From: Oceanicola sp. S124
GTDB lineage: Bacteria > Pseudomonadota > Alphaproteobacteria > Rhodobacterales > Rhodobacteraceae
DNA length: 39,572 nt
Assembly (NCBI RefSeq): GCF_000220565.1
Contig: NZ_AFPM01000232.1
Location: 1-39,572, forward strand
Reading direction: 5' to 3'
Part shown: in pieces, positions 1 through 39,572 of the stretch
How the letters are laid out: each line of letters starts with the position of its first letter
Numbering within the stretch: position 1 is the first letter of the stretch
Program-made: the position numbers and the translations under genes
Notes under the pieces: generated by a model
Database searches by the model: none
What the model was told of the DNA's origin: nothing
The model's input: only the letters and a program-made list of their open reading frames with translations

Positions 1-716
1 CGCATCCAGTCGACGGCGAAGCCGTGCTCGTAGTGATCCTCCAGCATGGTCTTGTAGCGGTTCGCCATCTGCCAGGACCCGGCAGCCCCCTGAGAGATCA
101 CCTCGACCACCTGCGCCCCGTCCATGCCTGCCTTCTGGGCGAAGTTCAGCGCCTCCGAGAGGCCCTGCACGACGCCTGCGATGGCGATCTGGTTGCACAT
201 CTTGGTGATCTGCCCGGCGCCCGAGGGGCCCATCAGGCGGCAGATCTTGGCATAGGCGTCGATCACCGGGGCGGCGCGGTCGAAGTCGTCCTGGGACCCG
301 CCGCACATGACCGAGAGGGCGCCCGTCTCGGCCCCCGCCTGCCCGCCCGAGATCGGCGCATCGACGAAGCCGAAGCCCTTGCTGGCCGCCAGCGCGGCAA
401 GCTCGGCGGTGACGCGGGCCGAGACGGTGGTGTGATCGACCAGCACGGCGCCCGCCTTCATGCCCTCGAAGGCGCCGCCGGGGCCGGCACAGACGGCGCG
501 CAGGTCGTCATCATTGCCGACGCAGGTCATCACGAAGTCGGCGCCCGCCACCGCTTCGGCGGGGGTCAGCTCCATGGCGCCGCCATGTTCGGCCACCCAG
601 GCCTCGGCCTTGGCGGCGGTACGGTTGTAGACGGTCACCTCGTGGCCCTTCGCGGCGAGATGGCCCGCCATCGGATAGCCCATCACGCCGAGACCCAGAA
701 AGGCTGCTTTCACCAT
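1..716 (-). CDS. NAD(P)-dependent 3-hydroxyisobutyrate dehydrogenase family protein, 3' end missing
   Basis: Encodes the first 238 residues of a beta-hydroxyacid dehydrogenase; family members are about 290-300 residues, so the C-terminal part lies beyond the left edge. The N-terminus reads MVKAAFLGLGVMGYPMAGHL, a Rossmann dinucleotide motif GLGVMG. The substrate-binding segment APISGGQAGAETGALS and the catalytic lysine in GQITKMCNQ (Lys172) are present. The family oxidises 3-hydroxyisobutyrate (valine catabolism) or reduces tartronate semialdehyde or similar substrates, and sequence alone does not choose among these. The ATG is preceded by AGGGG at good spacing. The gene is divergent from the penicillin-acylase-like gene across about 150 bp; that gap holds a small inverted repeat GCCCGG-N11-CCGGGC at 818-840. 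Family assignment is firm and substrate uncertain. Confidence 0.9.
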   Translation of the reverse strand, partial: MVKAAFLGLGVMGYPMAGHLAAKGHEVTVYNRTAAKAEAWVAEHGGAMELTPAEAVAGADFVMTCVGNDDDLRAVCAGPGGAFEGMKAGAVLVDHTTVSARVTAELAALAASKGFGFVDAPISGGQAGAETGALSVMCGGSQDDFDRAAPVIDAYAKICRLMGPSGAGQITKMCNQIAIAGVVQGLSEALNFAQKAGMDGAQVVEVISQGAAGSWQMANRYKTMLEDHYEHGFAVDWM

Positions 717-864
717 GGCTCATTCCCCTGTATTGGTGCTCGCGCCGGCCGCGGGACGGGCGGGCGCGCCCTGATCGCCGCAGACTGTCCGCCAGCCCGC
801 CGGAACGCAAGGGGCTTGCCCGGACAAGGGAATTCCGGGCCGCATATCGAGGGCAGGTGATCAC

Positions 865-3357
865 ATGACATTCCTTTTCCGCTGGCTGCTGCGCCTTGCC
901 GGAGGCCTGATCGCCCTGACCGTGCTGGCGGTCGTCGGAATCTACTTCCTCGCCGCACGCTCGCTGCCCGACTACGACAAGACGCTTCGGGTCGAGGGCC
1001 TCTCCGCCCCGGTCGAGATCGTGCGCGATACCGCAGACGTGCCCCATATCTTCGCCGAGGACGATGCGGATGTCTTCTTCGGCCTCGGCTATGCCCATGC
1101 CCAGGACCGGCTGTGGCAGATGATCACCCTGCGCCGCACCGTGCAGGGCCGCCTGTCCGAGCTCTTCGGCACCCGCACCCTGCCCGTCGACCGGCTGATG
1201 CGGCGCTTCGACCTCTACCGCCTGGCGATCGAGTCTGTGCCCGACCAGGACGCCCGCACCACCGCCGCGCTGCAGGCCTATGCCGCCGGGGTCAACGCCC
1301 GCCTGGCCGAGATCAACGAGGACGCCCTGGGGCGCGGCGCGCCCGAGATGTTCCTCTTCCACGGGCCCGTCGCGCCCTGGCAACCGGCCGATTCCATTGC
1401 CATCGGCAAGCTCATGGCGGTGCAGCTGTCCGGTGCCCTCTCGGCCGAGGTCGAGCGCGCCCGCGTCTCGCTGGCGCTGCCCGATCCCGACATGCTGGCC
1501 GATATCCTGCCCGATGCCCCCGGCGCGGCCATCGCCGACCCGGACTATGCGGCGCTGATGCCCGGCACCGGTTTCCCGGGCTCCGTCGGCCAGCAGTTCG
1601 CCGCCGCTGGCCTCGACCGCTTCGGCCTGCCCGCGACGCCCCTGTCGCCCTTCCCGCAGCCCGGCCAGGCTGGCGCCTCGAATGCCTTCGCCGCCGCGCC
1701 CTCGCGCTCGGCCTCGGGGGGGACGCTGCTGGCCAACGATCCCCACCTCGGCTTCTCGGCGCCGGCGATCTGGTACCTGGCCCGGATGGAGCTGACCCAG
1801 GGCGGCGTCATCGGCGCCACCATTCCCGGCATTCCCTCGATCCTGTCGGGGCGGTCGCATTTCCTCGGCTGGGGGCTGACCTCGTCCTACCTCGACGATC
1901 TCGACGTCTACATGGAAGAGGTGAACCCCGATAACCCCGAGGAGTACCGCACCCCCGAGGGCTGGGCCCGCTTCCAGTCCCGCAAGTCGATCATCAACGT
2001 CAAGGACAGCGCCCCGGTCACCCTGACCCTGCGCTGGACCGAGAACGGCCCCGTGCTGCCCGGCAGCCACTACGACCTCGCCTCGGTCACCCCTGCGGGC
2101 CATGTCGCCTCGATCGCCTGGACCGCGCTGTCGCCCGACGACACCACCCTGAGCGCCGGGGTGAACCTGATGTATGCGCGCAATGTCGAAGAGGCCATCG
2201 AAGCGACCGAGGCCCATGTGGCCCCCTCGCAGAACCTGACCCTGGCCGATGCCTCGGGCATCGCCATGAAGACCATCGGCGCCATGCCCGCCCGTGATCC
2301 GCGCCACGACACCAAGGGGCGGATGCCCTCGCTGGGCTGGCACCAGCAGAACCGCTGGCAGGGCATCATGCCCTATGACCGCAACCCCGCCTTCGTGAAC
2401 CCCGAGGGCGGCCTGCTGGGCAATACCAACAACAAGTTCATCGACCGCCCCTTCCCCGAGCATGTAAGCTTCGACTGGGGCGATACCCAGCGGATCCACC
2501 GCTGGCAGCGCCTGATGCAGAGCCGCCGGGTGCATACCCGCGACAGCTTCATCGAGGCGCAGCTGGACACCGTCTCGTTCACCGCCCGCTCGCTGCTGCC
2601 GCTGATCGGCCGCGACCTGTGGTTCACCGGCGATCCCGCCCCCGAGGGCACCCCCGAGCGGCTGCGCCAGGAGGCCCTGCGCCTGCTGGCCGAATGGAAC
2701 GGCGAGATGAACGAGCACCTGCCCGAGCCGCTGCTCTATGCCGCCTGGCTGCGCGCCCTGCAGGACAAGCTGATCCGCGACGAACTGGGGCCGGTGGCCG
2801 ATGACTTCACCCATGTCGACCCGGTCTTCATCGAGCGCGTCTTCCGCGACATCGACGGCGCCGCGCGCTGGTGCGACATCCTGCAATCCACCGCCACCGA
2901 AAGCTGCACCGACATCGCCCGCCAGGCGCTGGACGAGGCGCTGCTGTGGATCACCGAGCGCTACGGGCGCAACCTCGAGAGCCTCCGCTGGGGGGATCTG
3001 CACCAGGCCGCCCATGACCACCCGGTGCTGGGCGATGTGCCGGTGCTGCGCTACTTCGTGAACATCCGCCAGAGCACCTCGGGCGGGGACAACACCCTGA
3101 TGCGCGGGCTGACCTCGGGCACCGGCAGCAATCCCTACCTGAACGTCCATGGCGCCGGCTTCCGCGGGGTCTACGATTTCGCCGATCCCGACAGCTCGGT
3201 CTTCATCACCTCCACCGGCCAGTCCGGCCATTTCCTGAGCCGTCACTACGACGACCTCGGAGAGCTGTGGCGGCGCGGCGAATACATCCCGATGTCGCTG
3301 GACGAGGCCCTGGCCCGCGCCGCCTCGGTCGGCGTCACCCGGCTGGAGCCGCGCTGA
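865..3357 (+). CDS. Penicillin acylase family protein (Ntn hydrolase), membrane-anchored
   Basis: An 830-residue precursor of the penicillin G acylase/aculeacin acylase/acyl-homoserine-lactone acylase family. These enzymes cleave amide-linked acyl groups after autocatalytic removal of a spacer exposes an N-terminal nucleophile. Seen here: a hydrophobic N-terminus (about residues 6-31), consistent with a signal anchor or long signal peptide; the alpha-chain signature GYAHAQDRLWQM; and the predicted beta-chain start ASNAF, with nucleophile Ser272. Further on are NDPHLG and GNTNNKF, the latter fitting the family's oxyanion-hole asparagine, and the C-terminal STGQSGHFLSRHYDDL block. Length fits the family. 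The start has AGGTGATCAC just upstream. Natural substrate cannot be read from sequence; N-acyl-homoserine lactones are only one possibility. A 3' terminator-like repeat follows. Confidence 0.93.
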   Translation: MTFLFRWLLRLAGGLIALTVLAVVGIYFLAARSLPDYDKTLRVEGLSAPVEIVRDTADVPHIFAEDDADVFFGLGYAHAQDRLWQMITLRRTVQGRLSELFGTRTLPVDRLMRRFDLYRLAIESVPDQDARTTAALQAYAAGVNARLAEINEDALGRGAPEMFLFHGPVAPWQPADSIAIGKLMAVQLSGALSAEVERARVSLALPDPDMLADILPDAPGAAIADPDYAALMPGTGFPGSVGQQFAAAGLDRFGLPATPLSPFPQPGQAGASNAFAAAPSRSASGGTLLANDPHLGFSAPAIWYLARMELTQGGVIGATIPGIPSILSGRSHFLGWGLTSSYLDDLDVYMEEVNPDNPEEYRTPEGWARFQSRKSIINVKDSAPVTLTLRWTENGPVLPGSHYDLASVTPAGHVASIAWTALSPDDTTLSAGVNLMYARNVEEAIEATEAHVAPSQNLTLADASGIAMKTIGAMPARDPRHDTKGRMPSLGWHQQNRWQGIMPYDRNPAFVNPEGGLLGNTNNKFIDRPFPEHVSFDWGDTQRIHRWQRLMQSRRVHTRDSFIEAQLDTVSFTARSLLPLIGRDLWFTGDPAPEGTPERLRQEALRLLAEWNGEMNEHLPEPLLYAAWLRALQDKLIRDELGPVADDFTHVDPVFIERVFRDIDGAARWCDILQSTATESCTDIARQALDEALLWITERYGRNLESLRWGDLHQAAHDHPVLGDVPVLRYFVNIRQSTSGGDNTLMRGLTSGTGSNPYLNVHGAGFRGVYDFADPDSSVFITSTGQSGHFLSRHYDDLGELWRRGEYIPMSLDEALARAASVGVTRLEPR

Positions 3358-3370
3358 GCGCTCGCCCTGC

Positions 3371-3430
3371 GCCGGCGCCCCGGGGCCTGCGTCGGACATG
3401 AGTATTTTTGGCCGTCGAATGGAGGAAGGC
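3371..3430 (+). repeat. Copy 1 of 3'-end AGTATTT repeat/terminator module
   Basis: Begins 13 bp after the penicillin-acylase stop. A GC-rich self-complementary stretch (3371-3390) is followed by GAGTATTTTTGGCCGTCGAA (3400-3419) and TGGAGGAAGG. The run of five T after a GC-rich element resembles an intrinsic terminator. The tail GGCCGTCGAATGGAGG matches the other three copies (21121, 21184 on the minus strand, 25427). The hairpin is less clear here than in copies 2-4. Confidence 0.6.
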
Positions 3431-3583
3431 TGCACCGCACCTGCCAAAGCGCGTGCGGGACCGGCAGCCATGGGGCGGGGGAACGTCGCGGGTTTGAATT
3501 GAATTGACCCCCTGCCCGGCCTCTGCCACAGAGGTCTCTCAGACAGTTTCAGGACAGGGCGTCCGCCGCGGCGGTCGGAACTC

Positions 3584-4960
3584 ATGAAAGTCATCATCTG
3601 CGGCGCGGGCCAGGTCGGCTGGCAGATCGCCCGCCATCTCTCCGGCGAAAACAACGACGTGACGGTGGTCGACAGCAACCCCGACCTGGTGCGGCGGGCG
3701 ACCGACACGCTGGACGTGCAGGGGATCGCCGGCTTCGCCTCCTACCCCGACGTGCTGGAGCAGGCGGGGGCGCGCGACGCCGACATGATCATCGCCGCGA
3801 CCTTCTCGGACGAGGTCAACATGGTCACCTGCCAGGTGGCCCATTCGGTCTTCTCGGTGCCGCGCAAGATCGCCCGCCTGCGGGCGCGCAGCTATCTCGA
3901 CGCGATCTATTCCGACCTCTACCGCCGCGACCACATGCCGATCGACGTGGTGATCAGCCCCGAGCTGGAGGTGGCCGAGGCCGCCCTGCAGCGCCTCTCG
4001 GCCCCCGCGGCCTTCGACGTCGAACAGTTCCTCGGCGGGCGGGCGCAGCTTCTGGGCATCCAGATCGACGCCGACTGTCCGGTGGTCAACACGCCGCTGC
4101 GCCAGCTGACAGACCTGTTTTCCACCCTGCGCGCCGTCGTCGTGGGGATCCGCCGCGAAGGCCGCCTCTTCGCCCCCGAGCCGGGCGATCAGATCTTCGC
4201 CGATGACGAGTGCTACATCTGCGTCCATTCAGAGGACGTCAGCCGCTGCCTCGAGGTCTTCGGCAAGTCCAACAAGCAGCAGGACCGGGTGGTCATCGTC
4301 GGCGGCGGCAATGTCGGGCTGACCGTGGCCCGGCGGCTGGAAACCTCGGGGCGGCGCATCCGCGCCAAGGTGGTCGAGAAGAACCGCAAGATCGCCGAGA
4401 AGGCGGCAGATGCGCTGGAACGGACCATCGTGCTGAACGGCGACGGGCTGGATTCCGCGCTGCTGGCCGAGGCGGGCATCAACCGCGCCGATGCCGTGCT
4501 CTGCGTCACCGACGACGACAAGACCAACATGCTGACCGCCGTGCGGGCCAAGAACCTGGGCTGTCCGATGGCCATCGCGCTGATCAACGATCCGACCCTG
4601 ACGCCGCTGATGGCGCCGCTTGGCATCGACGCCTACATCAACCCCCGCGCCACCACCGTCAGCTCGATCCTGCGCCACATCCGCCACGGCCGGGTGCGCG
4701 GCGTCTATTCCATCGGCGATGCCGAGGCCGAGGTGATCGAGGCCGACGTGCTCTCCACCTCGCCCATGTCGGGCAAGCCGATCCGCGACATTGCCTTCCC
4801 CGAGGGCGTGCTGGTCGGCGCGGTGATGCGCAACGAGAAGGTGGTGCGGCCGACCGCCGACCTGGTCATCGAGGAAGGCGACACCATCGTGCTCTTCGCC
4901 CTCGCCGCCGATGTCCCCGAGGTGGAGCGCCTGCTGCAGGTCTCCATCGACTACTTCTAG
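3584..4960 (+). CDS. trkA: Trk system potassium transporter, NAD-binding regulatory subunit TrkA
   Basis: A 458-residue peripheral protein that gates the TrkH potassium channel in response to NAD(H) or ATP. Two tandem RCK modules are visible. The first starts at residue 1 with the dinucleotide motif GAGQVG; the second starts near residue 232 with VVIVGGGNVGLTVARRL. Each is followed by a TrkA_C-type domain, the first around residues 135-215 and the second ending at residue 458. Length matches E. coli TrkA. The next gene, trkH, begins 9 bp downstream, so the pair is probably one operon. The upstream ribosome-binding site is weak (CGGAACTC). In many alphaproteobacteria trkA follows ntrY-ntrX; here a penicillin-acylase gene precedes it instead. 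Confidence 0.97.
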   Translation: MKVIICGAGQVGWQIARHLSGENNDVTVVDSNPDLVRRATDTLDVQGIAGFASYPDVLEQAGARDADMIIAATFSDEVNMVTCQVAHSVFSVPRKIARLRARSYLDAIYSDLYRRDHMPIDVVISPELEVAEAALQRLSAPAAFDVEQFLGGRAQLLGIQIDADCPVVNTPLRQLTDLFSTLRAVVVGIRREGRLFAPEPGDQIFADDECYICVHSEDVSRCLEVFGKSNKQQDRVVIVGGGNVGLTVARRLETSGRRIRAKVVEKNRKIAEKAADALERTIVLNGDGLDSALLAEAGINRADAVLCVTDDDKTNMLTAVRAKNLGCPMAIALINDPTLTPLMAPLGIDAYINPRATTVSSILRHIRHGRVRGVYSIGDAEAEVIEADVLSTSPMSGKPIRDIAFPEGVLVGAVMRNEKVVRPTADLVIEEGDTIVLFALAADVPEVERLLQVSIDYF

Positions 4961-4969
4961 GTCCGGGCG

Positions 4970-6541
4970 ATGCGCAAGGCGCCGCTGCCCCTGCCCCAAG
5001 GGCCGCATGGTCCGCATCCCCTGGCCCGGCTGCTGGAACGCCAGCCGCTGTTCCTGCTGCTGTTCGGCGCGCTCTGCCTGTCGATGCTGGTGCCCGCGGC
5101 CCTGGCGCTCGGGATGGAGGAACACGCCACGGCGCGGGCCTTCTTCTACAGCGCCCTGCTGGGCACGGCGCTGGCGGTGATGATCGGCCTGGCCCGTGGC
5201 GGTCGCGATGCCGCGGTCACCGGGCGCGAGGATCTCTTCGCGCTGCTGGCGCTCTTTGCCGCCTTCCTGCTGCTGCCCCTGCCGCTGGCCGTGCCCTTCG
5301 CCGAGAGCCTGCCCGACACCCGTTTCCTGAATGCCTATGTCGAGATGGTGTCGAGCTTCACCACCACCGGCATGTCCTTCTACGACGACCCGCGACGCCT
5401 CTCGGCGCCGCTGCACCTGTGGCGCGCGCAGGTCGCCTGGATGGGCGGCTTCATGATCTGGGTTTCGGCGGCGGCGGTCATGGCGCCGCTGTCGCTGGGG
5501 GGCTTCGAGATCACCGCCGCCGGCCGCGACGAGGGCGAGACGCGGATCTCGCGCTTCCAGCGGGCCGGGGTGATCCGCCGCGTGCTGAAGGGCGCCACGC
5601 GCCTCGGGCCTATCTACCTCGGGCTGACGGCGGCGCTCTGGCTGGCGCTGCTGGTGGCGGGGGACCGGCCGCTGGTCGCGCTGATCCACGCCATGTCGAC
5701 GCTGTCGACGTCGGGCATCTCGCCGGTCGGCGGGCCGACCCACGCCGGCTCCGGTGTCGCCGGAGAGGTGATCATCGCCGCCTTCCTGCTGTTTGCCCTG
5801 TCGCGTGTCGCCTTCTCGTCCGACACCGTCACCGCCCGCATCGGCCTGCACCGCGACCCCGAGTTCCGCATGGGCCTGGCGCTGGTCGCCGTGGTGCCGC
5901 TGCTGCTGTTCCTGCGCCACTGGGCCGCCGCCTTCGAGGTGGCCTCGGGTGAAAACCTCGGGCTGGGCTTCGGCGCCCTCTGGGGGGCGGTCTTCACCGT
6001 GCTGTCCTTCATCACCACCACAGGCTGGGAAAGCCTGCACTGGGAAACCGCGCAGAGCTGGTCGGGGCTGGAAACCCCCGGCATGGTCCTGATGGGCCTG
6101 TCGCTGGTCGGCGGCGGCGTCGCCACCACGGCGGGCGGGGTCAAACTGCTGCGGGTCTATACCCTCTACCTGCAGGGCCGGAGGGAGCTTGACCGGCTGG
6201 TCCACCCCTCCTCGGTCTCGGGCAGCGGCATCGCCGGGCGCCGCATCCGCCGACACGGCGCCTTCCAGGCCTGGGTCTTCTTCATGCTCTTCGCCCTCTG
6301 CCTCGCCGCCTGCATGTTGATCCTCGCCGCCTTCGGCATCTCCTTCGAGGACGCCACGGTGCTTTCGGTCGCGGCACTGGCCAATGCCGGCAACCTTGCC
6401 GTCCATGGCGGCAGCGATCCGGTAGCGCTGCTGGAGCTGGGCGACGGCGCCAAGCTGACGCTCTGCGCCTTCATGATCCTCGGCCGGCTCGAGCTGCTGG
6501 CCATCCTTGCCCTGTTCAATCCGGCGCTGTGGCGCGAGTGA
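4970..6541 (+). CDS. trkH: TrkH-family potassium uptake channel subunit
   Basis: A 523-residue polytopic inner-membrane protein, the potassium-conducting partner of TrkA. Multiple hydrophobic segments are evident. Selectivity-filter-like loops of the SKT superfamily are recognisable: SSFTTTGMSF (about residue 126), STLSTSGISP (about 244), SFITTTGWES (about 346) and a fourth, degenerate one near ALANAGN. It starts 9 bp after trkA. The 131-bp gap before hfq is the first place a new promoter could lie. The first ~20 residues are rich in proline and basic residues and probably cytoplasmic. Confidence 0.93.
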   Translation: MRKAPLPLPQGPHGPHPLARLLERQPLFLLLFGALCLSMLVPAALALGMEEHATARAFFYSALLGTALAVMIGLARGGRDAAVTGREDLFALLALFAAFLLLPLPLAVPFAESLPDTRFLNAYVEMVSSFTTTGMSFYDDPRRLSAPLHLWRAQVAWMGGFMIWVSAAAVMAPLSLGGFEITAAGRDEGETRISRFQRAGVIRRVLKGATRLGPIYLGLTAALWLALLVAGDRPLVALIHAMSTLSTSGISPVGGPTHAGSGVAGEVIIAAFLLFALSRVAFSSDTVTARIGLHRDPEFRMGLALVAVVPLLLFLRHWAAAFEVASGENLGLGFGALWGAVFTVLSFITTTGWESLHWETAQSWSGLETPGMVLMGLSLVGGGVATTAGGVKLLRVYTLYLQGRRELDRLVHPSSVSGSGIAGRRIRRHGAFQAWVFFMLFALCLAACMLILAAFGISFEDATVLSVAALANAGNLAVHGGSDPVALLELGDGAKLTLCAFMILGRLELLAILALFNPALWRE

Positions 6542-6581
6542 CGCAACCCGGCGCGACGGCGAAACTATTGCGAGATGGGGG

Positions 6582-6610
6582 TGGAAACTTCTTCCGGGCG
6601 CGCCCATAAT
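6582..6610 (+). promoter_or_regulatory. Possible sigma70-type promoter for hfq-hflX
   Basis: TGGAAA (6582-6587), 17 bp, then CATAAT (6605-6610) lies 63 bp before the hfq ATG in a stretch more AT-rich than its surroundings. The -10 box is good and the -35 box weak. This is inference from spacing only. Confidence 0.35.
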
Positions 6611-6672
6611 CGATGCGCTAATTCCAGAAAGCCGCGGACGGCAATAATAAACCTAAAAAAGGCGTAACAAGA

Positions 6673-6912
6673 ATGGCTTCCGATAGACAGAACCTGCAGG
6701 ACGCATTCCTGAACCATGTGCGGAAAACCAAGGTTCCGGTGACGATTTTCCTGATCAACGGCGTCAAGCTTCAGGGTGTTATCACCTGGTTCGACAATTT
6801 CTGCGTTCTGCTGCGCCGTGATGGACAGGCCCAGCTTGTCTACAAGCATGCGATCTCGACCATCATGCCCTCGCAGCCGATTTCTCTTTATGAAGGCGAC
6901 GGCGAAAATTGA
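6673..6912 (+). CDS. hfq: RNA chaperone Hfq
   Basis: A 79-residue Sm-like protein that forms hexameric rings and pairs small RNAs with mRNAs. The Sm1 motif region ([20 protein letters not shown]) and the Sm2 signature YKHAIST are intact. It lacks the long C-terminal tail of E. coli Hfq, as is usual in alphaproteobacteria. The start is preceded by AAGGCG 9 bp upstream. Its stop codon overlaps the TTG start of hflX by 4 bp, so the two are translationally coupled, as in many proteobacteria. Confidence 0.98.
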
Positions 6913-8183
6913 TCGGACATGAACAGGCGCCGACGCGCGCCTTCGTGATCCACCCCGAGTTCAAGGGTGAAGAGGCGCGTCATGCGCCTCTCTACGCATT
7001 GGCGGAGGCCGTGAGCCTGGCCCATGCGCTGCCCGGTCTCGAGGTGGTGGGCGACCAGCTGGTGCGGATCTCGACCGTCCAGCCGAAGACCCTGTTCGGC
7101 AAGGGCAAGGTCGAAGAGCTGAAGCAGACCCTGGCCGAGGCCGAGGCCGAGCTGGTGCTGATCGACGGCCCGGTCAGCCCGAAGCAGCAGCAGAACCTGG
7201 AAAAGGCGTGGAACGTCAAGATCCTGGACCGCACCGGGCTGATCCTCGAGATCTTCTCGGACCGCGCCCGCACACGCGAAGGCGTGCTGCAAGTGGAACT
7301 GGCCGCGCTCGGCTACCAGCGCACGCGCCTGGTGCGCGCCTGGACCCACCTTGAGCGTCAGCGCGGCGGGCTTGGCTTCGTCGGCGGCCCCGGCGAAACC
7401 CAGATCGAGGCCGACCGCCGTGCCATCGACGAACAGATGGTGCGCCTGCGCCGTCAGCTCGACAAGGTGGTCAAGACGCGCGAGCTGCACCGCGCCTCGC
7501 GCGCCAAGGTGCCCTTCCCCATCGTTGCGCTGGTCGGCTATACCAACGCCGGAAAGTCGACCCTTTTCAACCTGTTGACCGGCGCCGACGTGCTGGCCAA
7601 GGACATGCTCTTTGCCACGCTGGACCCGACCATGCGGCGGGTGAAGCTGGAAACCGGCGCCGAGATCATCCTGTCCGACACCGTGGGCTTCATCTCGGAC
7701 CTGCCGCACCAGCTGGTCGCGGCCTTCCGCGCCACGCTGGAAGAGGTGCTGGAAGCCGACCTGGTGCTGCATGTGCGCGATATCTCGCACCCCGAGACGC
7801 GCGAGCAGAAAGCCGATGTCGAAGAGATCCTGGCCGAGTTGGGCCTGCGCGAAGAGGTTCCGGTGCTGGAGGTCTGGAACAAGATCGACCTGCTGCCGGA
7901 AGAGGAATCCGAGCGCCTGCTGACCGCCTCCGAGCGGGACGAGCAGATCCTGCCGATCTCGGCGATCACCGGCGCGGGCCTGCCCGCCCTGCTGGCCGAG
8001 GTCACCCGGGCGCTGGACTCCGAACGCCACGCCGAAACGGTGCTGCTGCCCTTCTCGGACGGCAAGCGCCGGGCCTGGGCCTTCAAGGAGGGCATCGTGC
8101 AGGCCGAGCGGCAGACCGACGCGGGCTTCGAGCTGGATGTGCTCTGGACCGCACGCCAGTCGGCCCGCTTCCGCGACATGTAA
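6909..8183 (+). CDS. hflX: Ribosome-associated GTPase HflX
   Basis: A 424-residue GTPase that splits stalled or hibernating ribosomes. The N-terminal HflX domain contains [10 protein letters not shown] and the glycine-rich linker [15 protein letters not shown]. The G domain follows, with the G1 loop GYTNAGKS at residues 210-217, DTVGFI for G3 and NKID for G4. The start is TTG, overlapping the hfq stop by 4 bp. The first residues after it match the usual HflX N-terminus ([11 protein letters not shown]), and no better in-frame ATG exists. A 7-bp GC hairpin lies just after the stop. Confidence 0.96.
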
Positions 8184-8192
8184 GACCCTGCG

Positions 8193-8215
8193 GCGGGCGC
8201 CTTCAGTGCCCGCCC
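8193..8215. terminator. GC hairpin between convergent hflX and cytochrome gene
   Basis: GGCGGGC-N9-GCCCGCC is a perfect 7-bp stem 9 bp after the hflX stop, between convergent genes. No T-run follows on the plus strand. It could act as a weak or Rho-assisted terminator, or protect 3' ends. Confidence 0.4.
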
Positions 8216-8312
8216 ATCCCGCAGCATCCCCCCGAGGTTCAGTGCCAGCCCGCGTTCCGCAAGGCCCCGCTTGGCAGGCGCGTCAGTGCCCGCCCGCCTC
8301 CAGCAAGGCCCG
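8204..8312 (-). repeat. Three degenerate copies of the cytochrome gene's 3' tail
   Basis: TCAGTGCC followed by a similar 20-bp segment occurs at 8204, 8240 and 8283. The copy at 8283 is the real 3' end of the cytochrome gene, with TCA as its stop on the minus strand. The copies at 8240 and 8283 share TCAGTGCC, GCCCGC and CAAGGCCC. The copy at 8204 is more diverged. Spacings are 36 and 43 bp, so only one step keeps the reading frame. They look like decayed tail duplications. Confidence 0.4.
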
Positions 8313-8795
8313 TGTCGCGGCGTTCTGGCTGGCATAGATGGCGTTGGTCGCCTCCTGCTGCGCACGCACCTCTTCCGGCCATGTCGACTTGATGTAGGAC
8401 AGCACGTCGAGGATCTGGCGATCCTCCAGCGCCTCGGCGAACTCGGGCATTGCCGCATCGCCGGTGCCGGTCAGGCACAGTTCGGCCACCTCGCCGGACT
8501 TGGTCAGCCCGAACAGCACGTAATCGGCATGTTTCCAGCTGTGGCCGGTCTCGTCATGGGGCGGAGCGACGGGGGCGGGCGCGTCGGGATCGCGCGCTGC
8601 GCCATCCAGCCCGCCATGGCAGGCGCTGCATTCCGAGGCATAGAGCACCGCGCCGCGCGCCACGGTCGCCGGGTCCTGCCAGGCCAGCAGGCCGGTCTCG
8701 GGGGTGCCACGCAGGGCCGCGCCGGCCAGCAGGGCGACAACGCCAAGGGCGGCGGCCCCGGTCAGGCCCAGAACGATCATCGCGGCAGGTTTCAT
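8283..8795 (-). CDS. Membrane-anchored or secreted c-type cytochrome (monoheme)
   Basis: A 170-residue protein with an N-terminal hydrophobic segment (MKPAAMIVLGLTGAAALGVV) and one heme-binding motif CSACH (Cys56, Cys59, His60). Met116 in DAAMPEF is the probable distal heme ligand. It resembles class I cytochrome c domains with a C-terminal SYIKSTWP helix. The ATG at 8795 was chosen over an upstream one because GGGAAAG precedes it and the signal sequence starts there. It probably acts in periplasmic electron transfer; its partner is unknown. It is convergent with hflX, and imperfect copies of its tail lie downstream. Confidence 0.88.
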   Translation of the reverse strand: MKPAAMIVLGLTGAAALGVVALLAGAALRGTPETGLLAWQDPATVARGAVLYASECSACHGGLDGAARDPDAPAPVAPPHDETGHSWKHADYVLFGLTKSGEVAELCLTGTGDAAMPEFAEALEDRQILDVLSYIKSTWPEEVRAQQEATNAIYASQNAATRALLEAGGH

Positions 8796-8924
8796 GCGTC
8801 TTTCCCGGTCATGGGCAGAGCCTATGCGGGCGATGGCGGCCATGGCAATCCGCAAGTGCAGCGGGCGCGCCGACCCTGCGCCCGCGCCGCCAAAGCAGGC
8901 AGGGGCGCGCGGCCGGGCACGGGT

Positions 8925-9389
8925 CTACTTGCCGCCGCTCTCGGCCTTCTTCTCCCAGCGGCCGGATTCCTCGGACCAGTAGATCGCCGCGCAGCCCGCC
9001 CCGGTCAGCGCCTTCCACTGGCCGCGCGCATGGCTCAGCGCCTCTTCGTCGTGACCGTCGAAGAGGATGCAGGCCCGCTTGACGCCCTCGATCTCGGAAG
9101 GCTCCAGCGCGGCGCCGTCGATGGTCATCAGGCAGTCGGGCCCGTTGGCGGGCTGGCCCAAGGTCAGCAGCACCGGCTGCAACTCGGCATGGGGGTTCTT
9201 GTCCTGTCCATGGGGCAGGAAGCTCTCCTCCGGGCCCAGCCACAGCTTCTGATCCAGCCAGTCCAGCCGGTCGGCATCGGTGCCGCGTACCGCCACCCGC
9301 CAGCCCGCCGCTAGGGCGCGCGGCAGCAGGTTCTGCAGGGCCCCGTCGACCGAACTGCGGGTCAGGTGGTAGAAGTAGACCTCGCCCAA
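8925..9389 (-). CDS. holC: DNA polymerase III subunit chi
   Basis: A 154-residue protein of the HolC family, the clamp-loader accessory subunit that contacts single-strand-binding protein. It begins GEVYFYHLTRSS and contains the family blocks FLPHGQD and CILFDGHDEEAL. It uses a TTG start 4 bp after the pepA stop, with GAGGG (inside the pepA end) as its ribosome-binding site, so translation should be coupled to pepA. The pepA-holC order is the same as in E. coli. The final segment is lysine/glutamate-rich and probably flexible. Confidence 0.93.
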   Translation of the reverse strand: MGEVYFYHLTRSSVDGALQNLLPRALAAGWRVAVRGTDADRLDWLDQKLWLGPEESFLPHGQDKNPHAELQPVLLTLGQPANGPDCLMTIDGAALEPSEIEGVKRACILFDGHDEEALSHARGQWKALTGAGCAAIYWSEESGRWEKKAESGGK

Positions 9390-9393
9390 GGGA

Positions 9394-10848
9394 TCAGCCC
9401 TCGTACCGGTCCGCGACGAGGCGGTTCAGCGCCAGCACGCCCCAGCCCGTCGCGCCTGCCGGCGCCAGGTCGGTGCCCGCCTTGATCGAGGCGGTGCCCG
9501 CGATGTCGAGGTGGATCCAGGGCGTCTCGTCCCGGACGAAGCGCTTCAGGAACTGCGCCGCCGTGACCGCGCCCGCCGGCCGCCCGCCGAGGTTCTTCAT
9601 GTCCGCGATGCGGCTTTTCAGCTGGTCGTCGTAGCCCTGCGCCAGAGGCATCCGCCAGGCGCCTTCACCCTCCGCCGCCGCGGCCTTCAGGAAGCTGTCG
9701 CAGAAGGCGTCGTGATTGGACCAGGTACCGGTCATCTCGTGGCCAAGCGCGATGATCACCGCGCCGGTCAGCGTGCAGAGGTCGATCATGCCGGCCGGTT
9801 TGAAGCGCTCCTGTGCGTACCACATCACGTCACAGAGCACGAGCCGCCCCTCGGCATCGGTCGAGATCACCTCGACCGTGTCGCCCTTCATCGTGCTCAG
9901 CACGTCGCCGGGGCGATAGGCATTGCCGCCGGGCATGTTCTCGACCAGCCCGACGAGGCCGACGACATTGGCCTTGGCCTTGCGCAGGGCCAGCGCCTTC
10001 ATGGTGCCGGCGACGGTGCCCGCGCCGCCCATGTCCATGGTCATGTCCTCCATGCCGCCGACAGGCTTCAGCGAGATGCCCCCGGTGTCGAAGACGACCC
10101 CCTTGCCGATCAGCGCCAGCGGCGCTTCGTCGGCACCGCCCTTCCACTGCATGACCACCACCTTCGAGGGCGTGACCGAGGCTTCGCCGACGGCCAGCAG
10201 CGCGCCCATGCCCAGATCCTTCAGCGCCGGCTCGTCCAGCACCTCGACCTCGAGGCCGAGCGCGCGCAGCTCTTCGAGCTGGTCCGAGAAGCTCTGCGTC
10301 GTCAGGACGTTGGCAGGAGCATTGACCAGATCGCGGGTGAAGAAGACGCCTGCCGCAAGGGCATCCACGACGGTGGTTTCGGGCTGGCTTGCAGCCATGA
10401 CGGTCACGGGCCCGCGGGCCGTGGCCTTGGTGGTCTTCTGGGCATCGTAGTCATAGGCACGCAACTTCAGGCCAAGGGCCAGGTCCTCGATGCCCCTGAG
10501 GTTGCCCGCCAGCACCAGCATCCCCGCCTCGCCCAGCAGCTTGCCCAGCTTCGCGCCGGTGCGGCGCAGCAGCGCGGGCTCGGGCCTGCGCGACAGGACC
10601 ACCACGTCCAGCGCCTCGGCCGCGAGGCCCTGCGGGAAGGCCAGGGTGATCACCTCGCCCTCCTTCACCTTCTGCCAGCTCTCGGCCGCGACCATCCGCG
10701 CCAGGGCGCCCTTCGTCAGCCGGTTGACCCGCCGCGCCGGGGCCGAGAGCTTGCCATCGGGCGCGACGACCACGGCAAGGCGGCCTTCCTGCCCCGGCAG
10801 GGCCTCGAGATCGGTGGCGGCAAAACGAAGGGAGACGGGTTGGGTCAC
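9394..10848 (-). CDS. pepA: Leucyl aminopeptidase (M17)
   Basis: A 484-residue cytosolic aminopeptidase with two metal ions in each active site. Seen here: GKGVVFDTGGISLKP, including metal ligand Asp254, and the M17 signature TDAEGRLVL with Asp331, Glu333 and catalytic Arg335. The open frame extends upstream, but GTG at 10848 was chosen: it is preceded by GAGGAAAG, and the protein then starts TQPVSLRFAA, while the upstream extension is Pro/Arg-rich and unlike the family. It is the first gene of pepA-holC and is divergent from lptF, the arrangement known in E. coli. Confidence 0.95.
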   Translation of the reverse strand: MTQPVSLRFAATDLEALPGQEGRLAVVVAPDGKLSAPARRVNRLTKGALARMVAAESWQKVKEGEVITLAFPQGLAAEALDVVVLSRRPEPALLRRTGAKLGKLLGEAGMLVLAGNLRGIEDLALGLKLRAYDYDAQKTTKATARGPVTVMAASQPETTVVDALAAGVFFTRDLVNAPANVLTTQSFSDQLEELRALGLEVEVLDEPALKDLGMGALLAVGEASVTPSKVVVMQWKGGADEAPLALIGKGVVFDTGGISLKPVGGMEDMTMDMGGAGTVAGTMKALALRKAKANVVGLVGLVENMPGGNAYRPGDVLSTMKGDTVEVISTDAEGRLVLCDVMWYAQERFKPAGMIDLCTLTGAVIIALGHEMTGTWSNHDAFCDSFLKAAAAEGEGAWRMPLAQGYDDQLKSRIADMKNLGGRPAGAVTAAQFLKRFVRDETPWIHLDIAGTASIKAGTDLAPAGATGWGVLALNRLVADRYEG

Positions 10849-11026
10849 GGTGCTTTCCTCGGCTGGAACTGGCGCTGCTCTGTTGGTGCCGCGCCCCGGG
10901 TCGGGCTGTCCGGGCCGGGCCCGGACCCGGCGGCGGCCGACCGGAGGCCAGAACAGGGCGCAGACCGGCGGAGGCGGCATGTCGCGCGAAGCTAACGCGG
11001 GGCCTGCGGTTTGACCAGATTGCAGT

Positions 11027-11043
11027 TTTCCCGCGCGGGGAAA
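11027..11043. promoter_or_regulatory. Inverted repeat in the pepA-lptF divergent region
   Basis: TTTCCC-GCGCG-GGGAAA lies 78 bp before lptF and 179 bp before pepA, in the 272-bp divergent gap. A TTGACC box sits at 11011-11016. No convincing -10 was seen. The rest of the gap is GC-rich and without recognisable features. Confidence 0.35.
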
Positions 11044-11120
11044 CCCGCTAGACTTGCGCGAAGGGCTGCCGGGGGGCGGCCTGGTGCTGCTATTTACGTC
11101 AAGAACCAGAAGACCCGGGG

Positions 11121-12278
11121 GTGCGCGTGGCGCGATTCGACAGATACCTGCTGTCGCAGCTTATGACGCTCTTCGGATTCTTCGCCCTCGTTCTGGTGGC
11201 GATCTACTGGATCAATTCCGCCGTGCGCCTCTTCGACCAGCTGATCGCCGACGGGCAATCGGCCTGGGTCTTCCTGGAATATACCGCGCTGACGCTGCCC
11301 AATGTGATCCGCATCACCCTGCCGATGGCGGCCTTCGCCGGGACCGTCTACGCGACCAACCGGCTGGCCTCGGAATCCGAGCTGGTGGTGATGCAGGCCA
11401 CCGGTTTCTCGCCCTGGCGGCTGGCCCGGCCGGTGCTGATCTTCGGGCTGATCACCGCGGCGATGATGTCGGTGCTGACGCATCTGCTGGTGCCGATGAG
11501 CCATGCCGAGATCGTCACCCGCAACAAGGAAATCTCGCGCAATGTCACCGCGCGCATGCTGACCGAGGGCACCTTCCTGCATCCTGCCGACGGGATCACC
11601 TTTTACATCCGCTCGATCGACGCCGATGGCGCGCTGCATGATGTCTTCCTGTCGGACCGGCGCGATGCGGAAGAGGTGCAGACCTTCACCGCCGCCCGCG
11701 CCTACCTGATCAACGCCGCAGAGGATCCCGCCGCCGAGCCGCAGCCCAAGCTGGTCATGGTCGACGGGCTGGCCCAGTCGCTCGACCTGGCGACCAACCG
11801 GCTCTACACCACACATTTCCAGGACTTCGCCTATGACGTCGGCGCGCTGATCGACGTCTCGGACGAGGTGATCCTGGGCATCCGCGACCTGCCCACCTGG
11901 CAGTTGCTGCGCGACACCGGGGTGGTCTCGCAGCTGACCGGGTCCAAGCCCGGCTGGGTGGTGCAGGAGGCCCATGGCCGCTTCGCCCAGGCCCTGCTGT
12001 GCATCGTCGCCGCGCTGATCGGCTTCGCCGCCCTGCAGGTCGGCGGCTTCTCGCGGTTCGGGGTGTGGAAGCAGATCGTCTTCGCCGTGCTGCTGCTCGT
12101 GGTGGTCAAGTTCGTCGAGGGGCTGGTCACCGACCCGGTGCGCAAGGACGCAACGCTCTGGCCGATGCTCTACCTGCCCGCGCTGGCCGGCCTCGGCCTG
12201 TCCGGCGTGCTGCTGTGGTGGGCTGCCCGCGCCCGCCGCCCGCGCAACCGCCCGCTGCCGGCCGAGGCTGCCGCATGA
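11121..12278 (+). CDS. lptF: LPS export ABC transporter permease LptF
   Basis: A 385-residue inner-membrane permease that, with LptG and the ATPase LptB, extracts lipopolysaccharide from the inner membrane. It has transmembrane segments near residues 12-32, 55-75 and 98-120, a periplasmic beta-jellyroll region (about 130-270), and three C-terminal helices (about 290-370). The segment NRLASESELVVMQATGFSPWRL is the typical coupling-helix region. The start is GTG at 11121, or GTG at 11127 (giving MARFDRY), which has better spacing from GGGGG. It overlaps lptG by 4 bp (ATGA). Confidence 0.93.
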   Translation: MRVARFDRYLLSQLMTLFGFFALVLVAIYWINSAVRLFDQLIADGQSAWVFLEYTALTLPNVIRITLPMAAFAGTVYATNRLASESELVVMQATGFSPWRLARPVLIFGLITAAMMSVLTHLLVPMSHAEIVTRNKEISRNVTARMLTEGTFLHPADGITFYIRSIDADGALHDVFLSDRRDAEEVQTFTAARAYLINAAEDPAAEPQPKLVMVDGLAQSLDLATNRLYTTHFQDFAYDVGALIDVSDEVILGIRDLPTWQLLRDTGVVSQLTGSKPGWVVQEAHGRFAQALLCIVAALIGFAALQVGGFSRFGVWKQIVFAVLLLVVVKFVEGLVTDPVRKDATLWPMLYLPALAGLGLSGVLLWWAARARRPRNRPLPAEAAA

Positions 12279-13390
12279 TCCTGCACGCCTATTTCGCCCG
12301 CCGCTTCGCCAAGTCCTTCCTGCTGATCCTCGGCATCTTCTTCCTGCTGACCGCGATGATCGACATGGTCGAGCAGATGCGGATCATGTCCAACTACGAT
12401 GTCTCGCTCGGCCAGATCATCGGGCTGGTGCTGCTGAACGTGCCCGCCGGTCTCTACGAGATCCTGCCACTGATCATGATCCTGGCCACGGTCTCGCTGT
12501 TCCTGGCCCTGTCGCGCTCGTCCGAGCTGGTGGTGGCGCGGGCCGTCGGGCGCTCGGCGCTGAAGACGCTGATGGCGCCGCTGGCGGTGGCTCTGCTGAT
12601 CGGCATCGTGACCGTCGCCATGCTGAACCCGATCGTCGCCTCGACCTCGAAGCGCTTCGAGACGGTGGCGGAAAGCTATCGCTCGGGGGGATCGGACACG
12701 CTGTCGGTTTCGGCCGAGGGGCTCTGGCTGCGCCAGGGCGGTGCCGAGGGGCAGACAGTGATCCGCGCCGCCCGCGCCAACCCCCAGGCGACAGAGCTGT
12801 ACGACGTGACGATGATCACCTATGCGCCGCTTGGCCCCGAGGGGGTCGGCGGTGGCCCGCTGCGCCGCATCGAGGCCAAGAGCGCACGTCTGACCCAAGG
12901 CGCCTGGGCGCTGAGCGATGTCAAGCTCTGGCCCCTGTCGGACGGTATCAACCCCGAGGCCGACGCCGAGGTTCACGCGACCTATTTCCTGCCCTCGACC
13001 CTGACCGAAGAGCGCATCCGCGACAGCTTCGGCGACCCCTCGGCGATCCCGATCTGGGAGCTGCCCGCCTATATCGCCCAGCTTGAACGGGCCGGGTTCT
13101 CGGCCCGCCGCCACGCGGTCTGGCTGCAGATGGAGCTGGCCCGGCCGCTGTTCCTGCTGGCCATGGTCGTGGTCTCGGCCGCCTTCACCATGCGCCCGGC
13201 GCGCTTCGGCCGTACCGGGCAATCGGTGCTGGTGGCGATCCTGCTGGGCTTCTCGCTTTACTACATCCGGAACTTCGCCCAGGTATTGGGGGAAAACGGG
13301 CAGATCCCGGTGATGCTGGCGGCCTGGGCGCCGCCGGTCGCCGCGCTTCTGCTCTCGACCGGCTTACTGCTACAGATGGAGGACGGCTGA
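12275..13390 (+). CDS. lptG: LPS export ABC transporter permease LptG
   Basis: A 371-residue partner of LptF with the same layout: N-terminal helices (AKSFLLILGIFFLLTAMID), a cytoplasmic loop ALSRSSELVVARAVGRS, a periplasmic jellyroll, and C-terminal helices. The ATG overlaps the lptF stop. Its own stop overlaps the lptD start by one base, giving a continuous lptF-lptG-lptD translational unit. In E. coli lptFG and lptD are at separate loci, so this fused order is characteristic of alphaproteobacteria. Confidence 0.93.
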   Translation: MILHAYFARRFAKSFLLILGIFFLLTAMIDMVEQMRIMSNYDVSLGQIIGLVLLNVPAGLYEILPLIMILATVSLFLALSRSSELVVARAVGRSALKTLMAPLAVALLIGIVTVAMLNPIVASTSKRFETVAESYRSGGSDTLSVSAEGLWLRQGGAEGQTVIRAARANPQATELYDVTMITYAPLGPEGVGGGPLRRIEAKSARLTQGAWALSDVKLWPLSDGINPEADAEVHATYFLPSTLTEERIRDSFGDPSAIPIWELPAYIAQLERAGFSARRHAVWLQMELARPLFLLAMVVVSAAFTMRPARFGRTGQSVLVAILLGFSLYYIRNFAQVLGENGQIPVMLAAWAPPVAALLLSTGLLLQMEDG

Positions 13391-15585
13391 TGGCGGCTCC
13401 CTTCCGCCCCGCGCGTCGGGCGTCCCTTCCAGGCCCCCGGCGCAACCGCGCCGGCGCGCTGGTCCTTGCCGCGATGCTGGCCGGCACGCCCCTGGCGCTG
13501 CGGGCGGCGACCCCGGCGATGCTGGTCGCCGACCAGATCTACCTGGCCGGCAACGACCGCATCGTCGCCGAAGGCCATGTCGAGGCCCTGCAGGGCGACA
13601 TCCGCCTGTCTGCGCAACGGATCACCTATGACCAGGCCACCGGCGAGCTGCTCATCGAGGGCCCGATCCGGATGACCGAAGAGGGCGGCGAGACGGTGAT
13701 AATCGCCGATGCCGGCCGCCTCGACGCCGAGCTGCGCGAAGGGCTGCTGACCGGGGCGCGCATGATGCTCTCGGCGCAGGTGCAACTGGCGGCCGCGCAG
13801 ATCAACCGCAGCGAAGACCGCTACACCGAGCTGACACGGGCCACCGTTTCATCCTGCCATGTCTGCGAGGACGGGCGCCCGCCGCTGTGGCAGATCCGCG
13901 CCAAGCGGGTGACCCATGACCAGGAGGCCGGGCAGCTCTACTTCGACGCCGCGCGCTTCGAGGTGCTGGGGGTGCCGCTGCTCTACCTGCCGCACATGCG
14001 GATGCCCGACCCCAGCCAGGACCGCTCCACCGGCTTCCTGATCCCCTCGATCCGGCGGAACTCGCTTCTGGGGACCGGGCTGAAGCTACCCTACTTCTGG
14101 GCGATGAACGACAGCCGCGACCTGACGCTGACCCCCTACCTGTCCCAGGACACCCGGACACTGGAATTCCGCTATCGCCAGGCCTTCGCCGAAGGGGCAC
14201 TCGGGATCTCCGGGGCGGTCAGCTCGGACGAGCTGCTGCCCGGCGAGGCACGCGGCTATCTCGAAGCCGCGGGCCGCTTCCTGCTGCCCCGCGACCTGGT
14301 GCTGAGCTTCGACATCGAGGCGGTGACCGACGACGGCTACCTTGCCGATTACGACTACTCGGACAAGGACCGACTGGACAGTCGTCTTGCGGTCGAGAGG
14401 GCCCGGCGCGACGAATGGCTCAGCCTCTCGGTCACGCATTACTATTCGCTGCGCGAGGACGAGGACAATTCCACCCTGCCGTCGATCATCGGTGACGTGA
14501 CCTACGAGAGCCGGCATTTCCCCTCGACCCTGGGCGGAGAGCTGCGCCTGGGCGCCGAGTGGCACCACCACTACCGCTATTCCACCGATGCGACCGACGG
14601 GCCGGATGCCGACAGCGTGGTCGACGGGCGCGACGTGACCCGGCTGACCGCCAGCGCCGACTGGCGCCGCTGGTACACCCTGCCCGCCGGCATCCGCGCC
14701 GAGATGATGGCCGGGGTGGCCATCGACAGCTTCCGCACCTCGCAGGACGTGACCCTGCCGGACCGCCAGACCGGCGTCACCCCGATGACCGCCCTGACCC
14801 TGCGCTGGCCGATGATGCGGACCACTGCCTCGGGGGCGACCCAGGTCCTGGAACCCGTGGCCCAGATCGCCTGGTCCGGCGGCCACGACCTGGACGTCGC
14901 CAATGACGAGAGCACCCGCCTTGAATTCGACGAAGGCAACCTGCTGGGTCTGACCCGCTTTACCGCACCGGACCGGCGCGAACGGGGCTGGCGCGGCGCC
15001 TATGGTGTCTCGTGGTCCCATTTCGACCCCACGGGCTGGGAAGGCCGGCTCGTGCTTGGGCAGGTGGTGCAGGAGCATCCCGACGCGGCCTTCAGCCAGA
15101 CCTCGGGGCTCAGCTCGACCTACTCGGATCTGCTGATCGCCGGGCAGATCGTCGCGCCGGGCGGCTTCAGCTTCTCGGCCCGCGGCCTCTTCGAGGATGC
15201 GCTGGACCCCGACCGCGCCGAGGCCCGCGCCGCCTGGAGCAATGCCCGCACCGCGCTGTCTGCCTCTTACGTCTGGCTTGGCCCCGACCCGCAGGAAGAC
15301 CGGCCCAACGTGATCTCGGAATGGGTGGTGGACGGCAGCTATCGCTGGAACGACAGCTGGCTGACCTCGGCGGATGTGCGCTACGACGTGGCCGACGACC
15401 GCCTTGCGAAGGCCGGTTTCGGCGTCACCTGGTCCAACGAATGTGTCGACGTGGCGCTTGGCATCTCGAAGAGCTTCGCCTCCTCGACCGTGCTGACCCC
15501 CTCGACCGATTTCAGCTTCACCATCGGTCTCAGGGGCTTCTCGGCCTCCAGCGGGGGACGCGTGGGGTCTAAATCCTGCAGCTGA
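13390..15585 (+). CDS. lptD: LPS assembly outer-membrane protein LptD
   Basis: A 731-residue outer-membrane beta-barrel that inserts lipopolysaccharide in the outer leaflet. A signal sequence ends near ALRAA (about residue 39). An OstA/LptA-like jellyroll follows (about 45-145), then a large barrel. Conserved cysteines are seen: Cys156 and Cys159 in SSCHVC, one in SNEC, and one two residues from the end (KSCS). This fits the inter-domain disulphides needed for LptD maturation. It starts one base inside the lptG stop. It is followed by a spaced inverted repeat and a good promoter for surA. Confidence 0.94.
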   Translation: MAAPFRPARRASLPGPRRNRAGALVLAAMLAGTPLALRAATPAMLVADQIYLAGNDRIVAEGHVEALQGDIRLSAQRITYDQATGELLIEGPIRMTEEGGETVIIADAGRLDAELREGLLTGARMMLSAQVQLAAAQINRSEDRYTELTRATVSSCHVCEDGRPPLWQIRAKRVTHDQEAGQLYFDAARFEVLGVPLLYLPHMRMPDPSQDRSTGFLIPSIRRNSLLGTGLKLPYFWAMNDSRDLTLTPYLSQDTRTLEFRYRQAFAEGALGISGAVSSDELLPGEARGYLEAAGRFLLPRDLVLSFDIEAVTDDGYLADYDYSDKDRLDSRLAVERARRDEWLSLSVTHYYSLREDEDNSTLPSIIGDVTYESRHFPSTLGGELRLGAEWHHHYRYSTDATDGPDADSVVDGRDVTRLTASADWRRWYTLPAGIRAEMMAGVAIDSFRTSQDVTLPDRQTGVTPMTALTLRWPMMRTTASGATQVLEPVAQIAWSGGHDLDVANDESTRLEFDEGNLLGLTRFTAPDRRERGWRGAYGVSWSHFDPTGWEGRLVLGQVVQEHPDAAFSQTSGLSSTYSDLLIAGQIVAPGGFSFSARGLFEDALDPDRAEARAAWSNARTALSASYVWLGPDPQEDRPNVISEWVVDGSYRWNDSWLTSADVRYDVADDRLAKAGFGVTWSNECVDVALGISKSFASSTVLTPSTDFSFTIGLRGFSASSGGRVGSKSCS

Positions 15586-15598
15586 GGGGATCGGCACT

Positions 15599-15651
15599 TG
15601 ACCACCCCTTGGTCAGGAAGCGATTGAGAGATGGGCCCGATCCGATATAGA
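15599..15651 (+). promoter_or_regulatory. Inverted repeat and sigma70-type promoter upstream of surA
   Basis: TGACCA-N5-TGGTCA (15599-15615) is a perfect 6-bp dyad. It is followed by TTGAGA (15624-15629), 16 bp, TATAGA (15646-15651). This would start transcription near 15658, just before surA, giving surA-rsmA a promoter separate from lptFGD. The dyad ends 9 bp before the -35 and could be an operator. Assignment rests on consensus and spacing. Confidence 0.5.
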
Positions 15652-15721
15652 TAGGGCGAAAGGGGGGCGCCGCCGGATGCCCTCGCAGAAAGAGATGAAG
15701 GCAGAGATGACCAGGGCAGAC

Positions 15722-16975
15722 ATGACAACTTCCGTTCCGCAAAGCCCCCTTCACCGCAAGGCACGCCACCTGCTGGCGCCGCTGGCAGCCTGCGCCGTCC
15801 TGCTTGGTGCGGCCCTGCCCGCCATGGCCCAGAGCTTCGGCCCGGCCATCCGCGTCAACGACAAGGTCATCACCGAATACGAGCTGGATCAGCGCGCCCG
15901 CATGCTGCAGATCTTCAGCGCCCCCGGCGACCCCGCCCAACTGGCCCGCGAACAGCTGATCGAGGACCGCCTGAAGGCCGGCGCCGCCGAGCGCTTCGGC
16001 CTCAAGGCCGATCCCGCCGAGGTCGAGGCCTCGATGACGCAATTCGCCTCTCAGGCCAGCATGGAAACCGCACAGTTCGTCACCGCGCTTGGCCAGGAAG
16101 GCGTCTCTGAACAGACCTTCCGCGATTTCATCGCCTCGAACGTGGTCTGGCGCCAGGTCGTGCGCGGCCTCTTCGCATCGAAGGTCAACGTCAGCGAGGA
16201 AGAGATCGACCGCGCCATTGCCAGCCAGTCCCAGGGCGGCGGCGTGCAGGTGCTGCTCTCCGAGATCTTCATCCCGACCGCGCAGAACCCCGGGGGCGCT
16301 GCGGACCTGGCCCGGCAGATCTCGCAGATGACCTCGATCGACGCCTTTGCCAATGCCGCGCGCCAGTATTCTGCCGCCCCCTCGCGGGGCAATGGCGGCC
16401 GTATCAACTGGATGAGCATCTCGAACCTGCCGCCCGCCCTGCAGCCCGTGATCATGGGCCTGCGCCCCGGCCAGGTGACCCAGCCGCAGCAGGTCAACGG
16501 TGCCCTGGCGCTGTTCCAGCTGCGGGCGATCCAGGAAAGCACTGCCGCCCGTCAGGAATATTCCGCCATCGAGTATGCGCGCTACTTCATTCCCGGCGGC
16601 CGCTCGCCCGAGGCGCTGGCCAAGGCCGCCGAGATAGCCTCTGGCATCGACACCTGTGATGACCTCTACGGCGTGGCCCTGGGCCAGCCCGAAGAGGTGC
16701 TGGACCGCGTGAGCCTCGCCCCCGGCGAGATCCCCTCGGATATCGGCCTCGAGCTGGCCAAGCTGGACGACAACGAGGTCTCGACCGCGCTGACCACCAA
16801 CAACGGTCAGACCCTGGTGCTGCTGATGCTCTGCGGCCGGACCCCGGCCGGCGCCGGCGCGGATGGCGAGATCGACCGCGCCGCCGTGCTGCAGCAGCTG
16901 CAGAACCGTCGTCTCGGCTCTTACGCCGAGGGCTACCTGGCCCAGCTGCGCTCCGAAGCGCGCATCGTCGAGTAA
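15722..16975 (+). CDS. surA: Periplasmic peptidyl-prolyl isomerase / chaperone SurA
   Basis: A 417-residue secreted chaperone for outer-membrane proteins. The signal peptide ends at LGAALPAMA|QS. The N-terminal SurA fold follows (RVNDKVITEYELDQRARML). One parvulin PPIase-type domain is seen around residues 170-270, including SEIFIP and a FANAARQYSAAPS segment before GGRINWM. The start could be any of several in-frame ATGs (15677, 15707, 15722); 15722 has AGGG upstream and gives a normal-length signal peptide. rsmA begins on the next base after the stop; pdxA, usual in this slot, is missing. Confidence 0.9.
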   Translation: MTTSVPQSPLHRKARHLLAPLAACAVLLGAALPAMAQSFGPAIRVNDKVITEYELDQRARMLQIFSAPGDPAQLAREQLIEDRLKAGAAERFGLKADPAEVEASMTQFASQASMETAQFVTALGQEGVSEQTFRDFIASNVVWRQVVRGLFASKVNVSEEEIDRAIASQSQGGGVQVLLSEIFIPTAQNPGGAADLARQISQMTSIDAFANAARQYSAAPSRGNGGRINWMSISNLPPALQPVIMGLRPGQVTQPQQVNGALALFQLRAIQESTAARQEYSAIEYARYFIPGGRSPEALAKAAEIASGIDTCDDLYGVALGQPEEVLDRVSLAPGEIPSDIGLELAKLDDNEVSTALTTNNGQTLVLLMLCGRTPAGAGADGEIDRAAVLQQLQNRRLGSYAEGYLAQLRSEARIVE

Positions 16976-17818
16976 ATGGCTGCCATCGACGGACTTCCGC
17001 CGCTGCGTGAAGTCATCGCAACCCATGGCCTCGCGGCGAAGAAGTCGCTGGGCCAGAACTTCCTGCTGGATCTGAACCTGACCGCCAAGATCGCCCGCCA
17101 GGCCGGGGACCTGTCGGGCTGCGACGTGCTGGAGATCGGCCCCGGCCCCGGCGGGCTGACCCGTGGCCTGCTCTCCGAAGGCGCGCGCAAGGTGCTGGCA
17201 ATCGAGAAGGACGCCCGCTGCCTGCCGGCGCTGGCCGAGGTTGCGGCGCATTATCCCGGGCGCCTTCAGGTGATCGAGGGCGACGCGCTGCAAATCGACC
17301 CGCTGGCGCATCTGACCCCGCCCATCCGCGTCGCCGCCAACCTGCCCTACAACGTCGGCACGGAACTGCTGGTGCGCTGGCTGACGCCGCCCGAATGGCC
17401 GCCCTTCTGGGAAAGCCTGACGCTGATGTTCCAGCGCGAGGTGGCCGAGCGGATCGTCGCCGCGCCGGGCTCCAAGGCCTATGGCCGGCTGGCGCTGCTG
17501 GCCTCCTGGCGGGCCGAGGCGCGCATCGCCATCTCGCTGCCGCCCGAGGCCTTCACGCCGCCGCCCAAGGTCTCTTCCGCCGTTGTCCACCTGACCGCCC
17601 TGCCCGAACCGCGCTACCCCGCCGACCCGAAGGTGCTGGAGCGCGTCGTGGCCCAGGCCTTCAACCAGCGTCGCAAGATGCTGCGCGCCGCGCTGAAGGG
17701 ACTTGCGCCGGATCTGGAAGACCGCCTGCTGGCCTCGGGCATCAAGCCCACCGACCGCGCCGAGACCGTGGGGCTGGAGCAGTTCTGCGCCCTCGCCCGC
17801 AACATCGCCGCAGGCTGA
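16976..17818 (+). CDS. rsmA: 16S rRNA dimethyladenosine transferase RsmA (KsgA)
   Basis: A 280-residue S-adenosylmethionine-dependent enzyme that dimethylates two adjacent adenines near the 3' end of 16S rRNA during small-subunit maturation. [11 protein letters not shown] marks the N-terminal substrate loop. [10 protein letters not shown] (from Glu53) is motif I, and NLPYN (from Asn122) is the catalytic motif IV. The start abuts the surA stop with no gap, so it is translated from the surA message. A bidirectional hairpin terminator follows. Confidence 0.96.
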
Positions 17819-17883
17819 GCTGCCGCCCCGCGCGAGTTGCTGCAACGCCCCGGCGTCGCCTCCCCGGACAGGCATAAACGACA

Positions 17884-17909
17884 ACAGGCGGCCCCAAGGG
17901 ACCGCCTGT
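17884..17909. terminator. Bidirectional hairpin terminator
   Basis: ACAGGCGG-N10-CCGCCTGT is a perfect 8-bp stem between the convergent rsmA and DUF4167 genes, with further C/G pairing possible inside. It is followed by CTGTATGTTT on the plus strand, a weak T-rich tail. Confidence 0.65.
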
Positions 17910-17950
17910 CTGTATGTTTGCGCTCATGCCTGCCCAGGGCAGGCAGCGCC

Positions 17951-18682
17951 TCAGTCGACCGTCTGCGATCCCTCTGCGGCGGCGGGTGCCGTCGTCTCGG
18001 GTTCGGCCGCGCTGGCCTCGGGGGCCTTGCGCGGCGCGCGCTTGCGGGGGCTGGGTTTGTCGCCGGCATTCTCGGGGGTCTCGACCAGCATGCTGTCGCC
18101 CTCGTCATCCGAGCTCACCTCGATCACGTCGTCCTGCGACTTCTTCGAGCGGCTGCGCGAGGACTTCGGTGCGCCATCGACCGCATCATCGCCGGAGCCG
18201 CGTGGTTTGCGGCTGCGCGGCGCGCGACCCGACTTCTCGGACTTGCCGCCGGTCTCGCCATGCGACGAGGCCTCGGCCTCGGCAACAGGCTCTTGCGGGG
18301 TGTCCGAGCGCGCCTCGGCGCGGTCGTCGCCGCTGCCGTTGTTGCCGTCGCGGTCCTGGCGGTGCTGTGACCGCTCGCGGTCGCGGTCGGCCTGACGCTG
18401 GCGGTTTTCCTGTTCCTGCTGCTCGCGGCGATTGTCCTGCTCTTTCTGGGCCTCGCCCAGCATCCGCAGGTAATGTTCGGCATGCTGCTGGAAGTTCTCG
18501 GTCGCGACGCGGTCACCGGCCAGCTGCGCATCGCGCGCCAGCTGGTTGTACTTGTCGATGATCTGCTGCGGGGTGCCGCGCACCTTGCCTTCGGGCCCCG
18601 AAGAGTCGAAGACCCGGTTGACGATGTTCCCGACGGAACGGTTGCGCGATTTGCTCCGCGAACGTGATTTCGAAGATCTCAT
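17951..18682 (-). CDS. DUF4167 domain-containing protein, highly charged
   Basis: A 243-residue protein. The conserved DUF4167 region covers roughly residues 8-90: NRSVGNIVNRVFDSSGPEGK, GTPQQIIDKYNQLARDA and NFQQHAEHYLRML. The N-terminus is an arginine/serine repeat (SKSRSRSKSRNRS). Everything after residue 85 is low-complexity, first Gln/Arg/Asp-rich and then alternating acidic and basic blocks ending in Ala/Glu, so probably disordered. The domain is widespread in alphaproteobacteria and its function is not established. The basic N-terminus suggests nucleic-acid or ribosome contact (inference). It lies downstream of prfA-prmC on the same strand but with its own likely promoter. Confidence 0.88.
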   Translation of the reverse strand: MRSSKSRSRSKSRNRSVGNIVNRVFDSSGPEGKVRGTPQQIIDKYNQLARDAQLAGDRVATENFQQHAEHYLRMLGEAQKEQDNRREQQEQENRQRQADRDRERSQHRQDRDGNNGSGDDRAEARSDTPQEPVAEAEASSHGETGGKSEKSGRAPRSRKPRGSGDDAVDGAPKSSRSRSKKSQDDVIEVSSDDEGDSMLVETPENAGDKPSPRKRAPRKAPEASAAEPETTAPAAAEGSQTVD

Positions 18683-18827
18683 AAGGTCAGATGTCCAGCC
18701 TTGTTGTATCTAAGGTACCTGCTCGCTGCCTCGGCGCGTCCTGCGTCGGATCTTGGCGAGCGGTTTCTCTCTGGCTTGGCATCCGGGAGACGCTGCCAAA
18801 CTGCGCGTCCTCGATCCGGATAGGATC

Positions 18828-18856
18828 GAATAAACATGCCCGAATGCAGATGACAA
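18828..18856 (-). promoter_or_regulatory. Likely sigma70-type promoter for the DUF4167 gene
   Basis: On the minus strand TTGTCA (18856-18851), 17 bp, TTATTC (18833-18828). This would leave a leader of about 140 nt before the ATG at 18682. The surrounding 190-bp gap is more AT-rich than the genes on both sides. Confidence 0.4.
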
Positions 18857-18872
18857 GAGGGAAGTGACAGTT

Positions 18873-19726
18873 TTACGCAGATTTTGCGTCTTTCCCGGCC
18901 CCGCGAGGAGCCCGGGCCGCCACGACCCTGTCTCTGCCATCCATGTCGGGATGAATGGCCACCTGTTCAAGACCCGCCGCTGCAAAGAGCGCGGCGACGG
19001 CGGCGCCCTGCCGCCAGCCGATCTCGACCGCCAGCCTTCCGCCGGGCAGCAGATGCGCCCCGGCCTGCGCCGCGATCACCCGGTAGCTGTCCAGCCCGTC
19101 GCCGCCGGGGCTCAGCGCCATGGCGGGCTCTCGCAGCACTTCGGGCGACAGGCCGGCCATCTCGGCCTCGGTGATGTAGGGCGGGTTCGAGACGATCAGG
19201 TCGAACCGTCCCGAGACCGCGCCAAACCAGTCCGACACGGTCAGCTCGGCACGGTCCTCAAGCCCCAGTGCCGCGCGATTGCGCCCCGCCACCGCCAGCG
19301 CGGCGGGGCTGAGGTCGACCCCCTGCCCCCTCGCCTGCGGCCGCTCGGCCAGCAGGGTCAGCAGCAGGCACCCCGAGCCGGTGCCGAGGTCGAGCACCCG
19401 CGCAAAGGGCGCCTCGAGCGCATGGGCCACCAGCGCCTCGGTCTCGGGGCGCGGGTCCAGCACATCCGCGGTAACGGCAAAGCTGCGGCCCCAGAACAAG
19501 CGGCTGCCGGTGATATGGCTGAGCGGCTCGCGCGCCACGCGCCGGGTAACGGCTGCGTCGAAGGCGGCGGCCCTGTCCCCCAGATCCGCCGGCATCTCGA
19601 CCGAGAGCCTCTCGGCGGCGATCCCCAGCACATGGGCCAGCAGGCGGCGGGCATCGCGGCCGGGATCGGGCACCCCGGCCTCGGCGAGGCGCTGCCCGGC
19701 CAGCGCGAGGGCGCGACGGGCGTCGC

Positions 19727-19730
<4 letters not shown>
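18873..19730 (-). CDS. prmC: Peptide chain release factor N5-glutamine methyltransferase PrmC
   Basis: A 285-residue S-adenosylmethionine enzyme that methylates the glutamine of the GGQ motif in release factors. [11 protein letters not shown] is motif I and SNPPYI (Asn182) is the glutamine-binding NPPY motif. The N-terminal five-helix domain is present (RLLAHVLG to [15 protein letters not shown]). The ATG overlaps the prfA stop by 4 bp. The substrate, PrfA, is thus made from the same message. Confidence 0.96.
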
Positions 19731-20776
<1,046 letters not shown>

Positions 20777-20792
20777 GGGGCGAAGCCATCCC

Positions 20793-20833
20793 CCAAAGTC
20801 GCACTTTGGTCAAGCCTGCACCCGTGATACACT
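20793..20833. promoter_or_regulatory. 17-bp perfect dyad and promoter between prfA and the small secreted gene
   Basis: CCAAAGT-CGC-ACTTTGG (20793-20809) is a perfect 7-3-7 palindrome. On the plus strand TTGGTC (20806-20811), 16 bp, TACACT (20828-20833) forms a candidate promoter whose start would fall at or near the ATG at 20839, implying a leaderless message. On the minus strand TTGACC (20813-20808) lies one turn of spacing from GATGGC, so the dyad overlaps promoter elements in both directions. Confidence 0.45.
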
Positions 20834-20838
20834 AGGCC

Positions 20839-21111
20839 ATGCTGCGCTATGCCCTGATCCTTTTTGCCCTGCCCGCCATGGCACAGGAGGCCCCGCCCCT
20901 GAAGCCGATCGAGTGCTACTGCACCGATCGACAGGGCGACCGGGTCGAGCTGGGCGAGACCATCTGCCTCAGCGTCGATGGCCGCAGCTACCTTGCGCAA
21001 TGCCAGATGTCGCTGAACGTGCCGATGTGGCGCGAGGTGGGGCCCTCCTGCCTGTCGTCGCGCGATCTGGACACTGAGCGGGGGGCTGGCCCCCCGTCAG
21101 CCGAAGGCTGA
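20839..21111 (+). CDS. Small secreted cysteine-containing protein of unknown function
   Basis: A 90-residue protein with a signal peptide (cleavage near LPAMA|QEA) and a mature part KPIECYCTDRQGDRVELG, then ETICLSVDGRSYLAQC and SLNVPMWREVGPSC. Five cysteines fit disulphide bonds in the periplasm. Similar short proteins are familiar from Rhodobacteraceae genomes next to prfA, but I know no function. The last ~13 residues (from TERGAGPPSAEG) are read from the 3' repeat element, and the stop lies inside its second hairpin, so the native C-terminus may be near SSRDLD. No ribosome-binding site is visible, in keeping with a leaderless transcript. Confidence 0.72.
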   Translation: MLRYALILFALPAMAQEAPPLKPIECYCTDRQGDRVELGETICLSVDGRSYLAQCQMSLNVPMWREVGPSCLSSRDLDTERGAGPPSAEG

Positions 21112-21146
21112 CTCCCCCGCAGTATTTGCAGCCATCGGATAGAGGG
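21080..21146 (+). repeat. Copy 2 of 3'-end AGTATTT repeat/terminator module
   Basis: Two perfect hairpins, GGGGGG-CTGG-CCCCCC (21080-21095) and GTCAGCC-GAA-GGCTGAC (21096-21112), are followed by CCCCCGC, AGTATTTGCAGCCATCGGAT (21121-21140) and AGAGGG. It overlaps the end of the small secreted gene and faces copy 3 across about 14 bp. Confidence 0.75.
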
Positions 21147-21159
21147 AATTGGCACCCTG

Positions 21160-21215
21160 CATCCATCCGAGGGCCAAAAATACTGCCGCCGGAGGCTTCG
21201 CCCCTGCAGGGGGCG
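21160..21215 (-). repeat. Copy 3 of 3'-end AGTATTT repeat/terminator module
   Basis: On the minus strand, 12 bp after the agmatinase stop: a CCCCTGCAGGGG hairpin (21212-21201), GCCTCCGGCGGC, then AGTATTTTTGGCCCTCGGAT (21184-21165) and GGATG. It forms an inverted pair with copy 2, so each copy terminates one of two convergent genes. Confidence 0.75.
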
Positions 21216-21226
21216 AACTCCATGGT

Positions 21227-22195
21227 TCAGTCCTTGCGACGGGTCCAGCACCAGAGCGCGATCAGCTCCATCGCCACATGGGCGCCGGCAATGGCCGTGG
21301 CCCCGGTGGTGTCGAAGGGGGGCGAGACCTCGACCACATCCCCGCCCTGCAGGTTCACGCCCGCGATGCCGCGCAGGATCGCCGCTGCCTGGGCCGTGGT
21401 CAGCCCGCCCCAGACAGGCGTGCCGGTGCCGGGCGCATAGGCCGGGTCGAGGCAGTCGATGTCGAAGGTCAGGTAGGCCGGGTGGTCGCCGACGATCTCG
21501 CGGATCTTCGCGGCGACGGCCTTGGCGCCTGTCTCGTGGACCTCCGGCGCGTCGATGATGTTCATCCCGAAGGCGCCATCCTCGTTCACCGTGCGGATGC
21601 CCACCTGGACCGAGCGCGCCGGGTCGATCAGCCCCAGCTTGATCGCCTTGTAGAACATCGTGCCGTGGTCGATCCGGCTCATGTCGTCATCGCGCCAGGT
21701 ATCGCTATGCGCGTCGAAATGGATCAGCGAGAGCGGGCCGAACTTCTCGGCATAGGCCTTGAGGATCGGGAACGAGATGTAGTGATCGCCGCCAAGCGCG
21801 ATCGAGCCCGCGCCCTGGGCAAGGATGCCCCGGATGTGGTTGGTCAGCGTCTCGGGGAACTCGGCCACCTTGGCGTAATCAAAGGCCAGGTCGCCATAGT
21901 CGGCCACGGCGAACTCCCCCAGCGGATCGAAACCCCAGCCATAGGGCGGATCGTAGGGCTGCAGGGTCGAGGCCTCGCGGATGGCGCGGGGGCCGAGGCG
22001 CGTGCCGGTGCGGTTGGTCACCGCCTGGTCAAAGGGCACGCCGGTCACCGCGAGGTCGAAGCCGGTCAGATCCTTCGTGTACTTGCGGCGCAGGAAGGAG
22101 GTGGCGCCGCCGAAGGCGTTCTCGTAGCTGAGGCCCCGGGCCTGCGCGCGGGTGAAGGCCTGGTCGACCTGGGTCTTGGCGTCTTCAAGGGCCAT
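21227..22195 (-). CDS. speB: Agmatinase / ureohydrolase family protein
   Basis: A 322-residue member of the arginase/agmatinase/formiminoglutamase superfamily, hydrolysing a guanidino compound to urea plus amine. The binuclear manganese site is complete: GGDH (His138), DAHSD (Asp161, His163, Asp165) and DIDCLDP (Asp245, Asp247). Agmatine to putrescine is the likeliest reaction; guanidinobutyrate or another guanidine cannot be excluded from sequence. It starts 1 bp after the M20 amidohydrolase stop and is probably co-transcribed with it. It is convergent with the small secreted gene; repeat copy 3 ends the transcript. Confidence 0.88.
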   Translation of the reverse strand: MALEDAKTQVDQAFTRAQARGLSYENAFGGATSFLRRKYTKDLTGFDLAVTGVPFDQAVTNRTGTRLGPRAIREASTLQPYDPPYGWGFDPLGEFAVADYGDLAFDYAKVAEFPETLTNHIRGILAQGAGSIALGGDHYISFPILKAYAEKFGPLSLIHFDAHSDTWRDDDMSRIDHGTMFYKAIKLGLIDPARSVQVGIRTVNEDGAFGMNIIDAPEVHETGAKAVAAKIREIVGDHPAYLTFDIDCLDPAYAPGTGTPVWGGLTTAQAAAILRGIAGVNLQGGDVVEVSPPFDTTGATAIAGAHVAMELIALWCWTRRKD

Positions 22196-22196
22196 C

Positions 22197-23366
22197 TCAG
22201 TTTCCTTTCAGCGGCAGGGCGGTTTCCACGACCCGGGCGAAGAAGCTGGCGCCGACCGGGGCGATCTCGTCGTTGAAATCGAACTTCGGGTGATGCACCG
22301 GCGCCGTGTCGCCCTGACCGAGGAAGAGGTAGGCGCCGGGCCGGGCATTGAGCAGGAACGAGAAATCCTCGGCCCCCATCTCGCGCTCGTCGTTGAAGAG
22401 CACGGCGTTTTCGCCCGCCACTTCGCGGGCCACATCGGCGGCGAAGGCGGCCTTCTCGGGGTTGTTGATGGTCGCCGGATACCAGCGTTCGTAGATCAGC
22501 TCGGCCTGCACGCCATAGGCGGCGGCCTGCCCGGCGACGATCTCGGTCAGGCGCCGTTCCACCATGTCCTGCACGACAGGGTCATAGGTGCGCACCGTAC
22601 CCATCATGTAGGCCTTTTCCGGCACAACGTTCTCGGCGCTGCCGGTGTGGATCTGGGTGATAGAGATCACCAGGTCCTTCACGGGATCGTGGTTGCGCGA
22701 GATCACCGTCTGGATGGCGTTGTACATGCCGACGGTGGCGGCGATGGGATCGACCGTGTCCTGGGGGTTGGCGGCATGGCCGCCGGTGCCCGTCACATGG
22801 ATGTGGATCGTGTCCACGGCGGCCATCATGGCGCCGGGCGCGGTGCGGAAGGTGCCGACGGGCATGCCGGGGGCGTTGTGCAGGGCATAGACCTCGGAGA
22901 TGTCGAAGGTCTCCATGATGCCGGCCTCGACCATGCGGCCACCGCCGCCGCCGTCTTCCTCGGCGGGCTGGAAGATCAGCGCCACGCGACCGGCGAAATT
23001 GCGCGTCTCCGCCAGGTACTTGGCGGCGCCGAGCAGCATGGTGGTATGACCGTCATGGCCGCAGGCATGCATGGCACCCGCCTTGCCGGAGGCATAGGGC
23101 AGCCCGGTTTCCTCGGTCATCGGCAGGGCATCCATGTCGGCGCGCAGGCCCACGGTCGGGCCCGGTTCGCGGCCCTCGATGATCGCCACGATACCGGTCT
23201 TCGCGATGCCCTCGTGCACCTCGGTGATGCCGAATTCGGCCAGCTTGCCGGCCACGAAGGCGGCGGTCTCGAAACAGTCGAAACCGATCTCGGGGATCTG
23301 GTGCAGGTGCTTGCGCCAGTCCTCCATTTCCCCGGCAAGACCGGCGATGCGATTGACCACGGGCAT
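22197..23366 (-). CDS. M20 family metallo-amidohydrolase (hippurate hydrolase / N-acyl amino acid amidohydrolase type)
   Basis: A 389-residue zinc or manganese hydrolase of the M20D group, which removes acyl groups from N-acylated amino acids or related compounds. LRADMDALP and HACGHDGH (Cys102, His104, His107) are metal-site motifs. QPAEEDGGGG carries the catalytic glutamates, and GGHAANPQDTVDP starts the dimerisation domain. GAEDFSF is near the end. The ATG is preceded by AAGGAG at ideal spacing. It lies directly upstream of the agmatinase gene, so the pair may process an N-acylated guanidino or polyamine compound (inference). It is divergent from mazG by 63 bp. Confidence 0.9.
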   Translation of the reverse strand: MPVVNRIAGLAGEMEDWRKHLHQIPEIGFDCFETAAFVAGKLAEFGITEVHEGIAKTGIVAIIEGREPGPTVGLRADMDALPMTEETGLPYASGKAGAMHACGHDGHTTMLLGAAKYLAETRNFAGRVALIFQPAEEDGGGGGRMVEAGIMETFDISEVYALHNAPGMPVGTFRTAPGAMMAAVDTIHIHVTGTGGHAANPQDTVDPIAATVGMYNAIQTVISRNHDPVKDLVISITQIHTGSAENVVPEKAYMMGTVRTYDPVVQDMVERRLTEIVAGQAAAYGVQAELIYERWYPATINNPEKAAFAADVAREVAGENAVLFNDEREMGAEDFSFLLNARPGAYLFLGQGDTAPVHHPKFDFNDEIAPVGASFFARVVETALPLKGN

Positions 23367-23429
23367 GGTCTGGACTCCTTGGGGTTCTCTCGTCAGGGTG
23401 CAGGAAATCCCAAACCGCGAGGCGCTGCA

Positions 23430-24257
23430 ATGGCCGATGACAGCCGTGATCCCATCCATGACGTCGAGGCAGGGCTGCCCCGCCTGCTGGAGATCATGCG
23501 CCGGTTGCGCGACCCCGAGACGGGCTGCCCCTGGGACATCGAGCAGGATTTCGCCTCCATCGCGCCCTATACCATCGAAGAGGCCTACGAGGTCGCCGAT
23601 GCCATCGAGCGCGGCGAGATGGGCGAGCTGGAGGGAGAGCTGGGGGACCTGCTGCTGCAGGTGGTCTTCCATGCCCAGATGGCCGAGGAGGCCGGGCATT
23701 TCAGCTTCGACAGCGTGGCCGGCGTGGTCGGCCAGAAGATGATCGACCGCCATCCGCATATCTTCGGCGACGAAAGCCGCGACAAGAGCGCCGCCCAGCA
23801 GACCCTCGACTGGGAGAAGATCAAGGCCGCCGAGCGCGCCGCCAAGAAGGAGACCCGGGTGCTGGACGGCGTCGCCCTGGGTCTGCCCGCCCTGATGCGC
23901 GCGGTGAAGCTGCAGAAACGCGCGGCGCGGGTCGGCTTCGACTGGCCCGAAGTGGGCCTGGTGGTCGACAAGATCGCCGAGGAAGCCGCCGAGCTGGTCG
24001 AGGCGCGCGACGAATTGACCCCCGAGAAGGTGGCCGAGGAATATGGCGACCTGCTGTTCGTCATGGCCAACCTGGGCCGTCACCTGGGTGTCGACCCGGA
24101 AGAGGCCCTGCGTGCCGCCAATGCGAAGTTTACCCGCCGTTTCAATGCGGTAGAGGATGCTCTTGCAGCAAAGGGTCAGCGCCCGGAGCAGAGCGACCTG
24201 GCCGAGATGGATGCGCTCTGGGATGCCGCCAAGGCGGCGGAGAAGGCGGCCGGATAA
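23430..24257 (+). CDS. mazG: Nucleoside triphosphate pyrophosphohydrolase MazG
   Basis: A 275-residue two-domain MazG protein that hydrolyses nucleoside triphosphates to monophosphates and pyrophosphate, a house-cleaning and stress function. The first domain has LRDPETGCPWDIEQ and EEAYEVADAIE...ELGDLLLQVVFHA, with acidic magnesium ligands. The second repeats the fold with EEAAELVEARDE and EEYGDLLFVMANL. ATG at 23430 starts MADDSRDPIHDVEAGLPRLL; upstream frame is antisense to the M20 gene. The promoter must lie within the 63-bp gap or in the M20 gene's 5' end. Confidence 0.95.
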   Translation: MADDSRDPIHDVEAGLPRLLEIMRRLRDPETGCPWDIEQDFASIAPYTIEEAYEVADAIERGEMGELEGELGDLLLQVVFHAQMAEEAGHFSFDSVAGVVGQKMIDRHPHIFGDESRDKSAAQQTLDWEKIKAAERAAKKETRVLDGVALGLPALMRAVKLQKRAARVGFDWPEVGLVVDKIAEEAAELVEARDELTPEKVAEEYGDLLFVMANLGRHLGVDPEEALRAANAKFTRRFNAVEDALAAKGQRPEQSDLAEMDALWDAAKAAEKAAG

Positions 24258-24270
24258 CTTCCTCGTGATC

Positions 24271-24320
24271 CCCGACAGTAACAGTCGGGATTGACCTGCG
24301 GAAGGGTGGCGGGCCATATC
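24271..24320 (+). promoter_or_regulatory. Hairpin and possible promoter between mazG and the iron-binding protein gene
   Basis: CCCGAC-AGTAACA-GTCGGG (24271-24289) is a perfect 6-bp stem 13 bp after the mazG stop. No T-run follows, so it is as likely an operator as a terminator. TTGACC (24291-24296) and CATATC (24315-24320), 18 bp apart, could be the promoter of the next gene. No Fur, Irr or RirA-type box is evident. Confidence 0.35.
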
Positions 24321-24346
24321 CGGGAAGAAACCCCCGAGGAGGCCTC

Positions 24347-25366
24347 ATGTTCTCACGTATCCTGTCTGCCGTCGCCCTTGGCGGCGCGGCGCTGCCCGCC
24401 CTTGCCCCCGCCGTCGCGGCGGAAGAGGTGAACCTCTATTCCTATCGCCAGCCCGAGCTGATCGCGCCGCTGGTCGAGGCCTTCACCGAGAAAACCGGCA
24501 TCCCGGTCAATGTCGCCTTCCTGGAACAGGGCATGGTCGAACGGCTGAAGGCCGAGGGCATGCGTTCTCCGGCCGACCTGGTGCTGACGGTGGATATCGC
24601 GCGGCTGTCGGCCATCGTGGATGCGGGCGTCACGCAACCCATCGACGACCCGGCGCTGATCGAGGCGATCCCGGCGGCGCTGCGCGATCCCGAGGGCCAC
24701 TGGTTCGGTGTCACCACCCGGGCCCGCGTGGTCTATGCCAGCAAGGAACGCGTCGCGGATGGTGAGCTGACCACCTACGAGGATCTGGCCGATCCCAAGT
24801 GGCAGGGCCGCATCTGCACCCGCTCGGGCACCCACCCTTACAATGTCGCGCTGACCGCCGCCTATCTCTACCACCACGGCGAAGAGGCCACGAAAGAGTG
24901 GCTGACCGCGCTGAAGGGCAACCTGGCGCGCAAGCCCCAGGGCAATGACCGCGCCCAGGTGCGGGCGATCTGGGCCGGCGAATGCGACATCGCGCTCGGC
25001 AACACCTATTACATGGGCCAGATGCTGGCCGATCCCGAGCAGCAGGACTGGGCCGAAAGCGCCCGCATCGTCTTCCCCACCTTCGAGGGCGGCGGCGCGC
25101 ATGTGAACATCTCGGGCATCGCCATGACCAAGGCCTCGCCGAACCGCGAGACGGCGCTGAAGTTCGTCGAGTTCCTCGTCTCGCCCGAGGGGCAGGAGAT
25201 CTACGCCGAGAAGAACTACGAATACCCTGTCGCGCCGGGTTCGGAGCCCTCCGAGCTGGTCGCCTCCTGGGGCAGCTTCGAGGCTGATGACGTGGCGCTG
25301 ATGGATCTCGCCGCCCTGCGCCCCGATGCGCTGCGGCTGATGGAAGAGGTCGATTTCGACGGCTGA
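24347..25366 (+). CDS. fbpA: Periplasmic Fe(3+)-binding protein of an ABC transporter (FbpA/FutA type)
   Basis: A 339-residue extracellular solute-binding protein with a signal peptide (cleavage near PAVAA|EEVNLYSYRQP). The mature N-terminus VNLYSYRQPEL and the ferric-ion ligand pair Tyr221-Tyr222 in GNTYYMG are characteristic of iron-binding members. It has GAGGAGGCCTC before the ATG. No permease (fbpB) or ATPase (fbpC) gene follows; the next gene is a nucleoside hydrolase on the far side of repeat copy 4, so this is an orphan binding protein in this window. Thiamine- or putrescine-type ligands are less likely given the double tyrosine. Confidence 0.88.
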   Translation: MFSRILSAVALGGAALPALAPAVAAEEVNLYSYRQPELIAPLVEAFTEKTGIPVNVAFLEQGMVERLKAEGMRSPADLVLTVDIARLSAIVDAGVTQPIDDPALIEAIPAALRDPEGHWFGVTTRARVVYASKERVADGELTTYEDLADPKWQGRICTRSGTHPYNVALTAAYLYHHGEEATKEWLTALKGNLARKPQGNDRAQVRAIWAGECDIALGNTYYMGQMLADPEQQDWAESARIVFPTFEGGGAHVNISGIAMTKASPNRETALKFVEFLVSPEGQEIYAEKNYEYPVAPGSEPSELVASWGSFEADDVALMDLAALRPDALRLMEEVDFDG

Positions 25367-25383
25367 GCCTGCCTCGGCCCGGG

Positions 25384-25455
25384 TCGGGGGCCAGCCCCCC
25401 GCCCGCCTGCGGCGGTCTCCCCCCGGAGTATTTGTCGCCATCGAATAGGAAGGGG
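25384..25455 (+). repeat. Copy 4 of 3'-end AGTATTT repeat/terminator module
   Basis: Begins about 18 bp after the fbpA stop. Hairpin GGGGGC-CA-GCCCCC (25386-25398), then CCGCC-TGC-GGCGG (25404-25415 region), then CTCCCCCCGG, AGTATTTGTCGCCATCGAAT (25427-25446) and AGGAAGGGG. Same order and orientation as copies 1-3. Confidence 0.72.
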
Positions 25456-25578
25456 CGCGGTTCTGCCTGTCGGGCGGGCGCGCCCCTTCGCTTTTTCGCC
25501 GAGCCCCGCCGCGGGCGATGGACAAATCGCTGCGGGCAGATCACTCTCCGCCTCTCTGGCAAGACCGAAGGAGCGGAC

Positions 25579-26517
25579 ATGGCACGCAAGATCATCATCG
25601 ATACGGACCCCGGGCAGGACGATGCCGTGGCGATTCTGCTGGCGCTGGCCAGCCCGGAAGAGATCGAGGTGCTGGGCATCACCGCCGTTGCGGGCAACGT
25701 GCCGCTGCCGCTGACCCAGAAGAACGCGCGCATCGTCTGCGAGCTGGCCGACCGGCCCGACGTCAAGGTCTTCGCCGGCTGCGAGGCACCGCTGAAGCGC
25801 AAGCTGCACACCGCCGAGCATGTGCATGGCAAGACCGGCCTCAACGGCCCGGTGCTGCCCGATCCGGTGATGCCCCTGCAAGAGCAGCACGCGGTCGATT
25901 TCATCATCGAGACCCTGCGCGCCGAGCCCGAGGGCACCGTCACGCTCTGCCCCCTCGGCCCGCTGACCAATGTCGCCACCGCCTTCGAGAGAGCCCCCGA
26001 CATCGTCTCGCGCGTGCAGGAGATCGTGTTGATGGGCGGCGCCTATTTCGAGGTCGGCAACATCACCCCGGCAGCCGAGTTCAACATCTACGTCGACCCG
26101 GAAGCCGCTGATATCGTTTTTAGATCCGGCGTTCCGCTGGTGGTCATGCCGCTGGATGTCACCCACAAGGTGCTGGCCACCCGGCCCCGGATCGAAGCCA
26201 TTCGCGCGCTGGACAGCAAGGTCGGTCATGCGGTGGCCGAGATGACCGACTTCTTCGAACGTTTCGATGTCGAGAAATACGGCTCGCTCGGCGGACCGCT
26301 GCATGATCCTTGTGTCACCGCCTACCTGATCCGTCCCGAGATCTTCCAGGGCCGCCATATCAACGTCGAGATCGAGACCTCCTCGGAACTGACCCTGGGC
26401 ATGACCGTCGCCGACTGGTGGCGGGTCACCGACCGCGAGGCCAATGCGCTGTTCATCGGCACCGCCGACGACGATGCCTTCTTCGATCTGCTGACGGAAC
26501 GGCTCGGCCGGTTTTGA
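25579..26517 (+). CDS. Inosine-uridine preferring nucleoside N-ribohydrolase
   Basis: A 312-residue calcium-dependent hydrolase that splits nucleosides into base and ribose, for salvage or catabolism. The N-terminal aspartate cluster DTDPGQDDA (Asp8, Asp10, Asp14, Asp15) is the calcium site. EIVLMGGAYFEVGN and the C-terminal His242-Asp243 in GPLHDP complete the active site. ATG at 25579 is preceded by GAAGGAG; longer open frame upstream is unlike the family. The following GNAT gene starts by a 4-bp overlap, so the two are coupled. Base specificity is not deducible. Confidence 0.93.
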   Translation: MARKIIIDTDPGQDDAVAILLALASPEEIEVLGITAVAGNVPLPLTQKNARIVCELADRPDVKVFAGCEAPLKRKLHTAEHVHGKTGLNGPVLPDPVMPLQEQHAVDFIIETLRAEPEGTVTLCPLGPLTNVATAFERAPDIVSRVQEIVLMGGAYFEVGNITPAAEFNIYVDPEAADIVFRSGVPLVVMPLDVTHKVLATRPRIEAIRALDSKVGHAVAEMTDFFERFDVEKYGSLGGPLHDPCVTAYLIRPEIFQGRHINVEIETSSELTLGMTVADWWRVTDREANALFIGTADDDAFFDLLTERLGRF

Positions 26518-26960
26518 CCGCGTTGCACCTGGCCCGGGAGGGCGACGAGGAGCGGCTGCTGCCGATGCTGCGCGCCTGCCATACCGAACTGGGGCTGGCG
26601 AGCGAGGACTGGGCCCTGCGCGAGGCGCTCGGGCCGATCCTGTCGGGGGCGCCGCATGGGGCGATCTACATCGCCGGCCCGGCGCGGGCCCCCATCGGCT
26701 ACGCGGCGATCTCCTTCGGGTGGTCACTGGGCGACGGCGGGCTGGCGGCCGACCTGGACGAAATCTGGGTGCGTCCGGCGATCCGGGGCCGCGGCATCGG
26801 AGCAGAGCTTCTGTCGATCCTGCCGCGCGCCCTGGCCGAGGCCGGGCTGAAGCGGCTGCGGGTCATCGTGCCCAGCGCGGATCACGCCCTTGCCCGGCTG
26901 GCCCGGGTCGGCGGCTATCGCGCCGCGCCCGACAGCCTGTGCTGGACGCGGCGTTTCTGA
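26514..26960 (+). CDS. GNAT family N-acetyltransferase
   Basis: A 148-residue acetyl-CoA-dependent acyltransferase domain. The strand DLDEIWVRPAIRGRGIGAELL contains the pyrophosphate-binding loop RGRGIG (residues 91-96); PSADHALARLARVGGYRA is the usual C-terminal motif B. The start is TTG overlapping the nucleoside hydrolase stop by 4 bp, the only start that gives a normal-length domain. The substrate is unknown; coupling to a nucleoside hydrolase hints at small-molecule metabolism but does not prove it. Confidence 0.82.
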   Translation: MTALHLAREGDEERLLPMLRACHTELGLASEDWALREALGPILSGAPHGAIYIAGPARAPIGYAAISFGWSLGDGGLAADLDEIWVRPAIRGRGIGAELLSILPRALAEAGLKRLRVIVPSADHALARLARVGGYRAAPDSLCWTRRF

Positions 26961-27000
26961 AGCTCTGGCATTGGCGCGCGATGCGCCCTAGCTATGGGCC

Positions 27001-28429
27001 ATGAGCATCGCCTTCCCCTTCGACAATACCTTCGCCGCCCTGCCCGAGGGGTTCTTCCTGCGCCAGCCGCCGCGCGCAGCCAGCGCGCCCGAGCTGCTGG
27101 CCTTCAACGCGCCCCTCGCCGCCGAGCTTGGCATGAGCGGCGAGGCCCCGCCCGAGGAGCTGGCGCAGGTCTTTTCCGGCAACCAGCTGCCGGAGGGCGC
27201 CGACCCGCTGGCCCAGGCCTATGCCGGGCACCAGTTCGGCGGCTTTTCCCCTCAGCTTGGCGATGGCCGCGCGCTGCTGATCGGCGAGGTGGTGGACCGG
27301 ACCGGCCAGCGGCGGGATATCCAGCTGAAGGGTTCGGGGCGTACCGCCTTTTCACGCGGCGGCGACGGGCTGGCCGGCATAGGGCCGGTACTGCGGGAAT
27401 ACCTGGTGTCCGAGGCGATGGCGGCGCTTGGCGTGCCCACGACGCGCTCCCTGGCCGCGGTGGCGACGGGGGACACGATCTACCGAGAGACCGCCCTGCC
27501 CGGCGCCGTGCTGACCCGCGTCGCCAGCTCTCACCTGCGGGTCGGGCATTTCGAGTTCTTCGCCGGGCGGCGCGATCCGGCGCGGATGCGGGTGCTGATG
27601 CATCATGCCATCGCGCGCCATGATCCGCAGGCAGACGGGCCGCTTTCCTTCCTCAAGGGTGTCATCGCCCGGCAGGCCGAGCTGGTGGCGCAGTGGCTGT
27701 CGCTCGGCTTCATCCACGGGGTGATGAACACCGACAACACGACGATTTCCGGCGAGACCATCGACTACGGCCCCTGCGCCTTCATGGATGGCTACCATCC
27801 GCAGACCGTGTTCTCGTCCATCGACCGGCAGGGGCGCTATGCCTATGACAACCAACGCCATATCCTGCCCTGGAACATGGCGCAGCTGGCCTCGGCGCTG
27901 CTGCTGCTGGAAGAGGATGCCGAAGCGCAGGTCGAAGCCTATACCCAGGCCGTCCATGCCATGCCGGGCCTGATCGACGCCGCCACGCTGCGGCGGTTCG
28001 GGCAGAGGCTGGGGGATCGCCGAGGCGGATGAGGCCGACCGGGGGCTGATCGAGGCGCTGCTGAGCCTGATGCAGAACGAGGGCGCCGATTTCACCAATA
28101 CCTTCCGCGCGCTTGGCGAAGATCCCGGACGGGCTGAAACCATGTTCAGCGACACTACCGCCTTCACCGCCTGGCGCGGCGACTGGGAGGCGCGGATCGC
28201 CCGGGAAGAGGCGCCGCAGGATCTGATGGCCCGGGTGAACCCCGCCGTGATCCCCCGCAACCACCGGGTGGAAGCAGCGCTTGCGGCAGCGCACGAGGGC
28301 GACCTTGCGCCGTTCCGCGACCTGCACCGGGTCCTGGCGACTCCGTTCTCGCTGGCCGAGGCAGACAGTGCCTATGCCGCCCCGCCGCGCCCCGGCGAAG
28401 AGGTGCAGGCCACCTTCTGCGGCACCTAG
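27001..28429 (+). pseudogene. selO: SelO / YdiU family protein adenylyltransferase, frameshifted
   Basis: SelO is a pseudokinase-fold enzyme that AMPylates protein Ser/Thr/Tyr. The first frame (27001-28032) carries the N-terminal [41 protein letters not shown] and the active site NTDN...DYGPCAFMD. It then runs [14 protein letters not shown] and stops. Removing one G from the GGGGG at 28011-28015 continues into [18 protein letters not shown] and on to MQNEGADFTNTF, ending with the family's C-terminal TFCGT at 28429. The rejoined protein would be 475 residues, the normal length. So either a recent single-base frameshift or a sequencing error in a homopolymer. The first product would lack about 130 residues. 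Confidence 0.85.
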
Positions 28430-29079
28430 CGCCTCTTGTCCTGCCAGTCCTTGAGACGGGCAAAGAGGCGGGGATTGCGGTCGACGAACTGGTGGATCAG
28501 GCCGGTCAGGCCGCCTCTCTCCTGCCCCTTGAGATAGGCAAAGCCCACCGAGGCGCCGAAGATCGCCCCGGCGTGATCGACGATCAGGTCCCACATGGTG
28601 TCCTGCAGCCCGGATTTCTGCATGTTGGTGCCGAAGGTCTGGTCCATGGCGAATTCGAAGACCTCCCATGTCGCGCCGATGGAGACGGCGAAGCAATAGG
28701 CGAAGAAGGCGATGGCTATGGGCGGCGCGGCGTAGCGGTCGCCCTGGAACATGGCAAAGACCAGGATGAAGCCGATCATGCCGAAACCGATGGCCGAACC
28801 GCCGTGCATCACCACGTCCCACCACCAGTACCGGTTATAGAAGTCGAAGACCTCGCCCAGGAACAGCGTGCCCCAGATGAAGGCGACCACGGCAGCCATG
28901 AAACCGGGCGGCACGCGGATGTGCATCCAGCGCGCCACGAACATCGGCACCATCGACGCCGAGAGCGTCGCCGCGGCGATGAAGGCCAGCGACCAGCGCC
29001 CGAGGAACAGCGACTCCGCGATGGAAAACAGCAGTGACAGCCAGATCAGGCGCGTCACGATGGATTGTTCCCGAAACAT
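28426..29079 (-). CDS. YjdF/DUF2238-like polytopic membrane protein
   Basis: A 217-residue inner-membrane protein with about six hydrophobic segments, including LIWLSLLFSIAESLFLG, FIAAATLSASMVPMFVA and FGMIGFILVFAMF. The motifs WWWDVVMHGGSAIGFG and GATWEVFEFAMDQ, followed by DTMWDLIVDHAGAIFG, match the DUF2238/YjdF pattern of paired DxxxH-type residues in the membrane. Function unknown. The start (ATG, GAGG 7 bp upstream) is 36 bp from the divergent EEP-family gene. Its TAG stop shares the palindrome CTAG with the selO stop, so the two genes converge with a 4-bp overlap. Confidence 0.8.
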   Translation of the reverse strand: MFREQSIVTRLIWLSLLFSIAESLFLGRWSLAFIAAATLSASMVPMFVARWMHIRVPPGFMAAVVAFIWGTLFLGEVFDFYNRYWWWDVVMHGGSAIGFGMIGFILVFAMFQGDRYAAPPIAIAFFAYCFAVSIGATWEVFEFAMDQTFGTNMQKSGLQDTMWDLIVDHAGAIFGASVGFAYLKGQERGGLTGLIHQFVDRNPRLFARLKDWQDKRR

Positions 29080-29115
29080 CTGGAAGCCTCGAACGTTGGG
29101 TGCCACAGAGACCCT

Positions 29116-29817
29116 ATGAAAGCCTCCTCGGTGCGGATCGCAAGCTACAACCTGCAGAAATGTGTCGGCCTGGACCTGCGCCGCAACCCGAGGCGCAGCC
29201 TCGAGGTGCTGGAGGCCACCGGCGCCGTGATCGCCGTGCTGCAGGAGGCCGACAAGCGCCTGGCGCCGCGTCCCGCCGCCCTGCCCCATGACATGATCCA
29301 GGCCGAGGGCTGGCAGATCGCCCCTTTCGGCAAGGGGCCCTCGCTTGGCTGGCACGGCAATGCGCTGCTGCTGCGCCCGGGGATCGAGGTGCAGCACCAT
29401 GTACGGCTGGACCTGCCGGGGCTGGAGCCGCGCGGCGCGATCCTGGCGGAACTGGCCAGCCCCATCGGGCCGCTGCGGGTGATCGGCGTGCACCTCGGGC
29501 TGGTGGCGCGCTGGCGGCGGCTGCAATGCGCCGCCCTGCGCCGCGCAGTCGAGCCGCTGGCGAAGATGCCCACCCTGATCGCCGGGGATTTCAACGCCTG
29601 GGGTCCGGCCCGCGACCTGGATGCCGAGCTGGGCTTTCTCGACCTGCTGCCCGGCGTGCCGAGCTTTCCCGCTGCCCGCCCCGTGGCGCCGCTGGACCGC
29701 ATGGGCATCACCCGCGACCTGCGCGCCACGCCGCTGCGTGCGCTGAGCGCGCAACCCGCCCGTATCGCCTCGGATCACCTGCCGGTCTGCCTCGACCTCA
29801 GCCTGCGGGCGGCGTAG
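29116..29817 (+). CDS. Endonuclease/exonuclease/phosphatase family protein
   Basis: A 233-residue protein of the EEP superfamily (DNase I-like metal-dependent phosphodiesterases). RIASYNLQKC has the first active-site asparagine; VLQEADKR the metal-binding glutamate; GVHLGLVARW the first histidine; AGDFNAWGPA the catalytic Asp-Asn; and ASDHLPVCLDL the final Asp-His pair. No signal peptide or extra domain is seen. ATG at 29116 was chosen because the protein then opens directly into the first strand; an upstream ATG overlaps the divergent gene's start. Substrate (nucleic acid, phospholipid or sugar phosphate) is unknown. Confidence 0.88.
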   Translation: MKASSVRIASYNLQKCVGLDLRRNPRRSLEVLEATGAVIAVLQEADKRLAPRPAALPHDMIQAEGWQIAPFGKGPSLGWHGNALLLRPGIEVQHHVRLDLPGLEPRGAILAELASPIGPLRVIGVHLGLVARWRRLQCAALRRAVEPLAKMPTLIAGDFNAWGPARDLDAELGFLDLLPGVPSFPAARPVAPLDRMGITRDLRATPLRALSAQPARIASDHLPVCLDLSLRAA

Positions 29818-29873
29818 CCAGTGGCGATCCGCCATGCTATGCCGGGGCCATATTTCCAACGCCCGGATTTCCC

Positions 29874-31136
29874 ATGACCATCCTGCAGATCGCCTCTCTG
29901 CTCATCGTGCTGGCGGCCACCTTCGGCACCGTGAACTACTTCTTCCTGCGCCTGCCCTCCTCCATCGGCATCCTGCTGGTGGCGCTGGCCACCTCGCTGA
30001 CCATGCTGGGCCTCGACCTGGCCATTGCCGATTTCGCCCTGGCCGACCAGATCCGCACCCTGGTGCTGGGCATCGACTTCTCTGATGCGCTGCTGGAGGG
30101 AATGCTGGGGCTGCTGCTGTTTGCCGGCGCGCTGCACGTCAAGCTGTCGGACCTCAGGGCGCAATGGCCGGTGGTGCTGCTGATGGCAACGCTGGGGGTC
30201 GCGATCTCGACCGTGATCGTCGGGGTCGGCTTCTCGTGGCTGACGGGGATGCCGCTGCTGGTGGCGCTGGTCTTCGGGGCGCTGATCTCTCCCACCGATC
30301 CGGTGGCGGTGCTGGGTGTGCTGCGCGAGGCCAACCTGCGCCGCAGCCTGGAAACCACCATCGCCGGGGAAAGCCTGTTCAACGACGGCGTGGGCTACGT
30401 GGTCTATCTCGTCCTCGTCGGCATCGCCTTCGGCGCGACGGGCGGCCATGGCGGCGGGGAAGAGACCAACCAGCTGGCCGCCGCCGCGCAGCTGTTCCTG
30501 CGCGAGGCGGTCGGCGGCGCGGTGATCGGGCTCGTGCTGGGCTACCTGGTGTTCCGCGTCATGCGCCGCATCGACGATCCCTCGCTCGAGGTGCTGATCA
30601 CCCTGGCCCTGGCCTTCGGCGGCTACGAGCTGTCGGTGGCGCTGCATGTCTCGGCGCCGATCATGGCGGTCTGCGCCGGCCTGCTGATCGGCGACATCGG
30701 CGCCCGCCACGGCATGTCCGAGAAGACCCGCGACTACGTGGAAACCTTCTGGCACCTGATCGACGAGATCCTCAACGCGGTGCTGTTCCTGCTGATCGGG
30801 CTGGAGGTCTTCGCGGTGCAGCTCGAGCCCAGCTTCTTCGCCGCCGCCGCCCTGGCGATCGGGCTGGCGCTGGTGGCGCGCCTCGGCGCCGTGGCCCTGC
30901 CTCTGCTGCTGCTGAAACCCTTCCGCGACTTCGGCCCCGGCACCCTGCCGATCATGACCTGGGGTGGGCTGAAGGGCGGCATCTCGGTCGCCCTCGCCCT
31001 GTCGCTGCCCGACAGCGAGTGGAAACCGCTGATCCTGACGGCGACCTACGCGGTGGTGATCTTCTCGATCCTCGTGCAGGGACTGACCGTGGGCAAGCTG
31101 GCTGCGAAAGTCGGACGGGAGCCCGACCTGGTATGA
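29874..31136 (+). CDS. CPA1-family Na+(K+)/H+ antiporter
   Basis: A 420-residue inner-membrane antiporter. About 12 hydrophobic segments are seen. SPTDPVAVLG (Asp142-Pro143) and ESLFNDGVGYV, with the ion-binding Asn170-Asp171, are diagnostic of CPA1 (NhaP/NHE-like) exchangers. WGGLKGGISVALALSLP contains the conserved arginine/lysine-region helix. No C-terminal RCK or other cytoplasmic regulatory domain follows. Start ATG at 29874; no strong ribosome-binding site. It overlaps the DUF1697 gene by 4 bp. It would exchange protons for sodium or potassium in pH and salt homeostasis; selectivity is not deducible. Confidence 0.92.
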   Translation: MTILQIASLLIVLAATFGTVNYFFLRLPSSIGILLVALATSLTMLGLDLAIADFALADQIRTLVLGIDFSDALLEGMLGLLLFAGALHVKLSDLRAQWPVVLLMATLGVAISTVIVGVGFSWLTGMPLLVALVFGALISPTDPVAVLGVLREANLRRSLETTIAGESLFNDGVGYVVYLVLVGIAFGATGGHGGGEETNQLAAAAQLFLREAVGGAVIGLVLGYLVFRVMRRIDDPSLEVLITLALAFGGYELSVALHVSAPIMAVCAGLLIGDIGARHGMSEKTRDYVETFWHLIDEILNAVLFLLIGLEVFAVQLEPSFFAAAALAIGLALVARLGAVALPLLLLKPFRDFGPGTLPIMTWGGLKGGISVALALSLPDSEWKPLILTATYAVVIFSILVQGLTVGKLAAKVGREPDLV

Positions 31137-31654
31137 GGTGGATCGTCCTGCTGCGTGCCGTCAATGTCGGCGGCACGGGCAAGCTGCCCATGGCGCCCCT
31201 GCGCGCGGCGCTCACTGAGGCGGGCGCGGCGAACGTCGCAAGCTACATCCAGAGCGGCAACCTGGTCCTTGATCTCGACCGCGAGGATCCGCAGGCTGTC
31301 GCGGACTGGACCTGCGAGGTGATCGCGGCCCATGTGGGCTTTCGCCCCGAGGCCGTGGCGCTGAGCCTGGCAGAACTGCGTGCCGCCCGCGAGGCCCTGC
31401 CCTTCGCCGGGACCGACCCGAAGATGACGCATCTGGGCTTCTTTCGCGGCACTCCGGCGCAGGAGGCACCCGACCGGCTCGTCCCCTTCTGCACGCAGGG
31501 AGAGGAGCTGGCCCTCGGTCCGCTCTGCCTCTGGATGTATACGCCGAAGGGCATCGGGCGCTCGAAGCTGGCGGGCAAGATCGACGGCGCGCTCGGCCTG
31601 CCGGTCACCCTGCGCAACCTGAATACCGTCGAGGCGTTGCTCGCGCTCGGCTGA
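31133..31654 (+). CDS. DUF1697 domain-containing protein
   Basis: A 173-residue cytosolic protein covering the whole DUF1697 domain: WIVLLRAVNVGGTGKLPM at the start, SYIQSGNLVLD, and the C-terminal IGRSKLAGKIDGALGLPVTLRNLNTVEAL. Function is unknown. It begins within the stop of the antiporter gene (ATGA overlap), so it is translated with it. Confidence 0.9.
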   Translation: MRWIVLLRAVNVGGTGKLPMAPLRAALTEAGAANVASYIQSGNLVLDLDREDPQAVADWTCEVIAAHVGFRPEAVALSLAELRAAREALPFAGTDPKMTHLGFFRGTPAQEAPDRLVPFCTQGEELALGPLCLWMYTPKGIGRSKLAGKIDGALGLPVTLRNLNTVEALLALG

Positions 31655-31750
31655 GCCTGCCGGACCACGCCAGCGCGTGAAGGCTTGCGCCCGGCCCCGC
31701 AAGCGGTCACAACAGCGTCTGACCTTTCAAGAAACTCGCAGGCCCTTCCC

Positions 31751-32641
31751 GTGACCACCCGCCAAGACATCCTGCGCGCCGTCCTCTGGATGAGCGGCGC
31801 CGTGGCCTCCTTCCTGATCATGGCCTTTGCCGGGCGGGCGCTGTCGACCTCGCTGGATACCTTCGAGATCATGACCTGGCGGTCGCTGACCGGCGTGGCG
31901 ATCATGGTCACGCTGATCACCGCGCGCGGCGCCTGGGGGCGGATCAGCACGCGCCGCATGGGCCTGCACATCGGGCGCAACATCGCCCATTTCACCGGTC
32001 AGAACCTGTGGTTCTACGCCGTCGCCGTGATCCCCGTGGCCCAGGTCTTCGCGCTTGAGTTCACCTCGCCGCTCTGGGTGCTGGTGCTCTCGCCGCTGGT
32101 GCTGGGCGAGCGGCTGACCCTGATGCGGGTGCTGGCTGCGGGCCTCGGCTTCGTCGGCATCCTGATGGTCACCCGACCCGGCACGCAAGAGCTGTCGCCC
32201 GGCGTCATCGCCGCCGCCTGTGCCGCCATCGGCTTCGCCGTCACCATGGTGACCACCAAGCGGCTGACCCGCGACGTGCCCACCCTGTCGATCATCTTCT
32301 GGATGACCGTGACGCAGACCGTCATGGGGCTGATCTGCGGCGGCTATGACCTCGACTTCGCGCTGCCGACCGCCGAGACCCTGCCCCTGCTGGTGCTCGT
32401 CGGCTGCTGCGGCCTCTTCGCGCATTTCTGCGTCACCTCGGCACTCAGCTTCGCGCCCGCGACCGTGGTGGTGCCGATCGACTTCACCCGCCTGCCGCTG
32501 GCCGTCCTTCTGGGGGTGCTCTTCCTCGGAGAGCCCTTCGACCTCTGGGTACTGGCAGGCGCCGTGGTGATCTTTGCCGGAAACGTGGTCAACATCCGGT
32601 CGGAAACCCGGCCCCGCCCGGTGGCACTCGACGCCACCTAG
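31751..32641 (+). CDS. EamA/DMT-superfamily transporter
   Basis: A 296-residue inner-membrane protein with ten predicted helices arranged as two EamA repeats, the second starting near GVIAAACAAIGFAVTMVTTKRL. LEFTSPLWVLVLSPLVLGERL and VVVPIDFTRLPLAVLLGVLFLGEP are the repeat-ending signature helices. Substrate unknown; relatives export amino acids, drugs or metabolites. The start is taken as GTG at 31751 (MTTRQDILRAVLWMS); TTG at 31685 is possible but would place a GCTTGCG-N8-CGCAAGC hairpin (31683-31704) in coding sequence. That hairpin more likely sits in the leader. Confidence 0.88.
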   Translation: MTTRQDILRAVLWMSGAVASFLIMAFAGRALSTSLDTFEIMTWRSLTGVAIMVTLITARGAWGRISTRRMGLHIGRNIAHFTGQNLWFYAVAVIPVAQVFALEFTSPLWVLVLSPLVLGERLTLMRVLAAGLGFVGILMVTRPGTQELSPGVIAAACAAIGFAVTMVTTKRLTRDVPTLSIIFWMTVTQTVMGLICGGYDLDFALPTAETLPLLVLVGCCGLFAHFCVTSALSFAPATVVVPIDFTRLPLAVLLGVLFLGEPFDLWVLAGAVVIFAGNVVNIRSETRPRPVALDAT

Positions 32642-32702
32642 AGCGTGACTCTGATTCGCGTCAGAACCGAAAAACCTATATATTACAAATGTTTCTGCAC
32701 CT

Positions 32703-32787
32703 GCAAATTCCGCCTGCCGGAATTCGCAGGGCAGCCCTATTGCAGCAACGCCACAGTTCAGGCCAAAATGCGGAATTTCATTCCGCA
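32703..32787. promoter_or_regulatory. Dyad operators upstream of the first fadL-type gene
   Basis: Site A, ATTCCGC-CTG-CCGGAAT (32707-32723), is an almost perfect 17-bp dyad. Site B, TGCGGAAT-TTC-ATTCCGCA (32769-32787), is a perfect 19-bp dyad using the same half-site in everted order. The 20-mer at 32704-32723 matches 34101-34120, upstream of the paralogue, at 18 of 20 positions. TATATT at 32679-32684 in an AT-rich patch may be a -10 box. ATTGCG-N10-CGCAAT (32842-32863) is a third, weaker repeat nearer the start. Confidence 0.6.
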
Positions 32788-32890
32788 AATTGAAGGCCGC
32801 ACGGTCTGACGATTGATCCCCGCGACCCATCCCGAAACAATATTGCGCAGAGAATGCCGCAATGGACATTCTGTAACGGGAGGAAACACG

Positions 32891-33982
32891 ATGAAACTTC
32901 AGACCGGCGCCATCCTGGCGCTGCTCGGGGCGGGCATGGCCCATGCCGGTGGCACCGAGCGCACCCCGCAATCCGCAATGATCCTCTACCAGAAGGGCAA
33001 CCTGGTAGAGCTGAGCTTCGGGCATGTCATGCCGCATCTTTCGGGACAGATGGCCGACAGCAATCCCTCGGGGGACATCGCCAACGACTTCAATTCGCCC
33101 TCGCTGTCGCTGAAGATGGATGTCAGCGATACGCTGGCCCTGGCGCTGATCCTGGACAAGCCCTGGGGTTCGGATATCGAGTACGGCCCCTCCAGCGCGG
33201 TGCTCGACGGGCAGCGCGCCATTGCCGACACCAGCGCCGCGACGATCCTCGGCAAGTACCAGCTCAACAAGAACGTCAGCCTCTTCGGCGGCCTGCGGAT
33301 CCAGCAGTCCGGCGGCTCGACGATCCTTGACGGGGCAGCCTATGCCAGCCTGCCGGCGCAGCCCTACGAGGTGACCTTCGCGGATCAGACCGCCCTCGGC
33401 TACGTGCTGGGCGCGGCCTACGAGATCCCGGAACGTGCCATGCGGCTGGCCCTGACCTACAACTCGGAGATCCACTACGACTATCCCACGGTCGAGACCT
33501 TCAACGGCGCCTCCTTCGGCGCCTCGACCGATACCGCCAGCGTCACGCCGCAATCGGTGAACATCGACTTCCAGCACGCGCTGGACCGGCGCACGATCCT
33601 GACCGCCTCGGCCCGCTGGGTCGAGCACTCGGCCTTCCAGCTGACCCCCAGCGTGCTGAACCGCGACCTGGTGAACCTGAACGACAGCACCACCTACCGC
33701 ATCGGCATCGGCCGGGCCTTCAGCCAGAAGCTCTCGGGCTCGCTGACCTATGCCTTCGAGCCGAAGGTCGACCAGGATGCCTCCTCGACCTCGCCCTATG
33801 ACGGCTACAAGCAGCTCTCGCTCGGACTCAGCTACAAGGCGACGGACCAGATCGAGATCGGCGGCGGCCTCAGCTACCGGCGGTACAACGACGCCAATGC
33901 CACCGTCGGCGGCAGCACCGTCGGCCGCTTCGAGGACAATCACCTGACCGCGGTCGGGCTGAAAATGACCTACAAGTTCTGA
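32891..33982 (+). CDS. FadL/OmpP1/TodX-family outer-membrane transporter, paralogue 1
   Basis: A 363-residue outer-membrane beta-barrel of the family that imports long-chain fatty acids and other hydrophobic molecules. The signal peptide ends at GMAHA|GG. The mature N-terminus GGTERTPQSAMILYQKGNLVELSFG corresponds to the family's plug segment. Alternating beta-strand patterns follow, including LGYVLGAAYEIPERAMRLALTYNSEI and the C-terminal strand TAVGLKMTYKF, ending in Phe as typical of BamA substrates. GGGAGGAAACACG precedes the ATG. The next gene is a close paralogue. No fatty-acid degradation genes are nearby, so the cargo is unknown. Confidence 0.9.
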   Translation: MKLQTGAILALLGAGMAHAGGTERTPQSAMILYQKGNLVELSFGHVMPHLSGQMADSNPSGDIANDFNSPSLSLKMDVSDTLALALILDKPWGSDIEYGPSSAVLDGQRAIADTSAATILGKYQLNKNVSLFGGLRIQQSGGSTILDGAAYASLPAQPYEVTFADQTALGYVLGAAYEIPERAMRLALTYNSEIHYDYPTVETFNGASFGASTDTASVTPQSVNIDFQHALDRRTILTASARWVEHSAFQLTPSVLNRDLVNLNDSTTYRIGIGRAFSQKLSGSLTYAFEPKVDQDASSTSPYDGYKQLSLGLSYKATDQIEIGGGLSYRRYNDANATVGGSTVGRFEDNHLTAVGLKMTYKF

Positions 33983-34018
33983 GACTCCGCCCCCGGAACC
34001 GGCCGGGGCCGACCAGGA

Positions 34019-34054
34019 GGCGGCAGGGCAAGTCCCTCTGCCGCCCCGCTTTTT
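34019..34054 (+). terminator. Intrinsic terminator after fadL-type gene 1
   Basis: GGCGGCAG (34019-34026) pairs with CTGCCGCC (34038-34045), with further G/C pairing inside, followed by CCGC and TTTTT (34050-34054). It implies the two paralogues are transcribed separately. Confidence 0.8.
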
Positions 34055-34217
34055 CCGCAGCGCGGCATAAAAGGGACCCAATTTCCGCGCTGCGGAAAGT
34101 CAAATTCCGCCTGTCGGTATGTCCATCAGGCCACAGTGCGACGGAAATAACGTCACGTTACGTAGGCTTCCCCCAACGTCAACTTTCTGGGCCAATTGCC
34201 GCAGGGCATTCTGCGGC
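34052..34217. promoter_or_regulatory. Cluster of dyad operators upstream of the second fadL-type gene
   Basis: Three 17-bp sites: TTTCCGC-AGC-GCGGCAT (34052-34068), TTTCCGC-GCT-GCGGAAA (34082-34098, perfect) and ATTCCGC-CTG-TCGGTAT (34104-34120), 30 and 22 bp apart. The first two also form a 14-bp perfect inverted repeat (34052-34065 with 34085-34098). Further down are TAACGT-C-ACGTTA (34148-34160) and GCCGCAG-N6-CTGCGGC (34198-34217). TGCCGCAGGGCATTCTG (34197-34213) resembles 32855-32873 before paralogue 1. Confidence 0.6.
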
Positions 34218-34265
34218 TCTAGGCTTCGATTACGCAGGTGCAAACCTGAGTTGGGAGGAGACATC

Positions 34266-35369
34266 ATGAAACTGCAAGCCGGCGCCCTTCTGGCGCTTCT
34301 CGGCGCAACGACTGCCCACGCGGGCGGGATCGAGCGCTCCAGCCAATCCGCAATGCTGCTCTTCGCCGAAGGTAACCGGTTCGAGCTCAGCTTCGGCTCT
34401 GTCGACCCGTCGCTGACCGGCGTCGACGCCACCGCCAACAGCATTTCCGACGTCGGCAAGGGCTACACCCTGCCCAGCTTCGGGCTGAAGATGGACGTGA
34501 CGGATCGCGTGGCCCTGGCCCTGATCTACGACACCCCCTTCGGGGCGGATGTCGAGTATGACTACGGCGGGGCGAACCAGATGCTGAACGGCACTGCCGC
34601 CCAGGCGGACGTGCGCGCCCTGACCCTGCTGGCAAAGTACCAGGCCACGGACCGGGTCAGCGTCTACGGCGGTATCCGCCACCAGAACGCCGAGGGCGAG
34701 ATCACCCTGGACGGCTTGGCCTACGGCGGCCCGCCGCCGGCCGGTCTTTCCGGCTACTCGGTCGAGCTGAACGACGGCTCTGGCACCGGCTACGTGCTGG
34801 GCGCCGCCTACGAGATCCCCGACATCGCCTTCCGCCTGGCGCTGACCTACAACTCGGAAATCAGCCATGACTTCGACACCGTCGAATACGGTCTGGCCGC
34901 TTCCGGCATTCCCGGCACGCTGACCTCGAAGACCCCCGAGAGCTGGCATCTCGAATTCCAGAGCGGCATCGCCGAGGACACGCTGCTGATGGCCAGCATC
35001 CGCCACGTCAAGCATTCGCAGTTCAAGGTGCGGCCGCAGACCGCGAACCGCGACCTGGTCAGCCTGGAGGACAGCACGACCTACCAGCTTGGCATCGGGC
35101 GCCGCTTCACGCCGAAGCTGGCTGGCTCGATGAGCGTGGCCTACGAGAAGGGGGGCGACAGCCTCGTGTCTCCGCTGGCGCCGTCCAACGGCAAGACCCA
35201 GCTGTCCCTCGGCCTGAGCTACAAGGTCACCGAGGCGGTCGAGATCTCGGGCGGGATCAGCCATGTCTGGCTGGGGGATGCCCAGCCCCAGACGGCCGAT
35301 ACCCCGCGCGCCAGCTTCACCGACAACGAAGCCACCGCCTTCGGCCTGAAGATCGCCTACAGCTTCTGA
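34266..35369 (+). CDS. FadL/OmpP1/TodX-family outer-membrane transporter, paralogue 2
   Basis: A 367-residue outer-membrane barrel clearly duplicated from the preceding gene. Shared blocks include MKLQ-GA-LALLGA, QSAM-L--GN--ELSFG, GYVLGAAYEIP, LALTYNSEI, NRDLV-L-DSTTY--GIGR and QLSLGLSYK. The signal peptide ends at TTAHA|GG and the last residue is Phe. GGGAGGAG precedes the ATG. Sequence has diverged widely outside the shared blocks, which suggests a different cargo or phage-receptor escape rather than simple dosage (inference). It has its own operators and terminator. Confidence 0.9.
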   Translation: MKLQAGALLALLGATTAHAGGIERSSQSAMLLFAEGNRFELSFGSVDPSLTGVDATANSISDVGKGYTLPSFGLKMDVTDRVALALIYDTPFGADVEYDYGGANQMLNGTAAQADVRALTLLAKYQATDRVSVYGGIRHQNAEGEITLDGLAYGGPPPAGLSGYSVELNDGSGTGYVLGAAYEIPDIAFRLALTYNSEISHDFDTVEYGLAASGIPGTLTSKTPESWHLEFQSGIAEDTLLMASIRHVKHSQFKVRPQTANRDLVSLEDSTTYQLGIGRRFTPKLAGSMSVAYEKGGDSLVSPLAPSNGKTQLSLGLSYKVTEAVEISGGISHVWLGDAQPQTADTPRASFTDNEATAFGLKIAYSF

Positions 35370-35411
35370 TCCACGGCCTGCCCGACCACCGGGCAGAGCG
35401 CCCGCAAACAG

Positions 35412-35439
35412 CCCCCGGCCCGCAAGGACCGGGGGTTTT
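35412..35439 (+). terminator. Intrinsic terminator after fadL-type gene 2
   Basis: CCCCCGG (35412-35418) pairs with CCGGGGG (35429-35435), followed by TTTT (35436-35439). It lies about 43 bp after the stop. Confidence 0.82.
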
Positions 35440-35551
35440 CACATGCCCGCCCCCGGGCCCGGCCGCATTGGGATTTGACCCCGGCGCCTGCCTCCCCTAA
35501 CGCTGTGCGCGACGGTGCCGAGGGGCGCCGCGCGGGATGCAAGGGGGCGGA

Positions 35552-36424
35552 ATGCTTTACAAATCGGCACAGGACTGGCGCGCGGCCACCGAGAAACGCG
35601 TGCTTCTCTTCGGCATGTCGGGGCTGGGCAAGACCCATGTCTCGAACCTGCTGCGCGATGCCGGGACCTGGTTCCACTACTCGATCGACTACCGCATCGG
35701 CACCGGCTACATGGGCGAGCATATCGCCGACAACGCCAAGCGCCACGCCATGCAGGTGCCCTTCCTGCGCGACCTGCTGATGACGGATTCGATCTACATC
35801 GGCTCCAACATCACCTTCAACAACCTCGCGCCGCTGTCGACCTACCTCGGCAAGCCCGGCGATCCGGCGAAGGGCGGGCTGCCCTTCGACGAATACATGG
35901 TGCGCCAGGAACAGCACCGGGTGGCCGAGGTCGCCTCGCTGCTGGATACAGCCCGCTTTGCCCGCCGCGCGGTCGAGCTTTACGGCTATCCGCATTTCGT
36001 CTGCGACAGCGGCGGCTCGATCTGCGAGGTGGTGGATCCCTGGAACCCCGGCGATCCGGTGCTGACGGCGCTGGAAGACGCCGCCCTGCTGGTCTGGATC
36101 AAGGGCGACGAGGCCCATACAGACGAGCTGGTGCGCCGCTTCGACCGGGCCCCGAAGCCGATGTACTACGAACCCGCCTTCCTGCATCAGGCCTGGCAGG
36201 ACTACCGCGCCGAGACCGGCGAGGCCCCCGACCGGGTCGACCCCGACGCCTTCGTGCGCTGGACCTACGCGCGGGCCCTGTCGCACCGTCAGCCGCGCTA
36301 CGCCGAGATGGCGAAACGCGGCGTGACCGTCACCGCCGACGAGGTCGCCGCAGTGCGCAGCGCCGGTGATTTCGAAAACCTGATCGAAAATGCGCTTGCG
36401 CGGCGCGAAGAAGAGCTTAGCTAA
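35552..36424 (+). CDS. P-loop ATPase of unknown role, upstream of metA
   Basis: A 290-residue protein with a Walker A motif GMSGLGKT at residues 21-28, right at the N-terminus (KRVLLFGMSGLGKTHVSNLL). LVWIKGD is a possible later strand of the fold. Further conserved-looking parts are HYSIDYRIGTGYMGEHI, FVCDSGGSICEVVDPW and a C-terminal region with TYARALSHRQPRYAEMAK. ATG at 35552 was chosen because GGGGGCGG precedes it; an in-frame ATG lies 15 bp upstream. It resembles a small-molecule or nucleotide kinase fold more than an AAA+ protein. It lies 33 bp before metA on the same strand, likely one operon, but no link to methionine synthesis is known to me. Confidence 0.8.
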   Translation: MLYKSAQDWRAATEKRVLLFGMSGLGKTHVSNLLRDAGTWFHYSIDYRIGTGYMGEHIADNAKRHAMQVPFLRDLLMTDSIYIGSNITFNNLAPLSTYLGKPGDPAKGGLPFDEYMVRQEQHRVAEVASLLDTARFARRAVELYGYPHFVCDSGGSICEVVDPWNPGDPVLTALEDAALLVWIKGDEAHTDELVRRFDRAPKPMYYEPAFLHQAWQDYRAETGEAPDRVDPDAFVRWTYARALSHRQPRYAEMAKRGVTVTADEVAAVRSAGDFENLIENALARREEELS

Positions 36425-36457
36425 ACGGCCTCTGCCGCTGTCCACGAGGACCCTCAC

Positions 36458-37387
36458 ATGCCCATCAAGATCCCTGCCGACCTGCCCGCTTACGACGTTC
36501 TCACCCGCGAGGGCGTCATGGTCATGTCCGAGGATCAGGCGGCACGTCAGGATATCCGGCCCCTGCGCATCGGCCTGCTGAACCTGATGCCGAAGAAGAT
36601 CCAGACCGAGAACCAGTTCGCCCGGCTGATCGGTGCCACACCCTTGCAGATCGAGCTCTCGCTGATCCGCATGAGCGAGCATCAGACCAAGAATACCGCC
36701 GCCGAGCACATGGAGAGCTTCTATCGCCCCTTCGAGGAGGTCGCGGCCTCGGGCGAGAAGTTCGACGGGCTGATCATCACCGGCGCTCCGATCGAGCACC
36801 TGCCCTTCGAGGCGGTCACCTACTGGGAAGAGCTGCAACAGGTCTTCGCCTGGACCCAGACCCACGTGCATTCCACATTCGGCGTCTGCTGGGGCGGCAT
36901 GGCGATGATCCACCATTTCCACGGCGTGCCCAAGCACATCCTGACCGAGAAGTACTTCGGCTGCTATCCGCAGGCGAACCTGGATCCGGCCTCGCCCTTC
37001 CTGCGCGGCTTCTCGGATGCCTGCACCGTGCCGGTCAGCCGCTGGACGGAGATGCGCGAAGAGGACATCCGTGCCGCCGGCGGTGGCCTGAAGACCCTGC
37101 TCGGCAACGAAGAGACCGGCCCCTGCCTGGTCGAGGATCCGGGCCATCGGGCGCTCTATGTCTTCAACCACTTCGAGTATGACAGCGACACGCTGAAACA
37201 GGAGTATGACCGCGACGTCGAGGCCGGGGCACCGATCCTGCCGCCGCTGAACTACTTCCCCGACGACGATCCGACGCGCAAGCCGCAGAACCGCTGGCGC
37301 AGCCATGCGCATCTGCTCTACGGCAACTGGATCAACCAGATCTACCAGACCACGCCCTTCGACCTCGCCCGCATCGGCGAGGCCTGA
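36458..37387 (+). CDS. metAA: Homoserine O-acetyltransferase (MetA type)
   Basis: A 309-residue enzyme that activates homoserine for methionine synthesis. Cys144 in GVCWGGM is the nucleophile; FNHFEYD holds the catalytic histidine and glutamate. The MetA family splits by one residue: Gly at E. coli position 111 gives succinyl-CoA use, Glu gives acetyl-CoA use. Here the matching residue is Glu113 in [11 protein letters not shown], so acetyl-CoA is predicted. Length is normal. No SAM-II-like riboswitch was recognised in the 33-bp gap before it or before the ATPase gene. Confidence 0.93.
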
Positions 37388-37563
37388 GGCGGCCGCGCCG
37401 CGCCCGGATCCCGTACGTCGCGGGGTCTCGGGCCCGGCGGGCGTGGCGCAACTCTCACAAGACACCAGCCTGCCCGGAATTGCGCCTTGCGGGACACGCC
37501 GGAGGCCGCGACCCTACGCTACCGTTCACGCGCACTTGATCGCCCGTTCCACACTGCTAAGCA

Positions 37564-37599
37564 GGATCGGGAAGATCCGGGACAGGCCAGCCTGCCCGG
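37564..37599 (+). promoter_or_regulatory. Two consecutive inverted repeats in the hydrolase leader
   Basis: GGATC-GGGAA-GATCC (37564-37578) is directly followed by CCGGG-A-CAGGC-CA-GCCTG-CCCGG (37577-37599), a 10-bp stem with one bulged A. The two share two bases, so they compete. They end 22 bp before the hydrolase ATG. The 13-mer CCAGCCTGCCCGG in the second also occurs at 37465-37477. The 234-bp gap holds nothing else recognisable. Confidence 0.4.
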
Positions 37600-37621
37600 C
37601 AAGACGATCAGGAAGACCCGA

Positions 37622-38590
37622 ATGCTCACTCTCCTTGCCTGGCTTGTCGCCGGCTGCCTGGGGGCCATCGCCCTCTTCTTCGCCATCACCTGGCTGGCCT
37701 GCCAGCTGAAGCAGCGGCGCGTCATGCGGACCTATCCCGTGCTCGGGCGGTTCGAGGTGGTGAACGGGCACCGGGTGCATGTACACCAGTTCGGCAGCGG
37801 GCCCGACCTGGTGATCGCCCATGGCGCCACCAGCCACATGCGCGAGGCGATCGCGTGCTTTGCCCGGGGCCTCGAGGGCGAATTCCGCATCACGCTGATC
37901 GACCGCCCCGGCGAAGGCCATACCCGCCCCCTGCATCGGCGTGGCGAAAGCCTGCGCGAGCAGGCCGATTTCCTTGCCGACACGGTGCGCGCGCTCGGCA
38001 TCGACAGCTTCGTCCTGCTGGGCCAGAGTTTTGGCGGCTCGGTCGCCCTGGCCTGGGCGCTGCACCGCCCCGAGGGGCTGCGGGCCATGGCCCTGGCGGC
38101 AACACCGGCCTATCCATGGCTGCCCCATCTGCCCTGGCGCATCAAGGGCCCGGCGATGCCGGTGCTGGGACCGCTGATTGCACAGGTGGTGTTCGCCTGG
38201 TTCCCGCAGAGCTATTTCCAGAAGGGCTACGCGCAGGTCTTCTTTCCCAACGCCGTGCCCGACGGCTATGGTGACCGCATCGGCCTGCCGCTGTCTCTTC
38301 TGCCGCGCAACGTGGTGGCCGACAATCGCCAGCTTGCCCGGATGGGCCGCGACCTGTCCGAGATCGGACCGCACTACGGCAAGATCGCCATCCCCGTCGA
38401 GGTGGTGAACGGCGCCGAGGATGCGGCCGTGAAGCCCGAACTGCATGCCCATGTGCTGGGCCGAGAGATCCCCGGCGCCCGGGTCCGGCTGCTGAAGGGT
38501 CAGGGGCACATGCCCCATGTCGGCGACCCAGAGGGCATCAACGACGCCGTCCGCCGCGCCGCCCGCCGCGCCGCCGCCCGGGAGCAGTAG
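37622..38590 (+). CDS. Alpha/beta hydrolase, N-terminally membrane-anchored, paralogue 1
   Basis: A 322-residue serine hydrolase fold protein. Residues about 3-27 form a transmembrane anchor (LLAWLVAGCLGAIALFFAITW). The oxyanion-side HGAT, RPGEGHT, the nucleophile elbow GQSFGGS (Ser136), and the C-terminal histidine in GQGHMPH are present; the acid is probably Asp in NGAEDAAV. A cap domain inserts after the elbow. AGGAAG precedes the ATG. Substrate unknown. The next gene is a paralogue. Confidence 0.88.
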   Translation: MLTLLAWLVAGCLGAIALFFAITWLACQLKQRRVMRTYPVLGRFEVVNGHRVHVHQFGSGPDLVIAHGATSHMREAIACFARGLEGEFRITLIDRPGEGHTRPLHRRGESLREQADFLADTVRALGIDSFVLLGQSFGGSVALAWALHRPEGLRAMALAATPAYPWLPHLPWRIKGPAMPVLGPLIAQVVFAWFPQSYFQKGYAQVFFPNAVPDGYGDRIGLPLSLLPRNVVADNRQLARMGRDLSEIGPHYGKIAIPVEVVNGAEDAAVKPELHAHVLGREIPGARVRLLKGQGHMPHVGDPEGINDAVRRAARRAAAREQ

Positions 38591-38611
38591 CGCAAGGCCG
38601 ATGGCCGCCGG

Positions 38612-38658
38612 GGCAAGACGCGGCAAGGGCAAGACGACGCAAGGCAAGACGCGGCTGG
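38612..38658. repeat. Short tandem repeat between the two hydrolase genes
   Basis: Three imperfect units: GGCAAGACGCGGCAAG (38612), GGCAAGACGACGCAAG (38628) and GGCAAGACGCGGCTGG (38643), at 16 and 15 bp steps. It lies 21 bp after the first hydrolase stop and 45 bp before the second start. Confidence 0.6.
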
Positions 38659-38703
38659 CAATACGATGGGCGCAGCGCGGCGCGCCCACCGCGGGAGGGA
38701 GAG

Positions 38704-39572
38704 ATGACCATGCACGAGAGCGTCTCCGTCGCGCTTCTGATCCCCGGCCTGCTGGGGGTCGGTCTTGTTGTCGGCGCTGTGCTGACCCTGCTGCGCGCCC
38801 GGCACCGCGCGGCCCGTCGCGCCGCCCGCTGGCCGGCCCAGGGCCGCATCCTGCACATCGAGGGTCAGAGGCTGCATGTCCTGCAACACGGCCCCGCCGA
38901 GGCCCCCTCGGTGGTGCTGCTGCACGGCGCCTCGGGGAACCTTCGCGATCAGCAGATCTCGCTGATGCCGGGGCTGCTGGCGGCGAGGTTCCGCGTCACG
39001 CTCTTCGACCGGCCCGGGCTGGGGCATTCGCTGCCCTGCATGCCCGGGCTGACCCTGCGCCGCCAGGCCGAGCTGATGGATGCGGCCTGTGCCGAGCTTG
39101 GCCTGGGGCAGGTCGTGCTCTGCGGCCAGAGCTTCGGTGGCGCGGTCGCGGCCTGCTGGGCGGCCTATTGCCCCGGGCGTCTGGCCGGGCTGGTGCTGAT
39201 CGCCGCGCCTGTCTTCCCCTGGCCACCGGTGATCAAGCGCCACTTCCGGCTGATGGCGCGCCCGGTGATCAGCCCGCTGATCGCCTGGCTGCTCACCGCC
39301 TGGATGCCGGAACGGCGCCTGCTGGAAGAGCTTGCGCCGCAGTTCGCCCCCGACGCCATGCCGGACGACTACCTCGCCCGCGCCGGCTCGGCCCTGTCGC
39401 TGCGCCCCGCCTCGCTGCGCGCCGACGCCCGCCAGCGCGTCCGGCTGGTCCGCGACCAGCAGCTGATGGTCACGCGGATGCCCGGGCTGGCGATGCCGGT
39501 CGAACTGGTCCAGGGGATGCGCGACCAGACCGTGAAGCCCGAACGCCACGCCGAGCCCCTGCGCGCCGAGAT
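38704..39572 (+). CDS. Alpha/beta hydrolase, N-terminally membrane-anchored, paralogue 2 (3' end missing)
   Basis: The first 289 residues of a hydrolase running off the right edge. Residues about 7-30 form a membrane anchor (SVALLIPGLLGVGLVVGAVL). HGASGN, RPGLGHS and the nucleophile elbow GQSFGGA (Ser143) are present. Layout and local sequence match the preceding gene (GQSFGG-VA--WA, LVLIAAPVFPWPP against MALAATPAYPWLP, and VEL-QG--D--VKPE), so the two are tandem duplicates. GGGAGGGAG precedes the ATG. The catalytic histidine would lie just beyond the edge. Substrate unknown. Confidence 0.88.
   Translation, partial: MTMHESVSVALLIPGLLGVGLVVGAVLTLLRARHRAARRAARWPAQGRILHIEGQRLHVLQHGPAEAPSVVLLHGASGNLRDQQISLMPGLLAARFRVTLFDRPGLGHSLPCMPGLTLRRQAELMDAACAELGLGQVVLCGQSFGGAVAACWAAYCPGRLAGLVLIAAPVFPWPPVIKRHFRLMARPVISPLIAWLLTAWMPERRLLEELAPQFAPDAMPDDYLARAGSALSLRPASLRADARQRVRLVRDQQLMVTRMPGLAMPVELVQGMRDQTVKPERHAEPLRAE

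Follow-up and report, generated by a model that had tools for sequence, protein, structure and literature searches.

The closest described system to the locus analysed here is the SelO/YdiU protein adenylyltransferase (Pfam PF02696; PDB entries 6eac, 6iii, 6k20 and 9jym). The sections of PMC8097203 that describe the protein name Asn253 and Asp262 in the P. syringae enzyme, and report a SelO structure with a regulatory disulphide, Cys272-Cys476. selO knockouts are described as viable in E. coli and yeast, E. coli without SelO survives pyocyanin less well according to PMC12663964, and the ydiU variant in PMC6137255, the paper found when SelO/ydiU was searched together with frameshifts, is a substitution. 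A literature search on frameshifts in Pseudooceanicola genomes returned nothing. For frame breaks seen in one genome only, the reference class is that of the singleton frameshifted genes of PMC3711429, whose text on this class regards such breaks as probable products of indel mutation or of errors in sequencing, with the latter expected for singletons that BLASTp validates.

The draft genome behind the window (the whole stretch of DNA analysed, 39,572 nucleotides) comprises 4,649,474 bases on 339 contigs and is 91.66% complete; the window is its contig C108. The genus is taken as Pseudooceanicola, since G016, a genome listed in the same genus as this one, has the SelO translation of P. antarcticus (L033). 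Its selO starts at 27001 and reaches a TGA at 28030-28032, giving a 343-residue open reading frame (ORF list and translation), and the remainder of the gene lies in the next frame. The features of the locus are as follows.

27001 to 28032, plus strand: selO 5' ORF, 338 residues matching relatives, followed by five out-of-frame residues and TGA.
28011 to 28015, plus strand: G run, one base longer than in the closest relatives by alignment, and site of the frame break.
28016 to 28429, plus strand: 137-residue 3' part of selO, read in the next frame and conserved up to the TFCGT end.
28070 to 28429, plus strand: mechanical 119-residue ORF from the ORF list, within the selO 3' part.

The 5' ORF matched the Pfam SelO profile over positions 7-326 of 466 (E 5.5e-88, 296.2 bits, cut-off 22.8), and the 3' part matched positions 346-464 at 20.9 bits, below the 22.8 cut-off. 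A search of the whole draft genome with the same profile gave two matches, 27019-27954 (profile 7-326) and 28031-28333 (profile 346-464), which are in different frames and are the halves of one gene. Nucleotide-site motifs were all located in the 5' ORF: QLKGSGRT from residue 108, MNTDN (D245, N246) and IDYGP (D255), with K110 counted among the nucleotide-site residues on the presumed role of this lysine. The locus thus carries the profile match and the nucleotide-site motifs of SelO and lacks a full-length single frame with the C-terminal part, stopping at 28032 against 475 residues in four close relatives. The SelO of G009, the closest relative found, aligns with PDB 6eac chain A over residues 6-468 (E 2.8e-95), whereas the window gene, unlike SelO/YdiU, is broken at codon 338, with its C-terminal 137 residues out of frame. 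The 28070..28429 ORF, searched alone against Pfam, gave no match at E 0.001, and no evident ribosome-binding site was seen by eye upstream of its start, the earliest one listed that would read the 3' part. Translation restart at the stop was considered and rejected; an ATG at 28029-28031 overlaps the TGA, but is out of the frame of the 3' part.

Window and G009 share 92.0% DNA identity over 1429 columns with one gap. In alignments of the window with G009, P. antarcticus (L033) and the loci L006 and L007, the sole gap is a single base where the G run begins. The run counts five G in the window, four in G009 and three each in L033, L006 and L007, and all four relatives have an intact 475-residue ORF. 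The first-pass annotation had proposed, from the window itself, that one extra G in a G5 run splits selO, and the alignments confirm this at 28011-28015. They agree as well with its placing of the break after about codon 337 and of the stop at 28032 (codon 337 covers 28009-28011, and the run takes in the whole of codon 338, 28012-28014), and with its suggestion that one G fewer would restore a 475-residue frame to TFCGT, that being the length in the four relatives, with the next frame ending at 28429. Within selO, no second, frame-restoring indel was found against any of the four relatives, and beyond the gene the alignment with G009 shows no further indel until 29843.

Differences from G009 were counted by codon position in the phase of G009, and at positions 1/2/3 numbered 9/6/54 ahead of the break and 5/3/35 after it. 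Since the differences concentrate at position 3 on both sides, the two pieces belong to a single gene. When P. antarcticus served as outgroup (10 and 11 sites being ambiguous), changes on the window's own lineage were 4/4/27 upstream and 1/0/9 downstream, and those on the G009 lineage were 5/3/17 and 2/3/17. Sequence that had long escaped selection should have accumulated numerous changes at codon positions 1 and 2; because the 3' part lacks these, the break is either very young or not real. By its codon-position pattern, protein-level selection acted on the 3' part until very recently, or still acts on it, and the observation that both halves are conserved is borne out by the 1/0/9 of the 3' part. 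The same pattern bears on the reading of selO as an old pseudogene, already replaced or dispensable, which would account for a broken frame, but which has against it the constraint on the 3' part, the lack of a further lesion inside the gene relative to the four relatives, and the failure of the profile search to find a second selO copy in the draft (the missing part of which could hold one, at 91.66% completeness); this reading is extremely improbable.

The occurrence of the break elsewhere was surveyed in 60 genomes, of which 41, the window's own included, have a match, and in all 40 of the others the gene is open, with 467-855 residues at the match. A set of 109 loci, consisting of 29 from this survey and the best 80 of 589 confirmed stretches, and probably containing P. 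antarcticus twice (as L005 and L033), was read from the best match onward. In this set the frame of 108 loci stays open as far as the counterpart of residue 440 or beyond, and one, L081, runs off its contig; none of the 109 is split between frames, and none is known to be from the window's species.

These counts weigh directly on two mechanisms in which the break would be functional. Phase variation, with the G run gaining and losing bases so that SelO is switched on and off within the population, would fit a break that sits in a homopolymer and a 3' part that is conserved, yet the run is of only five G, in a window with 99 G/C runs of at least five on the plus strand (five long in 85 cases, six in 13 and seven in one), the four relatives carry an intact gene with four or three G there, and the off-state was seen in none of the 109 related loci (29 plus the best 80 of 589), so that a tract varying between relatives together with on and off states was not found. 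To our knowledge, SelO is not a typical variable surface function. Its targets in the literature are metabolic and redox enzymes, which also counts against switching of this kind, and phase variation is considered very unlikely. Programmed +1 frameshifting or transcriptional slippage, yielding a short and a full-length SelO, could likewise explain the conservation of both halves, but the site is not conserved, the examined relatives need no shift, and by eye there is no stop codon right at the shift point. In its passages on programmed events, PMC3711429 gives as their mark a shift site that is conserved within clusters of at least five genes, and places programmed transcriptional slippage often at homopolymers of at least eight or at two shorter ones combined; the locus has none of these marks, and neither break nor shift site is conserved in the homologues (0 of 109 split, 29 plus the best 80 of 589). 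A programmed shift is accordingly rated highly improbable. Just as hard to credit is the variant with a genuine extra base, where slippage within the run still yields full-length protein and this species makes two forms of SelO.

The split of selO is, then, very probably due to an isolated slip of one base within a short run of G, in an otherwise normal gene and in one genome record, with no designed frame switch. The first-pass annotation had offered a very recent event, an artefact, and programmed slippage or phase variation side by side; the first two are favoured by the constraint on the 3' part and by the fact that no examined relative shares the break, and the last two are disfavoured by the five-G run, its unconserved length and the 0 of 109 split loci (29 plus the best 80 of 589). 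Window selO resembles the singleton frameshifted genes of PMC3711429 in being an isolated break in a single genome with intact homologues, and differs from them in nothing tested; the explanation is an ordinary one.

To assess how error-prone the assembly is, the window and four other stretches of the same genome were aligned to G009, giving 80,163 aligned bases on five contigs. The four were the longest of ten, with L130 and L132 taken whole and L126 and L128 represented by their G009-matching ends only (9,222 and 5,700 bases). Aligned pieces were counted only if longer than 600 columns and above 75% identity, a filter that drops window positions 32878-33495 (66%) and 38780-39570 (73%), and indels separated by fewer than 90 bases were treated as one group. 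Gene-by-gene indel counts were left out, as they are confounded by long antisense ORFs in this G+C-rich genome. Across the 80,163 bases there were 27 pooled frame-changing indel groups, which by ORF and match coordinates comprise 24 intergenic groups (the placements of L130 7747-7891 and 8202-8354 being less certain), two near contig ends, and selO. The script flagged two groups as lying within one coding phase, selO and 6577-6601, and the latter was rejected as a genic frame break and counted among the 24 intergenic groups, as it falls after the gene that ends at 6541 (presumably trkH-like). One-base frame-changing differences from G009 occur at base 10 of L130 (C250) and base 18 of L132 (C320), beside or inside genes, and are probably edge effects.

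An error-ridden assembly is therefore not borne out in this sample, where, besides selO, only contig-end indels touch or adjoin genes. The small number of genic frame changes, despite the commonness of G/C runs, speaks against a strongly homopolymer-prone assembly, and not against a single error: there is little sign of a systematic homopolymer problem, though a draft may easily contain one isolated error. A rate of the selO type would be compatible with real, fresh pseudogenes or with errors, in either case a few tens per genome. Among all the readings, a consensus or assembly error in an intact gene has close to an even chance, and a genuine, very recent indel a chance somewhat short of even.

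Comparison with G009 and G016 gave two observations elsewhere in the window. Two adjacent, similar ORFs, which we take to be outer-membrane-protein-like, occupy 32813..33982 and 34119..35369 (32813-35369). G016 aligns across both, and G009, whose two matches leave about 1.5 kb of the window uncovered between them, seems to hold only one at this place and may have lost the other. A short intergenic stretch, 21080-21221, has many matches in G009 and G016, and looks like a member of a dispersed intergenic repeat family that these genomes have in common.

If the extra G is genuine, we infer that it was added by replication slippage, too recently for the 3' half to have decayed; with only 1/0/9 changes in the 3' part on the window lineage, a real loss must sit very late on the branch. 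The product would then be of 343 residues, with the nucleotide-site motifs and without the C-terminal 137 residues, including the equivalent of G009 Cys473. As predicted from sequence, such a protein would probably be inactive or unstable and its function lost. Because E. coli without SelO shows lower survival of pyocyanin, as noted above, cells would be expected to survive the loss of selO, but with lower resistance to stress. The break itself matters little, being either a flaw of the draft genome or a fresh loss of a gene that E. coli and yeast can live without. A genuine break that is fixed in the strain would provide a natural selO truncation in which to ask whether SelO has a role under oxidative stress in this genus.
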